Shown: in pieces, positions 1 through 64,000 of the stretch | How the letters are laid out: every line of letters begins with the position of its first letter | How positions within the stretch are numbered: the stretch's first letter is position 1 | NCBI RefSeq assembly: GCF_018118585.1 | Contig: NZ_CP069421.1 | Location: 1 to 64,000, forward strand | From: Aristaeella lactis | Lineage (GTDB): Bacteria > Bacillota > Clostridia > Christensenellales > Aristaeellaceae | Direction: 5' to 3' | Length of the DNA: 64,000 bases | Notes under the pieces: generated by a model | Seen by the model: only the letters and a program-made list of their open reading frames with translations | Databases searched by the model: none | Told to the model about the DNA's origin: nothing | Made by a program: the position numbers and the translations under genes

Positions 1-939
1 ATGCTGAAAATTGATCACCTTTGCAAGAACTATGGCAGCTTTCCCGCCCTGCGGGACCTGAGCCTGGAAATACCGGACGGTGCCCTGCACGGCTTTGTCG
101 GACCCAACGGCGCCGGAAAAACCACCACCATGAGGATCCTTGCCACCCTGATGAAGCCTACTTCCGGAACCGCTTATGTGAACGATACGGACGTGGTGAA
201 GGACGGGCAGAAAGCCCGGAAACTGGTGGGCTATATGCCGGACTTCTTCGGCGTGTATGACAGCCTGAAGTGCTGGGAATACCTGGATTTCTATGCCCGC
301 TGCTACCGGATCGGCGCAACGGAACGGAAACGGATGACCCGGCAGCTGCTGGAACTGGTACAGCTGGAAGAAAAAGAAAACGAATATGTGGATGCCCTTT
401 CCCGGGGCATGAAACAGCGGCTCTGCCTGGCCAGAAGCCTGATCCATGACCCGAAACTGCTGATTCTGGACGAACCGGCATCGGGCATGGACCCGCGGGC
501 CAGGGCGGAGATGAAGGGAATCCTCCGTACGCTGCGGGAGATGGGGAAAACCGTTTTGATCTCCTCCCATATCCTGCCGGAACTGGCGGAAATGTGCGAC
601 AGCCTGACGATCCTGGATCACGGGCAGCTGGTGTTTTCCGGAAGTGTTGAAGCACTGTCTGATCGGATGAACGGCAACGCGCCGCTGGATATCCGCCTGA
701 CGGAGGGCTGCGGAGAGGAGAACGTGGAATCGGCTGTCCGCTGCCTGAAGGAACTGCCTTCGGTCACGGAAATCGTGAAAGAAGAACCTTACCTGCTTCG
801 GGTACGGCTGGAGGAAGGCGCGGACTGCTGTCCGGACGTACTCCGGCAGCTGGTGATGAAGGACGTTCCGGTGTGCGATTTCCACCGGGCCCCGATGAAC
901 CTGGAAAAGGTGTTTATGGAGGTGACACAGGGTGCTTAA
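1..939 (+). CDS. ABC transporter ATP-binding protein (ABC-2 exporter type)
   Basis: Cytoplasmic ATPase that would power the membrane partner encoded immediately downstream; substrate unknown. Walker A (GPNGAGKTT) lies at residues 34-42, the signature LSRGMKQRL near 133, Walker B LLILDEPASGMD near 153-162 and the switch histidine (ISSHIL) near 189. The ~90 residues after the nucleotide-binding domain form the C-terminal extension usual in this exporter class. The ATG is the first base of the window, so its ribosome site cannot be seen and an upstream start cannot be excluded. It overlaps the permease gene by 8 bases, indicating translational coupling. The family is confident; the cargo is not inferable. 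Confidence 0.9.
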   Translation: MLKIDHLCKNYGSFPALRDLSLEIPDGALHGFVGPNGAGKTTTMRILATLMKPTSGTAYVNDTDVVKDGQKARKLVGYMPDFFGVYDSLKCWEYLDFYARCYRIGATERKRMTRQLLELVQLEEKENEYVDALSRGMKQRLCLARSLIHDPKLLILDEPASGMDPRARAEMKGILRTLREMGKTVLISSHILPELAEMCDSLTILDHGQLVFSGSVEALSDRMNGNAPLDIRLTEGCGEENVESAVRCLKELPSVTEIVKEEPYLLRVRLEEGADCCPDVLRQLVMKDVPVCDFHRAPMNLEKVFMEVTQGA

Positions 940-1840
940 TCCGATCCTGGCTTTTTCAGCGACACGCCGTATGCGTTCTTTCCGGACTATACTGATCGTG
1001 ATCGCGTATATGGCGGTGCTGCTGGCGATAGCCCTTGCGTTTCTCAACCCCTTTATGCGGGATTCACTGGGCATGGATGATATGATCAAGGGAGTGGAAT
1101 GTTATCTGTTCCTGCTGGCGGCCCAGTTCGGACTGCTGATCCTGATCGCACCGGCCATGACTTCCGCCTCCATCGCGGGAGAACGGGAACGGCAGACGAT
1201 GGAACTGCTGCTGGTGACGAATACCGGCTCGTTCCGGATCGTGCTTGGCAAGGCGCTGGAAAGCTTTGCCGTGCTGGCGCTGCTGATCATCTGCGGACTG
1301 CCGGTGATGAGCCTGTGCCTGCTGACCGGGGGCATCACCATGGTCCAGATCCTGACAAGTGAGCTTTTCCTGCTGGCGGTGGCGTTTGCCTGCGTTTCCG
1401 TAGGCGTGTTCTGTTCCGCTATGGCGCGGAGCACCGTGCTCAGCGGTGTGATGAGCTACCTGGTGATCCTGGCGATCGGCGCGGTAACGACCCTGCCCAT
1501 CCTGCTGGGGTATTCCCGGCGGATCACGGATGTGCTGTATGACAGCACAAATTACGCTGCCCTGACCGCGGCGGGAGCGAGGATGATGATCTCTCCGCTG
1601 CTGTATGTGAATCCGGGTTTCGGCCTGCTGTCCCTGGTCCAGGACCAGATGCACGTGTTCGGCGTGATCGCGGATGACAGGGGATGGGGACGGATTTACG
1701 CCACCTGGCTCATGGCTGACCGGGCCGGCTGGCTTTTCAACGTTATGGCTTGTGTGATCGCCATGCTGGTTGTTTCCATGATTCTGCTGGGACTGGCGTC
1801 CCTGGCGGTCCGCAGGGGAAACAAGACCATTAAGAACTAA
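932..1840 (+). CDS. ABC-2 type transporter permease
   Basis: Integral membrane subunit paired with the preceding ATPase. About six hydrophobic segments are visible (near residues 20-38, 60-80, 108-130, 145-165, 170-190 and 265-295), with the sequence AGERERQTMELLL near residue 90, which is characteristic of ABC-2 permeases. The start overlaps the ATPase end, with a GGAGG site inside the ATPase gene. Its neighbours are MoxR, DUF58 and VWA proteins, a context seen for aerotolerance (Bat)-like operons in which an ABC-2 pair is often present. The role within that system is inference. Confidence 0.88.
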   Translation: MLNPILAFSATRRMRSFRTILIVIAYMAVLLAIALAFLNPFMRDSLGMDDMIKGVECYLFLLAAQFGLLILIAPAMTSASIAGERERQTMELLLVTNTGSFRIVLGKALESFAVLALLIICGLPVMSLCLLTGGITMVQILTSELFLLAVAFACVSVGVFCSAMARSTVLSGVMSYLVILAIGAVTTLPILLGYSRRITDVLYDSTNYAALTAAGARMMISPLLYVNPGFGLLSLVQDQMHVFGVIADDRGWGRIYATWLMADRAGWLFNVMACVIAMLVVSMILLGLASLAVRRGNKTIKN

Positions 1841-1847
1841 TACCCGT

Positions 1848-1882
1848 GAACAGATAATGTGAATGATGAACTATGAATTGAA
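1848..1882 (+). repeat. Degenerate heptamer repeat supplying the start of the next gene
   Basis: About five 7-base units related to AATTGAA/AATGATG run across the gene junction. Both candidate ATG codons of the next gene and its codons for N-Y-E-L-K lie inside the array. The same M-x-Y-E-L-K start is produced by the repeat at 42631-42665. This copy is the least regular of the seven. Confidence 0.5.
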
Positions 1883-3305
1883 GCAGGCCTTAAGGCCGGT
1901 GAAAATGAAGATCCGCCGGAACCGTTTTCTGAGAGGTATTGTGACGGGGCTGGCTGCTGGGCTCGGAACTGCTGTGCTGCTGCAGGCGGTATCGTTTTTC
2001 GTGCCCGTTCCCGACCGGGGACTTTGGGCAGCGGCTGCCGGCGCGGCGGTTATGCTGCTTACGGCGATCGGAAACGCCCTGCGGCCGGTGAAAAACAACA
2101 CTGCCGCGGAGGCGGCGGATGCCTGCGGCCTGAAGGAACGTGTGATCACGGCGCTGGAAGAGGAAAAACGGGCATCCGGCACCGCTGGGGACATTGTCCT
2201 GCTGCAGCGAAAGGATGCCTGCGCGGCGCTTGAGAAGCTGGACGTAAAACAGATTCGCCCCGGCAGTGTGAAGAAACAGCTGCTGGCGGCGCTGGGATGC
2301 GCGGTGCTGCTGGGAGGACTGCTGCTGATCCCGAGCCCGAGGGATTCGGAGGCTGCGGTCAGAAAGGCCCTGACCCGGACCCTGCAGGAAGGCAGGGAAG
2401 CAATCACCCGGGCGGCGGAATCGGATGAAGAAAACCTGACGGAAGAAAAGAAGAGCGAACTGCGGAAGATCACCGATGACCTGAAAAGGGACCTGGAAAA
2501 AAGCCGGGACGCGGCAGACGCGATGGTAGCCCTGGACAGGGCTGAACAGCGGCTGGAAGACTTCCGGAAGCAGACGGCAGGAGATGCCGCCGCAGCCGCG
2601 GAAGGCATGAACGGAAACGGAGAAAGCCAGACGGCGGACGGCGGAGAGAAATCCGGAACCGAAGGAAACGATTCTGAAAACGCTTCGGGTCAGGCGGGCG
2701 AGGGACAGCAGGGAGCAGCGTCCGGCAGCACAGGGATGACAGCCGGACAGATGCAGACAATGCAGGCTCTTTCCAGCCTGAAGAGCGCAGTCAATCCCTC
2801 CGCCGGTCAGGAAACGGATACGGATATGGAAGGAAACGCCGGAGGACAGGGAGCCGGACAGAGCCAGAAGGGGCAGAACGGAAACGGTATGAACGGCGCA
2901 AACGGAGGAAACCAGGGTGACCAGACCGGAACAGGCGCCGGAGAAGGCTCCACCAACGAAGAGCAAAAGGGCAGCAGCCAGAACAGCGGCTCCCATACCG
3001 TTGGCTCCAGGGATCCGAAATACAAGGAAGAACAGTATGAGACCATCTACGATCCGGAGCGGACAGAACGATCCAGTGAGGACGTGATGACGGAACAGGA
3101 CCGGCTGGGTGACGACGGATCAGTCCAGCTGGAAACCGGACCGGGCCGGGGAAATACCGGCGGCAACGTGCCCTGGAATGAAGCCCTGAATGATTACGCT
3201 GAAACGGAAGCCCGCGCGGCCGACAGGGAAAACCTGACGGTGCAGGAACGGCAGTGGGTCAACAATTACTTTACGCTCCTTACAGAGCAGAAACCGAATG
3301 AATAA
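1863..3305 (+). CDS. Membrane protein with Gly/Gln/Asn-rich region, DUF4175-like
   Basis: Protein of 480 residues of unknown function. Two adjacent hydrophobic segments lie near residues 22-62 and a third near 137-155. A charged, probably coiled-coil stretch follows (about 170-235). Residues ~240-375 are low complexity, rich in Gly, Gln, Asn, Ser and Glu. The C-terminal ~100 residues are again normal sequence. This arrangement resembles DUF4175-type proteins found next to MoxR/VWA genes, but I see no diagnostic motif. Two tandem ATG codons (1863, 1866) sit inside a heptamer repeat with no convincing ribosome site, so the start is uncertain. It ends 21 bases before the MoxR gene. Confidence 0.7.
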   Translation: MMNYELKQALRPVKMKIRRNRFLRGIVTGLAAGLGTAVLLQAVSFFVPVPDRGLWAAAAGAAVMLLTAIGNALRPVKNNTAAEAADACGLKERVITALEEEKRASGTAGDIVLLQRKDACAALEKLDVKQIRPGSVKKQLLAALGCAVLLGGLLLIPSPRDSEAAVRKALTRTLQEGREAITRAAESDEENLTEEKKSELRKITDDLKRDLEKSRDAADAMVALDRAEQRLEDFRKQTAGDAAAAAEGMNGNGESQTADGGEKSGTEGNDSENASGQAGEGQQGAASGSTGMTAGQMQTMQALSSLKSAVNPSAGQETDTDMEGNAGGQGAGQSQKGQNGNGMNGANGGNQGDQTGTGAGEGSTNEEQKGSSQNSGSHTVGSRDPKYKEEQYETIYDPERTERSSEDVMTEQDRLGDDGSVQLETGPGRGNTGGNVPWNEALNDYAETEARAADRENLTVQERQWVNNYFTLLTEQKPNE

Positions 3306-3316
3306 TGAAGAATGGA
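3296..3316 (+). repeat. Short degenerate heptamer array
   Basis: Three units (GAATGAA, TAATGAA, GAATGGA) overlap the last codons and stop of the upstream gene and the first in-frame ATG of the MoxR gene. It belongs to the dispersed family described in the findings. Confidence 0.45.
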
Positions 3317-3326
3317 AGGCAAGGAC

Positions 3327-4316
3327 ATGAGTGAACAGATAAAAGCCGTGGAAAAATTCGCGGAACAGTATGAACAGATCCGGACGGAGATCGCGAAGGA
3401 AATGATCGGACAGGCTGACGTGGTGGAACACCTGCTGCTGGCCGTGATCGCCGGAGGCAATGTGCTGCTGGAGGGCGTGCCCGGACTGGGCAAGACCCAT
3501 CTGGTACGGGTGCTGGGCAAGGTGCTTGACCTGCCGTTCTCCCGTATTCAGTTCACACCGGACCTGATGCCCGCGGATATCACGGGTACCAATATCCTGG
3601 TGCGTACGGAAGAAGGGAATGTTTTCCGCTTCCAGGAGGGACCGCTTTTCTCCTCCATCGTGCTGGCGGATGAGATCAACCGCGCCACTCCCAAGACACA
3701 AGCTGCCCTTCTGGAAGCCATGCAGGAACATTCTGTGACAGTGGCCGGGGAAACCCGCAGGCTGCCGGAGCCCTATTTTGTGCTGGCAACCCAGAACCCT
3801 GTGGAGCAGGAAGGTACCTATCCGCTGCCTGAAGCGCAGCTGGACCGTTTCCTGTTCAAGGTGCTTGTGCCGTTCCCGACGCTGGAGGAACTTGGCGCGA
3901 TCGTTGACCTGACAGTAAAGGACGGAGGCAGCGAGGCGAAGAAGGTGATCGGCGCGGAGGAACTGCTTTCCATGCGCGCGGCGGCCCGGAGCGTTCCGAT
4001 TGCCGCCAGCGTACAGGAATATGCCCTCCGGCTGGTGCTTGCCACGCATCCGGAAACCGCGGACGCGCCTGAAACGGCGAAGAAGTACCTGCGCTTTGGT
4101 GCCAGCCCCCGCGCGGCACAGGCGCTGCTTTCCGCAGCCCGGGTCCGTGCGCTGGCTAAGGGCCGGTTCAACGTGGCCTATGAGGATATCCGTTTCGCGG
4201 CACCTGCCTGCCTGCGGCACCGCGCTGCCCTGAACTTTGAGGCAGTGACCGCCGGAAAGGACATGGAATCCGTGCTGACGGACATCCTTGCGGCAATAAG
4301 CGAAAAGAATTCATAA
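3327..4316 (+). CDS. MoxR-family AAA+ ATPase
   Basis: AAA+ chaperone-like ATPase of 329 residues. Walker A (GVPGLGKTH) lies near residues 51-59 and Walker B (IVLADEIN) near 110-117, followed by NRATPKTQAALLEAMQE. Sensor region LATQNPVEQEGTYPLPEAQ is typical of MoxR. Family members act on VWA-domain partners, which are encoded just downstream. An in-frame ATG at 3312 exists, but the ATG at 3327 has the ribosome site (GGAAGGCAAGGA) at proper spacing and is preferred. The last codons and the TAA stop lie in a heptamer repeat. Confidence 0.93.
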   Translation: MSEQIKAVEKFAEQYEQIRTEIAKEMIGQADVVEHLLLAVIAGGNVLLEGVPGLGKTHLVRVLGKVLDLPFSRIQFTPDLMPADITGTNILVRTEEGNVFRFQEGPLFSSIVLADEINRATPKTQAALLEAMQEHSVTVAGETRRLPEPYFVLATQNPVEQEGTYPLPEAQLDRFLFKVLVPFPTLEELGAIVDLTVKDGGSEAKKVIGAEELLSMRAAARSVPIAASVQEYALRLVLATHPETADAPETAKKYLRFGASPRAAQALLSAARVRALAKGRFNVAYEDIRFAAPACLRHRAALNFEAVTAGKDMESVLTDILAAISEKNS

Positions 4317-4342
4317 TTCAGAATTCATAATTCATCATTATG
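4308..4342 (+). repeat. Heptamer repeat array, consensus AATTCAT
   Basis: Five tandem 7-base units: AATTCAT, AATTCAG, AATTCAT, AATTCAT, CATTATG. The first units encode the final Asn-Ser and the TAA stop of the MoxR gene, so the array is fused to its coding end. Confidence 0.75.
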
Positions 4343-4404
4343 ATTGCTGCAATACGGCAGACTGAAGTAATGAAAACCAACAGGAAAGAAAGATTATTGA
4401 TCAG

Positions 4405-5256
4405 ATGTTAACAGATGCTTTTCTTTGCAGGCTGGATACGCTGGCCCTGGCCATGCGCGGAAGGGCGCAGGGCGGAGCGGGCGGCAGCCGCCGGTCCCGG
4501 CAGACAGGTTCGTCGGCGGAGTTTTCGGATTACCGGGAGTACATCCCGGGGGATGATATCCGCCGGCTGGACTGGAATGCCTACGCGCGGTTTGACAAGC
4601 TGTTCCTGAAGCTGTTTATGGAGGAACAGGAATCCCAGGTTACGATCCTGCTGGATGCCAGCGCTTCCATGGGGGCAAAATGGGCTTCCGCGCGCTTAGC
4701 GGCGGAGGCGGTGGGCTACCTTGCCCTGACCGGCGGCGACCGGCTGTGCCTGCACTGCCTGAAGGACGGCAGGGCAACGCGCTTTCCTCAGCTGTCCGGC
4801 AGGGCTGCTTTTCCGCGGCTGACCGGCTGGCTGGATACCTGTGTGCCGGATGGGAAAGCAGATACGCTGACAGAAACGGTGAAACGCGCCGAAGGGCTGA
4901 AAAAAGGCCTGTGTTTCCTGATCACGGACGGCTATACGGAAGACGCCCTGAAGGAAACGCTGGATTACCTGCGGTATATGCGTCAGGAGACGGCTGTGAT
5001 CCATGTGCTTTCCGCCGGAGAACTCCGGCCGGAGCTGGACGGCGCCATGAGGCTGACAGACAGCGAGAGCGGAGAGCATATCGACCTGATCGCGGACCGC
5101 TCCGCACTGGATGCGTACAAGGACGCGCTGAACGCTTTCCTGAAGGATGTGCGCGAAAACTGCTCATCCAGGGAAACCGGCTACCTGTTGCTGGACAGCG
5201 GGGAACCGTTTGAGGAATGCTTCATTCCGCTGCTTTCAAAGAGCGGAATGATTTAA
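4405..5256 (+). CDS. DUF58 domain protein
   Basis: Protein of 283 residues of the DUF58 family, which usually sits between MoxR and VWA genes. The hallmark FSDYREYIPGDDIRRLDWNA lies near residues 40-59. A VWA-like fold follows, with the metal-binding DASASMG motif near 85. No signal peptide or membrane segment is evident, so it is probably cytoplasmic or peripheral. The gene starts 88 bases after moxR; the purine-rich AGGAAAGAAAGA upstream is rather far (about 12 bases) from the ATG. Function in the complex is unknown. Confidence 0.88.
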   Translation: MLTDAFLCRLDTLALAMRGRAQGGAGGSRRSRQTGSSAEFSDYREYIPGDDIRRLDWNAYARFDKLFLKLFMEEQESQVTILLDASASMGAKWASARLAAEAVGYLALTGGDRLCLHCLKDGRATRFPQLSGRAAFPRLTGWLDTCVPDGKADTLTETVKRAEGLKKGLCFLITDGYTEDALKETLDYLRYMRQETAVIHVLSAGELRPELDGAMRLTDSESGEHIDLIADRSALDAYKDALNAFLKDVRENCSSRETGYLLLDSGEPFEECFIPLLSKSGMI

Positions 5257-5258
5257 GT

Positions 5259-5300
5259 CAATGAACAATTAACAATTAACAATGAACAATGAACAGTGTG
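5259..5300 (+). repeat. Heptamer repeat array, consensus CAATKAA
   Basis: Five clean 7-base units alternating CAATGAA and CAATTAA, plus one degenerate unit (CAGTGTG), start three bases after the DUF58 stop. Same family and unit length as the array at 43837-43871. Confidence 0.8.
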
Positions 5301-5364
5301 CCGGGCACAAGGAAGAGTCCGGCTGATGTTCGATGATTAGTGGAAAAATAAAGGATATCACAAA

Positions 5365-6963
5365 ATGATCCGTTTTTTATCCCCGGGCTTTGCCTGGGCA
5401 CTGGCCGTACCGGCCGTCATCCTGGTGCTGTACCTGCTGCGCAGGAGATTCCTGCCGCAGCAGGTTCCGTCTGTCTTTCTCTGGCGGAAAAGCATCCGGG
5501 ACTACGCGGCAAACCGGCCTTTCCAGCGGCTGATGAAGAATCTGCTTCTGCCGCTGCAGATCCTGGCCGCGCTTGCCCTTGCGCTGGCCCTGATGCACCC
5601 AGCCATTCCCGGTGGTGCTGCCGGACAGACCATCCTGATCTTTGACGTTTCAGGAAGCATGCAGACGCAGACGGCAGGACGCACCCGGCTGGACACGGCA
5701 AAGGAGGAAGCCCTGAAGCTGGTTCGTACCCTTCCGACAGGAGAGGAGATCACAATCCTGACCGCGGGAAAAGAGCCGGAAAGACTGGCCCTCTCCGTGG
5801 ACAGGGAGGAAGCTGAACAGACCATTGCTTCCATCACCTGCGGAAAAGATGGAGCAGATACGGATAAGGCACTCTCCCTGGCGGACGCGATTGCCCGCAA
5901 CACTGATAAGGATACGGGTACCAATGTGGTCATTTATTCGGATGACCTTCGCAGGAGCCGGATCAGTTTCCGTTCCGAAGCCTTTGCCCTCACGATCGTG
6001 AACTGCGGTGCCGGAGAGGAAAACCGGTCCGTATACTCCCTGGAAGCTGAGAATGGACAGGCCTTTGCCAGGATAGCCAATTTCGGGGAAGCCTGCCGGG
6101 TGTCGCTGACCTGCGAAGCGGACGGTGTTCTTTGCGATGCCCGGGAAACGGAGATTCCCGCCGGAGAAACGGCCGGCGTAAGCTTCAGCATTCCGGAAAC
6201 GGCGAAGGTTGTACGCGTCAGCCTGCGGGAAAAGGACGCGCTGGCTGCCGACAACGCGGCGGAGACGCCTGTGAAGCGCGCGGCAAACCGGAAAGCGGCG
6301 GTAACATCCGACAGCCTGTTCCTGGAAAGCGCCCTGAAGGTCCGTCCTGAACTGACCGTAATGCGGACGGAGGAGTCAGCGCTTTCCTCCACGGAAGCGG
6401 ACCTGTATATCCTCGGGATCTCCCCGATGATCATTACCCGGAAGCTTCCCGAAGAAGGTTACGATCCGGAGGCAAAAACCTTCGGGCCTTTCAGCTGGGA
6501 AGAGGAGACAACGGCGGTGACCGGCAGTCCCGCGGTGGGTCTTATGGACACTCCCCTGACGAAGGGACTGACAATGAAGAATGTTTTCTTCCGCTGTATC
6601 CGGCCGACGACCGGCGGAAAAACCGCCGTGTCCCTGGACGGAAAACCTGTGATTGCCTATACGGAAGGGACGGTAATGTTGGGGTTTGACCTGCATGATT
6701 CCAATCTTCCGCTGAAATACGATTTCCCTGTGCTGATCCAGAACATCCTGGACTGGCTGCTGCCTGAAGAAACAGCAGGGGAGACCGATGCCGTCGCACC
6801 GATGGCGCTGACGGAAAGCGACGTGCGCACTGTCGCGCCGAATGATGAACCTGAAGAACTGATGGAACGGAACGCGCAGGGCCGGGAACTGACCGGAATC
6901 CTGCTGGCGGTATTCCTGTTCCTGCTGCTGGCTGAAATGGGGGTGAGCCGCAATGTTGGTTGA
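5365..6963 (+). CDS. BatA-like membrane protein with VWA domain
   Basis: Membrane protein of 532 residues. The N-terminus (LSPGFAWALAVPAVILVLYLLRRR) matches the aerotolerance-regulator N-terminal domain and forms a first membrane segment; a second lies near residues 58-75. A VWA domain follows, with MIDAS motif DVSGSM at about residues 93-98. The central part looks like a periplasmic or extracellular beta-rich region. A C-terminal membrane segment lies near 510-528. The ATG is preceded by AAAGGAT. It overlaps the next VWA gene by 11 bases. A partner of the MoxR ATPase is the likely role. Confidence 0.88.
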   Translation: MIRFLSPGFAWALAVPAVILVLYLLRRRFLPQQVPSVFLWRKSIRDYAANRPFQRLMKNLLLPLQILAALALALALMHPAIPGGAAGQTILIFDVSGSMQTQTAGRTRLDTAKEEALKLVRTLPTGEEITILTAGKEPERLALSVDREEAEQTIASITCGKDGADTDKALSLADAIARNTDKDTGTNVVIYSDDLRRSRISFRSEAFALTIVNCGAGEENRSVYSLEAENGQAFARIANFGEACRVSLTCEADGVLCDARETEIPAGETAGVSFSIPETAKVVRVSLREKDALAADNAAETPVKRAANRKAAVTSDSLFLESALKVRPELTVMRTEESALSSTEADLYILGISPMIITRKLPEEGYDPEAKTFGPFSWEEETTAVTGSPAVGLMDTPLTKGLTMKNVFFRCIRPTTGGKTAVSLDGKPVIAYTEGTVMLGFDLHDSNLPLKYDFPVLIQNILDWLLPEETAGETDAVAPMALTESDVRTVAPNDEPEELMERNAQGRELTGILLAVFLFLLLAEMGVSRNVG

Positions 6964-9592
6964 GTTCATGCATCCCCTGCGCCTGCTGGCTTTTCCCGTC
7001 TGCGCGGTGACCATCCTGGTTCTCTGCCTGCTCCGGAAGAGCCGATCCCGGAAGGAACGGATCTCCCATATACTCCGGTACATTATCATTGCCCTGACAG
7101 TTGCCGCACTGGCCGGAACGAGCCTGCTGACCGCCAGCCCGGACAGGACGGCGTTCCTGCTGGTGGACGTATCCGCCTCCGTTGACGGAGAAGAAACGCT
7201 CCGCCTGGCCAGGGAAGCACTGGAAGCTTCCGGCGACAGGCAGACCGGCGTCATTGCCTTTGGCAGGGAGGCAGCCCTGGAGCGCTCCCTGAACCAGAAA
7301 ACACCGCTGGGGGAACTGTCCGCACGGATCGATCCGTCGGGAAGCGACCTGAACAGCGCCCTGCAGCTTGCCTCCGCTCTGCTGCCTTCTGATTCCAACG
7401 GCGGTATCGCCGTCATCAGTGACGGCCGGGTTACCGGTGAGGAAAGCTTTTTCAGCTCCGCAGGCGGCCTGCCCGTGAATGTGCTGAAAACAGAGCCCCG
7501 CAGCGGAGCGGACGCGCAGGTGACCGAAATATCAGTGCCTTCCTCTCTCTATACAGGACAGAAATACACAGCCATTGTGACTGTGCACGCGAACACGGCC
7601 GGCGAGGCTACCCTGCTTCTGACCCGGGACAGGGGCGAGGCACAGACCCGCAAGGTGACCCTGCGGAAGGGTGAGAATACTTTCGCCTTTGACGCTGTGG
7701 CGGGGAATGCCGGCGTAAGCACCGTGGAAGCCCAGGTGCTGATGGCAGACGATACTGTTCCGGTCAACGATACGGGTGCTGCCTATACCGTTGTCACAGG
7801 CGAGCCCTCCGTGCTGATCGCGGAAGGACAGAGCGGCGCCGGCGGAAACCTGAACCGGATGCTGCAGGCCGCAGGTATGCGGACGGAAGTCCTTCCGGCC
7901 TCCATGCTGCCCGGACAGGCAGCGGACCTGATGGCATACCACGCGGTAGCCCTGGTGAACGTGGACGCGGAACAGATGGACGACGGACAGATCACGGCCC
8001 TTGATTCAGCAGCAAAGGAACTGGGCGTCGGCGTCGCGGTTTTCGGCGGCGATTCCAGCTATGCCCTGGGCGGATACCGGGGCAGCGCCCTGGAGAATAT
8101 GCTGCCGGTTACCATAGACGTCCGGAACCGGATGGAACTGCCGACAACTGCCCTGGTGCTGGCCATAGACAAGTCCGGATCCATGATGGACGGCTCCTAC
8201 GGGGTTACCCGCCTGCAGCTGGCCCGGGAAGCAGCCTGTGCCGCCCTGGAAGTGCTGAATGAGCGGGACCAGGCCGGTGTGATCGCTTTTGATGATGCCG
8301 CGAAATGGGTGGTTCCGCTGGAACCGGTGACGGATGTTGCCGCCATGCAGGAGCAGGTGGCCACCATCCGGATCGGCGGAGGAACCGCGTTCTATTCCCC
8401 GCTGACCATGGCTTATGAAGCCCTGAAAACAGTTGACGCGCAGTATAAGCACGTGATCTTCCTGACAGACGGTGAGGCAGGGGACACGGGATATATGGAC
8501 GTTGTCCGCCGGATGGGCGGCAGCGGGATCACCGTGACCACTGTCGCGGTAGGCGACGGCGCGGACTACGCGGGGATGAAAAAGATGGCGGAGATCGGCA
8601 ACGGACGCATGTACGCGGCCGGTCCCTTCGACAGCCTTCCCCGGATCTTTACCAAGGAAACAATGATGATCTCCGGTGCTTACGTACAGAACCGGACGTT
8701 TACCCCGGTGATCACCGACAGCACCATGACGGATTTCCCGGGATTCCCGGAACTGGACGGATACCTGGCGGTGACGGAGAAGCCGCTGGCGACCGTTTCC
8801 CTGTGCAGCGACCGGAAAGACCCCCTGCTTGCCTGGTGGCAGTACGGGGCGGGCAAAGTGCTCAGCTGGACCAGCGATGTGCATGGCGGCTGGAGCGCGG
8901 CTTTCCTGAACTGGGACCATGCCGCGGAGTTTTTCTCCGGCCTGGTTTCCTTTATCCTGCCTGACCGGAACGGCAACGGGGAGATCACCCTGGAAGACGG
9001 ATGCCTGAGCTGGGAAACGGACGCACCGCAGGAGGCGGCCGCGGCTTCCGCGGCACTGGTTCGTCCGGACGGAACAAAGGAGACGGTCCGGCTGGAACGG
9101 GTTTCCGAAAACCGCTTTGAAGGCACCGCGGACACTTCTCTTTCCGGTGCCTACGCGATCCGGATCGAAATGGAGGACGGCAAGGGCAAAGTGCTGCAAA
9201 CCGCCGACGGCGGGGACGTGGTTTCCTGGACAGCGGAATATGACCAGCGGCGGGAAGATACCGGCGCGCTGGAAACACTGGCGAAGGAAACCGGCGGCAA
9301 AACCTGCGGAACCACGCAGGAACTGCTTGAATTCCCGGATACGGCAGCCCGGAAACGGACAGACCTGACAAACCTGCTGGCGGGACTGGCTCTGCTGCTG
9401 TTCCTGTTTGACGTGGCCCAGCGGAGGCTGGACCTTTTCAGGGAACCTGCGGCGGATAAGACGGAAGAGGCCGGACAGAAGGTCATCAAAGAGAAAAAAC
9501 AACCCAAACCGGAAAAAAAGAAGCCTGAAAGCGAAGGTCCCAGCGCGGCGGACCTGCTCTGGCAGCAGATGAAGGATAAAAAGAAACTGTAA
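6953..9592 (+). CDS. Large VWA membrane protein with glutamine amidotransferase-like region
   Basis: Protein of 879 residues. Two membrane segments occupy residues ~8-58. A degenerate VWA (LVDVSASVDG) begins near 73. A class I glutamine amidotransferase-like segment (near 290-375, including AVFGGDSSYALGG) lacks a clear catalytic Cys. A second, intact VWA follows with MIDAS DKSGSM near residue 404. The C-terminal membrane segment is near 808-822 and ends in a Lys/Glu/Pro-rich cytoplasmic tail. The start overlaps the BatA-like gene and has GGGGGTGAG upstream. It closes the ABC/MoxR/DUF58/VWA operon. Confidence 0.87.
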   Translation: MLVEFMHPLRLLAFPVCAVTILVLCLLRKSRSRKERISHILRYIIIALTVAALAGTSLLTASPDRTAFLLVDVSASVDGEETLRLAREALEASGDRQTGVIAFGREAALERSLNQKTPLGELSARIDPSGSDLNSALQLASALLPSDSNGGIAVISDGRVTGEESFFSSAGGLPVNVLKTEPRSGADAQVTEISVPSSLYTGQKYTAIVTVHANTAGEATLLLTRDRGEAQTRKVTLRKGENTFAFDAVAGNAGVSTVEAQVLMADDTVPVNDTGAAYTVVTGEPSVLIAEGQSGAGGNLNRMLQAAGMRTEVLPASMLPGQAADLMAYHAVALVNVDAEQMDDGQITALDSAAKELGVGVAVFGGDSSYALGGYRGSALENMLPVTIDVRNRMELPTTALVLAIDKSGSMMDGSYGVTRLQLAREAACAALEVLNERDQAGVIAFDDAAKWVVPLEPVTDVAAMQEQVATIRIGGGTAFYSPLTMAYEALKTVDAQYKHVIFLTDGEAGDTGYMDVVRRMGGSGITVTTVAVGDGADYAGMKKMAEIGNGRMYAAGPFDSLPRIFTKETMMISGAYVQNRTFTPVITDSTMTDFPGFPELDGYLAVTEKPLATVSLCSDRKDPLLAWWQYGAGKVLSWTSDVHGGWSAAFLNWDHAAEFFSGLVSFILPDRNGNGEITLEDGCLSWETDAPQEAAAASAALVRPDGTKETVRLERVSENRFEGTADTSLSGAYAIRIEMEDGKGKVLQTADGGDVVSWTAEYDQRREDTGALETLAKETGGKTCGTTQELLEFPDTAARKRTDLTNLLAGLALLLFLFDVAQRRLDLFREPAADKTEEAGQKVIKEKKQPKPEKKKPESEGPSAADLLWQQMKDKKKL

Positions 9593-9609
9593 CGGATATT
9601 CAATCCGGT

Positions 9610-9638
9610 TTGCATCTGATCTGAAACAACTGTATACT
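9610..9638 (+). promoter_or_regulatory. Sigma-A-type promoter of the helicase gene
   Basis: TTGCAT and TATACT separated by 17 bases lie in the 80-base gap before the helicase gene, indicating that it is transcribed separately from the VWA operon. Confidence 0.55.
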
Positions 9639-9672
9639 GATAGCAGAAGAATCCGAAGGGAATGATACCGCT

Positions 9673-12048
9673 ATGAACCGTTCTGACAGGGGCACACTGG
9701 AAGCCTATATACAGGCACTGCTGCCCGAACGGGAACGGTACCTGTACCAGCATACGCTGAACAAGGTGCGGGTGATCACCCGCAGCATGAAACCGGCGGA
9801 AAAAGAAGCCTATCTGCAAAGTGAAGCATTCCAGAATACCCTGCGCCAGCTGCAGCGGCGGGACAGGATCTGGCAGGGTTTGCTCCGCGGGGAACTGGTA
9901 TTGTCCGGGGACGAAGCGGAGTATAACCGCCTGTCCGGACTGATCGCGGCGGAACTGAAGGAAGGACACAGGATTGACCTGTCTTTCCTGCGCACGGTGG
10001 AAAAGAGCAAGGTTTCCCTGGAAAAGGCCTATGAGGCGCTGCGGATCATCCGGGAAGGCGCGCTGCGGCAGTGGTTTGACGATGAAATGGGCCAGCTGAC
10101 TTCCCGGGCGGAAAACCGGGTGGTGCTGTGGCTGAGAACCGGGGATCACGGGGCAAGACTCAAGGAGGAAGACGAGGAGCGCTCTGTTGTCCGGCGGGTT
10201 ATGAATAAGGAATTCCCGGGCGGGCTGACGCCCAAGGCCGTAGACAGGTCGTTCCAGCCGGGTTCGCTGGGCGGATTCCTGCGGGCGGAAGCGGGGAAAG
10301 CCTTTCCGGAACTGAACGCGTGCCGTGCGGTACGGCTGCCCACGGGAGAAACCGTGGCCTCGGCGGTACGCCGGGAAGCAGACCGGGGCGGACGGCTTGT
10401 GTTCAACGCGCTTGAAAAGAAGTTTTCCCGGGAACGGATCCGGAAACTGCTGGAAAAGAACGCGGGCCTGATCCGCCTGCAGAAAAAGGCGGACGCTGTT
10501 TACGAACGGGAAAAACGGATTCGTGCGGCCCTGCTGGACGCAATCCCGGAACATTACCGGGACCTGTATCCGCTGGCAAGGCGGATGCGCAGGCATTTTT
10601 ACCTGCACCTGGGGCCCACCAATTCCGGCAAAACCTATGAAGGAATCCAGCGGCTCCACGGCGCGCAGTGCGGCCTGTATCTCGGACCGCTGAGACTGCT
10701 GGCCGCGGAACAGTTTGAAGCTTTGAATATCGCGGATGTGCCATGCTCCCTGGTAACGGGCGAGGAACAGATCCGGGTGCCTTTCAGCCGGGTGCAGTCC
10801 TCCACGGTGGAGATGGCGGACCTGCAGACCCATTATGACGTTGCCGTCATCGACGAATGCCAGATGATCGCAGACAGGGACCGGGGAGGCGCCTGGACGG
10901 CGGCTATCCTGGGCCTGTGCGCGGATGAGATCCACGCCTGCGCCTCACAGGACGCGGAAGCACTGCTGACCCGGATCATTGAAGACTGCGGCGATGAACT
11001 GACCATCATCCGCCATGAGCGGATGACGCCGCTTGAGGTGGAAAAGGAAGGCTTCCAGTTTCCGGCCTCCGTTCGACCGGGAGACGCGCTGATCGTGTTC
11101 TCCAAGGCCCGGGTGCACGCGGTGGCGGCCGAACTGAAGACCAGGGGATACAAGGTATCCCTGATCTACGGTGCCCTGCCGCCGGACGTCCGCCGGAACC
11201 AGGCGGACCGTTTCCACCGGGGAGAAACGGAAGTGGTGGTCTCCACGGACGCCATTGCCATGGGCATGAATCTGCCGATCCAGCGGGTGGTGTTCCTGGA
11301 GTCGGAGAAGTATGACGGAGACATTACCCGGCTGCTGACGGATTCGGAGATCAAGCAGATCGCCGGACGGGCGGGCCGGTACGGAAAATATGAGATCGGC
11401 TATGTGAACGCGTTCGGCTTCCGGCAGGAAGTGGCCCGGGCAATGGCCCGACCGCTGCTGCCGCTGACAGAAGGCGTGATCGGCTTCCCGGAATCCCTGC
11501 TGGGCATCCCCCTGCCGCTGACGGGGATCCTGGACCAGTGGATCCGCATGCAGGACAAAGGCTGCTTCTCCAAGGCTTCCACGGTCCGGATGGCAGAACT
11601 GGCCGCCATGATGGAAACGCCCAAAACGGACAGGAGACTGCTGTACCGTTTCCTGTGCATTCCCTTTGATGAGAAGGATCCTGACCTGCTTTTCCGCTGG
11701 AAGGCAATGTACCATGCCGAATGCCGCGGGGAGCACATTGACGTGATGCCGGAGATGCCGGAGATTGTGGAACCGGAAAGCTGCACGATCCGGATGCTGG
11801 ACGGCCTGGAAGCGGATTACCGGCGCTGCGACCTGTATTACAACTATACCCGGCTGTTTGTACCGGAACCCGACACACTGCTGACGGAGATCCAGCGCCG
11901 CAAGGACCTGATCTCCCAGGGCATCGTTCATATCCTGTCCACGCAAAAGCTGCAGCAGCGCACCTGCCCTTCCTGCAAACGGCACTTACCGTGGAACTGG
12001 CCGTACCGGATCTGCGACAGCTGCTACGGCCGCGGCCGCCGGTGGTAA
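9673..12048 (+). CDS. SUV3-like DEAD/DEAH-box RNA helicase with C-terminal zinc motif
   Basis: Superfamily 2 helicase of 791 residues resembling mitochondrial SUV3. Walker A is GPTNSGKTYE at about 313-322; the DEAH-box equivalent is IDEC near 393-396. Conserved helicase C motifs include STDAIAMGMNLPI near 525 and QIAGRAGRYG near 560. The first ~300 residues are helical and unlike SUV3. The C-terminus carries CPSC and CDSC pairs (residues ~764-785), a probable zinc ribbon that could bind nucleic acid. The likely role is RNA turnover or remodelling in the cytoplasm. A separate promoter lies upstream. Confidence 0.85.
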   Translation: MNRSDRGTLEAYIQALLPERERYLYQHTLNKVRVITRSMKPAEKEAYLQSEAFQNTLRQLQRRDRIWQGLLRGELVLSGDEAEYNRLSGLIAAELKEGHRIDLSFLRTVEKSKVSLEKAYEALRIIREGALRQWFDDEMGQLTSRAENRVVLWLRTGDHGARLKEEDEERSVVRRVMNKEFPGGLTPKAVDRSFQPGSLGGFLRAEAGKAFPELNACRAVRLPTGETVASAVRREADRGGRLVFNALEKKFSRERIRKLLEKNAGLIRLQKKADAVYEREKRIRAALLDAIPEHYRDLYPLARRMRRHFYLHLGPTNSGKTYEGIQRLHGAQCGLYLGPLRLLAAEQFEALNIADVPCSLVTGEEQIRVPFSRVQSSTVEMADLQTHYDVAVIDECQMIADRDRGGAWTAAILGLCADEIHACASQDAEALLTRIIEDCGDELTIIRHERMTPLEVEKEGFQFPASVRPGDALIVFSKARVHAVAAELKTRGYKVSLIYGALPPDVRRNQADRFHRGETEVVVSTDAIAMGMNLPIQRVVFLESEKYDGDITRLLTDSEIKQIAGRAGRYGKYEIGYVNAFGFRQEVARAMARPLLPLTEGVIGFPESLLGIPLPLTGILDQWIRMQDKGCFSKASTVRMAELAAMMETPKTDRRLLYRFLCIPFDEKDPDLLFRWKAMYHAECRGEHIDVMPEMPEIVEPESCTIRMLDGLEADYRRCDLYYNYTRLFVPEPDTLLTEIQRRKDLISQGIVHILSTQKLQQRTCPSCKRHLPWNWPYRICDSCYGRGRRW

Positions 12049-12210
12049 TACGGGGACGAGCAGGCAATTCATACTTACAGTAGAATAAAAGGCATCCTGT
12101 TTCTACGGGTTGTATATTCCGTTCCGCTTCGGGACGGAGTATAATAGTATGTATTAAAACGGACTGATTATGCCTGAAAAACTCGGGACAGGCATGCCGG
12201 AGGCTTGAAA

Positions 12211-13110
12211 ATGAAGAAAACCATTCCTTTTTTCAAAGCGGAGGAAATCGCGGAAAAGAGCTGGATGATCAAAAACGCGTTTGTGGATAACTCCTATGCC
12301 ATCTGCTACCTGGTGGAAGGGACGGACTACGCGCTGCTGATCGACTCGATCATCGGCCTGGGAAACCTGAAAGCGTTCTGTGAAACACTGACGGATAAGC
12401 CGATCCGCGTTGTGAATACCCATTACCATTCGGACCATGTGGGCGGTAATTTCCATTTTGACCACTGCTACCTGCATTACCGGGATATCGCCGCCTTCCA
12501 GAAATGCATCGGGGTGAAAAAAGAGCAGCTGGTTGAGCTGGCGAAGAAGACGGCCCTGGAAGAATACCGGGACCTGATCGAGCCGGATGAAAACTTTGCG
12601 GACTGGAACGCAATCAGGGTGTTCCCGATCTGTGACGGCGATGTGTTCGACCTGGGAGACAGGAAGATTGAGGTGGTCGAGGTCGGCGGACATACAGCCG
12701 GTTCGGTGGTGCTGATCGATCACAAAACAAGAATCGCCTATTCAGGGGACGCGTGCAACGGCAATACACTGCTGGAATTCCCGGATTCGCTGCCGATCCT
12801 GTCCTACATGCGGAACCTGCTGCATCTGAAGGAACATCAGCAGGAATTCGACATGATGTACGGCGGGCATGAGATATTCGACCCGTCCATCATTGATGAA
12901 GCAATTGAAACGGTGGCCAGGGTGCTGGCGGGAACAGATGACCGCTTTGAACGGCCCGGGATGCTGGGCGGCACCGTGTATTATGCCGCGGCTAAAGTGA
13001 AGGACGGGTATGAACGCGCGGACGGGAAGCGCTTTAACATGAGCTATCTTCCCTCACGGGTGAACATCCCGGAAGAGAAAAACCAGGTCATCAGAACAGA
13101 ACAGAACTAA
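12211..13110 (+). CDS. Metallo-beta-lactamase-fold hydrolase
   Basis: Protein of 299 residues with the dinuclear metal-binding motif HYHSDH (His71, His73, Asp75, His76), then His161 (GGHTAGS), Asp180 (SGDACNG) and His220 (YGGHE). All ligands needed for hydrolysis are present; the substrate is not inferable. An in-frame TTG at 12205 exists, but the ATG at 12211 has CCGGAGG at correct spacing and is preferred. A perfect TATAAT at 12140-12145 lies upstream, with only a weak -35. The tldD gene follows after 35 bases. Confidence 0.88.
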   Translation: MKKTIPFFKAEEIAEKSWMIKNAFVDNSYAICYLVEGTDYALLIDSIIGLGNLKAFCETLTDKPIRVVNTHYHSDHVGGNFHFDHCYLHYRDIAAFQKCIGVKKEQLVELAKKTALEEYRDLIEPDENFADWNAIRVFPICDGDVFDLGDRKIEVVEVGGHTAGSVVLIDHKTRIAYSGDACNGNTLLEFPDSLPILSYMRNLLHLKEHQQEFDMMYGGHEIFDPSIIDEAIETVARVLAGTDDRFERPGMLGGTVYYAAAKVKDGYERADGKRFNMSYLPSRVNIPEEKNQVIRTEQN

Positions 13111-13145
13111 ACGGACAGGAACACAAAGAAAGCGAGGAAACAGGA

Positions 13146-14531
13146 ATGATGCTGGACCGCAACATTGCGGCAGAAGTGCTGGCCCGGGCGGTGAAGACCG
13201 GCGGCGATTTTGCCGAAATCTTTCTGGAGGACACTACAAAATCCAATATTGCCTTGAAGTCAGGACGGATCGAATCCATGGGAACGGCCCGGGAACACGG
13301 GGCCGGTATCCGGGTGTTTGAAGGTACCAAGGCTATCTATGTTTTTACCAACGATACAAGCCGGGAAGGCCTGATGGAATGCGCCGCACAGGCGGCGGCA
13401 GCTGTCCGCTCCGGCAAGGGATGCACACCGGTGGGGTTCAGCCACTGGAGCACAGCGCGGCCTGAAGAGATCCGGATCCTGCCGGCTGACGCTGAAGCGG
13501 CACGGAAAGCTGAAAAGGTCCGGGCAGCCAACGCCGCGGCAAGGGCCGTTTCCCCGGAGATTGTGCAGGTGACCTGCGGGTTCAGGGATGTTACACAGGA
13601 TGTGCTGATCTGCAACACGGAAGGTGTGTTTGTGACGGACAGGCGGGTACTTTCCCGGCTGATGATCTCCGCTGTGGCTTCCGACGGAAAGGAAAACCAG
13701 ACGGGTTCCTGCAATCCCGGCGCGGGCATGGGATTTGAGATCTTTGAGGAGCGGGTTGATCCGGAAGCGTGCGGACGCCTGGCAGCGGAGAAAGCCGTTA
13801 CCATGCTGCATGCGGATTCCTGCCCGGCAGGTGTTTATCCGGTGGTGATCGACGGCGGTTTCGGCGGCGTGATCTTCCATGAAGCTTGCGGTCACTCCCT
13901 GGAAGCGACTTCCGTGGCATACGGCATCAGCGAGTTCAGCGGGAAGCTGGGACAGCAGATCGCCGCTCCGTGCGTAACCGCGGTGGATGACGGAACCATT
14001 CCCGGGGAATGGGGCTCCACCCATATTGATGACGAAGGTATGCCGACCTCGAAACTGACGCTGATCGAGAACGGCATCCTGGTGAACTATATGATCGACA
14101 AGCTGGGCGGACGCCGGATGAACATGGCACCGACCGGCAGCGGACGGCGGGAAAGCTACCAGTGGGCGCCGACCTCCCGGATGCGCAATACTTACATCGC
14201 TGCAGGTACGGACGATGAAGCTGAAATGATTGCCACCATGGGAACAGGACTGTATGCCAAATCCATGGGCGGCGGTTCCGTGAACCCGGCTACGGGCGAA
14301 TTCAATTTCTCCGTGGAGGTAGGCTACTGGGTGGAGGACGGCAAGATCCTCCGTCCCGTACGCGGCGCTTCCCTGATCGGCAAAGGCGGCGAGGTGCTGA
14401 TGCGTATTGACCGGGTCGGAAAGAAGATGACCATGGCCCAGGGTATGTGCGGTTCCGCTTCCGGCTCCGTGCCGGTAAATGTGGGCCAGCCGATGATCCG
14501 GGTCAGCAGCCTGACCGTGGGCGGAAAGTGA
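13146..14531 (+). CDS. tldD: TldD metalloprotease subunit
   Basis: Catalytic half of the TldD/TldE zinc protease, which in Escherichia coli matures microcin B17 and degrades CcdA. The 461 residues are close to the family length. The metal motif HEACGH lies at residues 245-250, and the surrounding GGFGGVIFHEACGHSLEA is strongly conserved. It begins with two ATG codons preceded by GAGGAAACAGGA. It is followed after 10 bases by tldE, so the two are co-transcribed. No linked peptide precursor was noticed in the window. Confidence 0.95.
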   Translation: MMLDRNIAAEVLARAVKTGGDFAEIFLEDTTKSNIALKSGRIESMGTAREHGAGIRVFEGTKAIYVFTNDTSREGLMECAAQAAAAVRSGKGCTPVGFSHWSTARPEEIRILPADAEAARKAEKVRAANAAARAVSPEIVQVTCGFRDVTQDVLICNTEGVFVTDRRVLSRLMISAVASDGKENQTGSCNPGAGMGFEIFEERVDPEACGRLAAEKAVTMLHADSCPAGVYPVVIDGGFGGVIFHEACGHSLEATSVAYGISEFSGKLGQQIAAPCVTAVDDGTIPGEWGSTHIDDEGMPTSKLTLIENGILVNYMIDKLGGRRMNMAPTGSGRRESYQWAPTSRMRNTYIAAGTDDEAEMIATMGTGLYAKSMGGGSVNPATGEFNFSVEVGYWVEDGKILRPVRGASLIGKGGEVLMRIDRVGKKMTMAQGMCGSASGSVPVNVGQPMIRVSSLTVGGK

Positions 14532-14541
14532 GGGTGATAAC

Positions 14542-15894
14542 ATGATTCGTATGGATGAATTTATTGATAAGCTGCTGAAGGCGGCAGCCGAAGCGGGAAT
14601 TGATCCGGCGGAGGTATACAGCCAGGAGAATTCCGCCTTTTCCGCGGAAGCCATGGAAGGAAATGTTGACAGCTATGAGGTTTCCGAAACCTGCGGACTG
14701 GGCTTGCGCGGCGTGGTCGGCGGAAAGATGGGCTATGCCTCCACAGAAGCCTTTGATGATGACGCCATCCGGATGCTGATCCGGGGTGTAAAGGAAAGCG
14801 CTGCCCTGGTGGAAACTGAAGAACAGGATGAGATCTACGCGGGTGATCCGGAATATCCTGAACTGGCGATTCCGGAGAACGACCTGGACAGCATTACGGC
14901 GGAAGAAAAGCTGCAGCTTGTGCTTGATATTGAAAAAACAGCCATGGCGGCGGACCCGAGAATTGTCAAAAGCCAGGGATCCTTTGTGGCTACAGGCAAA
15001 GGTGTTGTGCGGCTGGTGAACAGCTACGGGCTGAACCTGAAAACGGAAGCGCCTGTCGGCGGTTACGTCACGGCTGGTATCTGGCTTGTCGGCAAAGACG
15101 GCGAATCCACTGCCACCGGCGGTGAATCGGAAGTAAGCCGTAAATTCAGAGAACTGGATCCGGTCAGCATCGGAAAGAAAGCCGCGGAAAAAACCACAGA
15201 GCGGCTGAATGCCTCCCCGGTGGAGAGCGGTATGTACCGGACGGTGATCCGGCGGGATGCCATGCGTTCCCTGCTGAACGTCTTCAGCGGTATCTTTTCC
15301 GCTGAGAATGCCCAGAAAAAGCTGTCGCTGCTGGACGGCAGGGAAGGGGAAACCATTGCCGCTTCCTGCGTGACCCTGATGGACGATCCGCTGCTGCCCG
15401 ATGGACTGGCCTCCGCAACTTTTGACGGAGAAGGTTCTGCCTGCCGCACGAAAGCCGTGATCGAGAACGGCGTGCTGAAGACCCTGCTTCACAGCCGGAA
15501 AACCGCCCGGAAGGCCGGAACGGTCAGCACCGGCAACGCGAAGCGCACTGTCAGCACTCCGGTGCGTGTGGCACCGACAAACTTCTTCTTCCGGCCCGGG
15601 GAGAAGGACCTGGACGGCCTGCTGGCAGACCTGGGCGACGGCCTGCTGATTACGGAAGTGGGCGGTCTCCACGCGGGCGCCAATCCCATCAGCGGTGACT
15701 TCTCCCTGATTGCGAAAGGATTCCGGGTGAACGGCGGCAAACAGGGAAAGCCGGTGGAACAGATTACCATCGCGGGCAATTTCTATCAGCTGCTGAAGGA
15801 TATCCGGGCGGTCGGAAGCGACCTGGAGTTCAAGAGGAGCAATATCGGTTCTCCTTCCGTGGACGTTGGAACCATCCACGTTGCCGGAAAGTAA
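14542..15894 (+). CDS. tldE: TldE/PmbA subunit
   Basis: Non-catalytic partner of TldD (450 residues). It shares the overall fold but lacks the HExxxH metal motif, as expected for TldE/PmbA. Conserved stretches such as GGLHAGANPISGDFS near residue 374 and the ending SPSVDVGTIHVAG are typical. The start has GAGGGTGATAAC upstream. A strong terminator follows directly. Confidence 0.94.
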   Translation: MIRMDEFIDKLLKAAAEAGIDPAEVYSQENSAFSAEAMEGNVDSYEVSETCGLGLRGVVGGKMGYASTEAFDDDAIRMLIRGVKESAALVETEEQDEIYAGDPEYPELAIPENDLDSITAEEKLQLVLDIEKTAMAADPRIVKSQGSFVATGKGVVRLVNSYGLNLKTEAPVGGYVTAGIWLVGKDGESTATGGESEVSRKFRELDPVSIGKKAAEKTTERLNASPVESGMYRTVIRRDAMRSLLNVFSGIFSAENAQKKLSLLDGREGETIAASCVTLMDDPLLPDGLASATFDGEGSACRTKAVIENGVLKTLLHSRKTARKAGTVSTGNAKRTVSTPVRVAPTNFFFRPGEKDLDGLLADLGDGLLITEVGGLHAGANPISGDFSLIAKGFRVNGGKQGKPVEQITIAGNFYQLLKDIRAVGSDLEFKRSNIGSPSVDVGTIHVAGK

Positions 15895-15906
15895 AACAGG
15901 CATAAC

Positions 15907-15941
15907 AAAACCCCTGTCCCGTTTCCGGGACAGGGGTTTTT
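15907..15941 (+). terminator. Rho-independent terminator after tldE
   Basis: Fifteen-base-pair stem (AAAACCCCTGTCCCG with its complement) around a short loop, ending in five T. It ends the tldDE transcript. The symmetry and A-run also allow it to work for the converging minus-strand gene. Confidence 0.9.
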
Positions 15942-15950
15942 GCTGCATGA

Positions 15951-16520
15951 TCAGTAATACATATCGAAACCATTTTCCAGACAGGCGGCATACGCTTTTC
16001 CGGCGGTATACAGCGCGGGAAGCATATACTCCCTGTTGAAGCGTACCACTGGGATCCGGTCATAGGCGCGCATGCCCATATGGGTGAGACCTCTTTCCAT
16101 CTGCGTGAGGCATTCCAGGGTACCGCGCCCGGTACCGCCGGCACAGGCAATGAGCATACAGCGCTTTTCCGCCAGCGAATGATTGCGGGTGGCGTCACAC
16201 CGGCGCAGCCTGTCAAAAAACGCCTTGAAGCATTCTGTCATATCGGACCAGTATACCGCGCTGATCCAGACGATTCCGTCCGCATTGGCAAGGGACTGGT
16301 AAATGCCGGAAAAGTCATCACGGATCACACAGGTTCCGGTCTTGTTACAGGTACCCCAGCCGTTTGCGCAGGCCCGGCAGTGTTCCAGCTTTTTCTCGTT
16401 CAGATGGATTTCCTCCACCTGGGCACCGGCCTCCTCCAGACCTTTCATAATCTGATTCTTTGCTGATGCTGTCAGCCCCTCTGTGTTCGGGCTGGACCAG
16501 ATGACCGTAACTTTTTTCAT
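15951..16520 (-). CDS. NADPH-dependent FMN reductase / flavodoxin-like protein
   Basis: Flavodoxin-fold reductase of 189 residues (iron-sulfur flavoprotein-like). The phosphate-binding loop SSPNTEGLTASA begins near residue 9. A Cys cluster (HCRACANGWGTCNKTGTC, residues ~47-64) suggests an Fe-S site or redox cysteines. A GTG at 16526 is in frame, but AGGAGG is only 2 bases before it and 8 bases before the ATG at 16520, so the ATG is chosen. It lies downstream of an ABC exporter gene. The electron acceptor is unknown. Confidence 0.85.
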   Translation of the reverse strand: MKKVTVIWSSPNTEGLTASAKNQIMKGLEEAGAQVEEIHLNEKKLEHCRACANGWGTCNKTGTCVIRDDFSGIYQSLANADGIVWISAVYWSDMTECFKAFFDRLRRCDATRNHSLAEKRCMLIACAGGTGRGTLECLTQMERGLTHMGMRAYDRIPVVRFNREYMLPALYTAGKAYAACLENGFDMYY

Positions 16521-16549
16521 GTTCACAGCCTCCTTTTTTACAGGTAAAG

Positions 16550-18295
16550 TCAGTTCTTTCCGCGTTCCTCGCCCTGGATGCTGTTCATCCTGGCGTAGCT
16601 TCCGCCCAGCGCCACAAGTTCCGCGTGGGTGCCGCTTTCTGTAATCCGGCCGTCCTCAATGACCAGGATCTGATCGGCGTTCCGGATGGTGGACAGCCGG
16701 TGGGCGATCGCGATGATGGTACGGCTTCCGGAAATCCCGTTGATGGCTTTCTGGATCTGCTGCTCTGTTTCCACATCGACAGATGCGGTTGCCTCATCCA
16801 GGATGATGATGGGGGATTTCCGCAGGATCGCCCGGGCAATGGCCACCCGCTGCTTCTGACCGCCGGAAAGGCGCAGGCCGCGTTCGCCCACCTGGGTATT
16901 ATATCCTTCCGGCATGGCCAGGATATCTTCATGAATATTGGCGGCCTTCGCGGCAGCCTCGATCTCGTCCATGGAAGCGTCCGGCACGGCGTAGCCGATG
17001 TTTTCCGCAATGGTGCCGTTGAAGAGGAAGGTATCCTGCAGCACAGGGGAGATGTTCCGTCGGAGGCTTTCGATGGACACATCCCGGATATCATGCCCGT
17101 CGATCAGAATATGCCCGGAGGACGGTTCATAGAACCGGGAGATCAGCTGGGTCAGGGTGGTTTTACCCACACCGGTGGGACCGACCAGGGCCAGCATCTG
17201 GCCGGGCTTACAGTCAAAGGAGACGTCCTTCAGCACCGGGATGCCCTCCCCGTAGGAGAAGCTGACATGGTCAAAGGTGATCTCGCCCTGTACAGTTCCG
17301 AGGGTTTCAGCATCCTGCCGGTCCTGTATTTCCAGGGGCGCGTCCAGGATATCCAGCACACGCTCCGCGCCCGCCATGGACTGCTGCATGTTTTCCAGCA
17401 GGTTGGCGAGGCCGGTGACCGGTCCGTAAAACAGTCCCAGGTACAGCAGGAAAGCCACGATGTCCGCAACGCTCAGGCCTTCACGGTATGCCAGGTATCC
17501 GCCGAATCCAACCACCAGGATAGTCCCCAGGGAGGAGATGAACTCGACGGAGGGATGGAAGACGGCACTGATCTTCAGGGCCTGGAGCATGGCACGGATG
17601 TGTTCGAAATTCTGTTCATTGACCCGTTCGGTTTCATATTCCTCCCGGCCGAAGGATTGGATTTCATGGATGCCGGACAAGTTGTCCTGCAGCTTGCCGT
17701 TCAGTTCACCCATTTTCTTCTGGGAGATCCTGAAGAAAGGCCGGACCTTTTTGGAAAAGAGGATGCCGGAAGCGAAGATCAGGGGAATCGGCGCACAGGT
17801 GATCAGCGCGAGTTTCCAGTTAATGGTCAGAAGGACGACCAGCACACCGGTAAAAGTGACCAGGTTGGTGATCGTTTCCGGGATCATATGGGCATAGAGC
17901 AGTTCAAAGTCCCGGGTGTCATTCACGATCCGGCTCATGAGGTCGCCGGTCTGTTTGTCGTGAAAGTATCCCAGGTGCATGTGCTCCAGCTTGTCATAGG
18001 TCCGGGTCCGCAGGTCACCCACCAGGTACCAGGCGGCTTTATGGGCGAGGTAATTGCTCAGGAACCGGAAAAGGATCCGCAGCAGGTAAAGAGCGACCAG
18101 TGCGGCGGTAAACAGGCCGATGGTATGCAGGCCGGCTTCATCCACGCCTGCTTCCACGATCCCTGTCATGGCGGAAAGGAGCTTCGGCGCTGCCAGGTTC
18201 ACGGCTGTCAGCGCCAGGGTTGAAAGGATCGCAATGGTATATAACGTTCTGTACCGGATGGCTTCACGGCTGAGACGCCACAGTGTTCTGATCAT
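16550..18295 (-). CDS. ABC exporter, fused membrane and ATPase domains
   Basis: Half-transporter of 581 residues of the LmrA/MsbA type, which works as a dimer. Six membrane segments occupy roughly residues 15-310. The nucleotide-binding domain follows, with Walker A GPTGVGKTT near 375, signature LSGGQKQR near 475, Walker B IILDEATASVD near 495-506 and the switch His (AIAHRLST) near 528. An upstream in-frame ATG at 18340 exists, but the ATG at 18295 has GGAGGA six bases before it. The cargo (drug, lipid or peptide) is unknown. Confidence 0.92.
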   Translation of the reverse strand: MIRTLWRLSREAIRYRTLYTIAILSTLALTAVNLAAPKLLSAMTGIVEAGVDEAGLHTIGLFTAALVALYLLRILFRFLSNYLAHKAAWYLVGDLRTRTYDKLEHMHLGYFHDKQTGDLMSRIVNDTRDFELLYAHMIPETITNLVTFTGVLVVLLTINWKLALITCAPIPLIFASGILFSKKVRPFFRISQKKMGELNGKLQDNLSGIHEIQSFGREEYETERVNEQNFEHIRAMLQALKISAVFHPSVEFISSLGTILVVGFGGYLAYREGLSVADIVAFLLYLGLFYGPVTGLANLLENMQQSMAGAERVLDILDAPLEIQDRQDAETLGTVQGEITFDHVSFSYGEGIPVLKDVSFDCKPGQMLALVGPTGVGKTTLTQLISRFYEPSSGHILIDGHDIRDVSIESLRRNISPVLQDTFLFNGTIAENIGYAVPDASMDEIEAAAKAANIHEDILAMPEGYNTQVGERGLRLSGGQKQRVAIARAILRKSPIIILDEATASVDVETEQQIQKAINGISGSRTIIAIAHRLSTIRNADQILVIEDGRITESGTHAELVALGGSYARMNSIQGEERGKN

Positions 18296-18331
18296 TGTTT
18301 TCCTCCGCTGCCCCTTGTCTGTTCTATCCCC

Positions 18332-18362
18332 ATTATACACAATGGAGTGCGTACGAAGTCAA
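18332..18362 (-). promoter_or_regulatory. Possible promoter of the ABC exporter gene
   Basis: TTGACT and a perfect TATAAT on the minus strand flank a 19-base spacer, overlapping the stop codon of the MATE gene. The spacer is longer than the 17-base optimum and shows no obvious dyad, so strength or activator dependence is open. Confidence 0.45.
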
Positions 18363-19696
18363 TCCGCTTCCTGCTGCTTTCCGGTTTTTTTCCTCCAGGA
18401 AACATACCGCAGGATACATGACAGACCGGCCAGCATCCATGTCACGCCGGCGGTAATCCAGATGGACCAGACTCCGGATGCTGTCAGCCCCAGGAGCAGA
18501 AGGGGCAGACCTACACGGCCGGCAATCTCCACGATTCCGTTGATGAAGGAGAAGACGGCATCGCCGACACCGTTCAGGACGCCGCGGGAAACATATATGA
18601 TACCCAGGAATGCATAGAAGAGGCTTGTGATCTTCAGCGCCCTGCCGCCCAGGTCGATCACGTTCGTTTCATGGACAAACATGCCTACCAGCGATCCACC
18701 GAAGAGCTGCATGATCAGGGTCATCATTCCGGCTACCACGAGCATAGCCAGCAGGCTGTCCCGGAAACCGGTCCGGATCCGTTTCATTTTTCCTGCGCCC
18801 ATGTTCTGTCCGGCGTAGGTGGACAGTGCCATACTCATGGATCCGAAGGGCTGCTGCACCAATTGCTCCAGACGGTTGGTGGCGGTATAGGCGGCCATTG
18901 CCGTTGAGCCGAAGGTGTTGACAACGGATTGCAGCGCGGTGGTGGAAATCGCGATCAGGCTCCACTGGAGCGCCAGCGGCAGACCCAGGCGGATGGCCTT
19001 TTTCGCGATCTGAGCATCGAAAGCACGGAGCTTCGCGTTTATGCGGAAATAGGGATTGCGGCGGAAGGCGAACAGCAGGGAACCGCTGCCGGCCAGCAGC
19101 TGGGACAGCATGGTCGCAAAAGCCGCGCCGAAAACCCCCAGGCCGAAGGCTCCGACAAAAAGCAGATCCAGTACCACATTCAGGATACAGGAAACGATGA
19201 GAAAATACAGAGGCGTGCGGGAATCTCCCAGGGCACGCTGCATGGAGGAAGCGTAATTATAGACGGCGATCAGCGGCACGGACGCGGATGTCATGCGCAT
19301 ATAAACGATGGCGTCCGGCAGAATCTCCTGCGGGGTTCCCATCCAGGTGAGCACAGTGGGGACCAGGCAGAAGGCAAGGGTTCCGGTCAGGAGGGAGAAG
19401 GCGAGCGTAATATAGGCTGAGTTGGCGATTGCCTTATAGACAAGCTCATCTTTTTTCGCTCCGAAAAACTGGGCTGTAACGATTCCGCAGCCGCCGCTGA
19501 TCCCGTTCAAGATGGAAAAGAAGAGAAAGGAAATGGAACCGGTGGCTCCGACTGCCGCCAGGGCATCCGCACCCAGCAACCGCCCCACGATCATCGAGTC
19601 CGCCAGGTTATAGGCCTGCTGGAACAGGTTACCGATGAGCAGCGGCAACGCGAAAACAGAAAGCAGGGCCAGCGGCCTGCCTTCTGTCATATTCAT
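18359..19696 (-). CDS. MATE-family efflux transporter
   Basis: Integral membrane antiporter of 445 residues with about 12 hydrophobic segments. The N-terminal sequence ALPLLIGNLFQQAYNLADS and VGRLLGADALAAVGATGS is typical of MATE (NorM/DinF) exporters, which use Na+ or H+ to expel drugs or metabolites. An ATG at 19777 would add 27 residues not found in the family; the ATG at 19696, with AAGGAAA upstream, fits the family start. It lies between an aldo/keto reductase gene and an ABC exporter gene on the same strand. Confidence 0.9.
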   Translation of the reverse strand: MNMTEGRPLALLSVFALPLLIGNLFQQAYNLADSMIVGRLLGADALAAVGATGSISFLFFSILNGISGGCGIVTAQFFGAKKDELVYKAIANSAYITLAFSLLTGTLAFCLVPTVLTWMGTPQEILPDAIVYMRMTSASVPLIAVYNYASSMQRALGDSRTPLYFLIVSCILNVVLDLLFVGAFGLGVFGAAFATMLSQLLAGSGSLLFAFRRNPYFRINAKLRAFDAQIAKKAIRLGLPLALQWSLIAISTTALQSVVNTFGSTAMAAYTATNRLEQLVQQPFGSMSMALSTYAGQNMGAGKMKRIRTGFRDSLLAMLVVAGMMTLIMQLFGGSLVGMFVHETNVIDLGGRALKITSLFYAFLGIIYVSRGVLNGVGDAVFSFINGIVEIAGRVGLPLLLLGLTASGVWSIWITAGVTWMLAGLSCILRYVSWRKKTGKQQEAD

Positions 19697-19802
19697 CGTT
19701 GCATTTCCTTTGGGAAATGTATGCTTTCCGCTGCCGCGCAGGAAGTGCGCTTTTACAGCCTTGTCCATATCATCCATATCCTTTTCATTTTCTGTGTCTG
19801 CT

Positions 19803-20729
19803 TTACGGCAGGAACTTTCCGGACGCCAGGTAGAGCTGATACCATTCCTGATGTGTCAGGGACACTTTGGAGGCGGCACAGATATCCCGGAGGTGATCCG
19901 GATTCATGGTTCCGGCGACAGCCTGCATACGGGCGGGATGACGCAGGATCCAGGCAATTGCGACCGCAGCTTTTGAAATACTGTACTTTTCTCCCATTTC
20001 GCCCAGCACGCGGTTTAGATCCGGAAAATCCGGATGATCCACGAAGCAGCCTCCGAACATTCCGAACTGCAGCGGAGACCAGGCCTGGATCGTGATGTCG
20101 TGCAGGCGGCAGTAATTCAGGACACCGTTATCCCTGATGATGGAACGGTCAGTCGTCAGGTTATTCAGGTACATGTCCCCGTCGATCAGCTGGGTCTGGT
20201 CCAGGGAGAACTGGAGCTGGTTAAACACCAGCGGCTGCCGGACATACTTCTTCAGCAGCTCCAGCTGGCCGGGGCTTACGTTACTGACACCGAAACAGCG
20301 GACTTTTCCGCTCTTTTCCAGCTGGTCAAAGGCTTCCGCCACTTCCTCCGGATCGAACAGCAGATCCGGGCGGTGGAGCAGCAGGACGTCCAGATAATCG
20401 GTTTTCAGGCGCCGGAGGCTTGCTTCCGCGCTGGAAAGGATATCGTCCCGGCTCCAGTCAAATTCCTTACGATCAAAATGGAGACCGCATTTGCTCTGAA
20501 TGATGACATCCTCCCGCTTCAGACCGGTCAGCGGGAAAGCATCCCCGAAACGGGTTTCAGCTTCTCCGTCGCCGTAGCAGGTGGCATGGTCAAATAAGTT
20601 GATCCCTTCTTCCGAAGCGGTACGGATCATATCCGCTGCTTTTTCCACGGACAGGGCGGGCATGCGCATGCAGCCGAGAATAACGGCTGAAGCATTCTGC
20701 GGTCCGTTTACCACATTGATCAGTTTCAT
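19803..20729 (-). CDS. Aldo/keto reductase
   Basis: NADPH-dependent carbonyl reductase of 308 residues (YdhF-like). The catalytic tetrad is visible: Asp and Tyr in FDHATCYGDGEAE (near residues 46-58), Lys in QSKCG (near 78) and His in LLHRPD (near 118). It is the third gene of a minus-strand run GH10, SDR, VOC, AKR, which suggests shared metabolism of a small carbonyl or sugar-derived compound. The substrate is unknown. Confidence 0.9.
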   Translation of the reverse strand: MKLINVVNGPQNASAVILGCMRMPALSVEKAADMIRTASEEGINLFDHATCYGDGEAETRFGDAFPLTGLKREDVIIQSKCGLHFDRKEFDWSRDDILSSAEASLRRLKTDYLDVLLLHRPDLLFDPEEVAEAFDQLEKSGKVRCFGVSNVSPGQLELLKKYVRQPLVFNQLQFSLDQTQLIDGDMYLNNLTTDRSIIRDNGVLNYCRLHDITIQAWSPLQFGMFGGCFVDHPDFPDLNRVLGEMGEKYSISKAAVAIAWILRHPARMQAVAGTMNPDHLRDICAASKVSLTHQEWYQLYLASGKFLP

Positions 20730-20744
20730 ATCTTTTTCCTCCGG

Positions 20745-21221
20745 TCAGTTATTCCCTGAGTTATTGTAGCTTTCAAGCAGTTCCACGATGCATTTCAGTT
20801 CGGGGGCGTCCAGGTAATTATATTCACCGTTTCCGTCCCCGTAGGTTCCATGCTGAACAAGCTTCAGCCCGGCTGCTTCCGCACTGGCCACGCAGGCTTT
20901 GGAATCTTTGACCTGGAAGGCAAGATGATGCATGCCTTCGCCATGCTCGTTCAGGAAGTTCCGCCAGGTAGACGGTTCCTCATTGGGCTGGATCAGTTCC
21001 AGCTGAAGGCCCGGTCCCACGTCGAAGAAAGCCAGCAGTGAATTCGCTTTCGGCGCGGGCTTCCCCTCAAAAACTGTCTGTGTGACCGCATAGTCGCCGC
21101 AGGGCTGCGTTTCCGGGACATCGACGCCCAGGAATGCCGCCCATTTCCGTTTGGTTTCCTCAATATCCTTTACGATAAAACCTACCTGGGCTACCAGATG
21201 GGTTCCCACGATACCTGCCAT
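20745..21221 (-). CDS. VOC-superfamily (glyoxalase-like) protein
   Basis: Single-chain protein of 158 residues with two beta-alpha-beta-beta-beta modules, near methylmalonyl-CoA epimerase and glyoxalase in sequence. Metal-ligand candidates are His8 (GTHLVAQVGFIVKD), Glu75 (LQLELIQP), His97 or His98 (GMHHLAFQV) and Glu near 147. It sits 39 bases after the SDR gene and 16 before the AKR gene. The epimerase or lyase substrate cannot be told from sequence alone. Confidence 0.8.
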   Translation of the reverse strand: MAGIVGTHLVAQVGFIVKDIEETKRKWAAFLGVDVPETQPCGDYAVTQTVFEGKPAPKANSLLAFFDVGPGLQLELIQPNEEPSTWRNFLNEHGEGMHHLAFQVKDSKACVASAEAAGLKLVQHGTYGDGNGEYNYLDAPELKCIVELLESYNNSGNN

Positions 21222-21259
21222 TTCAGTTTCCTCCTTTGATCACAGCTGAATGTGTTTGT

Positions 21260-21976
21260 TTACCAGGGATAAGATTCACCGGTATGGGTGATGAATACCG
21301 GCCCTTCCTTGTCATGCCGCTTCGTTTCGAAAAGGCACCGAAGGGTTTCCGCGTGTTCATACGGATCCAGCGGGGCTTCATGATTGCCCGGATTTGTCCG
21401 GATCCAGCCGGGATGAATACAGATGATGTTCAGGTCCGGATCGTTTTTGAAGTAGTTATGCATGGTCATGGTAAGCATGTTCAGGGCTGCCTTTTCCGTA
21501 CCGTAATCCAGATAGAAGGTGCGGTAGCATTTTCCGATGCTTCCGGCCTCGGAAGAGATATTCACCACAAGCGCGCCCATCGTACTTTTTTTCAGCAGCG
21601 GCAGGAACGCTTTCAGTACCCGGACCGGCCCGACTGCCCCGACGTTCACAGCAGGCGCGATCAGGTCCAGGTCGAAATCCGGAAGCTCCTTCATCGTGTC
21701 GGCGGAAGCGGTAGTGGCATTGTTGATGATCAGGTCAAGGCGATCTGTCAGTGTTTCCGCTTCCCGGGCGGCGGCATTCACCGATTCCGTGGAGGATATG
21801 TCCATTGTGAGAATGTGCAGCATACCGGGATATACGGATTTCAGCGCTTCCAGCGCTTCGGAAGGACGCCGGACAGACGCGAACACGCAGTCTCCGTGCT
21901 CCAGATAACGCTTTACCAGGTTAAAACCAAGGGCATAAGGCCTGCCTGTGCCGGTAATCAGAACAGTCTGTGACAT
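21260..21976 (-). CDS. Short-chain dehydrogenase/reductase
   Basis: Rossmann-fold oxidoreductase of 238 residues. The cofactor motif TGTGRPYALG begins near residue 8, the NNATTA equivalent of NNAG lies near 90, the catalytic Ser is in VNISSEAGS near 140 and Tyr/Lys are in YGTEKAALN near 156-160. The ribosome site AAGGAGATGACAG precedes the ATG. It is encoded 33 bases downstream of the GH10 gene and is probably co-transcribed with it. Confidence 0.88.
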   Translation of the reverse strand: MSQTVLITGTGRPYALGFNLVKRYLEHGDCVFASVRRPSEALEALKSVYPGMLHILTMDISSTESVNAAAREAETLTDRLDLIINNATTASADTMKELPDFDLDLIAPAVNVGAVGPVRVLKAFLPLLKKSTMGALVVNISSEAGSIGKCYRTFYLDYGTEKAALNMLTMTMHNYFKNDPDLNIICIHPGWIRTNPGNHEAPLDPYEHAETLRCLFETKRHDKEGPVFITHTGESYPW

Positions 21977-22009
21977 GATCTGTCATCTCCTTTTTGGAAG
22001 CGGGATCCA

Positions 22010-23233
22010 TCAGGTCAGGGACAGGGTGCTTTCCAGATTGTCATTCAGGGCGAAACCGGCGCTTCCGGCGGCGGTTTTCAGCTGATAATCTCCTTTATAG
22101 CCGGTAAAGACCAGGAAGCCATCATCATCGGTCACCAGGGTTTCATGGGTTTCCCATGCTCCGTGGATCAGGTTCTTCAGGGCGGCATAAGAGGGCTTTT
22201 CGGTGTTGCCTTCATGGACAAAACCGGACGGGGCTTTCAGCCAGCAGCCGTCATTGAAATCCCAGGTGGTAATGGCTTCCACCAGGGGATGGGCGAACAG
22301 AACAGAATACATTTCCGAAATCTCACGGGCCTGGCGTTCTTCACCTTCGGGCGTGCTGGGCCATTCATCCACCTGCCAGTCATTCAGGTCAACGATGTGC
22401 GCAGGCATGATATCACCGGAGATCAGGGTGTTTTCCGTGAAATGGATCGGGAGACCGAAACGGGAGAAGCGTTCCAGTACCCGGTTCAGCTTTTCCAGCC
22501 CCCAGTATCCCTGGTGCTGATGGCTCTGGATGCCGATGGCACTGATCGGTACGTCCGCTTCCAGCAGATCCTGGATAAGATGCGCGTAGGCTTCGCTTGT
22601 GTTGAAATCGTTGATGAGCAGGACTGCGTTGGGATCACACTCTTTCGCGGCGGCAAAGACTTCCTTTACCAGCCCAACACGGCCTTTTTCCCTGCAGATC
22701 CGGGTGATGGCGTTGTCATACCGGTCAAACTCCGGCATGATCACCACTTCGTTGATGACATCCCACAGGCCGATGGTATCCCTGTATGCGGTCACATCCC
22801 TGTGAATACGCTCAAGCTGACGGCGCAGGATCTCTTCGTTGGAATACTTCAGAAGCCAGGGGGCACAGGCGGTGTGCCAGCACAGCGGATGACCCTTCAC
22901 CTGTACGCCGCTTTGCCGGAGCCATTTCGCGGCGGCCATGGTTTCACGGAAAGCAGGTTTGCCTTCTTCCGGCTCATAACGGCCCCAGTAAAAGGGAAGG
23001 GTGCCGTAGTTGAACAATGCCAGCCATTTTTCCATCCTTTCCCGAAGGAAAGCCTGTTTCTTTTCATCCTGTGTTTTCATCAGCTCCACGGCATCAAAAG
23101 CACCGCAGCCGAAAAGGAACTGATGGGAAACCTGGTCAACGCTGACTTCCCGGCGGACAGCAGGGGTTCCGTCTGGGTTCAGGACACGCAGGCGGGCATT
23201 TGCCTGACGGTGAGCTAAAGGAGCCTGACTCAT
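22010..23233 (-). CDS. GH10 endo-1,4-beta-xylanase, apparently intracellular
   Basis: Glycoside hydrolase family 10 protein of 407 residues. The acid/base is Glu162 (LWDVINEVV) and the nucleophile Glu267 (IHFTENTL). Substrate-site residues such as GHPLCWH (114-120) are conserved. There is a short N-terminal beta-region (residues ~10-40) and a C-terminal beta-strand tail. No signal peptide is present, which points to cytoplasmic action on imported xylo-oligosaccharides, unlike secreted xylanases. GGAGGG precedes the ATG. It heads the SDR/VOC/AKR run and is divergent from the alcohol dehydrogenase gene. Confidence 0.9.
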   Translation of the reverse strand: MSQAPLAHRQANARLRVLNPDGTPAVRREVSVDQVSHQFLFGCGAFDAVELMKTQDEKKQAFLRERMEKWLALFNYGTLPFYWGRYEPEEGKPAFRETMAAAKWLRQSGVQVKGHPLCWHTACAPWLLKYSNEEILRRQLERIHRDVTAYRDTIGLWDVINEVVIMPEFDRYDNAITRICREKGRVGLVKEVFAAAKECDPNAVLLINDFNTSEAYAHLIQDLLEADVPISAIGIQSHQHQGYWGLEKLNRVLERFSRFGLPIHFTENTLISGDIMPAHIVDLNDWQVDEWPSTPEGEERQAREISEMYSVLFAHPLVEAITTWDFNDGCWLKAPSGFVHEGNTEKPSYAALKNLIHGAWETHETLVTDDDGFLVFTGYKGDYQLKTAAGSAGFALNDNLESTLSLT

Positions 23234-23352
23234 AACACATTCCCTCCGGTTTCATGATTTCAATTTATTGTATTTCAGACAGGAAGGGAAAGGCTTCCCA
23301 TTTTTTGACGCATGACTTGCTACTTTTTGTGAAATCCAGGCACCGGAAATCC

Positions 23353-23383
23353 TTGACTTAAAGTTTACTCTAAGTTTTACAAT
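23353..23383 (+). promoter_or_regulatory. MerR-type promoter before the iron alcohol dehydrogenase
   Basis: TTGACT (23353-23358) and TACAAT (23378-23383) are separated by 19 bases instead of 17. The spacer region holds an imperfect dyad CTTAAAGTTTACTCTAAG (23357-23374; 14 of 18 positions symmetric). A 19-base spacer with a dyad between the elements is the hallmark of promoters activated by MerR-family regulators such as AdhR/NmlR. No merR gene is in the window. Confidence 0.8.
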
Positions 23384-23446
23384 ATAACCAGCGCAGTTTC
23401 TCATTTCATTCTTCATTTTCCACGATCAGAACAGGAGGAAAAACAT

Positions 23447-24625
23447 ATGTTTGATTTCCGGTACTATACCCCCACCAAGGTGGTATTCGGTAAAAATACA
23501 GAGGCACAGACGGCTGCCCTGATCCGTGAATTCGGCGGCAAAAAGGTCCTGATCCATTACGGCGGCGGAAGCGTTGTCCGCTCCGGCCTGCTGAAAAGGG
23601 TGACAGATAATCTTGATGAAGCCGGGATCCCCTATGTGACTCTGGGCGGCGCGGTGCCGAATCCCCACCTGGGCCTTGTATATGAGGGCATTGAACTCTG
23701 CAAAAAAGAGAACGTTGATTTCCTGCTTGCTGTAGGCGGCGGAAGCACCATCGACTCCGCAAAGGCGATCGGTTACGGCGCGACCAATGAAGGCGACGTA
23801 TGGGATTTCTATGATTACAAGCGGAAAGCTACGGCCTGCCTTCCCCTGGGCGTGATCCTGACCATTGCGGCCACCGGAAGTGAGATGAGCGATTCTTCTG
23901 TCATCACGAAGGAAGAAGGCCTCGTGAAGAGGGGATACAGCAGTGATTACTGCCGGCCGAAATTCGCGATCATGAATCCGGAACTGACGATGACCCTTCC
24001 GGATTATCAGACCGCCTGCGGCTGTACCGATATTATGATGCATACCATGGAACGCTACTTTACGAACGGCGGCAACATGGAGATTACGGATTCCATAGCG
24101 GAAGGCCTGATCCGTACGGTGATGGAGAACGCAGAGATCCTGGTGAAGGACCCGAAAAACTATGAAGCCCGCGCGGAGGTCATGTGGGCCGGAAGTCTTT
24201 CGCATAACGGCCTGACCGGATGCGGAAACGACGGCGGGGACTGGATGACACACAAACTGGAGCATGAGCTGGGCGGCCTGTATGACGTAGCCCACGGGGC
24301 GGGACTGGCGGCCATCTGGGGAAGCTGGGCCCGGTATGTGTGCGGGAACTGCCTGCCCAGATTCAAGCGGTTTGCCGTTAACGTGATGGGCGTTAAACCT
24401 GAAGGAACGGATGAGGAGATTGCTCTGAAAGGTATCGAAGCCATGGAGGATTTCTACCGGAGGATCCATATGCCCACGAACCTGCGGGAGCTGGGTGTCA
24501 GCGCCACGGAAGAAGACCTTGTGACCATGGCGCATAAGTGCGCGGTCGGTGTCGGCGGCTCCATGGGTTCCGCAAGGCTGCTTTATGAAGAAGATATGCT
24601 GGCGATCTACAGGGCGAGTATGTAA
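23447..24625 (+). CDS. Iron-containing alcohol dehydrogenase (butanol dehydrogenase type)
   Basis: NAD(P)H-dependent group III alcohol dehydrogenase of 392 residues. The nucleotide motif GGGSTIDSAKAIGYG begins near residue 97. Metal ligands are Asp and His in TDIMMHTMERYF (near 194-202) and His residues in HKLEHELGGLYDVAHGAGLA (near 264-286). The family reduces aldehydes to alcohols. AGGAGG precedes the ATG. The MerR-type promoter suggests induction by aldehyde or electrophile stress. An AraC gene follows after 37 bases. Confidence 0.93.
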   Translation: MFDFRYYTPTKVVFGKNTEAQTAALIREFGGKKVLIHYGGGSVVRSGLLKRVTDNLDEAGIPYVTLGGAVPNPHLGLVYEGIELCKKENVDFLLAVGGGSTIDSAKAIGYGATNEGDVWDFYDYKRKATACLPLGVILTIAATGSEMSDSSVITKEEGLVKRGYSSDYCRPKFAIMNPELTMTLPDYQTACGCTDIMMHTMERYFTNGGNMEITDSIAEGLIRTVMENAEILVKDPKNYEARAEVMWAGSLSHNGLTGCGNDGGDWMTHKLEHELGGLYDVAHGAGLAAIWGSWARYVCGNCLPRFKRFAVNVMGVKPEGTDEEIALKGIEAMEDFYRRIHMPTNLRELGVSATEEDLVTMAHKCAVGVGGSMGSARLLYEEDMLAIYRASM

Positions 24626-24662
24626 GGGACACCCTTAAGGAAAACAACCGGGAGCAGGCAGT

Positions 24663-25526
24663 ATGGATTACAGTCAATATGAAAACTACGGGTTCGACCG
24701 TGTCAGCGCCTTTAACCTGTCCACAGGATACGAGAAGCGCAGTTACCAGGCGCACTGGCATTCCTATGGGGAGATTCTCCTGGTGGGGCCGGGAAAAACC
24801 AATATTTTCATGGTCAACCAGAAGACCTATGAGCTGGTTGAAGGGGATTTCCTGCTGATCTGGCCTACGGAAATGCATGCCATTATTGACGCAGACCGGA
24901 AAGAATCACTGGTGATCCAGTACAGCAATGCCTTTATGAATACGCTGTTTGACCTGCAGCGGATCATGCATTTCTACCGGAACCTGCATGTGCTGTGCAT
25001 CAAAGCGCATCCGGAACTGGTTGGCAGACTCAGATCCATCGCGGAAAAGATGAAGACAATATTCTTTTCATCCGGTGCGGACCGGGAACTGCGGTGCTGT
25101 ATGCTGCTGATGGAGTTCATGCTGACGCTGGATGAACACCGGGAGGAGTTTGCCCCGGAGATCAGGAGCGGGGATCCCTACAGCTATACGGACACAGTGA
25201 TGCGCAGGATGCTCATGGTGACAGATTATATTAAAAACAATCTGACAGCGGATGATCTTTCCCAGGGCGCCATGGCGGAAATGGCAGGGATCAGCAAGGA
25301 TTATTTCTCGCGGATCTTCCGCAGCGTGACAGGGCTGAATTACAGCAAATGGCTGAACCTGATCCGGCTGGAGAAAGCCGCGGAACTGCTCGCTGATAAA
25401 GACATGACGCTGACAGAGATCGCCATGCTTTCCGGTTTCCAGAGCATCTCCAGCTTCAACAGGGTTTTTCATACGGAAAAGGGAATGTCCCCGGGTGAGT
25501 ACCGGGCGTTGCTGCTGCCGCGGTAG
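24663..25526 (+). CDS. AraC-family transcriptional regulator
   Basis: Regulator of 287 residues: an N-terminal cupin-like ligand domain (residues ~1-150, with AHWHSYGEILLV near 31-42) and a C-terminal double helix-turn-helix (near 188-285, including MAEMAGISKDYFSRIFRSVTG and IAMLSGFQSISSFNRVF). It is probably co-transcribed with the alcohol dehydrogenase gene and may respond to a metabolite of that pathway; this is inference from position. A terminator follows. Confidence 0.9.
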   Translation: MDYSQYENYGFDRVSAFNLSTGYEKRSYQAHWHSYGEILLVGPGKTNIFMVNQKTYELVEGDFLLIWPTEMHAIIDADRKESLVIQYSNAFMNTLFDLQRIMHFYRNLHVLCIKAHPELVGRLRSIAEKMKTIFFSSGADRELRCCMLLMEFMLTLDEHREEFAPEIRSGDPYSYTDTVMRRMLMVTDYIKNNLTADDLSQGAMAEMAGISKDYFSRIFRSVTGLNYSKWLNLIRLEKAAELLADKDMTLTEIAMLSGFQSISSFNRVFHTEKGMSPGEYRALLLPR

Positions 25527-25531
25527 GACAG

Positions 25532-25558
25532 AAAAAAGCGGCGTGATGCCGCTTTTTT
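25532..25558 (+). terminator. Terminator after the AraC gene
   Basis: AAAAAAGCGGC / GCCGCTTTTTT stem with a GTGAT loop directly after the araC stop. Confidence 0.88.
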
Positions 25559-25624
25559 CATGGACTGATAATCATACCCGCTATCGGATGAAGTCAATCA
25601 TACCGATCCCGGACGGAGGTATTT

Positions 25625-26026
25625 ATGAAACATAAGGTGCAGTATTATGAAACGGATATGATGGGCGTGGCCCATCATGCCAATTATATTCACTGGATGG
25701 AAGAAGCCCGGATCGAGTTTATGGACAGAATCGGTTTTCCTTACAAGCGGATGGAGGCGGAAGGCGTCCTGTCCCCGGTAAAGGGAATGAACATCAAGTA
25801 CCTGAAGCCATGCACATTCGGCGATGAAGTGGAAATCGTCACAGAGGTCGGGAATTTCAACGGCGTTGTGCTTACGATGACGTATGATATGCGGGTGAAC
25901 GGGGAACCGGTCTTTTCCGGCTCGTCGGAGCATGTATTCCTGGACCGCGAAGGCAGGTTTGTCCGGATGAAAAAGGTTATGCCGGAGTTCTGCGAGGCGA
26001 TCGACCGCCGGAAGGAAAACCCCTGA
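25625..26026 (+). CDS. YbgC/FadM-type acyl-CoA thioesterase
   Basis: Hotdog-fold thioesterase of 133 residues. The 4-hydroxybenzoyl-CoA thioesterase-type motif YETDMMGVAHHANYIHWMEE (residues ~8-27) includes the catalytic Asp. It hydrolyses acyl-CoA thioesters; chain preference is unknown. CGGAGG lies 7 bases before the ATG. It ends two bases from the converging small gene, and its terminator appears to lie inside that gene. Confidence 0.9.
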   Translation: MKHKVQYYETDMMGVAHHANYIHWMEEARIEFMDRIGFPYKRMEAEGVLSPVKGMNIKYLKPCTFGDEVEIVTEVGNFNGVVLTMTYDMRVNGEPVFSGSSEHVFLDREGRFVRMKKVMPEFCEAIDRRKENP

Positions 26027-26027
26027 G

Positions 26028-26255
26028 TTACTGAATTCCGCCGTTGGTGCGGGGAAACTCGGAGAGGTCCATCAGGCCAGGAAAAAAGCCCGGAAAATAA
26101 TCATCACCGTTCCGGGCTTTTCGCTTGCGCGAATAAATCTTTTTGCTGTCAACGGCTTTGGTTACCGGGCTGAAATTCCAGGTGACCCGCCGCTGGCGGT
26201 TGAGTTCCTTCTGAGCCTTCTTGCTCAGCTTATCCTTGGGAACAAACTTGGCCAT
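26028..26255 (-). CDS. Small basic conserved protein of unknown function
   Basis: Protein of 75 residues, rich in Lys and Arg in the first two thirds (MAKFVPKDKLSKKAQKEL...). From memory it resembles small clostridial proteins of the pattern PVTK-x-x-x-SKKIYxRK; I assign no function. An ATG at 26261 is too close to AAGGAG, so the ATG at 26255 (9-base spacing) is preferred. The codons for residues ~46-58 contain a strong hairpin that looks like a terminator for the opposite strand. Confidence 0.65.
   Translation of the reverse strand: MAKFVPKDKLSKKAQKELNRQRRVTWNFSPVTKAVDSKKIYSRKRKARNGDDYFPGFFPGLMDLSEFPRTNGGIQ
26084..26121 (+). terminator. Terminator-like hairpin inside the small minus-strand gene
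   Basis: A-run, GCCCGGAA, 14-base loop, TTCCGGGC, TTTT. It lies about 60 bases after the thioesterase stop and would end that transcript, although it falls in the coding region of the converging gene. Confidence 0.6.
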
Positions 26256-26347
26256 GAGCATCCACTCCTTTCCTCAGGCGCAGGGTATTCTATCATTTTA
26301 CGGGACAGAATACAAGTCCGCAGGGCAGTGCGCGCCTTGTCCGGTTG

Positions 26348-26356
26348 TGATATAAT
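26348..26356 (+). promoter_or_regulatory. Extended -10 promoter of the M42 peptidase gene
   Basis: TGATATAAT (TGn plus a perfect TATAAT) 42 bases before the start codon. No good -35 is seen at the usual distance, consistent with an extended -10 promoter. Confidence 0.5.
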
Positions 26357-26397
26357 CAGGATCGGACAGTTTATACAGCAAAGAGAGGATTACGGAT

Positions 26398-27447
26398 ATG
26401 AAAGACCTGACTCAATACACCGATTTCCTGGTCAGGGAAACGGAAACACTCCTGAATATAGATTCTCCCACCGGCTATACCGAGAACGCTGCGGCGTGGG
26501 TCCGGGATGAATTTGCCAAACTCGGTTTTGACGCCAGACTGACCCGGAAGGGCGGCGTACTGGTATTCCTGGGCGGTCCGGCTGAGGAGGACAACGGACT
26601 GCTGCTGGAAGCCCATACGGACACGCTGGGCGGCATGGTTGCGGAAGTGAAAGGGAACGGACGGCTCCGGCTGACCAACCTGGGCGGGATGAACCCGAAC
26701 AATGCCGAGACGGAAAACGTACGCGTTGTCACAAAATCCGGAAAGATCTGTGAGGGTACTTTCCAGCTTTGCAACGCGTCCCTGCATGTCAACAAGGAAT
26801 ACAATGACACCAAACGCACATGGGATACCTGCGAGGTCGTGCTGGACGAGAATGTCAAATCAAAGGAGGATACCGAAAAGCTGGGGATCGCGGTGGGCGA
26901 TATCGTCTGCTTCGAGCCTAATGTCCGGATCACTGACACGGGCTATATCAAATCCCGCTTCCTGGATGATAAGCTGAGCGTCGGTATTTTGCTGGGACTG
27001 GCCAAATATATCCGGGATGAAAAGATCACACTGAAACGCGCCATCTATGCACACATTACTGTTTATGAAGAAGTGGGACACGGCGGTGCCGGCAATGTTC
27101 CGGACTGCTGTGCCGAAGCTATTTCCGTGGATATGGGCTGTGTCGGTGAGGGGCTGCAGTGTACGGAGAGACAGGTATCTATCTGCGCAAAGGACAGCGG
27201 CGGACCCTACAGCTATCCGGTTGTGACAGGACTGATCGAAGCGGCGAAGAAAAGCGGAGCTGACTATGCCGTTGATATCTATCCGAGCTATGGCAGCGAC
27301 GTGGAAGCAACACTCGGCGCCGGAAATGATCTTCGCCACGGTCTGATCGGCGCGGGCGTATACGCGTCCCATGGCTACGAACGCAGTCACAGGCGGGGCG
27401 CGGAAAACACCCTGCGCCTGCTGATCGCCTACGCGCTTGAAAACTGA
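26398..27447 (+). CDS. M42-family metallopeptidase (glutamyl aminopeptidase-like)
   Basis: Dinuclear zinc aminopeptidase of 349 residues. Metal and catalytic residues appear in AHTDTLGG (near 72-79), RFLDDKLS (near 187-194), YEEVGHGG (near 222-229), VDMGC (near 244-248) and HGYERSH near the C-terminus. Family members form large cytoplasmic shells that trim peptides. AGAGAGGATTACGGAT precedes the ATG. It is a single-gene unit bounded by a terminator. Confidence 0.92.
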   Translation: MKDLTQYTDFLVRETETLLNIDSPTGYTENAAAWVRDEFAKLGFDARLTRKGGVLVFLGGPAEEDNGLLLEAHTDTLGGMVAEVKGNGRLRLTNLGGMNPNNAETENVRVVTKSGKICEGTFQLCNASLHVNKEYNDTKRTWDTCEVVLDENVKSKEDTEKLGIAVGDIVCFEPNVRITDTGYIKSRFLDDKLSVGILLGLAKYIRDEKITLKRAIYAHITVYEEVGHGGAGNVPDCCAEAISVDMGCVGEGLQCTERQVSICAKDSGGPYSYPVVTGLIEAAKKSGADYAVDIYPSYGSDVEATLGAGNDLRHGLIGAGVYASHGYERSHRRGAENTLRLLIAYALEN

Positions 27448-27459
27448 ACAATGACGAAG

Positions 27460-27490
27460 AAATGCCCCTTCCGGAAAGGAAGGGGCATTT
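27460..27490 (+). terminator. Bidirectional terminator between converging genes
   Basis: AAATGCCCCTTCC / GGAAGGGGCATTT stem with a 5-base loop between the peptidase stop and the end of the DUF4317 gene. T-runs on either side are short. Confidence 0.8.
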
Positions 27491-27503
27491 GCTATGGCTG
27501 TGG

Positions 27504-28652
27504 TTATTTATTCGCAAAGACAGGCTGGCCGTTCACCGCAATATCTCCGTCAATCGGGATCAGCAGGTAACTGCGGCCGTCAATGACCCGGGTTTCGAGA
27601 AGATCCGCCTGTTTGGGATCGACTTTGATGGACACACTGGGCAGGTCCACCTTGAACTGTTTGGGCGTTACCACGTTTACCGCAGGAAGTGCCGCACCGG
27701 TTCCGAAGGTTTTGTCAAACCCGTCCTGGAATGCCTCAACCCGTTCCGGAGATACGCCTCCGTCCGTCAGAACCCGGGCAACATCCTGCTTGGAGAGCAT
27801 CAGCGGCTCAGCGTCCTTTTCCTGTTCCTCGATCATGGTGGAAACGACCTCGTGCATTTCCTGCACCACATCCAGGGAGCATTCAGTTCCCAGCGTCTGG
27901 GCCAGAAGGGACTGGAAGTTTTCCGTCTGCTCCACGGCGGGCATCACCGCATCGGCGTTGAAAGCAGCCTTCAGGAAGGCTTCATGCGCATCGTTGCAGT
28001 CCCTGCTGAAGAAGAGCAGATTATTCACATCCGCGGCACCGCTTTCATACAGCGGGAAGAGAAAACCCATCACGGGCACGCCGGCAAGCCATTCCGGCGG
28101 CCGCTCATGGAACAGACCGTCCGCGGGGACATATCTCAGGGCCGGCTTGTCCCGCTTTACCGGGCAGACGGCACAGAGGCAGTAGCTGAAGGAACGGTCG
28201 GAATTCTCATAATCGATCTCATCGTTTGTATCACGTTTCCGGACATCCAGATCGTCATGGAGCAGCAGGATCAGCCAGTTATCCGCTGTCTGCGCATCCT
28301 CGACAGACTGCATGTCGGGATGTTCCGCACGGATGCCGGAGATCAGTTTGGTGAAGAGCTCCTGCATAACCGCTTCATCCCTCATTCCGGTATCCCGGAC
28401 CTTCATGAGAAGGCCGCAGCTTTCCGCCGGAAGGGCGATCGGATTCAGTGCCTGCCCAAGCTGGCCGGAAAGCACTTTTTTGAAGATGGACATGTATTTT
28501 TCGTTTTCCTGCTCATACAGGGAAGCGACAGGGACTGAAAAACTTGTGATCGGATTTCCGATATAGTCAATATAGCAGCCGCAGATCAGGGAGGGGTTGC
28601 GCTTGTCAGGATTCAGCCTCCGTTTAATTTCAGCAAGGTCACGCTGGTTCAT
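27504..28652 (-). CDS. DUF4317 family protein
   Basis: Protein of 382 residues matching the DUF4317 family of Clostridia by its start (MNQRDLAEIKRRLNPDKRN) and length. No membrane segment, signal peptide or catalytic motif is visible. It is probably cytoplasmic. It lies alone between the tRNA-Arg gene and the peptidase terminator. Function unknown. Confidence 0.8.
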   Translation of the reverse strand: MNQRDLAEIKRRLNPDKRNPSLICGCYIDYIGNPITSFSVPVASLYEQENEKYMSIFKKVLSGQLGQALNPIALPAESCGLLMKVRDTGMRDEAVMQELFTKLISGIRAEHPDMQSVEDAQTADNWLILLLHDDLDVRKRDTNDEIDYENSDRSFSYCLCAVCPVKRDKPALRYVPADGLFHERPPEWLAGVPVMGFLFPLYESGAADVNNLLFFSRDCNDAHEAFLKAAFNADAVMPAVEQTENFQSLLAQTLGTECSLDVVQEMHEVVSTMIEEQEKDAEPLMLSKQDVARVLTDGGVSPERVEAFQDGFDKTFGTGAALPAVNVVTPKQFKVDLPSVSIKVDPKQADLLETRVIDGRSYLLIPIDGDIAVNGQPVFANK

Positions 28653-28688
28653 GTTTCAGGACGGTCCTTTCGTTGAATAGATAAACAT

Positions 28689-28722
28689 AAAGCCGGTTAC
28701 CCATGAAGGACAACCGGCTTTA
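28689..28722 (-). terminator. Hairpin downstream of tRNA-Arg
   Basis: AAAGCCGGTT / AACCGGCTTT stem with a 14-base loop three bases after the encoded CCA end. The T-run is weak, so it may be a terminator or a processing signal. Confidence 0.6.
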
Positions 28723-28724
28723 TA

Positions 28725-28801
28725 TGGCACCCACGGGAGGATTCGAACCTCTGGCCTGCCGCTTAGGAGGCGGCCGCTCTATCCAACTGAGCTACGTGGG
28801 C
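28725..28801 (-). tRNA. tRNA-Arg (anticodon CCU)
   Basis: Complete cloverleaf of 77 bases with CCA encoded. The acceptor stem is GCCCACG/CGTGGGT, D arm GCTC/GAGC, anticodon stem GCCGC/GCGGC, loop CTCCTAA (anticodon CCT, reading AGG) and TTCGAAT in the T loop. The outermost T-stem pair is A-C. A consensus promoter precedes it. Confidence 0.97.
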
Positions 28802-28821
28802 AGAAAATGAGGAACTCTGAA

Positions 28822-28850
28822 ATTATATTAATATACAATGGTTTTGTCAA
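28822..28850 (-). promoter_or_regulatory. Consensus promoter of tRNA-Arg
   Basis: Perfect TTGACA and TATAAT with a 17-base spacer on the minus strand, 20 bases before the tRNA. Confidence 0.85.
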
Positions 28851-28931
28851 TCTTCTGGCTATTGAAAAGATCGAACATATGATCCCAAACAAAAGGCATA
28901 ACATAAATAATTTGTGAAGAAAATATAAAAT

Positions 28932-28990
28932 GTATTGACGCAATACAAAAGTGTGTTATGATATATTCAGACTTTGTATTGACACAATAC
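28932..28990 (+). promoter_or_regulatory. Promoter flanked by two perfect inverted-repeat operators
   Basis: Operator 1 (28932-28946) is GTATTG-ACG-CAATAC and operator 2 (28976-28990) is GTATTG-ACA-CAATAC, both perfect 6-base inverted repeats with centres 44 bases apart (about four helical turns). Between them is a promoter: TTGACG (28935-28940, inside operator 1), a 16-base spacer and TATGAT (28957-28962). Operator 2 lies between the start site and the ribosome site AAAGGAG. The layout fits tight repression, probably autoregulation by the downstream helix-turn-helix protein. Confidence 0.8.
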
Positions 28991-29012
28991 GAATTTAAAA
29001 GGAGCTCAAAAA

Positions 29013-29909
29013 ATGGCTTACTGTGGAGTGCTGGATAATCTGATGGAATTAAACGGAAAACCGGTTGATCTGAGCAGATTGGAAGAAGGAATTATTATCG
29101 CCGGAGACGAGCAGCTTGATGCAGATGAGTTGATCACCGATGAAGAAAAAAGACAGGTTTTTAACGAAAACGCTATACGGACCAAAGCAGAACTGCTGGA
29201 TGAGATCGATCGGCGAATAAAGCTGATCAATAAGGAAGGCAAGGATAATGCAAGACATTCTCCTGAGTTTTATCACAGATACAAAAGGCTGATAGAACAA
29301 TTCAGAACTGAAGTGGAAAAGAGAACTTTTCCGAACAAACTGGAGGACTGGTGGGAGTATTTATATGATATTCACAGTACCGGTATCGTATTGAAAATGT
29401 CACATACCAGTTCATTTGATATTTATAAGGATGATACGGTTGCTGTACTTACAGATACCGTATTTACGCTGCTGCGTGTTAAGACAAAACTATTGACTGT
29501 GGAACAATTTGCCCAGGCATACGGTGTGACAGCAACAACAGTAAGACAATGGATCAGGCGGGGTAAGATCCGTACCGCAATTAAACAGGGAAGCGAATGG
29601 AGGATTCCGGAGCTCGCTGAAATCATGGAAAGAGGATACACGAGCGGGCATTATGCACGGAAAGAGTTCCTGACAGATATGCCTTCTGAATATGCATTCT
29701 TTAATGATTATGATTATGTGGATATCCGTCAGAACGAAAAACATAAGGAACTGTATGATCTCTGTTTCAGCAAAAAGTTTGACTCAACAAAGATCCCCAG
29801 AGAAGAATGGGATAAATACTATAAAGAAATCCAACTGGATCAGAAGGAACGGGAAAAATTTGAACTGTATTTAATCAGCAGTCCTTTTGTCGAATCATCC
29901 GAAGAATGA
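29013..29909 (+). CDS. Helix-turn-helix protein of unknown function
   Basis: Protein of 298 residues. Residues ~163-203 (LTVEQFAQAYGVTATTVRQW followed by IRRGKIRTAI and SEWRIPELAEI) match an excisionase/MerR-type helix-turn-helix. The acidic N-terminal half and C-terminal ~90 residues match nothing I recognise. Base composition is distinctly more AT-rich than all neighbours, suggesting recent acquisition. AAAGGAG precedes the ATG, and two perfect operators flank its promoter. It may be the autorepressor of a lost multigene unit; a truncated gene start follows. Confidence 0.75.
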   Translation: MAYCGVLDNLMELNGKPVDLSRLEEGIIIAGDEQLDADELITDEEKRQVFNENAIRTKAELLDEIDRRIKLINKEGKDNARHSPEFYHRYKRLIEQFRTEVEKRTFPNKLEDWWEYLYDIHSTGIVLKMSHTSSFDIYKDDTVAVLTDTVFTLLRVKTKLLTVEQFAQAYGVTATTVRQWIRRGKIRTAIKQGSEWRIPELAEIMERGYTSGHYARKEFLTDMPSEYAFFNDYDYVDIRQNEKHKELYDLCFSKKFDSTKIPREEWDKYYKEIQLDQKEREKFELYLISSPFVESSEE

Positions 29910-29938
29910 TGAAGATTGCCGGAAGGAGGAAAAATGTT

Positions 29939-29986
29939 ATGAATATATTATCAATCAAAGGTATAGGTTTTCGATACCATTCTTAA
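29939..29986 (+). pseudogene. Remnant start of a gene lost downstream of the HTH gene
   Basis: A strong AAGGAGG (29923-29929) precedes ATG at 29939, but the frame stops after 15 codons (MNILSIKGIGFRYHS), colliding with the end of the methyltransferase gene. This looks like the surviving 5' end of a second gene of an AT-rich unit. It could also be chance or a leader peptide. Confidence 0.35.
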
Positions 29987-30495
29987 GGGATTGAACTGCG
30001 CAGTACCGTCTGTTCCATTTGGAGCAGGCGGATCTTTTTGTCCAGACCGCCGGCGTATCCGGTCAGTTTGCCGCTCGCGCCTATGACACGGTGGCAGGGA
30101 ATGATCAGGGAGATGGGGTTGCGGCCCACCGCGCCGCCTACCGCCTGTGCGGACATCCGGCAGGTACCGGATCGTTTGGCAACTTCAGCCGCGATCTCGC
30201 CGTAGGTCATTGTCCGGCCGTAGGGGATGGTGAGCAGGATTTCCCATACCATTTTACGGAACGGTGAGGCCGGCAGTGCCAGCGGCGGGGTGAAATCCGG
30301 GATCTTCCCGCTGAAATAGATATCCAGCCATCGGACGGTTTCATCAAAAACAGGCAGCGCCTGCTCCCTGTGCACGGCAGGGAGCGTGCTGCCAAAGTAT
30401 TTCTGCCCGTCAAACCACAGGCCTGTCAGGATATTCCCATCACTGGCCAGGGTGATGCCGCCCAGGGGAGAAAGATAGGAGTATGTGTAATCCAT
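29983..30495 (-). CDS. ogt: Methylated-DNA-protein-cysteine methyltransferase
   Basis: Suicide DNA-repair enzyme of 170 residues that removes O6-alkyl groups from guanine. The active-site motif IIPCHRVIG places the acceptor at Cys134. RMSAQAVGGAVGRNP (near 113-127) contains the DNA-binding Arg-finger region. N-terminal domain and length match Ogt rather than the Ada fusion. It lies 15 bases after the aldolase gene on the same strand. Confidence 0.93.
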   Translation of the reverse strand: MDYTYSYLSPLGGITLASDGNILTGLWFDGQKYFGSTLPAVHREQALPVFDETVRWLDIYFSGKIPDFTPPLALPASPFRKMVWEILLTIPYGRTMTYGEIAAEVAKRSGTCRMSAQAVGGAVGRNPISLIIPCHRVIGASGKLTGYAGGLDKKIRLLQMEQTVLRSSIP

Positions 30496-30510
30496 GTCTG
30501 TTTCCCGTAC

Positions 30511-31359
30511 TCAGTTGATACGTCCGACGGAGCCGAACAGTTCCAGCTTGTTCCTGACAACCCGCTTCATAGCTTCAATCTCATAGGGAATCAGAGACGT
30601 TATGGAGGAAGCTCCGGCTTTCAGGCCTTCTTCAATGCCGGCTTTTCCGGCTTTGTCGATATCCGTAAAGATATTCACTTTGCAGATGCCCTTCTGTACA
30701 GCTGTGCGGAAATCAGAGTCGGACAGGCCGCTGCCGCCGTGAAGCACAAGGGGCAGACCGGTGCTCCCGGCGATGGCTTCAATACGCCCGAAATCCAGCC
30801 TGGGCGGGAATTTGTAATCCCCATGTGCGTTGCCTACTGCCACGGCAAGGGAATCAATTCCGGTGAGGACGGCAAAATCAGCGGCGACTTCCGGATCGGT
30901 GAAATAATCCGAAGGATTGGCCAGCTTCCCGGCTCCTTCATTGTCGCCGACGTGGCCGAGCTCGCCTTCCACAGTAACTCCTGTCTCATGACAGATCCGA
31001 ACCATTTCAGCGACTTTGGTCACGTTGGCCTTATACTCTTCCGTGGAACAGTCATACATGACAGAAGTAAAACCCAGCTTTATTGCCTCCATGCACTTTT
31101 CAAAAGTCAGACCGTGGTCATAGTGGACACAGACCGGAACGGATGCTTTAGCAGCCATGGGGATCAGATATTCAGCGACACGTTCCAGCGACATGGCGGG
31201 CAGGAGGATCTCCGCTGTACCGATCATGACCGGGGCGTGCAGTTCCTCTGCAGTTTCGATAATGGCGCGGGCCATCTCCACGTTGACCGCGTTGAAAAAG
31301 CCGACGGCATATTTCCTTTTTTTTGCGGGAAGCAGGACATCATTCATGTTGACAAGCAT
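30511..31359 (-). CDS. Class II ketose-bisphosphate aldolase family protein
   Basis: Zinc-dependent aldolase of 282 residues of the FbaA/GatY/KbaY family. Catalytic Asp81 and zinc ligand His82 (HYDHG), Glu132 (EGELG), His178 (NAHGDY) and His206 (LHGGSG) are present. It is co-directional and tightly linked (12 bases) with a PfkB kinase gene. It therefore probably splits the ketose phosphate made by that kinase. Exact chain length and phosphate position cannot be read from sequence. Confidence 0.88.
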   Translation of the reverse strand: MLVNMNDVLLPAKKRKYAVGFFNAVNVEMARAIIETAEELHAPVMIGTAEILLPAMSLERVAEYLIPMAAKASVPVCVHYDHGLTFEKCMEAIKLGFTSVMYDCSTEEYKANVTKVAEMVRICHETGVTVEGELGHVGDNEGAGKLANPSDYFTDPEVAADFAVLTGIDSLAVAVGNAHGDYKFPPRLDFGRIEAIAGSTGLPLVLHGGSGLSDSDFRTAVQKGICKVNIFTDIDKAGKAGIEEGLKAGASSITSLIPYEIEAMKRVVRNKLELFGSVGRIN

Positions 31360-31371
31360 CGGGTTTCCTCC

Positions 31372-32472
31372 TTACCATCCCCTGCGGATTCTTTCTTCCA
31401 GTTCATCCAGCGGCTTCAGGCCGCTGAGAGTATCATAGGTGGTGACGCAGCAGGCGCCTTCCGCACATGCCAGGGCAATGCAGTCCGCCGGTTTCCGGCC
31501 GTTCAGAATCGCCGCCAGGAAAGCGGCTATGCTGGTATCCCCGGCGCCTGCCCCGCTGCGGACAATATCCGCTTTGAAGCAGGGCTGGAGTATGGTCTGA
31601 CCGCTCCAGGCTTCTGTGTCCAGTTCCAGCCGGGAACCGATCCCGGAAATGCTTTCCTTACCAGCCGTGCGCAGCAGCATGCCACTGGTGCCGCATTTGA
31701 TGACGACAACCCTGCAGCCCATCTCCGGCAGCTGTTCAGCCAGGGGAAGGACTTCCTTTTCCATATCCAGACTGTCTGTCATGTCCCGGCCTTCCGCAGA
31801 CAGCCGGTCATACCGCTCCCTGTCCAGCATCCAGCAAAGCTCCCCGAAGCTGGGAACAAAGAAATCGACATAGGGCAGCACGCCGGCAAGAATTTTCCGC
31901 CAGTCAGCTTTTCCAGCAGGAGAATTCGGATCCACGGCAGCCAGGTCCAGGCTTGTGGCTATGCCTTTCTGCTTCATACGGCGGAACAGGGAAATGAGTT
32001 CAGCTCCGTCTTTTTCCCAGGTACGCTTCATCAGCGGGGGATAGCCGAAATGAAACAGGACGGCATCCTCCAGGGCCTCTTCCGGAATATCCGATCCGGT
32101 GAAGGTATCATTTGCTCCCGGACTGTGGAGGAAGACCCGGTCCAGGCCGGGGACCGCCAGTACCACGGAATAGGAGGTGGAACTGCCTGGATCCACGAGC
32201 AGCCCGCCCGCTCCGTAACGGGACAGAATGCTTTGGATCATCATACCGAAGGAATCATCACCGACCTTGCCCATCAGGGTGACATCACAACCCAGCAGTT
32301 TCAGCGCCAGACCGGTATTGGCTACGCTTCCGCCGGTATGCACATCGGCTGCTTCCATCTGGACCAGCCTTCCGGGAATCAACAGGGAGGACAGGCTGTC
32401 ATATTGCTTTCCGGCCGGGAAGACGGGGGTGATATCCAGACAGATGTGGCCTGCAGAAATGATCTTTTTCAT
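31372..32472 (-). CDS. PfkB-family carbohydrate kinase
   Basis: Sugar kinase of 366 residues (ribokinase/fructokinase fold), somewhat longer than the usual ~310-330. The sugar-binding motif GGSVANTGLALKLLG is near residue 47, and the ATP/anion-hole motif with catalytic Asp (GAGAGDTSIAAF) is near 311-322. It is encoded between the isomerase and aldolase genes, so it is expected to phosphorylate the ketose produced by the isomerase. Confidence 0.88.
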   Translation of the reverse strand: MKKIISAGHICLDITPVFPAGKQYDSLSSLLIPGRLVQMEAADVHTGGSVANTGLALKLLGCDVTLMGKVGDDSFGMMIQSILSRYGAGGLLVDPGSSTSYSVVLAVPGLDRVFLHSPGANDTFTGSDIPEEALEDAVLFHFGYPPLMKRTWEKDGAELISLFRRMKQKGIATSLDLAAVDPNSPAGKADWRKILAGVLPYVDFFVPSFGELCWMLDRERYDRLSAEGRDMTDSLDMEKEVLPLAEQLPEMGCRVVVIKCGTSGMLLRTAGKESISGIGSRLELDTEAWSGQTILQPCFKADIVRSGAGAGDTSIAAFLAAILNGRKPADCIALACAEGACCVTTYDTLSGLKPLDELEERIRRGW

Positions 32473-32490
32473 GCTTCCTCCCGTTTTCTG

Positions 32491-33174
32491 TCAGCGCGCA
32501 GGCGGATACTCATTGCACAGGAGCCTGTAGGGCGGCTCGTCCTCTGTAATGGCAGGGAAACGTCCCACCGGTTTTTCAAAACGGTTATCTTCCTCATCAT
32601 CGTTGCACATGGAAACTTCGCCGATGAGAGCATAAGATTCCCAGGACCTGACGGTAAATTCATGATAGCAGCCGGGATACAGGGTCAGGCTTTCGCCCGG
32701 CCTGATCACAATCTCAGATCCGGCAGGGACGGTATACTTCCTTCCGTCCCGGTAGACGGTCACCGGTGACTGGCGGTCCGGAAGTTCGTCAGAGCCCGCG
32801 TTCCACAGGCGGAAAACCACATTGCCGCCGCCTCGGTTGATGATATCCTCTGTTTTATGCCAGTGGAAATGGCAGGGACAGGTCTGCCCGCCCCGCAGCA
32901 TCATGATCTTTTCCGCATAGGGCTTTGAATACTTGTCCATATGCGGATTACCGTTTCGCAGGGTGATCAGGTACATGCCGCAGGAGCGGAAGTTTCCGCT
33001 GCCGAAGTCTGTCAGGTCCCAGCCCAGCCGGTTATCGCGGATTTCATCATAGTCACTGCCCTTTGTCTGCCAGTCAGCCGGGGCAAAATGAAGGAAGGGC
33101 GGCAGCTGGAAACGATGCTCCCGCAGAACAGCTTCGAATTCCCTGATACAGGCGTTAATCTCGGAACGTTTCAT
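32491..33174 (-). CDS. D-lyxose/D-mannose isomerase-like cupin protein
   Basis: Protein of 227 residues of the D-lyxose ketol-isomerase family. The metal-binding cupin motif CHFHWHKTEDI lies near residues 99-109, and a further His (YPGCYHEFTV) near 170. Known members convert D-lyxose to D-xylulose and D-mannose to D-fructose using Mn2+. Genomic context (ribose-type importer upstream, kinase and aldolase downstream) supports an entry step of a pentose or hexose pathway. A hairpin separates it from the permease gene. Confidence 0.85.
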   Translation of the reverse strand: MKRSEINACIREFEAVLREHRFQLPPFLHFAPADWQTKGSDYDEIRDNRLGWDLTDFGSGNFRSCGMYLITLRNGNPHMDKYSKPYAEKIMMLRGGQTCPCHFHWHKTEDIINRGGGNVVFRLWNAGSDELPDRQSPVTVYRDGRKYTVPAGSEIVIRPGESLTLYPGCYHEFTVRSWESYALIGEVSMCNDDEEDNRFEKPVGRFPAITEDEPPYRLLCNEYPPAR

Positions 33175-33213
33175 CCGGTATTGTGTCCTTTCACTCAGGT
33201 GGTTTTAAAAGAT

Positions 33214-33249
33214 GCCAAAAGCCGCCAGACGGGGCACGGCGGCTTTTGG
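33214..33249 (-). terminator. Hairpin between permease and isomerase genes
   Basis: CCAAAAGCCGCC / GGCGGCTTTTGG stem, followed on the minus strand by ATCTTTT. It may partly terminate the transporter transcript, so the catabolic genes could be expressed at a lower level. Confidence 0.7.
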
Positions 33250-33265
33250 TAAATGGCTGCGGTGA

Positions 33266-34222
33266 TCAGGAGGCTTTCTTGCGGTTGCGCAGGAAGTCCA
33301 TATAGACAGCCGAAAGGATGACGGCGCCTTTGATGATGTACTGCCAGTCGGAGTTGACACCCATCAGGTTCAGGCCGTTGTTCAGGATACCGATGATCAG
33401 TACGCCGATCAGGGTGCCGCCCAGTTTGCCGGAGCCTCCGGACATGGATGTGCCGCCGACGACGACCGCCGCAATGGCGTCCATTTCCGCACCGTCACCG
33501 GAGGTGCAGGTGCCGGAGTAAAGCCGGGAGGCGATCGTGATGCCTGCCAGGCCGGCCATCAGGCCGCTGAAGGAGTAAACGATCAGCTTCACCTTGGCCG
33601 TGTTGATGGCGGAGAATTTAGCTGCCGTGTCATTGCCGCCTACCGCGTAAATATGCCGGCCGATCCTGGAACGGTTCAGGAACAGCACCGCAACGACGAA
33701 CACGATAAACATGGTGATCACAGGCGTCGGAATGCCGGCCACGTTGCCCGCACCGAGGAACTTCCACGTGTCTGTCATGCAGCGGATCGGCTTGCCGCCC
33801 GAGTAGACGTACGCGATGCCTTTGGCAATGTTCATGGAGGCCAGTGTCACAATAAAGGGCGGGATCTTCGTTTTGGCGATGATCGTGCCGTTGAGCAGGC
33901 CGAAGAGCAGACCGGACAGGATTGCGATCAGGATGCCTACTATTTCCGGCAGGCCATGCCATACCACCGCTGCCGCACCCAGCACGCCGGACATTGCGAT
34001 GATGGAACCTACGGAGAGGTCAATGCCTCCCAGGATGATGACCATTGTCATGCCGCAGGCCAGCATCAGGTTGGTGGCGCTCTGCCGCAGGACGTTGAAG
34101 ATATTATTGGTGGTCAGGAACGTTGAATGGGTCTTCGGATATACATACAGGAACAGGATCATGGCGACCAGGGCCAGGATGATTCCCAGGTTATCCCTCA
34201 GATACTTCTTAATGCCTTTCAT
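33266..34222 (-). CDS. Sugar ABC transporter permease (RbsC-like)
   Basis: Integral membrane protein of 318 residues with about 8-10 hydrophobic segments. Conserved stretches GGIDLSVGSIIAMSGV (near 65-80) and GGTSMSGGSGKLGGTLIGV (near 255-273) are typical of ribose/xylose/allose permeases. It overlaps the ATPase gene by 4 bases. It acts with the ATPase and binding protein encoded upstream. Confidence 0.93.
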   Translation of the reverse strand: MKGIKKYLRDNLGIILALVAMILFLYVYPKTHSTFLTTNNIFNVLRQSATNLMLACGMTMVIILGGIDLSVGSIIAMSGVLGAAAVVWHGLPEIVGILIAILSGLLFGLLNGTIIAKTKIPPFIVTLASMNIAKGIAYVYSGGKPIRCMTDTWKFLGAGNVAGIPTPVITMFIVFVVAVLFLNRSRIGRHIYAVGGNDTAAKFSAINTAKVKLIVYSFSGLMAGLAGITIASRLYSGTCTSGDGAEMDAIAAVVVGGTSMSGGSGKLGGTLIGVLIIGILNNGLNLMGVNSDWQYIIKGAVILSAVYMDFLRNRKKAS

Positions 34223-35736
34223 GCTTTGGCCCCTCCTGCTGTCTCCAGGGTCGCGAGCTGCATGATCGCTTCCTGGCTGACGTTTTCATAATCAATGCAG
34301 CCGGTAATCCGGCCGTCATACATGACATAGACGCGGTCTGCCATATTAATGATCTCCGGCAGTTCCGAAGAAACCATGATAATGGCTACGCCCTGCTTGG
34401 TCAGTTCGTTCATAATTTCGTAGATTTCTGCCTTGGCGCCTACGTCCACACCGCGGGTCGGTTCATCCAGGATCAGCACTTTCGGCTTCGTGGCCAGCCA
34501 GCGTCCGATCATGACCTTCTGCTGGTTTCCGCCGGACAGGTTGGAAACCCGCTGTTCATGCGAGGGCGTCTTTGTCTGCATCTTATCAATGAACTCCTGG
34601 GTGATCTCATGCTCACGCTTGTCATTGACCCGCAGATGATGAATGATCTCCTGCAACACCTCTATGGTGGTGTTGAAGCTTACGGACTGAATATGGTAAA
34701 GGCCCTCCAGTTTCCGGTTCTCCGGCACCATAGCGATCCCGTATTTCATGGCATCCACGGCGCTGTGTATATTCAGCCGCTTTCCCTCCAGCGTAATGGT
34801 TCCGGTGGAGGTGTTCGTCAGCCCGAAAATACACTGCATTGTCTCGCTGCGTCCCGCGCCGACCAGCCCGGCAAAGCCTACGATTTCGCCTTCCCGCACT
34901 TCGAACGAAACATCGTTTACCCGCTTATGGTGTTTCTTTCCGTCATCAATATGCTCACACCTGAAGAAAACCGGCGTGTCCTTTACATGATCGCGGGTAT
35001 AGTACTGATTCAGTTCGCGGCCCACCATCATGGTGATCAGCTCATCCCGGGGCGTATCCGCAACAACGCATGTACCGACATACATGCCGTCCCGCAGTAC
35101 TGTTACCCGGTCGCAAACCTCATTCAGCTCACTCATCTTATGGCTGATATAGATAATGCCTACGCCCTGGGACGCGAGATTGCGCATGATCTCAAACAAC
35201 TGGGCTACTTCACGGTCAGAAATGGACGAGGTGGGTTCATCCATGACCAGGATCCGACAGTTGAAGGAAATGGCTTTGACAATTTCCACCATCTGCTGCT
35301 GCGCAATGGAAAGATCAAAAATCTCATCTGTAGCGCTGATCCCCAGGTCGAATTTATCCAGCATTTCCTGCGCGGAGGATGCCATCTTCCTGTAATCTAC
35401 GCCCAATTTGCCCATGGGTTCCCGGCCAAGGAAGATATTCTCTGCGACTGTCATATGCGGAACCAGGACCAGTTCCTGGTGAATAATCGAGATACCGTTT
35501 TCCCGGGCCGCGTGGACACCGTCAATGACTACGGGCTTTCCGTCAATGAGGATCTCGCCTTCCTCCGCAATGTAGATGCCGCCCAGCACCTTGATCAGTG
35601 TGGATTTTCCGGCGCCGTTCTCACCCAGGAGAGCATGAATTTCACCGGCTTTCAGCTGAAATTCCACATTCTGCAGCGCTTTGACGCCCGGAAAGGATTT
35701 GGAGATCCCTTTCATTTCGAGCAGGTATTCGCTCAC
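34219..35736 (-). CDS. Sugar ABC transporter ATP-binding protein (RbsA-like)
   Basis: Protein of 505 residues with two nucleotide-binding domains. The first has Walker A GENGAGKST near 37-45 and MDEPTSSISD near 164. The second has GLVGAGRSE near 291, signature LSGGNQQKV near 400 and LDEPTRGVDVG near 424. The degenerate Walker A of the second half is normal in this family. It belongs to the sugar-import operon whose binding protein is encoded 148 bases upstream. Confidence 0.94.
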   Translation of the reverse strand: MSEYLLEMKGISKSFPGVKALQNVEFQLKAGEIHALLGENGAGKSTLIKVLGGIYIAEEGEILIDGKPVVIDGVHAARENGISIIHQELVLVPHMTVAENIFLGREPMGKLGVDYRKMASSAQEMLDKFDLGISATDEIFDLSIAQQQMVEIVKAISFNCRILVMDEPTSSISDREVAQLFEIMRNLASQGVGIIYISHKMSELNEVCDRVTVLRDGMYVGTCVVADTPRDELITMMVGRELNQYYTRDHVKDTPVFFRCEHIDDGKKHHKRVNDVSFEVREGEIVGFAGLVGAGRSETMQCIFGLTNTSTGTITLEGKRLNIHSAVDAMKYGIAMVPENRKLEGLYHIQSVSFNTTIEVLQEIIHHLRVNDKREHEITQEFIDKMQTKTPSHEQRVSNLSGGNQQKVMIGRWLATKPKVLILDEPTRGVDVGAKAEIYEIMNELTKQGVAIIMVSSELPEIINMADRVYVMYDGRITGCIDYENVSQEAIMQLATLETAGGAKA

Positions 35737-35791
35737 TCAGTATCACCACCATTTTTGCTTAGGATATCCGGAAAAGAGGATCACATCCAGA

Positions 35792-35861
35792 AAAGGGCTT
35801 TGCCCCCGTGGAACAAAGCCCCTTGCGACTGCCGGGCCTTCCCTGTGAAGGGAAGGCCGGC
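35792..35861 (-). terminator. Two consecutive hairpins after the binding-protein gene
   Basis: AAGGGCTTTG/CAAAGCCCCTT (35792-35824) and GCCGGGCCTTCCC/GGGAAGGCCGGC (35831-35861) are stable stems in the gap between binding-protein and ATPase genes. Such structures usually protect or attenuate mRNA so that binding protein is made in excess. Confidence 0.65.
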
Positions 35862-35884
35862 TCAAAGGATTGGTTTGTTACAGC

Positions 35885-36793
35885 TTACTGCCAGCCGCCG
35901 TTGTTGTATTCAGCGATGTTGTCAGAGTTGATCATGAAGGTAGCGATCGGATAGCGTTCCTCAACGGTCTCGCCGGCCTTCCACTTGTAGTACAGTTCGG
36001 CGATGGTCTTGCCGATGGAGATGGGGGACTGTGCGCCGGTGCCGGTCACTTTGCCTTCCGCGATCAGGGCCTTGATGTCGGGAGAACCGTCAACGCCGTA
36101 GATCAGAGCCTTGGACTGTGCGGCTTCCGCAGCAGCGGCAGCACCCAGGGCGGTGGGATCGTTGCCGCCGAAGATAGCGACGGCTTCCGGATGGGCGGTC
36201 AGAGCGTCGGTGCCGTTCAGGTTGCCCTGTTCCTGGTTGCCCATGCAGTCTTTCTGGAAGACCACTTCAAAGCCCTTGTCCTTGATGGCATCGAGGAATC
36301 CGTTGGTACGGTCCACAACAGACTGCATTGTGGGAGAATCCAGCACGATGATGGGGCCGCCTTCGGGCAGCTTGGCAACCAGATCCTCACCGCAGACCTT
36401 ACCGGCGTTGTAGTTATCGGAGCCGGCGTAGGTGACCAGGTAGGACATATCGGCCACTTCGGTATCGAAACCGAACATGGGGATGTTGGCTTCCTTCAGC
36501 TTATCCAGACCGGCGATGATGCCGTCCTTGTCAACGGGGTTGACAAACATAGCCACAACACCATTGGAGATCATGTCTTCAATCTGGGCAATCTGCTTTT
36601 CATTGCTGTTCTGGGGATCCAGGGAAATCAGTTCGTCGCCGTTGGCTTCCACAACCTCGCGGATTGCGCTTTCCAGGGCAACGAAGAAGGGATTGGTACC
36701 ATCCATGCAGGTATAGCCGATCTTGTCAGCCAATGCCGCGGCACAGCCCAGGGTGAGGGCGAGCGCCAAAATCAGAGCAACCAGTTTCTTCAT
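35885..36793 (-). CDS. Sugar-binding protein (RbsB-like)
   Basis: Secreted solute-binding protein of 302 residues (periplasmic-binding-protein type 1 fold). Signal peptide MKKLVALILALALTLGCAAALA; the Cys in TLGC is a poor lipobox because position -3 is Thr, so cleavage at ALA is also possible. Ribose-binding-like motifs include GYTCMDGTNPFFVALESA near residue 26 and AVAIFGGNDPTALGAAAA near 206. AGGAGGG precedes the ATG. It is the first gene of the six-gene sugar operon. Confidence 0.92.
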   Translation of the reverse strand: MKKLVALILALALTLGCAAALADKIGYTCMDGTNPFFVALESAIREVVEANGDELISLDPQNSNEKQIAQIEDMISNGVVAMFVNPVDKDGIIAGLDKLKEANIPMFGFDTEVADMSYLVTYAGSDNYNAGKVCGEDLVAKLPEGGPIIVLDSPTMQSVVDRTNGFLDAIKDKGFEVVFQKDCMGNQEQGNLNGTDALTAHPEAVAIFGGNDPTALGAAAAAEAAQSKALIYGVDGSPDIKALIAEGKVTGTGAQSPISIGKTIAELYYKWKAGETVEERYPIATFMINSDNIAEYNNGGWQ

Positions 36794-36871
36794 AGAGAAA
36801 CCCTCCTTTTGGCAGATTCTTCTGCCTGACTATGAATTTTATCTCGCGGTTTTCCTACCGCTGTTAATCTC

Positions 36872-36900
36872 ATTCTATCGGTACTGGCAGGAAATGTCAA
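36872..36900 (-). promoter_or_regulatory. Promoter of the ribose-type sugar operon
   Basis: TTGACA and TAGAAT on the minus strand with a 17-base spacer, about 80 bases before the binding-protein gene. A small hairpin GCGGT...ACCGC (36846-36861) lies in the leader. The rest of the 313-base gap (36794-37106) holds only the start region of the plus-strand secreted-protein gene; I see no clear plus-strand promoter. Confidence 0.75.
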
Positions 36901-37106
36901 TCCTGTACCGGATCAGGCATGAAACGCTGGGACGGTTGAAAAACAAGACTTTTTCAGATACAATCTCAAAGAGGGTAGATAAAAAATATACCTGTTTTCC
37001 TGACCGTGCTGATACCTTCATCGTATAAACTGATGGAACGATGTTCCGGTTTCAGCGTCTAAAGATACGGGACCGGAAAAACGGTGCCGGAAAGGAAGAA
37101 AAAAAG

Positions 37107-37478
37107 ATGAAAAAGCTGATTGCCTTACTGTGTGTTCTCCTGATGATGGTTTGTGCCGCTTCCGCGACCGCGGAGCAGCTGGCAGGCGGATGGACGCCTT
37201 CCGCTGATCCTACGGTGACTGAAGAACGGCAGGCACTGTTTGACAAAGGGACGGAAGCACTGACCGGCGTGGGCTACACGCCCATCGCTTATCTTGGATC
37301 CCAGGTTGTGGCAGGAACCAATCACGCATTCCTGTGCCAGGCCGTTGTGGTTTATCCCGGCGCGGAACCGCATTACGCTATGGTGTATCTGTATGAAGAC
37401 CTGCAGGGCAATGTATCGATCCTGAGCATTGCTGAGGTGGACGTCGGAGCCCTGTGCACCTACGGTGCGGAAGAATAA
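37107..37478 (+). CDS. Secreted cystatin/stefin-like protein
   Basis: Protein of 123 residues with a Sec signal peptide (residues 1-22, cleavage after ATA). The mature part has Gly27-Gly28 near its start, a predicted helix (about 37-52) and the exact cystatin loop QVVAG (66-70), followed by TN. A strand pair and a loop at EDLQGN (about 95-100) correspond to the second inhibitory hairpin of stefins. Cystatins inhibit papain-family cysteine proteases, so an extracellular inhibitor role is inferred. An upstream in-frame start at 37041 is disfavoured; AAAGGAAG precedes the ATG at 37107. A terminator follows. Confidence 0.75.
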   Translation: MKKLIALLCVLLMMVCAASATAEQLAGGWTPSADPTVTEERQALFDKGTEALTGVGYTPIAYLGSQVVAGTNHAFLCQAVVVYPGAEPHYAMVYLYEDLQGNVSILSIAEVDVGALCTYGAEE

Positions 37479-37495
37479 AGGGCGCTCAAACAAAA

Positions 37496-37527
37496 ACGGG
37501 CGGAGCTTTGGCTCTGTCCGTTTTTTT
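37496..37527 (+). terminator. Terminator after the cystatin-like gene
   Basis: ACGGGCGGAGC pairs with GCTCTGTCCGT (11 pairs, two G-T), followed by seven T. Confidence 0.85.
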
Positions 37528-37558
37528 GTGCCTGGCTGTATATTCCGCGATGACGGGA

Positions 37559-38629
37559 TCAGGTTTCCGCGGCTTTGCGTTCGCTTCGCCGGATCCGGTT
37601 GATATGACGTTCAAACTCGCCTCCGCTGATCAATTCTGCCAGGACATACTGTTCAAAAGCGGGGACGGTGCAGCTGTAAAAACCCACACGCAGCTCAAAA
37701 ACCGGAAGCAGGGCACGGGGAATGACCATATAGCCGACACGGAAGGAAGGGGAAACTGTGCGGGAAAAGGTGTTGAGGTAGATAACATTCTGGCGGGAGG
37801 AACCGGCAAAAAGAGTTTCCTCCGGTTTGCGGAGGAGAGAGAACTCTGATTCGTAGTCATCTTCAACGATATACCGGTCCGGCTTATCGGCCCAGCGAAG
37901 ATACTCCCGGCGCTTGGAGGCGGTGGCGGTGACGCCGCTGGGGAAACTGCGGAAGGGCGTTATATGGAGCACGGAGGCTTTGGTGGCCTGGAGCGCTTCC
38001 GAAAGGATCCCGTTCTTTCCGAGAGGACAGAAATCCACTTTGACATCCCTGGACCGGTATACCTGTTCAATCTTTTGATAGGAAGGTGCCTCAATGGCGT
38101 AGGTACGGCTGCTGCCCAGCAGTTCCACCGTGAGCCCGTAAAGGTATTCAGCACCGGCACCGATGACGATCTGGTCCGGCTGGACACGGATACCGCGGTT
38201 GCGGGCCAGGTAGCTGCACAGGGCTTCCCGCAGTTCCAGGCATCCGGTGTTGGGCGGACGGACCATGATCTCCTCTCCGTACTCGGTCAGCACCCGGCGC
38301 ATGACCCGGGCCAGGGTGGGAAAGGGCAGGGTGTTCCGGCCCGGAGCGGGGGCAGCCGGGATAATCCGGTGTTCCGGCCGGACGGCGGGCATGGAGAAGC
38401 CGTCCGCCTCCCGGTAGATGACATAGCAGCCGCTGCGGGCACGGGATTCGGCGTATCCCTCCTCACACAGCAACTCGATGCTGTGCTCCGCTGTGATGGC
38501 ACTGACGCCACGGTCCCGGGCGAGGACACGCCGGGAAGGAAGGCGGCTGCCAAAGGGCCGTACACCGGAGAGAATCTCCTCCCGCAGGGATTCATAAAGG
38601 GCCAGGTAGGCCGGTTTGTTCTGATTCAT
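37559..38629 (-). CDS. MocR-type (GntR/aminotransferase) regulator, C-terminally short, PLP lysine replaced
   Basis: Protein of 356 residues. An N-terminal GntR winged helix (residues ~1-70, LPSRRVLARDRGVSAITAEHS) is followed by an aminotransferase-like domain. The PLP-ring Asp region EDDYESEF is present, but the motif expected as TFSKT reads TFSRT (codon CGC), so no Schiff-base Lys is available. Family members are about 450-480 residues; this one stops roughly where the C-terminal small domain should begin. It is divergent from an ECF S-component gene, a context typical of PdxR control of vitamin B6 uptake. It may be a non-PLP regulator or a decaying gene. Confidence 0.82.
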   Translation of the reverse strand: MNQNKPAYLALYESLREEILSGVRPFGSRLPSRRVLARDRGVSAITAEHSIELLCEEGYAESRARSGCYVIYREADGFSMPAVRPEHRIIPAAPAPGRNTLPFPTLARVMRRVLTEYGEEIMVRPPNTGCLELREALCSYLARNRGIRVQPDQIVIGAGAEYLYGLTVELLGSSRTYAIEAPSYQKIEQVYRSRDVKVDFCPLGKNGILSEALQATKASVLHITPFRSFPSGVTATASKRREYLRWADKPDRYIVEDDYESEFSLLRKPEETLFAGSSRQNVIYLNTFSRTVSPSFRVGYMVIPRALLPVFELRVGFYSCTVPAFEQYVLAELISGGEFERHINRIRRSERKAAET

Positions 38630-38690
38630 CTGGTCTTATATAATTCTCCGTTTCTGGCACTTTTCATATGGCCAAATGAAGCATATACTC

Positions 38691-38704
38691 CTTTGTATCC
38701 AAAG
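38691..38704. promoter_or_regulatory. Inverted repeat in the divergent MocR/ECF region
   Basis: CTTTG-TATC-CAAAG is a perfect 5-base inverted repeat in the 94-base divergent gap, 20 bases before the ECF gene. It is a candidate operator only. Confidence 0.3.
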
Positions 38705-38723
38705 TCAAGCAAGGAAGTGTTTT

Positions 38724-39284
38724 ATGATGAAAAAGAGTGAGGTCCAGCTGACACGGATTGTGTTCGGCGCTGTGATGGCGGCGCTTGTGTTTGTGGTGAC
38801 ACTGTTCCGGTTCCCACTGCTGGGATCCAAAGTTCATTTTGCCAATGCGGTCTGCCTGCTGTGCGGACTGCTGCTGGGACCGGTGTGGGGCGGCACTGCC
38901 GCGGGTCTTGGCTCCGCACTGTATGACCTGTCCTTCTACAATGAAGGGATCATCAACCTGCTGATCACCTTTGTTTCCAAGTTCGCCATGGCGTGGATCT
39001 GCGGAATTATCGCGGGAAAGCGTAAAGAAAAAGCGCAGCCGCTGATCCGTGTGGTACTGGCATGCGTTGCGGGCGCGCTGACATATGTGGCGCTGTATAT
39101 GCTGAAGAGCGCGATCTACGGGGCTATTGCGGGGAACGCCTGGGCTGCGGTCGCCAGCAAGTTCCCGGCATCCATCATTAATGCGGGCGCCGCGATCGTG
39201 GCTGCGCCTATCTTCTATCATGCTGTGATCCCGGCGCTCAAAGCGGGAGGGATCCTGAAAAAACTGGATGAGGCTGTACAATAA
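38724..39284 (+). CDS. ECF transporter S component, possibly vitamin B6 (PdxU-like)
   Basis: Membrane protein of 186 residues with about six hydrophobic segments. Such S components bind a vitamin and dock on a shared EcfA/A'/T module, which is not in this window. The N-terminus (VFGAVMAALVFVVTLF...VHFANAVCLLCGLLLGPVWGG) is typical. Divergence from a MocR/PdxR-type gene suggests a B6 vitamer as substrate; this is context inference. AAGGAAG precedes tandem ATGs at 38724/38727. Confidence 0.8.
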   Translation: MMKKSEVQLTRIVFGAVMAALVFVVTLFRFPLLGSKVHFANAVCLLCGLLLGPVWGGTAAGLGSALYDLSFYNEGIINLLITFVSKFAMAWICGIIAGKRKEKAQPLIRVVLACVAGALTYVALYMLKSAIYGAIAGNAWAAVASKFPASIINAGAAIVAAPIFYHAVIPALKAGGILKKLDEAVQ

Positions 39285-39286
39285 AA

Positions 39287-39314
39287 AACCGGCTTCCTAC
39301 AGTTTAAAGCCGGT
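39287..39314 (-). terminator. Terminator of the chorismate/thioesterase transcript
   Basis: ACCGGCTTT / AAGCCGGT stem with a ~10-base loop, followed on the minus strand by a T-run. It overlaps the thioesterase stop codon and lies 3 bases from the converging ECF gene stop. Confidence 0.8.
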
Positions 39315-39695
39315 GAACATGGCCTGGGCAATATCCTTGCCCAGGTCATCTTTTATACTGATAACATAGACACAGCTGGTACGGCCGCTCTTAAGGCAGG
39401 AGGCGGACGCGGTCAGCTTTTTCCCTTTGGAAGCATTCAGGAAGTTCAGGCTGACCTGCTGGGCAACGGTGGGATGATGGGCATTGTTGGCCGCGGCGGC
39501 AAAGGTGAAATCCGCCAGGGCGAGAATAGCACCGCCCATCAGGCCGCCTTCAGCGTTCTGATGGCGTTCGGTGACAGCCATGCTGCAGACAGCACCGTCT
39601 TCCGTGAGCTCTTCCAGCGCCATATCATTATTCATTGCGAAGGTATCCTTGCGGAAGTATTCGCGGGCGGCTTCAAGGGACTGAAAATGAGACAT
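39297..39695 (-). CDS. PaaI-family hotdog thioesterase
   Basis: Acyl-CoA thioesterase-like protein of 132 residues, hotdog fold. The motif EGGLMGGAILALADFTFAAAANN (here residues ~50-72, beginning after NA) contains the conserved Gly-Gly-Ala and catalytic Asp. Aromatic acyl-CoA thioesterases (PaaI) are the closest recognised relatives. The ATG at 39695 has GGAGGG upstream; the one at 39710 does not. It follows aroA across a heptamer repeat and is probably in the same transcript. Confidence 0.85.
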   Translation of the reverse strand: MSHFQSLEAAREYFRKDTFAMNNDMALEELTEDGAVCSMAVTERHQNAEGGLMGGAILALADFTFAAAANNAHHPTVAQQVSLNFLNASKGKKLTASASCLKSGRTSCVYVISIKDDLGKDIAQAMFTGFKL

Positions 39696-39711
39696 GGAAC
39701 CCTCCATCAAT

Positions 39712-39739
39712 AATTCAGAATTAAGAATTCAGAATTGAT
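39712..39739 (-). repeat. Heptamer repeat array, consensus AATTCAG
   Basis: Four units on the plus strand: AATTCAG, AATTAAG, AATTCAG, AATTGAT. Read on the minus strand they encode the last residues (ILNS) and the TAA stop of aroA. Confidence 0.75.
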
Positions 39740-40932
39740 ACATCAATTCCCAGGGACTGAAGTTTCTGCCAGTAATCCGGGAAGCTTTTACGGACAGCTT
39801 CGGCACAGTGGATCTCCCCGCCGGTGCGGGTGCAGAGCAGGGACAGGGCCATGGCGATCCTGTGATCATTATGGCTGTCCAGCAGTTCTTCCGGTGCATG
39901 GATGCTTCCCGCGGGAACGATGATCCGGTTTTCCTCCGTTTCAAGCGTGATCCCGAATTTGGCCATCTCGAGAGCCATCACAGCCCCGCGGTCGCTTTCC
40001 TTGAAACGAAGGCGGCGGGTGCCGGTGAAAACAGCTCCGCGGCAGAGGGCTGCTACGGCGAAAAGAACGGGGGCCAGGTCGGGGCAATCCGTCAGGTCCA
40101 GCTCCGTGGGGCCTTTGACCAGACGGGAAAAATAATCCTGATATACCCGGTCACCCTGCAGGCTGTCTTCCCGCAGACCGGTCACGGTGACTTCTCCGCC
40201 GATACTGTTCAGCGCGTCAAAGAAGGCCGCGTTGGAATAATCGCCCTCCACTTCCGTACACCGGGCACTGAAGGCAGCATTGCCCGCAATATCAAGGGTG
40301 TACTCATCCGGCGTGGAAACCTGCACACCCGCATCCTGAAGCGCCTGCAGCGTCAGGGAAAGATAGGAACCGCTTTCCACCGGGGGCAGCAGGCGGATCC
40401 GGCTTTCGCCGTCCAGCAGGGGCAGGGCAAAGAGCAGGCCGGTAATAAACTGGCTGCTGATGCTGCCCGGAACGGTGTATTCCCCGGATGTCAGCCTGCC
40501 CTGAACCAGCAAGCCTTCCTCTGTACGGGTAAAGGTAAGGCCCCGGTCCCGGCAGAGATCTTCATACACGGACAGGGGACGGGAAAGCAGCGTCGGGCTG
40601 CCCTTCAGGATCATGGGATTCCCGGAGAGCATGCACAGGGGGATCATAAACCGCAGGGTACTGCCGGATTCCCGGCAGTTCAGGACAGCCGGGCCGGAGC
40701 GGCGGGGATCACAGCCTTTGATATGGACGGTGGTTCCCTCCCAGTTGAGAGATGCTCCCAGGGCGGAAAGGCAGTCCGAAGTGGCGAGAATATCCTCGCT
40801 GCGGTCCACACCGTATACGGTGCTTTCCCCTTCTGAAAGGGCGGCACAGATCAGCAGGCGGTGGGCCATGGATTTGGAAGGCGGCGCAGCTACTGTGCCG
40901 CGGGCTGTGCCGGGCTGGATGAGCACGTTCAT
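39721..40932 (-). CDS. aroA: EPSP synthase (3-phosphoshikimate 1-carboxyvinyltransferase)
   Basis: Sixth enzyme of the shikimate pathway, joining shikimate-3-phosphate and PEP. The 403 residues are near family length. Motifs: PPSKSMAHRLLICAAL near residues 18-33, ESGSTLRFMIPL near 88-99, the Lys/Arg region FKESDRG near 318-324 and DHRIAMALSLL near 365. The C-terminal residues are specified by a heptamer repeat. The start overlaps aroQ by 4 bases. Confidence 0.96.
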   Translation of the reverse strand: MNVLIQPGTARGTVAAPPSKSMAHRLLICAALSEGESTVYGVDRSEDILATSDCLSALGASLNWEGTTVHIKGCDPRRSGPAVLNCRESGSTLRFMIPLCMLSGNPMILKGSPTLLSRPLSVYEDLCRDRGLTFTRTEEGLLVQGRLTSGEYTVPGSISSQFITGLLFALPLLDGESRIRLLPPVESGSYLSLTLQALQDAGVQVSTPDEYTLDIAGNAAFSARCTEVEGDYSNAAFFDALNSIGGEVTVTGLREDSLQGDRVYQDYFSRLVKGPTELDLTDCPDLAPVLFAVAALCRGAVFTGTRRLRFKESDRGAVMALEMAKFGITLETEENRIIVPAGSIHAPEELLDSHNDHRIAMALSLLCTRTGGEIHCAEAVRKSFPDYWQKLQSLGIDVSILNS

Positions 40933-41378
40933 TGATTCTCTCCTGTCAGGTAGTCCATGGCTTCCAGGTAGCCGTCAAAACCATGTCCTTTGATGGTCTT
41001 CACACAGGCGGCCCGGACATAGCTCACCTTCCGGAAGGCTTCCCGGGTATCCGGATCGGAAATATGGACTTCCACAGCAGGAAGTCCTACCGCCTTCAGG
41101 GCGTCAAGCAGGGCAATGCTGGTGTGGGTATAAGCCGCAGGGTTGATGATAATGCCGTCGGCTTTGCCGTAAGCCTGCTGGATGGCGTCCACCAGGTCTC
41201 CTTCATGGTTGGACTGGAAGATCGAGACAGTGATCCCCCGCTTTTCCGCATGGGCTTCGATAAGCCGGCAGAGATCCGCGTAGGTGGCGGTTCCGTAGAT
41301 CTCCGGTTCCCGGATACCAAGCATATTCAGGTTCGGGCCGTTGAGGACCAGCAGGGTTTTCTTCTTATCTGTGTTCAT
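40929..41378 (-). CDS. aroQ: Type II 3-dehydroquinate dehydratase
   Basis: Third shikimate-pathway enzyme, 149 residues, dodecameric type II family. NGPNLNMLGIREPEIYG (near 14-30) holds the catalytic Tyr loop, FQSNHEGDLVDAIQ near 54-67 and INPAAYTHTSIAL near 78-90 (including the catalytic His region VEVHISDP near 102). It sits between aroA and aroE-aroK in the operon. Confidence 0.96.
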   Translation of the reverse strand: MNTDKKKTLLVLNGPNLNMLGIREPEIYGTATYADLCRLIEAHAEKRGITVSIFQSNHEGDLVDAIQQAYGKADGIIINPAAYTHTSIALLDALKAVGLPAVEVHISDPDTREAFRKVSYVRAACVKTIKGHGFDGYLEAMDYLTGENQ

Positions 41379-41397
41379 TTGCTTTCACCTTTTCCGG

Positions 41398-42645
41398 TCA
41401 GCAGTTATCGCGACCAATCGCATCGGCGGTATCTTCCGGTGTGCCGGTTACGGGGATGATCTCATCCGCGGCGGTGCGATAGACGGGTTCCCGCTCAATA
41501 TACAGCTGCCTCATTTTATCCTGCGTATCCGCCAGGGGACGGTCTTCCGTTGGAACCAGGGATTCAGGATCCCGGTTCAGCCAGAAGAGACGGCCGTTCT
41601 GGCGCAGGGCTGTAACGTTTTCCGGACGGAGCACCGCTCCGCCGCCCGTGGAGATAATCCGGCCGCCCTCCATGGAGAGTTCACGGATCACTTCGCTTTC
41701 CAGATCACGGAAGGCGGGCTCCCCATCCTCCCGGAAGATATCGGGAATGGTTTTCCCGGCTTTCTCAACAATGAGCTGGTCCGTATCAGCCAGGGGCTTG
41801 CCGGTCTTTTCGGCAAGGATCTTTCCGACGGCGGACTTCCCGCTGCCCGGCATGCCGATGAGCACGATGTTTTCCTTCCGGCTGAGGATCCGGCTGTAGA
41901 TCCGGTCTGTCAGGTCATCAGGATAAGCGGTATCGAGGAAATAGCCGGAAGCGCGGACGGCCTGGGCAACCAGCATATACAGGCCGCCTTCCGCGGGGAT
42001 GCCGCGGGAGCGGGCATCCAGGACAAGCCGGCTGCGAAGGGGATTATAGATTGCGTCCACCACTCCCTCAAGACGGGTAAACATCTCCAGGGAAAGAGGC
42101 TGTTCCGCGGGCTTGGGATACATACCGCAGGGGGTTGTGTTCAGGATGATCTCCGCGTCCGTGTGATCCCGCAGGACGTCCTCATAGGAAAGACTGCCCT
42201 CCCGGGCGGTCCGGCTGACACGGAATACCTCCCGGGCACCCAGCTGCCCGGCCGCAAAGGACGCGGTGCGGGAGGTGCCGCCGGTGCCCAGTACCAGGAC
42301 TTTTTTACCGCTGAGATCCAAGCCGGCGCGGAGGATCAGCCGGGTGATGCCGTACAGGTCCGTGTTATATCCGGAAAGCCTGCCGTCCCGGTTGACAACG
42401 GTGTTTACGGCACCGATGGCGCGGGCTGTTTCATCGATCTCATCCAGGAAGGGGATGACTGCCTGCTTGTAGGGAATGGTGACGTTGATTCCGCAGAACC
42501 CGCGGGCCGTCATGAAGGCCGGAAGTTCCTCAGGCGTCAGTTCCTTCAGGTCATAGGCATAGCTGCCGATCTCGTTGTGGATCTCCCGGGAAAAACTGTG
42601 GGGAAGATGCTCACCGATGCAGCCATATTTTAATTCATAATGCAT
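41398..42645 (-). CDS. aroEK: Bifunctional shikimate dehydrogenase / shikimate kinase
   Basis: One open frame fuses two successive pathway enzymes. Residues ~1-245: AroE, with the catalytic Lys in NVTIPYKQAV, Asp in YNTDLYG and the NADP loop GTGGTSRTASFA. Residues ~255-415: AroK, with Walker A GMPGSGKSAVG, DTDQLIVEK and STGGGAVLR. The start is unclear: the ATG at 42645 (M-H-Y-E-L-K-Y-G) fits AroE length but lies in a heptamer repeat with no ribosome site; an in-frame ATG at 42678 lies in a small inverted repeat. Confidence 0.92.
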   Translation of the reverse strand: MHYELKYGCIGEHLPHSFSREIHNEIGSYAYDLKELTPEELPAFMTARGFCGINVTIPYKQAVIPFLDEIDETARAIGAVNTVVNRDGRLSGYNTDLYGITRLILRAGLDLSGKKVLVLGTGGTSRTASFAAGQLGAREVFRVSRTAREGSLSYEDVLRDHTDAEIILNTTPCGMYPKPAEQPLSLEMFTRLEGVVDAIYNPLRSRLVLDARSRGIPAEGGLYMLVAQAVRASGYFLDTAYPDDLTDRIYSRILSRKENIVLIGMPGSGKSAVGKILAEKTGKPLADTDQLIVEKAGKTIPDIFREDGEPAFRDLESEVIRELSMEGGRIISTGGGAVLRPENVTALRQNGRLFWLNRDPESLVPTEDRPLADTQDKMRQLYIEREPVYRTAADEIIPVTGTPEDTADAIGRDNC

Positions 42646-42665
42646 AATGCACAATGCATAATGAT
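42631..42665 (-). repeat. Heptamer repeat array, consensus CATTATG (minus strand)
   Basis: Five units (on plus: TAATTCA, TAATGCA, TAATGCA, CAATGCA, TAATGAT). On the minus strand the array carries several in-frame ATG codons and encodes the first residues of the aroE-aroK product. Confidence 0.75.
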
Positions 42666-42671
42666 GAGATG

Positions 42672-42709
42672 CTGTCATGCTTCTGACAGGCGCTCAGCAT
42701 TTATGCTGA
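42672..42709 (-). other. Two perfect inverted repeats in the aroC-aroEK gap
   Basis: CTGTCA-6-TGACAG (42672-42689) and TCAGCAT-2-ATGCTGA (42694-42709) lie side by side between aroC and aroEK. The first contains the upstream candidate ATG (42678). They may be mRNA processing or translation-control structures. Confidence 0.45.
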
Positions 42710-42725
42710 AACCTTTCTGCAGTCT

Positions 42726-43820
42726 TTAGTCATCTGGAGAGGCAAGCCAGTCGGCGCCGAAGCGCAGGGCAAGGAGATCCGCCAGCGCCAGGGCTGCTAC
42801 ACTGTCCACAACAATACGGGCCCGGTGGACGATGGCCGGATCATGACGCCCCCTGATCTCCAGGACGGTGTTTTCTCCGGTAAGGGGATTGACCGTCTGC
42901 TGTTCCAGGGAGATGGAAGGCGTGGGCTTCACAACGCAGCGGAAGAGCAGGGGCATGCCGTTTGAAATGCCGCCGTTAATACCGCCGTTGTGATTGGACG
43001 TGGTGACAGGATGAGAATCTTTCATCCGCAGGGGATCGTTTGCCCGGCTGCCGGTCATATCCGCGAAAGCAAAACCAGCGCCGAATTCCACACCCTTTAC
43101 GGCGGGAACGGAGAACAGGGCGTGGGAAAGGACGCCCTCAACAGTATCGAACCAGGGTTCGCCCACTCCGGCAGGCATACCGAGCACCGCGGTTTCCAGT
43201 ATTCCGCCTACGCTGTCCCCGCGTGCGGCCGCCTGCTCAATGGCATCCCGCATGGCCTGCCCTTTTGTTTCATCCAGCACCGCGAAAGGCAGAGAATTCA
43301 GTTTTTCCAGATCGGCGGGAAGATCGGTGAACGGTGCGTCATCAATCCCCGCGCAGCGGGCGACATGGGTACCGATGAGGATCCCTTTTCCCTGCAGGGC
43401 GCGGATCACTATGGCACCGGCAGCGACCAGTGCGGCGGTGATCCTTCCGCTGAAATGACCGCCTCCCCGGTAGTCCTCAAATCCGTGATACTTGGTATAG
43501 GCAGTGTAATCCGCGTGCCCGGGACGGGCAGGACCGCGCTGATAATCCCCGCTCCGGGTGTCCCGGTTGGGGATCAGGATGGCCAGAGGAGTGCCTGTGG
43601 TGCGGCCTTCAAAAACACCACTGACAATACGGAAAGCATCTTCTTCCTGACGGGCAGTGGAAATACGGCCTGCGGGCCGGCGAAGGGTCAGCCGTGAGGC
43701 AATGAACTCTTCATCCACCGGAAGACCGGGCGCAAGGCCGTCAACCACCGCACCGATCTCGGGACCGTGACTCTCACCGAAAAGCGTAACGGTGACGGAG
43801 GTGCCAAATGTGTTTTTCAT
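42726..43820 (-). CDS. aroC: Chorismate synthase
   Basis: Last enzyme of the shikimate pathway, FMN-dependent, 364 residues. The conserved GESHGPEIGAVVDGLAPGLP (residues ~15-34), RPGHADYTAYTKYHG near 97-111 and GGGHFSGRITA near 118-128 identify it, with RHDPAIVHRA near 330. It lies between aroB and aroEK, with heptamer repeats on both sides of it. Confidence 0.96.
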   Translation of the reverse strand: MKNTFGTSVTVTLFGESHGPEIGAVVDGLAPGLPVDEEFIASRLTLRRPAGRISTARQEEDAFRIVSGVFEGRTTGTPLAILIPNRDTRSGDYQRGPARPGHADYTAYTKYHGFEDYRGGGHFSGRITAALVAAGAIVIRALQGKGILIGTHVARCAGIDDAPFTDLPADLEKLNSLPFAVLDETKGQAMRDAIEQAAARGDSVGGILETAVLGMPAGVGEPWFDTVEGVLSHALFSVPAVKGVEFGAGFAFADMTGSRANDPLRMKDSHPVTTSNHNGGINGGISNGMPLLFRCVVKPTPSISLEQQTVNPLTGENTVLEIRGRHDPAIVHRARIVVDSVAALALADLLALRFGADWLASPDD

Positions 43821-43836
43821 AAATACCCCACAAAAT

Positions 43837-43871
43837 CAATTAACAATGAACAATTAACAATGAACAATTAA
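43837..43871 (-). repeat. Heptamer repeat array, consensus CAATKAA
   Basis: Five units alternating CAATTAA and CAATGAA on the plus strand fill the aroB-aroC gap. The aroB stop codon falls within the last unit. Nearly identical in sequence to the array at 5259-5300. Confidence 0.8.
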
Positions 43872-44935
43872 TACTGAGAAGCGAAAAAGTACTGCTGATA
43901 AAGAGATTTCAGTTCTTCGGGGGAGAGGTCACGCTCGGTGAAGGAACCGACTTCATCCACAAAAATGGTGTGGACCTTTCCGGCGTAGAGCTTTTTGTCA
44001 TGGACTACTGCCTGCATAACCCGCTCAGGATCTGCGGAGCAGGTGACAGGGAGCCCCAGTCTTTCCAGAACCGGAAGGAGGCGTTCCCGTACGGCGGAGG
44101 AGCACATGGGCAGCATGCCCAGCGCCACGCATTCCCCGTGCAGAAGACCATTTTCTTCATGCAGGCTTTCAATGCCGTGACCGAGTGTGTGGCCGAAATT
44201 CAGGACACGGCGCAGGCCGTGCTCTTTTTCATCCTGCTCCACAACATTCTTTTTAGTCCGGAGAGCATCCAGAATGACACGTTCCAGCATCGGAACAGGC
44301 TGACCGGCGGAAAGGGATGAAAGCTCCTTGTCCATGTCTGCGGTTTCATAGCGCGCAAACCCTTCCGCGTCGAAGCAGAGGGCCATTTTGACTGCCTCGG
44401 CCAGGCCGTTGGCCACCTGGCGCCGGGGCAGGGTGGAAAGCGTCCGGGGATCCACCAGAACCCGGCGGGGCTGGTGAAAGGCGCCGACAATGTTCTTAAA
44501 GCCGTCCAGATCAATGGCGGTTTTGCCGCCGATGGAAGAATCCACCTGTGACAGGACGGTGGTGGGAATGTTATAGAAATCGATGCCGCGCATATAGCAG
44601 GCAGCCGCGAAACCGGCCAGGTCTCCGACTACACCGCCGCCCACGGCCGCAACACAGTCGCCGCGGCCCATGCCGAACTCCAGCATACGGCGCAGCAGGA
44701 GATGAAAATGATCGAAGTTTTTACTGGCTTCGCCCCGGGGAATGCGGACGATCTCTGCTGCAAGGGCGGAGAATGCGACGGTATCCGCGTATTCCGCGGG
44801 CACCCCGGAATCAGTGACGACCAGGACCTTACGGTTCAGGTTCAGCAGTTCACCGGCCCTGTCCAGGCATCCGGATTCCAGCAGAATATCGTAGCTGTTT
44901 TCTCCCAGCGACAGGGTGATTTTCTCCTGACTCAT
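43868..44935 (-). CDS. aroB: 3-dehydroquinate synthase
   Basis: Second shikimate-pathway enzyme, 355 residues, NAD+ and metal dependent. GGGVVGDLAGFAAACYMRG near 100-118, the PTTVLSQVDSSIGGKTAID motif near 125-143 and zinc ligands in NFGHTLGHGIE near 242-252 are present. The ATG at 44935 has GGAGGG at good spacing; one at 44941 is closer. First gene of the aro operon; no DAHP synthase gene is in the window. Confidence 0.96.
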   Translation of the reverse strand: MSQEKITLSLGENSYDILLESGCLDRAGELLNLNRKVLVVTDSGVPAEYADTVAFSALAAEIVRIPRGEASKNFDHFHLLLRRMLEFGMGRGDCVAAVGGGVVGDLAGFAAACYMRGIDFYNIPTTVLSQVDSSIGGKTAIDLDGFKNIVGAFHQPRRVLVDPRTLSTLPRRQVANGLAEAVKMALCFDAEGFARYETADMDKELSSLSAGQPVPMLERVILDALRTKKNVVEQDEKEHGLRRVLNFGHTLGHGIESLHEENGLLHGECVALGMLPMCSSAVRERLLPVLERLGLPVTCSADPERVMQAVVHDKKLYAGKVHTIFVDEVGSFTERDLSPEELKSLYQQYFFASQY

Positions 44936-44956
44936 CGGCATCCCTCCCTGACGGAA

Positions 44957-44985
44957 ACAATATACCCCGGGGCCCGGGATGTCAA
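44957..44985 (-). promoter_or_regulatory. Promoter of the aro operon
   Basis: TTGACA and TATTGT on the minus strand with a 17-base spacer, just upstream of aroB. The spacer is a G/C-only near-palindrome (CCCGGGCCCCGGGG), unusual and a possible regulator site. Confidence 0.65.
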
Positions 44986-45041
44986 TGTTTTACTGACTCT
45001 GACATGGTTTTCCTTCTGTTTTTCAGGAGGGACGGACTGAT

Positions 45042-45070
45042 TTGCTTTTTTTCCCGGAACATGCGATAAT
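45042..45070 (+). promoter_or_regulatory. Promoter of the glycosyltransferase gene
   Basis: TTGCTT and GATAAT with a 17-base spacer, 46 bases before the start codon, divergent from the aro promoter. Confidence 0.5.
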
Positions 45071-45115
45071 AACGGGCGACAATAACAGCGGTCAGTATGT
45101 GTGAAGGTGGATGCG

Positions 45116-46303
45116 ATGCTGAAGATCGGTCAGTTTACAGATACATTTCTGCCGGTTGTGGATGGCGTGGGCCGGGTGGTCCAGGCTTATTCCGAGACAC
45201 TTTGCAAAATGGGGAACCAGGTTACCGTGGTGGCTCCGATGTATGATACAGGTTTCCAGGGCGGGTTTCCCTTCCAGCTGGTGGAGTATGTAGGGAGCAG
45301 TGTGCCCGGTATGAAGCAGTACAAGGTCGGCGAGGCCGTGCTGGATGCCCATTACCGGCGCCGTATCCGGATGATCGATCTGGACCTTATCCATGCCCAC
45401 AGCCCCTTTACCGCGGGATCGGAGGCACTCCGTCTTGCCGCGGTGCGGAAACTGCCCCTGGTAGGTACCTTTCATTCCAAATACTATGATGATTTTCTGA
45501 AGGCCACCCGTTCCGAGTCGATCGCGAAGATGGGTGTCAAGCTTGTTGTGAGTTTTTATAACCGCTGCGACGAAGTCTGGGCGGTCGGCAAAAATACAGC
45601 CGACGTGCTGCGCGAGTACGGATATGAGGGTGAAATCCAGGTGATGCCCAACGGGGCGACCCTGCGGACTGTTTCACCCGGAGACGTGGAGCAGGTGAAC
45701 CGGCGCTGGAACCTGGGAACGGATCCCCTGATCCTGTTTGTCGGCCAGATGGACTGGAAAAAGAATATCCTGACCGTGCTGGAAGCATGTGCGGAAATGA
45801 AAAAGAACGGAATCACCTTCCGGCTGCTGCTCGCCGGACAGGGAATGGATATGAACGCGATCAGCCAGAAGATCCATGATCTGAACATCCAGGACCGGGC
45901 GGAGCTGCTGGGCCATATTACGGATGCCAGCCTGCTGGACGCCCTGTACGCCCGGGCATCGCTGTTTGCTTTCCCGTCCCTTTATGATGCCGCACCGATG
46001 GTTGTACGGGAGGCGGCGGTCATGGGTACCCCTTCCGTGATGGTCAGGAACAGCACCGCGGCGGAAATCATCCGCCACGGAGAAAACGGCCTCCTGTGCG
46101 ACAACGATCCGAAAGACCTGGCCAGGGTCATGACGGAAGCACTGAAGGAGCCCGAGAAGCTGGAACTGATCGGACAGCAGGCAAAAGAAACCATCCCTGT
46201 CCCGTGGGACAAGGTGATGGAGACTGCCGTGGAACGGTATGAAAGGCTGGTCGCCCTTGGCAAAGAAGGGAAACTGAAGGATAAACGGAAACGGATGCTG
46301 TAA
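45116..46303 (+). CDS. GT4-family glycosyltransferase
   Basis: Retaining GT-B glycosyltransferase of 395 residues. The N-terminal acceptor domain has FTDTFLPVVDGVGRVV near residue 6 and THFHS-like GTFHSKYYDDF near 120. The C-terminal nucleotide-sugar domain has FVGQMDWKKN near 205 and the EX7E-like PSLYDAAPMVVREAAVMGTPS near 280-300. It resembles diacylglycerol glucosyltransferases of Firmicutes and so may make glycolipid; this is tentative. A GTG at 45101 is in frame, but GAAGGTGG precedes the ATG at 45116. Confidence 0.87.
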   Translation: MLKIGQFTDTFLPVVDGVGRVVQAYSETLCKMGNQVTVVAPMYDTGFQGGFPFQLVEYVGSSVPGMKQYKVGEAVLDAHYRRRIRMIDLDLIHAHSPFTAGSEALRLAAVRKLPLVGTFHSKYYDDFLKATRSESIAKMGVKLVVSFYNRCDEVWAVGKNTADVLREYGYEGEIQVMPNGATLRTVSPGDVEQVNRRWNLGTDPLILFVGQMDWKKNILTVLEACAEMKKNGITFRLLLAGQGMDMNAISQKIHDLNIQDRAELLGHITDASLLDALYARASLFAFPSLYDAAPMVVREAAVMGTPSVMVRNSTAAEIIRHGENGLLCDNDPKDLARVMTEALKEPEKLELIGQQAKETIPVPWDKVMETAVERYERLVALGKEGKLKDKRKRML

Positions 46304-46309
46304 GACAGA

Positions 46310-47392
46310 TCAATCCGCTTCCAGGATGCATATTTCCACGTTATCAGGTCCGGCAAAACGGAGCAGGCGCCGTCCGGTACAGGGGTCACGCCGGTATTCA
46401 CCCGCATCAATGCCGTTCATTTCCAGACGCTTGCGAACAGCTGCCAGGCGGGTGGCATAAAGCGTCAGATACTGTGAATCCGGAACAGATTCCCGGAATG
46501 AACAGATGACCTGCACCTGAATCTTATCCATCTCGAACAGATAGACGACATCTCCGGATTCCCGCCGGTCCAGCTGCTGGCGAAGACGGAAGCCAAGCCT
46601 GTTTTCATAGAAATCGCATACAGCGGCCTCATCCGACCCTTTCAGGGTGGTTCGGAAAAGGCCGGTTTTTTTCATATAGGGAAAGAGCGTGGTGCGGCGG
46701 GCACGATGACGCCACCGCCGGTACTCCCGCAGGTTCTTCCTCCAATGAGGATGGGTGACGACATAACCAACGGCGATGTAAAGCAGCTGGCCGATCAGGC
46801 CGCCGAGGGTGTTTGAGATAATATCATCAAAATCGTATACGCCGTGCCTGGTGATCAGCTGCAGGTTTTCCACGAGAAAGCTGAGCAGCAGGCAGAATGC
46901 CACAGGACGGATCCGCACCCTGGCCCGGAACCAGCGGAACACATAGGGCAGCAGGTACCCCACGGGTACAAAGACCATGATATTCAGGTAGAACTGAGCC
47001 AGATCGGCCGGGCGGACAATGGCAATCTGCGAGAGGGCAGAGGAAATTCCCTCGGAAAACAGGGTGTGGAACCAGCCGGAAAACCCGTGGGGGGTTGAGA
47101 AGGCGTTTTTCAGGTCTTCCAGAGGAGCCACGTGCACGGTGTAGTCTTCCGTGGAGGCACGGGAAAAGAATACCAGCCAGGCCAGGATTATGAAGTAAAA
47201 AAGCAGGCCGAAGGTCAGCAGCCTCTGGCGAAGCCGCAGCAGCCTGTCAGCGTTTGGGTTCTCACTCAGGCCGCCTTCCAGATTCAGACGCAGTCTGCGG
47301 CAGATCCGACGGTCAGCCCAGGGCAGGAAAAGAACCATGACAGCTACCAGAACAGTGACCAGGAGACTGAGTTTCAGGCTGTAATAATCCAT
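46310..47392 (-). CDS. VanZ-like membrane domain fused to a VOC-like domain
   Basis: Protein of 360 residues. The N-terminal ~225 residues have about five membrane segments and VanZ hallmarks (NIMVFVPVGYLLPYVF near 137-152, SFLVENLQLITRHGVYDFDD near 180-199 and NTLGGLIGQ near 203). Residues ~245-360 form a soluble domain (FRTTLKGSDEAAVCDFYENRLGF...) with the beta-alpha-beta-beta-beta pattern of glyoxalase/bleomycin-resistance proteins. VanZ proteins affect teicoplanin sensitivity, but mechanism is unsettled. The start overlaps the upstream gene stop by one base. The fusion is unusual to me. Confidence 0.75.
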   Translation of the reverse strand: MDYYSLKLSLLVTVLVAVMVLFLPWADRRICRRLRLNLEGGLSENPNADRLLRLRQRLLTFGLLFYFIILAWLVFFSRASTEDYTVHVAPLEDLKNAFSTPHGFSGWFHTLFSEGISSALSQIAIVRPADLAQFYLNIMVFVPVGYLLPYVFRWFRARVRIRPVAFCLLLSFLVENLQLITRHGVYDFDDIISNTLGGLIGQLLYIAVGYVVTHPHWRKNLREYRRWRHRARRTTLFPYMKKTGLFRTTLKGSDEAAVCDFYENRLGFRLRQQLDRRESGDVVYLFEMDKIQVQVICSFRESVPDSQYLTLYATRLAAVRKRLEMNGIDAGEYRRDPCTGRRLLRFAGPDNVEICILEAD

Positions 47393-48339
47393 CAGGGATT
47401 CTCCTTTTCAGATGGCAGGAGGGAACTGACCCGGAGGTTCCTCGGATCATCCACGGGCAGGCCGCTGAGATAGGAACTGCTGCCGATGAGGGCGGCAACG
47501 CTTTCATCCGTCCCTTCTCCAAGGAAGAGAAGACGATAGGATGCCTCGATCAGCCTGACAGCATACAGGCGGGCTTTTTCCCGCAGCTCCGGGAAACTTT
47601 CGCAGGATTCCTGCTCCGGATCATAGGGATGATGCCAGACACGGTGCTCCGTGTTTTCCGGATCAAGATCAAGGAACTGGGATTCAGCATAGGCAAGGGA
47701 ACGGAGTACATCCAGCTTTGTGAGCCCGGCAGTGCGCGCGGCGATTCCGCGGGGCTTTTCCAGGAACCGGTAGCAGAGACGGTAACGGCGGAAGGAACGG
47801 TTCAGCTCAGTCCAGCAGTTTTTCCAGCCGTAAACCTGCTCAAAGACGGTATCCAGATCCTGCCGCAGGCATTCCGGCAGACGAAGCCGGGGATAATAAT
47901 GCTCCGTAACAGGATGCTTCTCTTTTTCATAGCCGTTTCGGCGGATCTCAGCCATGTCAAGGGCATGCTCCAGGCTCATATGGCTGCGGGGAAAAACCCG
48001 CTCTTCAGCGGTAATCCAGATAATATAAGGATGGCAGATGCTGTCCAGCGCGTAATGGCAGAAGAAACCGGCAAGGTAGGAGAACAGTTCCTTACGGGAA
48101 GCGGAAACAGCGGCCCGGCGAAGCAGTGAAGATAAAAACAGGCCGGTCTTTGTGGTGTGCATCCGTCGGCCGCGGCCTTCCCGGCGGCGCCAGGGCTTAT
48201 GCATAAACCAGACGTCCGGACCGAAAAGCGCGAAGGTATAAGGTTCGGATACAATCGTTTCCCGAACCTCTTCCGGCAGAGAGGAGAGAACCTCCCGGCC
48301 AAAGGACGCGTGTACCGCGACATCCGGCATTCTGATCAC
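47392..48339 (-). CDS. Zinc-dependent phospholipase C family protein
   Basis: Protein of 315 residues related to the S1/P1 nuclease-phospholipase C fold family. Candidate metal ligands are His10 (VAVHASFG), Asp41 (FGPDVWF), His61 (MHTTKTG), His93 and Asp97 (FCHYALDSICHPY), His102 and His120 to Glu123 (MSLEHAL). No signal peptide is seen, unlike secreted phospholipases, so a different substrate is likely. It is translationally coupled to the VanZ-VOC gene. Confidence 0.75.
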   Translation of the reverse strand: MIRMPDVAVHASFGREVLSSLPEEVRETIVSEPYTFALFGPDVWFMHKPWRRREGRGRRMHTTKTGLFLSSLLRRAAVSASRKELFSYLAGFFCHYALDSICHPYIIWITAEERVFPRSHMSLEHALDMAEIRRNGYEKEKHPVTEHYYPRLRLPECLRQDLDTVFEQVYGWKNCWTELNRSFRRYRLCYRFLEKPRGIAARTAGLTKLDVLRSLAYAESQFLDLDPENTEHRVWHHPYDPEQESCESFPELREKARLYAVRLIEASYRLLFLGEGTDESVAALIGSSSYLSGLPVDDPRNLRVSSLLPSEKENP

Positions 48340-48403
48340 CTGTTCTTTCCTATGGAGATTACCAGTTCAGTATATCAATTTTTCAACACAGCGACAAGGC
48401 GAT

Positions 48404-48432
48404 TTGCCGGGAACGGATTTGTGATATATAAT
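48404..48432 (+). promoter_or_regulatory. Promoter of the carboxypeptidase gene
   Basis: TTGCCG and a perfect TATAAT with a 17-base spacer, 60 bases before the chosen start codon. Confidence 0.65.
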
Positions 48433-48492
48433 AAAATGATTCAATCCGGGCGCAGCGCCGGAAAAACCTTCGATGTGAAGGAGGAAATGCAT

Positions 48493-49665
48493 ATGAAACG
48501 GTCTATCCGAAGCTTAACGGCATTGCTTATGACAGTGGTTCTTTTGCTGTGCCTTTATCCGATGATGCCCGCGCTGGCTGAAAGCGCGGCGGATTCTTCC
48601 GCCCAGAGCACAGAAGAGCCGGAGAAGAAGGAAAAGGTATCCGCGGAAACACTCCAGGCCCAGGGAATTCTTTCGGTTGGTGCCAAGGGAGAAGATGTTA
48701 CCAGGCTGCAGCAGCGGCTGAAGGACCTGGGATACCTGGACGGCAAGGTGGACGGCCAGTACGGCGGCGGAACGAAGCGCGCGGTGATCGCGTTCCAGCG
48801 CATGCACGGGCTGACGACGGACGGCGTCGCGGGACAGGAAACACAGGAGAAACTATATGCCGAGGACGCGAAACACGCTCCGGACGGAAGTCCTGTGAAC
48901 GTTCTTGAGGGCGATGTTCCGATGCTGGTGAACAAGGATAATCCTGTTCCCTCCGGTGAATTTTTTGTTCCGGCTGATATGGTGCAGCTGAATAAGGAAC
49001 TGAGCAGCAAACTGGTTACGATCAAGTACAAGAAAACACGCGGCGTGAAGGTCGCTGTGGAAGCATTGAAGGCCATGCTGGAAGCCGCGAAAGCCGATGG
49101 TATCGGCAAGTGGCAGGTCAGTGCCGGCTACCGCAGCTGGGATGACCAGGTCAACATGCTGAACTCGAAAGTCAGGAGCTACCAGAAGAGCCATAAGGAC
49201 TGGAGCAGCTCCAAAGCGCGCCGCGCGGCCCTGCGGACCGTGGCGGAACCGGGATGCAGCGAACATCATCTGGGACTTGCTTTTGATGTCAACAAAAAAG
49301 GGGCCTCCTCTTTTGCGGGGACCAAACAAAGCAAATGGCTGAATGAACACTGCTGGGAGTATGGATTCATTATCCGTTATCAGAAGGAAAAGGAAAAGAT
49401 CACCGGCTTCGAGGCGGAACCCTGGCACATCCGGTATGTAGGTGTGGAGCATGCCCTGTATATGAGGGACCATGACCTGTGCCTGGAAGAATACGTTCAG
49501 GGCCTGCAGGACGGAAGCATTCCCAATCCGGCTGTAAAGGCGGAAGAACAGGAAGTTCCGGAGAACGCTGAGGAAAAGACTGAAGAGGAAGTTATCGAGG
49601 AAGTGCCGGAAGAGGAAGTTATTGAGGAAGTGCCGGAAGACGGGGAAGATGACGCTGCGGCATAA
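48493..49665 (+). CDS. Secreted VanY-type D,D-carboxypeptidase with peptidoglycan-binding domain
   Basis: Cell-wall enzyme of 390 residues (peptidase family M15B). The signal peptide spans ~1-29. A PG-binding-1 domain occupies ~57-122 (VTRLQQRLKDLGYLDG). The catalytic domain has zinc ligands and active residues in SEHHLGLAFDV (His259, Asp265) and EPWHIRYVG (Glu309, His312), plus GYRSWDDQ near 212. The last ~40 residues are an acidic Glu/Val/Pro repeat. AGGAGG lies 8 bases before the ATG. It trims terminal D-Ala from peptidoglycan stems. Confidence 0.92.
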   Translation: MKRSIRSLTALLMTVVLLLCLYPMMPALAESAADSSAQSTEEPEKKEKVSAETLQAQGILSVGAKGEDVTRLQQRLKDLGYLDGKVDGQYGGGTKRAVIAFQRMHGLTTDGVAGQETQEKLYAEDAKHAPDGSPVNVLEGDVPMLVNKDNPVPSGEFFVPADMVQLNKELSSKLVTIKYKKTRGVKVAVEALKAMLEAAKADGIGKWQVSAGYRSWDDQVNMLNSKVRSYQKSHKDWSSSKARRAALRTVAEPGCSEHHLGLAFDVNKKGASSFAGTKQSKWLNEHCWEYGFIIRYQKEKEKITGFEAEPWHIRYVGVEHALYMRDHDLCLEEYVQGLQDGSIPNPAVKAEEQEVPENAEEKTEEEVIEEVPEEEVIEEVPEDGEDDAAA

Positions 49666-49695
49666 CCGAAGTAAAGGATAACGGAGGAATCGACC

Positions 49696-50676
49696 ATGCG
49701 TAAAGGAATCGCGCTCGGGCTTGTACTGATTCTGCTGCTCGCCCTGTCCGGCTGCGACGGAAAACAGGAAACCGGCGGGGATAAGGCTTCGGTTGTTGTA
49801 GGGTTTTCACAGCTGGGGGCGGAAAGCTCCTGGCGTATCGCCAATACCGTCAGTATGGAAGAGGCGGCAAAGGAAGCCGGCTTCGGCCTGATGATGGAAA
49901 ATGCGAACCAGAAGCAGGAAAAGCAGATTGACGCGATCCGTTCCTTTATTGCCTATCGGGTTGATGTGATCGTTTTTTCACCGATTGTTCAGACCGGCTG
50001 GGATAATGTGCTGCAGGAAGCAAAACAGGCAGGAATCCCTGTGATCCTGATGGACCGGACGATTAAAACAGAGGATGATTCCCTGTACAAGGCCTATGTC
50101 GGCGCTAACTTCATGGAAGAAGGCCGCCGCGCAGGAGAGTACCTGATCCGGAAGGCGGACGCCATAGGCGCTGAACACCTGCGGATAGTGGAGATCTGCG
50201 GCACAACGGACTCGGCACCTATGCAGGACAGGCAGAGGGGATTCCTGGAAGTGATCGGGCAAGACAAAGAACGCTTTGAGATCATTGACAGTGTAGACGG
50301 AGATTTCCTCCAGTCCAAGGGTGAGGAGTGCATGCGTGAATTGCTGCAGAAATACGGCCCGGACGGCATTGACGTAGTGTTCTCCCATAATGACGCCATG
50401 ACGCTTGGTGCACTGAATGTTCTGGAAAAGACAGACGCAGCCGCTACAAAAGACATGATCATTATTACCGTGGACGGTGAAAAAGCAGCTGTGGATGCCC
50501 TGAAAGCCGGAAGAATCAATTGTGTGGTGCAGTGTACGCCGCATCTGGGACCGTCGGTTATGAAACTGGTCGGGGAGATTAAGGCGGGAAAAGATATTCC
50601 CAAAGTCTATTATCCGGAGGAAGGCGCTTTCAGCGACTTTGATGACCTGTCCGATCCTGCGGTGGAGGGTTTCTGA
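49696..50676 (+). CDS. Sugar-binding lipoprotein, probable sensor partner of the histidine kinase
   Basis: Lipoprotein of 326 residues with a clear lipobox (LSGC, Cys19) and a type 1 periplasmic-binding fold. It is a paralogue of the transporter binding protein at 53.9 kb (shared patterns FSQxGxESxWRxANT, QKQExQIxAxR, FxEEGRR). It lies directly before, and overlaps by one base, the histidine kinase gene and not the ABC genes. It therefore most likely presents a sugar to the kinase, like XylFII with LytS; this is inference. Confidence 0.87.
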   Translation: MRKGIALGLVLILLLALSGCDGKQETGGDKASVVVGFSQLGAESSWRIANTVSMEEAAKEAGFGLMMENANQKQEKQIDAIRSFIAYRVDVIVFSPIVQTGWDNVLQEAKQAGIPVILMDRTIKTEDDSLYKAYVGANFMEEGRRAGEYLIRKADAIGAEHLRIVEICGTTDSAPMQDRQRGFLEVIGQDKERFEIIDSVDGDFLQSKGEECMRELLQKYGPDGIDVVFSHNDAMTLGALNVLEKTDAAATKDMIIITVDGEKAAVDALKAGRINCVVQCTPHLGPSVMKLVGEIKAGKDIPKVYYPEEGAFSDFDDLSDPAVEGF

Positions 50677-52157
50677 TGATGAAACGCAGCGGGATGACCA
50701 GCATTACCGCCCAGGTACGCCGTTCAGTGTCTTCCATAGCATTCCTGCTGGCTGTTCCGGCAGTGATCGGCCTGGTGGTTATGATGCTCTATTCCACCCG
50801 GACGCAGGCAATGATCCGGAGAATGGATACCATTGCCGGCATGAAACCGGCGCTTGAAAGCACCATCGCGGAGAATCTTTTCTCGGTAGCCGCGGGCCGG
50901 ACTACTTTCAAAGACAGCGGTGTGCAGGAACTGATTGCGGAAACGGATCATACCCTGGACCGGCTTCTGGCAGAAACCGAAGGAGCGGGTCAGATGCAGC
51001 TGACTATTGCCCGCAGGACAATGGACACGCTGGAAAAGTATGTACTCAGGGTCCGGGACGGTATGGATGCGGGAACCCCTATCAGTGAGATTGAAGGCAT
51101 CGTGGATGAGGTGCGGGATGTAGGGCGTCTGGTATTGGCTATGCTGGACGCTTTTACTACGGACGAGATTGCCAATGCGACGGTGGCCAGCGGGCGGCTG
51201 AGAATCATTGTCATTACCGCGGCACTGGCAGAGGTACTGCTGCTGTTGATCGCCTTTCTGCGTACACGGCGCGAGACGACCAAGCTGACGGAATCGATTC
51301 ACTCCTCCATTTATTCCCTGGAGGGAACGGTCCGACGGATAGCAGAAGGCAATTTCGGCGACCGGGTACAGGGCATGAATGTGGAGGAACTGCGGGAACT
51401 GGGCGAACAGGTCAACCAGATGGCGGACAGGCTGGAGACCCTGATCAGGCAGATCCGCCGGAACCGGGACCACCTGGCACGGGCGGAGCTGCGTACCCTG
51501 CAGGCGCAGATCAATCCACACTTCCTGTATAATACCCTGGATACGATCGTCTGGCAGGCGGAATCCGGCAAAGGAGAGGAAGTTGTCCGCCTGACGCGCA
51601 ACCTGAGCGATTTTTTCCGGATCGCACTGTCATCCGGCGCCGACTGGATCCCGGTCAGCCAGGAACTGAAGCATGTTTCCGCTTATCTGAGTATCCAGAA
51701 GACCCGGTACCGGGATATCCTGGATTATGAAGTGGATCAGCCGGAAGACCTGGAAGAGGCGTATATGCTCAAACTGCTTCTGCAACCGCTGGTGGAAAAC
51801 GCCCTGTACCACGGGATCAAAAATAAACGCGGCGGCGGAAAGATCTCTGTGAAGGTACATCGTGAGAACCGGATCATGACCTTTACCGTGGCGGACACGG
51901 GCAAGGGAATGGCTCCGGAGCAGCTGGATGAACTGCAGAGGATGCTGAAGGAAGAAACACCGAATGTACAGGCGGCCCTGGAACCGGGGCATTCCGGTTT
52001 CGGCATGCGGAATGTGGATACGCGGATCCGGCTGTATTACGGAAAACAGACAGGCCTGCTGCTTCAGTCCGGCCCGGAGGGCACAGAGGTATCATTCAGG
52101 ATTCCTATTCGTACAAGGGAGGAAATCGACCATGATGAAAGTCTTTCTCGTGGATGA
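50676..52157 (+). CDS. LytS/YesM-type sensor histidine kinase
   Basis: Membrane kinase of 493 residues. Membrane segments lie at ~21-40 and ~175-196 and flank an extracellular, mainly helical sensor domain of ~135 residues. A HAMP linker follows (about 197-255). The His-kinase domain has the phospho-acceptor in QINPHFLYNTL (His282), and the ATPase has QPLVENALYHGIKNK near 370-384 and GFGMRNVDTRI near 449. It starts with two ATG codons at the stop of the lipoprotein gene and overlaps the regulator gene by 26 bases. Cognate partner of the following regulator. Confidence 0.93.
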   Translation: MMKRSGMTSITAQVRRSVSSIAFLLAVPAVIGLVVMMLYSTRTQAMIRRMDTIAGMKPALESTIAENLFSVAAGRTTFKDSGVQELIAETDHTLDRLLAETEGAGQMQLTIARRTMDTLEKYVLRVRDGMDAGTPISEIEGIVDEVRDVGRLVLAMLDAFTTDEIANATVASGRLRIIVITAALAEVLLLLIAFLRTRRETTKLTESIHSSIYSLEGTVRRIAEGNFGDRVQGMNVEELRELGEQVNQMADRLETLIRQIRRNRDHLARAELRTLQAQINPHFLYNTLDTIVWQAESGKGEEVVRLTRNLSDFFRIALSSGADWIPVSQELKHVSAYLSIQKTRYRDILDYEVDQPEDLEEAYMLKLLLQPLVENALYHGIKNKRGGGKISVKVHRENRIMTFTVADTGKGMAPEQLDELQRMLKEETPNVQAALEPGHSGFGMRNVDTRIRLYYGKQTGLLLQSGPEGTEVSFRIPIRTREEIDHDESLSRG

Positions 52158-53700
52158 CGAGATAGCCATCCGGGAGAACCTGCGCAATTCCTTTCCATGG
52201 GAGGAGAAAGGATATCAGCTGGTCGGTGAAGCTCCGGACGGTGAAATGGCCCTGCCTATGCTGCGGGACCTGAACGCGGACATCCTGCTGACAGATATCC
52301 GCATGCCTTTTATGGACGGAATGAAACTGTGCGAGGAAGTACAGCGTACCATGCCCTGGGTGGAACGGATCATCCTGTCCGGCTATGATGATTTTGCCTA
52401 TGCCCAGAAAGCCATATCCCTGGGCGTGAAGGAATACCTGCTCAAGCCGGTGACAGCCGCGGAACTGGAGGCGGCGCTGGACCGGGTGAGCCGGCAGATC
52501 GAGGAAAAACGCCGAGACCGGGAAAACCTGACAGCCCTCCGGGAACGGCTTTCCTCCGGGAACCAGTTCCTGAAGGCCAAGCTGCTGGCTTCGCTGTTCA
52601 CGGATGAAGGGGACAGCGAGGACGATGAAGCGCTGCTCCGGCAGATGCGGGACCTGGGTGTAAACCTGGCGGCGGGCTGCTACGCGGTGATCGATATCGC
52701 GTTCCCGGCGGAAGGCGAACAGCGGATCGCCTGCCGGAACGCCCTGTCCTCCCTTGCGGAAATGAGCGGCGGTGGCGTTTATGTCTGCGGTGCTCCCAAA
52801 GGCGCCCGGGCGCTGGTGCTGGGAGACAATCCGGAAGATACAGAGGAACGGGCGTACTCCTTTGCCAATTCTGCGATGCATCTGCCCGAGCTGGCCAGGG
52901 AAAAACGGCTGCTGATCTCCGTTGGTGAAACCGTGACGGATTTCCACGATATCCGGCAGTCCATGAAGGGCGCCCGGCATGCCCGGCATCTGCAGGGACC
53001 GGAGGCGAATGAAGAGCGGCGGATCATCGGCGTGAATGAGACAAACTGCCAGCAGCAGCCCCTGTCCGAAACGGAACTGAGTCCCCTGTATGAGCGGCTG
53101 CAGTACGCGACCGAAGAGGAAGTGGAACCGATCCTGACGGAGTATACCCGCTCCCTTGATTCCACGATGGCACTGGGATACCTGCGGGTGGCCGGCCTGC
53201 TGGCGGCACGCCGGATTATCCAGGAAGGGGAAGGGGTTCCCAAGGAAGTCCTTTCAGACGATATTGTAGAGGAAGCAATGCATACGGAGGGGGAGGAAGG
53301 CTTCCTGCTGCTGGCTGAGCTGCTCAAAAAGGCGATCGCCTTCCGCAACCGGAACAGGGCGGGCTACGCGGATCCCATCATCGGCCGGGCCCGGGCCTAC
53401 CTGTCTCAGCACTATGCGGATCCGAACCTGATGCTTCAGGACGTGGCCGGAGAGGTTCATCTTTCCCAGAGCCATTTCTCCACTGTTTTTGCCCAGGAAA
53501 CCGGCCTGACCTTCACCCAGTATCTGACCGGCCTCCGGATCGGCAAAGCCAAAGAACTGCTTGAGGCTACGGAGATGCGGTCCTCCCAGATCGCGCAGGA
53601 AGTGGGCTATAACGACTCCCATTATTTCAGCTATCTGTTCAAGAAAACCACCGGTATGACCCCCAGTGAGTACCGGAGGAAGAACAGAAGTACGGAATAA
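52132..53700 (+). CDS. YesN-type response regulator with AraC output domain
   Basis: Protein of 522 residues. The receiver domain (1-~125) has acidic pair Asp8-Asp9, phospho-acceptor Asp55 (LLTDIRMPF), LSGYDDF and Lys in LLKPV. A central ~260-residue linker follows. The C-terminal AraC helix-turn-helix pair lies near 420-520 (DVAGEVHLSQSHFSTVFAQE and IAQEVGYNDSHYFSYLFKK). The ATG is preceded by AAGGGAGG inside the kinase gene. It likely activates the furanose ABC operon that follows. Confidence 0.93.
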   Translation: MMKVFLVDDEIAIRENLRNSFPWEEKGYQLVGEAPDGEMALPMLRDLNADILLTDIRMPFMDGMKLCEEVQRTMPWVERIILSGYDDFAYAQKAISLGVKEYLLKPVTAAELEAALDRVSRQIEEKRRDRENLTALRERLSSGNQFLKAKLLASLFTDEGDSEDDEALLRQMRDLGVNLAAGCYAVIDIAFPAEGEQRIACRNALSSLAEMSGGGVYVCGAPKGARALVLGDNPEDTEERAYSFANSAMHLPELAREKRLLISVGETVTDFHDIRQSMKGARHARHLQGPEANEERRIIGVNETNCQQQPLSETELSPLYERLQYATEEEVEPILTEYTRSLDSTMALGYLRVAGLLAARRIIQEGEGVPKEVLSDDIVEEAMHTEGEEGFLLLAELLKKAIAFRNRNRAGYADPIIGRARAYLSQHYADPNLMLQDVAGEVHLSQSHFSTVFAQETGLTFTQYLTGLRIGKAKELLEATEMRSSQIAQEVGYNDSHYFSYLFKKTTGMTPSEYRRKNRSTE

Positions 53701-53782
53701 AAAATTCAACTTCAGGGAAACGATTTCAAACCGAATCCATCCGCCGACATGGCAGAAACGGAAAAAAACAAACCAAAACAAT

Positions 53783-53817
53783 AATCCTCTGTATTTCAAA
53801 TACAGGGGATTGTTTTT
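53783..53817 (+). terminator. Terminator between regulator and transporter genes
   Basis: AATCCTCTGTATTT / AAATACAGGGGATT stem with almost no loop, followed by GTTTTT. It separates the sensor genes from the transport operon. No consensus promoter was found between it and the binding-protein gene, in keeping with activator dependence. Confidence 0.75.
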
Positions 53818-53872
53818 ATACTGTAACCAACGATGGCAGGAATGCCAAAAAGAAAAATGGAGGGTAAAAACT

Positions 53873-54865
53873 ATGAAGAAACTGTTGGCTCTGGCTCTTG
53901 CCCTGGTTATGATCCTGGGCGTAGCTTCCGCTTTCGCGGATGTTAAGGTTGCGTTCTCCCAGATCGGTCAGGAATCCGACTGGCGTACCGCGAACACCGA
54001 CAGCATCAATGGCGCTGTGAAGGGCCATGAAGGCTGGGAACTGATCTATGACGACGCTCAGCAGAAGCAGGAAAACCAGATCAAGGCCCTGCGCAACTTC
54101 ATCACCCAGGGTGTTGACTTCATCCTCTTCACCGGCGTTGTGGAAACCGGTTGGGAAGAAGTGCTGAAGGAAGTCAACGAGGCTGAGATCCCGCTGATCC
54201 TGATCGACCGTATGCCTGACTGCATGGACAAGATCGAATACGCTGCCGCTTTCGGCGGAGACTTCGTTGAAGAAGGCCGTCGTCAGGTTGCATGGGCCGG
54301 CGAATACCTGAAGTCCATCGGCCGCGGCGAAGAAGAAGTGAACGTTGCCATCATGGAAGGCACCACCGGTGCCGGCGCTCAGGTTGGCCGTACCAAGGGT
54401 AACCTGGCTGCCATGGAAGCTTATCCGAACCTGAAGCTGGTTGCTCAGAACACCGGTAACTTCACCCGCGCTGAAGGCCAGGCTCTGATGGAAAGCTGGC
54501 TGAAGTCTGTTGACAAGATCGACGTTCTGATCGCTCAGAATGACGACATGGCTCTGGGCGCCATCGACGCTATCAAGGGCGCCGGCCTGGTTCCCGGCAA
54601 GGACATCATCATTGTTGGCTGCGACTCCGTTAAGGCTGCGTTCGACGCGATCGTTGCCGGCGAGATGAACGCCACCATCGAGTGCACTCCTCTGTATGGC
54701 CCCTTCGTCGTGGATGCTATCGAAAAGCTGATCGCCGGCGAAGACCTGGGCAAGGAACTGATCCATCCCGTTGAAGGTGTTTACGACATCGACGGCGGCA
54801 TCGACTGCGGCAACGGCGCTGTTTCCGTGAAGGCTGCCGACGTGATCAACGAGCGTCAGTATTAA
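53873..54865 (+). CDS. Furanose-type sugar-binding protein (YtfQ-like)
   Basis: Secreted binding protein of 330 residues. Signal peptide ~1-22 (ends VASAFA) with no lipobox Cys. The mature part resembles YtfQ, the galactofuranose-binding protein of E. coli. Codon choice differs from its neighbours: many GCT, GTT, CGT and GGT codons, as expected for a very highly expressed gene. GGAGGG precedes the ATG. A terminator-like hairpin after the gene limits read-through to the ATPase gene. Confidence 0.92.
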   Translation: MKKLLALALALVMILGVASAFADVKVAFSQIGQESDWRTANTDSINGAVKGHEGWELIYDDAQQKQENQIKALRNFITQGVDFILFTGVVETGWEEVLKEVNEAEIPLILIDRMPDCMDKIEYAAAFGGDFVEEGRRQVAWAGEYLKSIGRGEEEVNVAIMEGTTGAGAQVGRTKGNLAAMEAYPNLKLVAQNTGNFTRAEGQALMESWLKSVDKIDVLIAQNDDMALGAIDAIKGAGLVPGKDIIIVGCDSVKAAFDAIVAGEMNATIECTPLYGPFVVDAIEKLIAGEDLGKELIHPVEGVYDIDGGIDCGNGAVSVKAADVINERQY

Positions 54866-54906
54866 TCAGATCAGACCCCATGGACTGTTCTGAATCAATA
54901 GTCCAC

Positions 54907-54944
54907 AGGCAGGGCGGATGGGCGACTCTCCGCCCTGCCTTTTC
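54907..54944 (+). terminator. Attenuating terminator after the binding-protein gene
   Basis: AGGCAGGGCGGA / TCCGCCCTGCCT stem with a 10-base loop and TTTT, located 16 bases before the TTG start of the ATPase gene. Partial read-through would give excess binding protein. Confidence 0.85.
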
Positions 54945-54960
54945 TTAAGGAGGGATCCCT

Positions 54961-56484
54961 TTGCCGGAAAGCAACCTGCTTGAAATGAAACAGATTGAAA
55001 TCCAGTTTCCCGGCGTTAAAGCGCTGGATAAAGTGGATTTTTCACTGCGTCCGGGTGAAATTCATTCCCTGCTTGGCGAGAACGGCGCCGGTAAATCCAC
55101 GCTGATCAAATGCCTGACAGGGGTTAATCACATGGATGCGGGAACCATTGTCATGAATGGGCAGCCCATTCAACCCCAAAGCCCCCAGCATGCCATGGAA
55201 TTGGGTATTTCCACGGTGTATCAGGAGGTTAACCTCTGCCCGAACCTGACCGTGGCGGAGAATATCTTTGTCGGGCGGCAGCCTATGCGCCACGGACAGA
55301 TTGACTGGAAGACCATAACACGCCGGGCAAAGGAACTGATGGCCCGGTTCCATCAGGATATTGATGTGAGCCGTCCGCTTTCCTATTATTCCACTGCCGT
55401 GCAGCAGATGGTTGCCATCGCGCGCGCGGTAGATGTACAGGCCAAGATCCTGATCCTGGATGAGCCCACCTCTTCCCTGGATGACAACGAAGTGCAGCTG
55501 CTCTTCAATGTTATGCGGGAACTGAAAGCAGAAGGTATGGGCATCATCTTTATCACGCATTTCCTTGATCAGGTATTTGCCATCAGCGACAGGCTTACGA
55601 TCCTTCGCAACGGGCATCTGATCGGCAGCTATGATATCAGTGATATCACAAAAGTAGAGTTGGTAACACAGATGGTGGGCAAGGATATGGACACCATCTT
55701 TAATCTGAAGAGAGCCGATGTGGCAGAAGATGCTCCTGATATGCTGAACGCATCCCATATCGGAGCACCCGGACAGATCGAAGATATTTCCCTGAATGTC
55801 AGGAAGGGCGAGCTGGTAGGCTTCGCCGGCCTGCTGGGCAGCGGACGTACCGAGACCGCGGAAATGCTGTTTGGCGCGAACCGTTATACCAGCGGTGAAA
55901 TGGAAGTGGACGGGAAGAAGACTGAGATCAAAAAACCTTATGACGCTCTTCTTCAGGGAATAGCATTCTGTCCCGAAGACCGGAAACGCGACGGAATCAT
56001 CGCTGACCTGAGCATTCGTGAAAACATCGCGCTTGCGGTACAGGCACGGAAGGGATTCCTGCATCCGCTGAGCCTCAGGGAACAGAATGAACTGGCGGAC
56101 AAGTATATCAAGGCATTGGGAATTGCCACTCCGGACGCTGAAAAGAAGATCGGCGAACTGTCCGGCGGCAACCAGCAGAAGGTTATCCTGGCCAGGTGGA
56201 TGGCAACCGATCCAAAGGTTTTGATTCTTGATGAACCTACCCGGGGTATCGACATCGGCGCCAAGGCTGAGATCCAGCGGCTGATGCTGGAAATGTGCGG
56301 TGACGGCGTGTCTGTTGTTTTTATCAGTTCAGAACTGGATGAGATCATCCGGTGCTCCAACCGCATCATCGTGATGCGTGACCGGGAAAAAGTGGCAGAA
56401 CTGGACGGCGAGAACTGCACCCAGGAGAAGATCCTGGCCATCATAGCCGAAGGATCGGCAGCAGCGGGAGGTGAAGTACAATGA
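54961..56484 (+). CDS. Furanose ABC transporter ATP-binding protein (YtfR-like)
   Basis: Double-ATPase protein of 507 residues. First domain: GENGAGKST near 38-46 and LDEPTSSLDD near 167. Second domain: LLGSGRTE near 292, LSGGNQQKV near 401 and LDEPTRGIDIG near 425. The start is TTG, supported by AAGGAGGG seven bases upstream and by the family N-terminus. It overlaps the first permease gene by 4 bases. Confidence 0.94.
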   Translation: MPESNLLEMKQIEIQFPGVKALDKVDFSLRPGEIHSLLGENGAGKSTLIKCLTGVNHMDAGTIVMNGQPIQPQSPQHAMELGISTVYQEVNLCPNLTVAENIFVGRQPMRHGQIDWKTITRRAKELMARFHQDIDVSRPLSYYSTAVQQMVAIARAVDVQAKILILDEPTSSLDDNEVQLLFNVMRELKAEGMGIIFITHFLDQVFAISDRLTILRNGHLIGSYDISDITKVELVTQMVGKDMDTIFNLKRADVAEDAPDMLNASHIGAPGQIEDISLNVRKGELVGFAGLLGSGRTETAEMLFGANRYTSGEMEVDGKKTEIKKPYDALLQGIAFCPEDRKRDGIIADLSIRENIALAVQARKGFLHPLSLREQNELADKYIKALGIATPDAEKKIGELSGGNQQKVILARWMATDPKVLILDEPTRGIDIGAKAEIQRLMLEMCGDGVSVVFISSELDEIIRCSNRIIVMRDREKVAELDGENCTQEKILAIIAEGSAAAGGEVQ

Positions 56485-57554
56485 AAAAGAAACTGGACTT
56501 ATCCTCACTTTTCCGGTCCAAGGTCACCTGGGCTGTTGTTGCTGAAGCGCTGATCCTGCTGGTATGCCTGTGTGTCCGGCCTGAATTCTTCAGGATCAGC
56601 TATCAGCCGTCCACCGGGATGCTGTATGGCAACATTATTGACATTATCAACCGTTCCAGTGAGATCACCATCATTGCCATGGGTATGACGCTGGTTATCG
56701 CCCTGGGCGGAACGGATCTTTCCGTAGGCGCTCTGGTTGCCGTTTCAGGCGCGATCGCCCTGAAGTTCCTGCGCTGGGACGTGCTGATCTATAACACTCC
56801 GGGCGATTACACGGTCTGCTCCTTCGCACTGGTACTGATCGTTCCGCTGGTTGTCTGCACGCTGATGGGTATGTTCAACGGCTTCCTCATTTCCAAGGGT
56901 GAGATGCAGCCGATCATCGCAACGCTGATCCTGATGGTATGCGGGCGCGGTATCGCGCAGATCACAACCAACGGCAAACAGTTTACGACCCAGTATTCTC
57001 CTTTCCGGGTGATCGGCCAGGGCAGCTTCCTGTATCTGCCTATGCCCATTATCATCACCGTGGTGGTGATCGCGTGTGTCGCACTGTTCGTCCGGAAGAC
57101 AGCCTTTGGTACATTTGTTGAATCCGTCGGTATCAACCGCAAAGCCAGCCGGCTGTCCGGCATCAACGCGCAGCGGATCATTTTCATCGTGTTTGCGCTG
57201 ACCGGTTTCCTTTCCGGCATATCCGGCCTGATCTATTCCAGCCGGATCATGTCCAACGACTCCAATAACGCGGGCCTGAACTTTGAAATGGACGCCATTC
57301 TGGCCGTTGTTATCGGCGGAACCAGCATGACGGGCGGCAAGTTCAGCCTGGTGGGCACAGTGCTTGGATCCATCATCATCCGCACAATTGTTAACCTGGT
57401 GTACTATTTCGGCATTGCGTCTGAAGCGACCATGGCCTTTAAGGCGATGATCATCGCTGTGGTGATCGTGCTGCAGTCTGAACCGGTCCGGAACTATTTT
57501 GCCAAACGGTCCAGTCTCAGGCGTGAAAGAATCAGCGGAGGTGTAAGGGCATGA
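56481..57554 (+). CDS. Furanose ABC transporter permease (YtfT-like)
   Basis: Membrane protein of 357 residues with about ten hydrophobic segments. GMTLVIALGGTDLSVGALVA near 72-91 and GGTSMTGGKFSLVGTVLGS near 275-293 are permease signatures. The ATGA overlaps on both sides show strict translational coupling. With the next permease it forms the heterodimeric channel typical of YtfQRT-YjfF. Confidence 0.93.
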   Translation: MKKKLDLSSLFRSKVTWAVVAEALILLVCLCVRPEFFRISYQPSTGMLYGNIIDIINRSSEITIIAMGMTLVIALGGTDLSVGALVAVSGAIALKFLRWDVLIYNTPGDYTVCSFALVLIVPLVVCTLMGMFNGFLISKGEMQPIIATLILMVCGRGIAQITTNGKQFTTQYSPFRVIGQGSFLYLPMPIIITVVVIACVALFVRKTAFGTFVESVGINRKASRLSGINAQRIIFIVFALTGFLSGISGLIYSSRIMSNDSNNAGLNFEMDAILAVVIGGTSMTGGKFSLVGTVLGSIIIRTIVNLVYYFGIASEATMAFKAMIIAVVIVLQSEPVRNYFAKRSSLRRERISGGVRA

Positions 57555-58624
57555 AAAGAGAACTGACTGCCTCCAGACAGAGCCTGTTCAGCCGCATCAT
57601 GAATCCCAAGTTTATCATGGTGTACGCGACGATCGGCCTGTTCCTGCTGATCTATCTGTTTGGCGCGGTGATGTACGGAAAAGTCGGTTTTACTACGCTT
57701 CGTACATTTACCACCTTGTTTGTGGACAATGCCTACTACGGCATATCCGCTGTCGGTATGACCATGGTACTGATCACAGGCGGTATTGACCTGTCTGTCG
57801 GCGCAGTGGCGTCCCTGACAGGCATGATCATTGCTTACGGTACCACAGTGATGGGAATTCATCCGCTGATCTGCATCGCCTTCGCACTGTTTATCGGCGT
57901 CGGCCTGGGTGTACTGATGGGATGGGTGATCCATTACCTGAACGTTCCGCCTTTCATTACCACCCTGACCGGTATGTTCCTTGCCAGGGGTGTCTGCTCC
58001 CTGATCAGCCGCGAATCCATTGAAATCAGTCATCCCATGTTTGATTCACTGGCCAGCTGGAAGATCAACATCATGCACCTGAAAGACGGCGAGTGGGTCA
58101 AGGTCAAGCCTATTTCCTATATCAACTTCAACGTGCTCCTGTTCTTCGTCATCCTGCTGATCGGTATTTACCTCCTGCAGCGTACGCGCTTCGGCCGGAA
58201 CATCTACGCGATCGGCGGCAACGAACAGAGTGCCAAACTGATGGGACTTCCCGTGGGACGCACCAAGGTGCTGGTTTACGGCTTCAATGGACTGTGCTCT
58301 GTGCTCGCCGGCATCACCTATGCCCTGTATGTCAAGAGCGGATGGAATCTGTCCCTGCAGGGCGCTGAACTGGACGTGATCACCTGCGCGGTCATCGGCG
58401 GTACACTGCTGACCGGCGGTGTAGGTTATATGATCGGTACGCTGTTCGGCGTGATGCTGAAATCCCTTATTCCGGCACTGATCACCTTCAACGGAAACCT
58501 CCTTTCCTGGTGGGGCAAAATCGCAACAGGCCTGCTGCTCCTGCTGTTCATCTGCATTCAGAAGATTGTGGTCAGGACGACAGACCGCCGCAACGTGAAA
58601 ACAAAAGCGGCAGCAAAGGAATAA
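57551..58624 (+). CDS. Furanose ABC transporter permease (YjfF-like)
   Basis: Second membrane subunit of 357 residues, with VGMTMVLITGGIDLSVGAVA near 72-91 and GGTLLTGGVGYMIGTLFGV near 279-297. Last gene of the transporter operon; no furanose-processing enzyme is encoded in it. A strong terminator follows. Confidence 0.93.
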   Translation: MKRELTASRQSLFSRIMNPKFIMVYATIGLFLLIYLFGAVMYGKVGFTTLRTFTTLFVDNAYYGISAVGMTMVLITGGIDLSVGAVASLTGMIIAYGTTVMGIHPLICIAFALFIGVGLGVLMGWVIHYLNVPPFITTLTGMFLARGVCSLISRESIEISHPMFDSLASWKINIMHLKDGEWVKVKPISYINFNVLLFFVILLIGIYLLQRTRFGRNIYAIGGNEQSAKLMGLPVGRTKVLVYGFNGLCSVLAGITYALYVKSGWNLSLQGAELDVITCAVIGGTLLTGGVGYMIGTLFGVMLKSLIPALITFNGNLLSWWGKIATGLLLLLFICIQKIVVRTTDRRNVKTKAAAKE

Positions 58625-58637
58625 AGCCTGCAAAGGA

Positions 58638-58673
58638 AAACCCGCATCCGGACATGTCCGGATGCGGGTTTTT
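58638..58673 (+). terminator. Terminator of the furanose transporter operon
   Basis: AAACCCGCATCCGGAC / GTCCGGATGCGGGTTTTT, a long nearly loopless palindrome with a T-run. Confidence 0.92.
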
Positions 58674-58684
58674 GATGTTGTTTT

Positions 58685-59494
58685 TTATTCGTTGCTGCCG
58701 GCGAAGATGATATCATCCCGGAGCCGGTAGATGGTGGCGCCGCGTTTTTTGTGGCAGAAGGCTTTAGCCCACCAGTCGATCTCCTTCACTTCGTCAAACT
58801 GAACCAGACCGTAACGGATGCCGTTTTTCTTTCCGCCGCGCATGTTGGAATCCATCCAGTGGACGGTGTTTGTTTCCGGATCGTAATCGGAAATCATAAT
58901 GGCGCTGTGGGCGCCTTTGCCATACTCATAATCCGCGGACATCTGGAAATAATCACCGCGCTTTACTTCCCGCATGAAGGCAAGGGCCAGTTCCATGTTG
59001 TCCTCCTTGCTGAGACTCTTGTCATAGCGGAACTGAGCGGCTTCGTAAAACGGATTGCCTTTCTCAGCAGGAATATCCTTCCACAGGAAGCCGTAGTAAT
59101 AGGGCTTGCACTCAGAGGAGGGCAGGTTGTCCGGAATCACAAGGGGAACGTCCGGATACTCCGCCATGCGGTACTTGTCCCGGTTCTGGCGGAACAGGTA
59201 GACCGTGAAGTTTTTGCAGATATAGATATCGCTTTTGTAATGGGCCCGCTGGGATTTCCCGTTGGCTTTTTTATACAGGGATTCTCCCAGGTCAATGATG
59301 TCATCAATCAGGGCATCACGGGCAGTGCTGCCGGTCTCCTCCCCGTCGGTTTCCTCAGGGTCGGAGTCCAGCAGCACTTCATCAACAATTTCTTCAGGTG
59401 GAGCGTCCTCACCAACCACAGGGGCGGGAAGAACAGAAAAGAGAAGAATCAGCAGTAACAGGAAAAGCGGCACTTGCCGGATTGTCAGTTTCAT
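58685..59494 (-). CDS. Secreted protein with putative cysteine-hydrolase domain
   Basis: Protein of 269 residues with a signal peptide (~1-29) and an acidic linker (~30-60). The rest shows the order Cys (YICKNFTVYLF, ~97), His (KGAHSAIMISDYD, ~206) and Asp/Asn (HWMDSNMRGG, ~222), which resembles NlpC/P60-CHAP amidases. The assignment to that fold is tentative. It overlaps the LacI gene by 4 bases, so both are made from one transcript. Confidence 0.6.
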   Translation of the reverse strand: MKLTIRQVPLFLLLLILLFSVLPAPVVGEDAPPEEIVDEVLLDSDPEETDGEETGSTARDALIDDIIDLGESLYKKANGKSQRAHYKSDIYICKNFTVYLFRQNRDKYRMAEYPDVPLVIPDNLPSSECKPYYYGFLWKDIPAEKGNPFYEAAQFRYDKSLSKEDNMELALAFMREVKRGDYFQMSADYEYGKGAHSAIMISDYDPETNTVHWMDSNMRGGKKNGIRYGLVQFDEVKEIDWWAKAFCHKKRGATIYRLRDDIIFAGSNE

Positions 59495-60477
59495 CCAACA
59501 GTTTCTCCCTCTACGAGTTTGCCGGAAACCGTGACCAGCTTCGGCACATGGCTTTCCGGGAATTCGATCGAGTCGATCATCAGATTGAACACTTCCTGTG
59601 CGATACGCGCCGTATCCTGCCGGTAGGTGGTGAGGCAGGGAGAAATCATCTGGCTGACGAGGATTCCGTCATAGCCAACCAGGCTGATATCCTCCGGCAC
59701 ATTGATGCCCTGGGCCTTCAGCTGCCACAGCGCTCCGAGACAGCTGTAGTCATCGGGGCAGAGGACGCAGGTGGGCTTATCCTTGAGCTGGAGGAGTTTC
59801 ATGATGCATTCCGCACAGTCTGCGGCGTTGTGGAAGTGCCCTTCCTGGACATATTCCACAGGAACACGTAATCCAAGTTCTGCACAGATCTTATAAAATC
59901 CTGCAAGACGCTCACGGCTGACTGCACCTTTTTCACCCTGGATAAAGGCGATCCGGCGGTGTCCGCGGTCATAGACATGGCGAACAATCTGTTCCATACT
60001 TGTGCGGTTGTCACTGGCGACGCAGTCGCATCCGTCATAGGCATGATCCACGATGACGGTGGGGATGCTGCTGGTGGCCAGCCGGATGATGCCGGCGGAT
60101 TCAAAGTCGGCCTGCACCACGATCACGCCGTCCAGGCTCCGCTGGCGGGCATGCTCATAGTAGTTTTTATCGGTGTAATTGCCCCGGCCCAGGAAAGTCA
60201 GGTCATAGCTGTGCCTTTCCGCTTCACGGCGCAGTTCGTCAAAGAGGGCGCTGAAGTATTCGTGGTTCATACGATCTTCATAGATGATTCCCAGATTGTT
60301 GGACCTGCTTGTTTTCAGCGTCCGGGCGGCCGCATTGGGATAATAGCCCATATCCTTTGCGGTCTGGACGATAAAAGCAGTTCTCTCCTTACTGTCGCTT
60401 GTTAATCCATTCAGAGCACGGGAAACCGTTGCAACCGAAACACCGCAAACCTCAGCTATGTCCTTCAGCCTGACCAT
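59491..60477 (-). CDS. LacI-family transcriptional regulator
   Basis: Repressor of 328 residues: N-terminal helix-turn-helix (VRLKDIAEVCGVSVATVSRA, residues 2-21) and hinge, then a type 1 periplasmic-binding-like effector domain. The ligand is probably a sugar. A LacI-type operator sits just downstream of its own promoter, indicating autoregulation. The target may include the coupled secreted-protein gene. Confidence 0.93.
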   Translation of the reverse strand: MVRLKDIAEVCGVSVATVSRALNGLTSDSKERTAFIVQTAKDMGYYPNAAARTLKTSRSNNLGIIYEDRMNHEYFSALFDELRREAERHSYDLTFLGRGNYTDKNYYEHARQRSLDGVIVVQADFESAGIIRLATSSIPTVIVDHAYDGCDCVASDNRTSMEQIVRHVYDRGHRRIAFIQGEKGAVSRERLAGFYKICAELGLRVPVEYVQEGHFHNAADCAECIMKLLQLKDKPTCVLCPDDYSCLGALWQLKAQGINVPEDISLVGYDGILVSQMISPCLTTYRQDTARIAQEVFNLMIDSIEFPESHVPKLVTVSGKLVEGETVG

Positions 60478-60500
60478 GATTAAAAATCTCCTTTCTGGCC

Positions 60501-60516
60501 GTGAAAACGTTTACTG
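60501..60516. promoter_or_regulatory. LacI-type operator
   Basis: GAAAACGTTTAC centred on AAACGTTT, about 10-20 bases after the predicted transcription start of the lacI-type gene. The CG-centred palindrome is typical of LacI/PurR/CcpA sites, so CcpA binding is an alternative. Confidence 0.6.
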
Positions 60517-60525
60517 TTTTTTCAT

Positions 60526-60554
60526 ATCATACAGTATTATGTAACCGATGTCAA
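60526..60554 (-). promoter_or_regulatory. Promoter of the LacI-type gene
   Basis: TTGACA and TATGAT on the minus strand with a 17-base spacer. Confidence 0.75.
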
Positions 60555-60606
60555 CTACTTATCCGGTCAAAATGTAACATTTTGCAAAAATGAGACAAAA
60601 AACGGC

Positions 60607-60637
60607 CAAAAAAGAACGGCTTTATGTAAGCCGTTCT
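60607..60637 (-). terminator. Terminator after thiT
   Basis: AGAACGGC / GCCGTTCT stem followed on the minus strand by TTTTTT. Confidence 0.82.
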
Positions 60638-60658
60638 GCAAAATGTATATAATGATGA

Positions 60659-61357
60659 TTACCTTGAAGCGGATTTCATGATCCTCATAACAGGCTTTGC
60701 AATAATGAAAGCCAGGATGATGCAGATCACAATTTCGGGGATCAGGTAAGTTCCGTTATATACCAGGCTTGCTACCGGGGCGGTTTCCCAGAACATGATA
60801 CCAGCCAGCGTGGCGGAAAGGGCGCGGCCGAGGGCGGCAATGACCATGGCGGCATAGAGCCCCCACTTTTCAGGCATCTTCCGGGACAGACCGGCCAGAC
60901 CAAGGGCAGCGAAGGCCAGCAGGTAATCCAGCGCGAACTGCCAGACATTCAGGAACCATCCGCCCTGGAGATACTGCAGCACGCCGTAGACCAGACCGGT
61001 CAGCAGGCCAGGGCCTACCCCGTACGCGGCGGAGAAAAGCATGATCGGCAGCATGCTGGCAGGAGTTACGGAACCGCCCTGGGGCATCCTGTACAGCCGG
61101 ATGCAGCTGAGCACAAAGGACAACGCAACGGAAAGTGCTCCGAAGGACAGCATCCTCGCGTCCCATTTGCGGGAAGTTTTGGAGATGGTCAGGAGAATGG
61201 CACCCAGTGCGACCAGGACAGCCAGGGCGATCCAGACGGTCAGGGGCGTTTCAGCGAATTTTTCAAAGGCTTTCTGCAGCCAGGTGGGTTCGGAAGCGGC
61301 GGTTTCGGCAGCTTCTTCAGCCAGGGCAGAGGTGAACATCCAGGAAAACATAATCAA
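60659..61357 (-). CDS. thiT: ThiT-type thiamin ECF transporter S component
   Basis: Membrane protein of 232 residues. After a non-conserved N-terminal segment with one extra hydrophobic stretch (~1-15) and an acidic patch, about six membrane segments follow. The thiamin-site motif YRMPQGGSVTPASMLPI (near 108-124) and ALDYLLAFAALGLAG (near 159) are characteristic of ThiT/YuaJ. Uptake needs a shared ECF ATPase module not present here. A TPP riboswitch with terminator controls it. Confidence 0.92.
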   Translation of the reverse strand: MIMFSWMFTSALAEEAAETAASEPTWLQKAFEKFAETPLTVWIALAVLVALGAILLTISKTSRKWDARMLSFGALSVALSFVLSCIRLYRMPQGGSVTPASMLPIMLFSAAYGVGPGLLTGLVYGVLQYLQGGWFLNVWQFALDYLLAFAALGLAGLSRKMPEKWGLYAAMVIAALGRALSATLAGIMFWETAPVASLVYNGTYLIPEIVICIILAFIIAKPVMRIMKSASR

Positions 61358-61394
61358 ACCCTCCGAATTCTGTTAGTTTCCGGTGTGCGAGCAA

Positions 61395-61426
61395 ACAAAA
61401 ATCCCACATGCGCGATGACATGCGGG
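61395..61426 (-). terminator. Expression-platform terminator of the TPP riboswitch
   Basis: CCCGCATG / CATGTGGG stem followed on the minus strand by ATTTTTG, between aptamer and thiT; formed when TPP is bound. Confidence 0.85.
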
Positions 61427-61451
61427 AAGCGGTTTGGTTTGATGACGGCCG

Positions 61452-61530
61452 CTTCCCTACGGTAGGATTACCTACACAGGTTCCAAGGGTCAGGCGTATG
61501 CCTTCTCAGCCGGATACCGGCCCCCCCAGC
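61452..61530 (-). promoter_or_regulatory. TPP riboswitch (THI element)
   Basis: On the minus strand the conserved aptamer parts are GGCTGAGAAGGC, GACCCTTGGAACCTG and CCGTAGGGAAGC in the correct order and spacing, with the GGGGGGCC P1/P2 side upstream. It switches thiT off by termination when thiamin pyrophosphate is plentiful. Confidence 0.96.
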
Positions 61531-61556
61531 GTCAATGTTCGCGTCGGAACAGCGTC

Positions 61557-61584
61557 ATTATATCACCCGCCCCTTGTTTGTCAA
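61557..61584 (-). promoter_or_regulatory. Promoter of the thiT riboswitch transcript
   Basis: Perfect TTGACA and TATAAT on the minus strand with a 16-base spacer, about 20 bases before the aptamer. Confidence 0.85.
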
Positions 61585-61697
61585 CAGGAATACGGTACAG
61601 GAACATGATTCGCACAGGAGATTGCCGAAAAGAAGACTTGACGGTTTCAGGGCAGGGGATTACCCTGTCTCTGTGACAGGAAAGGAAGGTGCAGCCG

Positions 61698-62318
61698 GTG
61701 CAGAGATGTGTGATCATCGGAGGAGCTGAAATCCGCCGGTACCAGCGGATCCGCGAAAGCCTGCGGAAGGATGACTGGCTGGTGTACTGTGACGGCGGCC
61801 TGAAACACATACCGGAGATCGGAAGGGAACCAAACCTGATCGTAGGTGACTTTGACTCCCATGAAAAACCGGAAACTGATATTGAAACGATCGTGCTGCC
61901 ACGGGAAAAGGATGATACGGATACGGTTTACGCCGTGAAGGAAGCCGTCCGGCGCGGATACAGGGAGTTTCTCCTGGTTGGAGTGACGGGAGAACGGTTT
62001 GACCACACTTTCGGGAATATCTCCCTGCTGCTGTACCTGGACTCCCTGGATATTCCCGCACGGATCCTGGATGATTATTCGGAGATGAGCGTTGTCTCCC
62101 GTGTGCCCGCGGAAGTGGAGGACAGCTGTTCGTATTTCTCCCTGCTGAATATCAGCGGAACCGCAAAGGGCATCAGCATCCGAAACGCCAAATACCCGCT
62201 TACGGACGGGGAGATCACCAGCGAATACCAGTACGGGATCAGCAATGAGGTTTTGCCGGGCAGAACCGCGCAGGTTTACGTGCGGGAGGGAAGACTGCTG
62301 CTTGTGAAGGTTATATAA
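61698..62318 (+). CDS. thiN: Thiamin pyrophosphokinase
   Basis: Cytoplasmic enzyme of 206 residues that makes thiamin pyrophosphate from thiamin and ATP, the ligand of the adjacent riboswitch. Motifs YCDGGLKHI near 30, NLIVGDFDSHEKP near 48, KDDTDTVYAV near 72-81 and GERFDHTFGN near 100 are diagnostic. The start is a GTG: 61698 has AAGGAAGG eight bases upstream, whereas the GTG at 61689 overlaps that site. Divergent from thiT. Confidence 0.93.
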   Translation: MQRCVIIGGAEIRRYQRIRESLRKDDWLVYCDGGLKHIPEIGREPNLIVGDFDSHEKPETDIETIVLPREKDDTDTVYAVKEAVRRGYREFLLVGVTGERFDHTFGNISLLLYLDSLDIPARILDDYSEMSVVSRVPAEVEDSCSYFSLLNISGTAKGISIRNAKYPLTDGEITSEYQYGISNEVLPGRTAQVYVREGRLLLVKVI

Positions 62319-62361
62319 TGAAGCAGATTGTTTGTTTCTTGTTCTTTCAGGAACTCTCCCC

Positions 62362-62390
62362 TTGACGGAGCCCGGCTTCCGTAATACCAT
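62362..62390 (+). promoter_or_regulatory. Promoter of the T-box transcript
   Basis: TTGACG and TACCAT with a 17-base spacer, just before Stem I of the T-box leader. Confidence 0.5.
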
Positions 62391-62397
62391 GGCGTTG

Positions 62398-62660
62398 CGA
62401 TGAAGGAGATCCAGTAAGTAAACAGGTATTCCGTACAGAGAGCTGCCGGGCGGTGTGAGGCAGCCGGAGCTGTTGAACCGAAATACTCTCCGGAGCTGTT
62501 ATCTGAATCCCGACAGGGTAGTAGGAGAGCCGGGGGCGCCCGATACAGCGCAAAGGATATGAAAGTATCCGGAGGCCGTTTCCGACGGAACGGCAAAATA
62601 AGAGGTGGTACCGCGATGATTATTCGCCCTCTGTGTCCAGACGGACACAGGGGCTTTTTT
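62398..62660 (+). promoter_or_regulatory. T-box leader controlling the symporter gene
   Basis: Uncharged-tRNA sensor. Stem I parts include GATGAAGGAGA, AGTAAGTA and AGAGAGCTGCC with GGCGGTGTGAGG. The T-box core AGAGGTGGTACCGCG is at 62601-62615. The specifier loop reads GAACCGAAATAC; CCG (62478-62480, Pro) directly after GAA is the best candidate, with CGA or UAC possible. The TGGT bulge requires a tRNA ending ACCA (discriminator A), compatible with tRNA-Pro. Confidence 0.93.
62626..62660 (+). terminator. T-box terminator
   Basis: GCCCTCTGTGTCC / GGACACAGGGGC stem with six T; competes with the antiterminator formed by the T-box core. Confidence 0.9.
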
Positions 62661-62693
62661 CATGAAACGGTACCCCGGAAAGAAGGAAAACTT

Positions 62694-64000
62694 ATGGCAT
62701 TCGGCGATCTGGCACTCAAACTCGGTATGCTTCTGGTCTTCTTTGGCGTCATGGTCTATGTGGGCTTCTACTGCAGGAAGCACTCCACCGATGTGAACGG
62801 TTTCGTGCTCGGCGGACGGAGCGTTGGTCCCTGGCTGACAGCCTTTGCTTACGGTACATCCTATTTCTCTGCTGTTATTTTTGTCGGCTATGCCGGACAG
62901 TTTGGCTGGAAATTCGGTATTGCTGCCACATGGGTCGGTATCGGCAACGCACTCATCGGTTCCCTGATGGCGTGGGTTATCCTTGGCCGGCGTACCCGGA
63001 TCATGACCCAGCACCTTTCCAGTGCAACTATGCCGGACTTCTTCAGCAAGCGCTTCTCGGCGCCTTCCCTGAAGATCGCGGCTTCCATTATTATTTTCAT
63101 CTTTATGATCCCTTATACAGCTTCCCTGTATAACGGCCTGAGCCGCCTGTTCAATATGGCTTTCAACGTGGATTATTCTGTCTGCGTGATCGTTATGGCG
63201 GTGCTGACTGCCATTTATGTGATCGTCGGCGGCTATATGGCCACCGCGGTGAATGACTTTATCCAGGGCCTGATCATGCTGGTGGGTATCGTCGCGGTGA
63301 TTGCCGCGGTACTCGGAAGCAAGGGCGGCTTCATGGCTTCTCTGCAGGGGCTGGCTGCCGCACAGGACGCGGGCATCGCAAACGGATCCGTTCCGGGCAT
63401 CTTCAATTCCTTCTTCGGGCCTGATCCGCTGAGCCTGTTTGGTGTGGTCATCCTGACATCCCTGGGTACCTGGGGCCTTCCCCAGATGGTCGGCAAGTTC
63501 TATGCGATCAAGAGTGAAGCACATATCCATAAAGGAACCATTATCTCCACCGTGTTCGCGATGGTGGTTGCGGGCGGATGCTATTTCCTGGGCGGATTTG
63601 GCCGGCTGTTTGCCGCAGAACTCGGTGCGGCGGAAGGCGGAACTCCCGCGGGCGGTTTTGACAACGTCATTCCGACCATGCTGAAAACCCTGTCTCCCTT
63701 CCTGATCGCGGTCGTAATCATCCTGGTGCTTTCCGCCTCCATGTCCACCCTGTCCTCCCTGGTGCTGACTTCCTCCTCCACAGTGACCCTGGATCTGCTC
63801 AAGGGCCGCGTTGTTAAGGAAATGGACGAGAAAAAGCAGCTGCTGGTTATGCGGGTGCTGATCGTGGTGTTTATTGTGATCTCCGCGGCGCTGGCAATTG
63901 TTCAGGCAAATTCAAGTGTAGCCTTTATCGCCCAGGCTATGGGCGTCAGCTGGGGCGCGATGGCCGGTGCTTTCCTGGCCCCCTTCCTCTACGGACTGTA
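62694..64000 (+). CDS. Sodium/solute symporter (SSS family), partial at window end
   Basis: First 435 codons of a membrane transporter with at least eleven hydrophobic segments; the frame is still open at the last base. GFVLGGRSVGPWLTAFAYG near residue 36, the Na+-site region and STLSSLVLTSSSTVTLDL near 346 are typical of the proline/pantothenate symporter family (PutP-like). AGAAGGAAAA precedes the ATG. Control by an amino-acid-specific T-box suggests an amino acid substrate, with proline the leading candidate. Confidence 0.9.
   Translation, partial: MAFGDLALKLGMLLVFFGVMVYVGFYCRKHSTDVNGFVLGGRSVGPWLTAFAYGTSYFSAVIFVGYAGQFGWKFGIAATWVGIGNALIGSLMAWVILGRRTRIMTQHLSSATMPDFFSKRFSAPSLKIAASIIIFIFMIPYTASLYNGLSRLFNMAFNVDYSVCVIVMAVLTAIYVIVGGYMATAVNDFIQGLIMLVGIVAVIAAVLGSKGGFMASLQGLAAAQDAGIANGSVPGIFNSFFGPDPLSLFGVVILTSLGTWGLPQMVGKFYAIKSEAHIHKGTIISTVFAMVVAGGCYFLGGFGRLFAAELGAAEGGTPAGGFDNVIPTMLKTLSPFLIAVVIILVLSASMSTLSSLVLTSSSTVTLDLLKGRVVKEMDEKKQLLVMRVLIVVFIVISAALAIVQANSSVAFIAQAMGVSWGAMAGAFLAPFLYGL

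Follow-up and report, generated by a model that had tools for sequence, protein, structure and literature searches.

When cystatins bind papain-like proteases in known complexes, the parts that enter the active-site cleft are a stretch at the N-terminus and two hairpin loops. Stefins of bacterial origin have been known as a kind, in silico, since 2009. The parts of the survey of that year considered here report them in 17 genera, including Clostridium (15 of 60 genomes) and Oribacterium, together with a stefin–chagasin fusion in Bacteroides fragilis and a triplicated cystatin in Polaribacter (PMC2784779). A 2012 review states, in the part consulted, that further experimental data on bacterial cystatins are needed (PMC3594739), and among the titles we found in the open-licence literature, none names a functional test of one. 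An earlier sequence-only reading of the locus studied here, which described cystatins as mainly eukaryotic, underrated this record, in which bacterial stefins, some of them from Clostridia, were already in print (PMC2784779).

Here we describe a small gene in a 64,000-nucleotide stretch of DNA (the whole stretch analysed, hereafter the window). What is new is an exported, diversified family that escapes Pfam recognition in all 48 members searched. On family profiles and a predicted fold, the window protein is a divergent member of the cystatin superfamily (I25), nearest to stefins but exported, as judged from its leader. It is probably an exported, stefin-like inhibitor of papain-type (C1) cysteine proteases.

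The gene and its surroundings

Gene, leader, promoter-like site and neighbouring gene lie as follows, in window coordinates.

37107..37478, + strand: predicted secreted stefin-like (cystatin superfamily, I25) gene; open reading frame of 123 aa, stop codon included in the coordinates
37107..37172, + strand: putative export leader, about residues 1–22, read from the sequence; cleavage site inferred
36936..36964, + strand: promoter-like site TTGAAA-17-TACAAT upstream of the gene; 10 of 12 positions in a consensus scan
37559..38629, − strand: neighbouring gene for a presumed GntR/MocR-like regulator, outside the system; its adjacency marks orthologous copies

The sequence-only reading had placed the frame correctly, from the ATG at 37107 to a stop codon ending at 37478. 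A purine-rich stretch precedes the ATG, and two promoter-like sites, counted as consensus matches only, lie in the region near the gene, against 0.8 in shuffles. Secretion had also been claimed, and a leader-like N-terminus at residues 1–22 agrees with it; AlphaFold2 models this region of the precursor as a helix (residues 2–20) with lower confidence. The mature part would then comprise 101 aa.

The gene is solitary. It is flanked by what we take, from the translations, to be a sugar-transport operon and the MocR-like regulator, both on the opposite strand. Three relatives (L008, L021 and L022) have the order cystatin, regulator, membrane protein in common; because these copies adjoin the same regulator gene, we regard them as orthologues kept in place. 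At 12 relative loci whose gene surroundings were judged by eye, none had a cysteine protease next to the cystatin. Peptidase-like neighbours occur at some of them (TldD/PmbA-like at L010, M50-like at L015, HtrA-like at L018), none common to several.

Family profiles and the predicted fold

The sequence-only reading had proposed a Pfam search as a check on cystatin identity, and that check failed. The cystatin model PF00031 matched neither the window protein (up to E 10) nor, up to E 1, any member of a 48-protein family set that contains it, and found 0 matches in the window's own genome. The same model, however, gave one weak match and none above its cut-off in 398 genomes of the phylum, and none above cut-off on ten distant stefin-like relatives. 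Because of this silence the Pfam negative carries little weight, and PF00031 seems blind to bacterial stefins; since it fails to recognise the family, bacterial cystatins are probably undercounted. NCBIfam, searched with the window protein alone, returned no significant match. Weak Pfam/NCBIfam hits to Anophelin, ExtJ and Bd0108 (E 0.05–0.15) map to the leader, and we regard them as chance matches.

Homology to cystatins is visible with family profiles only, not with the single sequence. A phmmer search of the PDB with the window protein placed a non-cystatin, 3bio, first (E 0.052) and the tick cystatin mialostatin second (0.16). We built three profiles. The first, A1, holds 48 rows (the window protein and 47 relatives), leaders included; the fragment L017 was left out, as was L020, a Propionibacteriales match dropped as spurious for want of the motif. 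The second, A3, holds 52 rows of mature domains, namely the window protein and 51 of 65 collected domains. The 14 left out were seven with degenerate loops by eye (L101, L102, L103, L108, two of L109, and L111), six near-duplicates and the second L053 domain, which has no loop. The third, A5, draws its 35 diverse rows more widely and takes in relatives found in another class, on a Bacteroidota plasmid and on viral contigs.

Searched against the PDB, A1 gave 23 matches, 17 of them cystatins, yet the first was the chorismate mutase AroH (E 0.0017), with five AroH chains in all. With A3 the first 16 matches were all cystatins (best 3e-4), as were 22 of 25 overall, counting CPI and Smolstatin, which we take to be cystatins; the three AroH chains left had E values of 0.17 to 0.84. 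With A5 the top 22 of 25 matches were cystatins (best 1e-5), among them a nearly full-length match to cystatin A2 (8gqq), and AroH was absent up to E 1. We rejected an AroH identity because its match faded once leaders were removed and the profile was broadened. It had been a tempting reading, as genes close by presumably belong to the shikimate pathway.

The predicted structure points the same way. AlphaFold2 gave a mean pLDDT of 85.5 for the precursor and 89.0 for the mature part, both modelled as a helix followed by four strands. In the precursor model the helix spans residues 39–48 and the strands 55–67, 71–81, 89–97 and 103–111, with a short C-terminal helix at 113–118. Residues 68–70 (VAG) form the turn between the first two strands, and a second hairpin lies between the last two. 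In a first Foldseek search of the PDB the top five matches were cystatins (best E 8e-4, the one match at E ≤0.001); in a second the top seven were (best E 1.9e-3, none ≤0.001), with modest TM scores of 0.51–0.56 of the query. The sequence-only reading had anticipated such a grip with QVVAG at a hairpin tip, and the model, with its helix, four-stranded sheet, VAG in the turn and cystatins as top fold matches, is in keeping with it.

Convergence, in which an unrelated small exported domain carries the motif by coincidence, could account for the lack of significance with a single sequence, for AroH outscoring cystatins in the first profile and for the modest Foldseek scores. It sits badly with cystatins filling the top 16 places for A3 and the top 22 for A5, and with independent fold evidence that also points to cystatins, and we think it very improbable. 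Profile matches to solved cystatins combined with the predicted fold lead us instead to a divergent I25 protein, and the cystatin identity first proposed from the sequence is thereby supported at the family level. The I25 features found are profile homology (with family profiles), the predicted fold, an N-terminal Gly and a Q-x-V-x-G loop.

Expected contact segments and variant forms

Three segments of the window protein correspond to those expected to touch a protease.

37185..37193, + strand: N-terminal Gly-Gly-Trp, residues 27–29, expected first contact segment; G27 and W29 at least 90% conserved in A1
37302..37322, + strand: first hairpin loop QVVAGTN, residues 66–72, expected second contact segment, from conservation and a modelled turn
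37395..37412, + strand: second hairpin EDLQGN, residues 97–102, expected third contact segment, without Pro-Trp; G101 invariant in A1

All elements named in the sequence-only reading are present: GGW (27–29), QVVAG (66–70), the following TN (71–72) and the second hairpin. Its estimate of about 38 residues from Gly to QVVAG is close to the 39 found, a Gly-to-Gln distance that 31 of the 52 A3 rows have, counting the window protein (range 37–43). G70 and N72 never vary across the 48 A1 rows, and Q66 and V68, like G27 and W29, are at least 90% conserved; together with G101, P59, L76 and G54 these are among the best-conserved positions. In A3, invariant columns are partly a product of selection, since domains with degenerate loops were left out. 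Among the 65 collected relative domains, Q-x-V-x-G occurs in 58 by pattern (the match in L103 lies elsewhere in the protein and is chance, by eye), exact QVVAGTN in 30, and G-x-W near the start in 58. Such conservation across aligned family sequences exceeds chance.

A minority of domains lack the Q-x-V-x-G loop: seven of 65 by pattern, eight by eye. They include degenerate members at L101, L102, L103, L108, L109 and L111, some of them fused to other regions. As the loop is missing from them, these members are probably not inhibitors and may serve another role. They lend some weight to the idea that the window protein has kept the cystatin fold, lost protease inhibition and now binds another extracellular ligand, as do known proteins that have this fold but do not inhibit C1 proteases. 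In the window protein and most relatives, however, the three contact segments are among the best-conserved positions, which makes this loss quite unlikely for the window protein, and inhibition remains the preferred reading.

The family is frequent in the window's taxonomic family and rare outside it. The window's own genome has a single copy; six other matches up to E 10 are all at noise level (E ≥0.25). In a sample of 150 genomes of the taxonomic family, 43 matched with the single protein and 44 with the 48-row profile, own genome included in both counts. All seven genomes of the genus in this sample match, one (G132) solely through a degenerate domain. Wider draws gave 5 of 196 genomes of the class with the single protein and 4 of 398 of the phylum with the profile, the own genome among them each time. 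Scanning genome contigs turned up 13 loci, of which 12 are credible; their labels are mostly Clostridia or Firmicutes groups, and seven of the 12 titles name a ruminant gut site.

Within this range the family takes several forms. A leader-like N-terminus is present in 53 of 57 relative frames by a crude pattern, and seven of these 53 show a lipobox-like pattern, convincing by eye in four (L015, L018, L051 and L110). Tandem pairs of cystatin domains are found at eleven loci (L018, L047, L050, L052, L053, L099, L100, L104, L105, L106 and L109). At L048:1501-2061, also collected as L107 (G018:C93), the frame reads on from the cystatin domain into the beginning of a chagasin (I42) domain, which is broken by a run of N; a second I42 piece follows in another frame; PF09394 matched with E 0.0053, and in the 150-genome scan the two pieces fell below cut-off. 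From these frames an intact cystatin–chagasin fusion is suggested, not proved.

Related domains also occur on viral contigs and on large Bacteroidota replicons. A viral contig scan gave 23 loci, of which 22 were inspected. At 15 of them (IMG/VR; L119–L126, L128, L129, L131, L135 and L137–L139), on contigs of 11 to 504 kb, we noted leaderless proteins of about 190–210 aa with two cystatin-like domains, situated near positions 2900–3600 of most loci and at 1193–1807 in L122. Six viral neighbour genes were compared with PHROG: four match named families (PhoH, dUTPase, methyltransferase and RNA-binding protein), a fifth matches a family without a name, and the sixth has no match. One viral cystatin-like example had no match in PHROG and none among 50,697 phage records. 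In Bacteroidota, stefin-like genes lie on the Aureibacter tunicatorum plasmid pAT1 (L141) and in Persicobacter sp. JZB09 (CP012852.1), annotated as hypothetical proteins or falling where no gene is listed.

Likely targets and comparison with known inhibitors

We propose that, once the protein is exported, its N-terminal Gly-Gly stretch, QVVAG loop and second hairpin would together make a wedge fitting reversibly into the active-site cleft of a C1 protease and blocking it, in the manner of other cystatins. The site of action would most likely be outside the cell, where the inhibitor could shield the cell's surface proteins and those it exports from papain-type proteases of foreign origin in the gut, namely those of host cells and, in ruminants, of ciliates. 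In the few genomes with exported C1 proteases of their own, such as the three in this one, it may restrain these too. Both roles, shielding from host or competitor enzymes and regulating the cell's own, had been put forward in the sequence-only reading.

The three are encoded in tandem (G000:C1:2626000-2643000) in open frames of 1177–1358 aa, each predicted to be exported and carrying what we take to be Ig-like repeat regions and a repeated C-terminal module. They raise the alternative that the window protein is chiefly an immunity-type inhibitor of the cell's own exported C1 proteases, guarding against self-digestion during export. In the 150-genome sample, PF00112 matches 54 genomes, mostly as short pieces of 440–500-aa frames that we judged, by length and match position and from one inspected case (G132), to be cytoplasmic PepC-type enzymes. 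Exported C1A-type proteases were recognised by eye in six genomes (G000, G076, G081, G082, G098 and G112), and every one of the six has the inhibitor, which 44 of the 150 genomes have overall (hypergeometric p 5e-4 by genome, 0.002 by genus, both uncorrected for ancestry and genome size). Counting a seventh genome, G053, had given 6 of 7 (p 0.003); its 619-aa frame is PepC-type by eye, and it was set aside.

This association favours a self-protective role, but most carriers do not fit it. No exported C1A-type protease was recognised in 38 of the 44 carriers, and within the genus the family occurs in all seven sampled genomes and exported C1 proteases in two. The two kinds of gene are, moreover, unlinked in the window's own genome, at 37 kb and near 2.63 Mb. 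Self-immunity as the chief function is therefore rather unlikely, and foreign proteases are the likelier main target, with self-protection an added or alternative role. We rank outward defence first because in 38 of 44 carriers, and in five of seven genomes of the genus, no such protease of the cell's own was found, and because published work names plausible opponents. Parts of a report on ruminal ciliates list cathepsin B and a cathepsin F-like protease among the top 50 expressed enzymes, probably for digesting bacteria (PMC7200989), and Kordis and Turk, in the parts of their survey considered here, suggested that bacterial stefins act in defence, directed at proteases of eukaryotic hosts (PMC2784779).

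A broader scenario would join these observations as an arms race of inhibitors among gut Clostridia. Exported cystatins, whether single, tandem, lipoprotein-like or joined to chagasin, would shield the surface from ciliate or host cathepsins and double as immunity to the cell's own papain-like proteases, and the leaderless two-domain cystatins of large viruses would act inside the infected cell. We offer this as speculation, with low confidence in the whole. Being common within one bacterial family, bearing leaders and showing clean contact residues, the family is well suited to finding out whether bacterial cystatins inhibit proteases, and whose.

Among known inhibitors, the window protein has in common with stefins, or type 1 cystatins (stefin A, 1dvc; the secreted Fasciola hepatica protein, 6i1m), the N-terminal Gly, Q-x-V-x-G and a second hairpin without Pro-Trp, and the profiles match them. 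Typical stefins are not known to have a leader or a Trp after Gly-Gly. Type 1 cystatins are classed by having no signal peptide, and because residues 1–22 look like a leader, we speak of a stefin-like exported protein, not of a classical stefin. Between the middle strands, an alignment to cystatin A2 shows about seven additional residues in the bacterial family. Tick cystatins (mialostatin 6ztk, amacstatin 8r28, sialostatin L2 3lh4) are among the best sequence and fold matches, and the first two have a GGW start in common with the window protein in profile alignments. Tick cystatins are type 2 and contain disulfides. Type 2 calls for two C-terminal disulfides and a Pro-Trp hairpin, and the window protein, with two cysteines in its mature part (Cys77 and Cys117) and no Pro-Trp, falls outside it.

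Chagasins (MEROPS I42, PF09394) also inhibit C1 proteases but have a fold different from that of cystatins. They occur in the same bacterial family, above cut-off in 25 of 150 genomes. We found no co-occurrence with the cystatin by genome and, above cut-off, a tendency towards avoidance: any chagasin match was present in 9 of 44 carriers versus 28 of 106 other genomes, and matches above cut-off in 3 of 44 versus 22 of 106 (p 0.05). The exported Clostridia family with its lipoprotein-like and tandem forms, absent from the parts of the 2009 survey compared here and set apart from it by description, not by sequence, stands beside the bacterial stefins of Kordis and Turk (PMC2784779), which likewise belong to the cystatin superfamily and include members from the class Clostridia.
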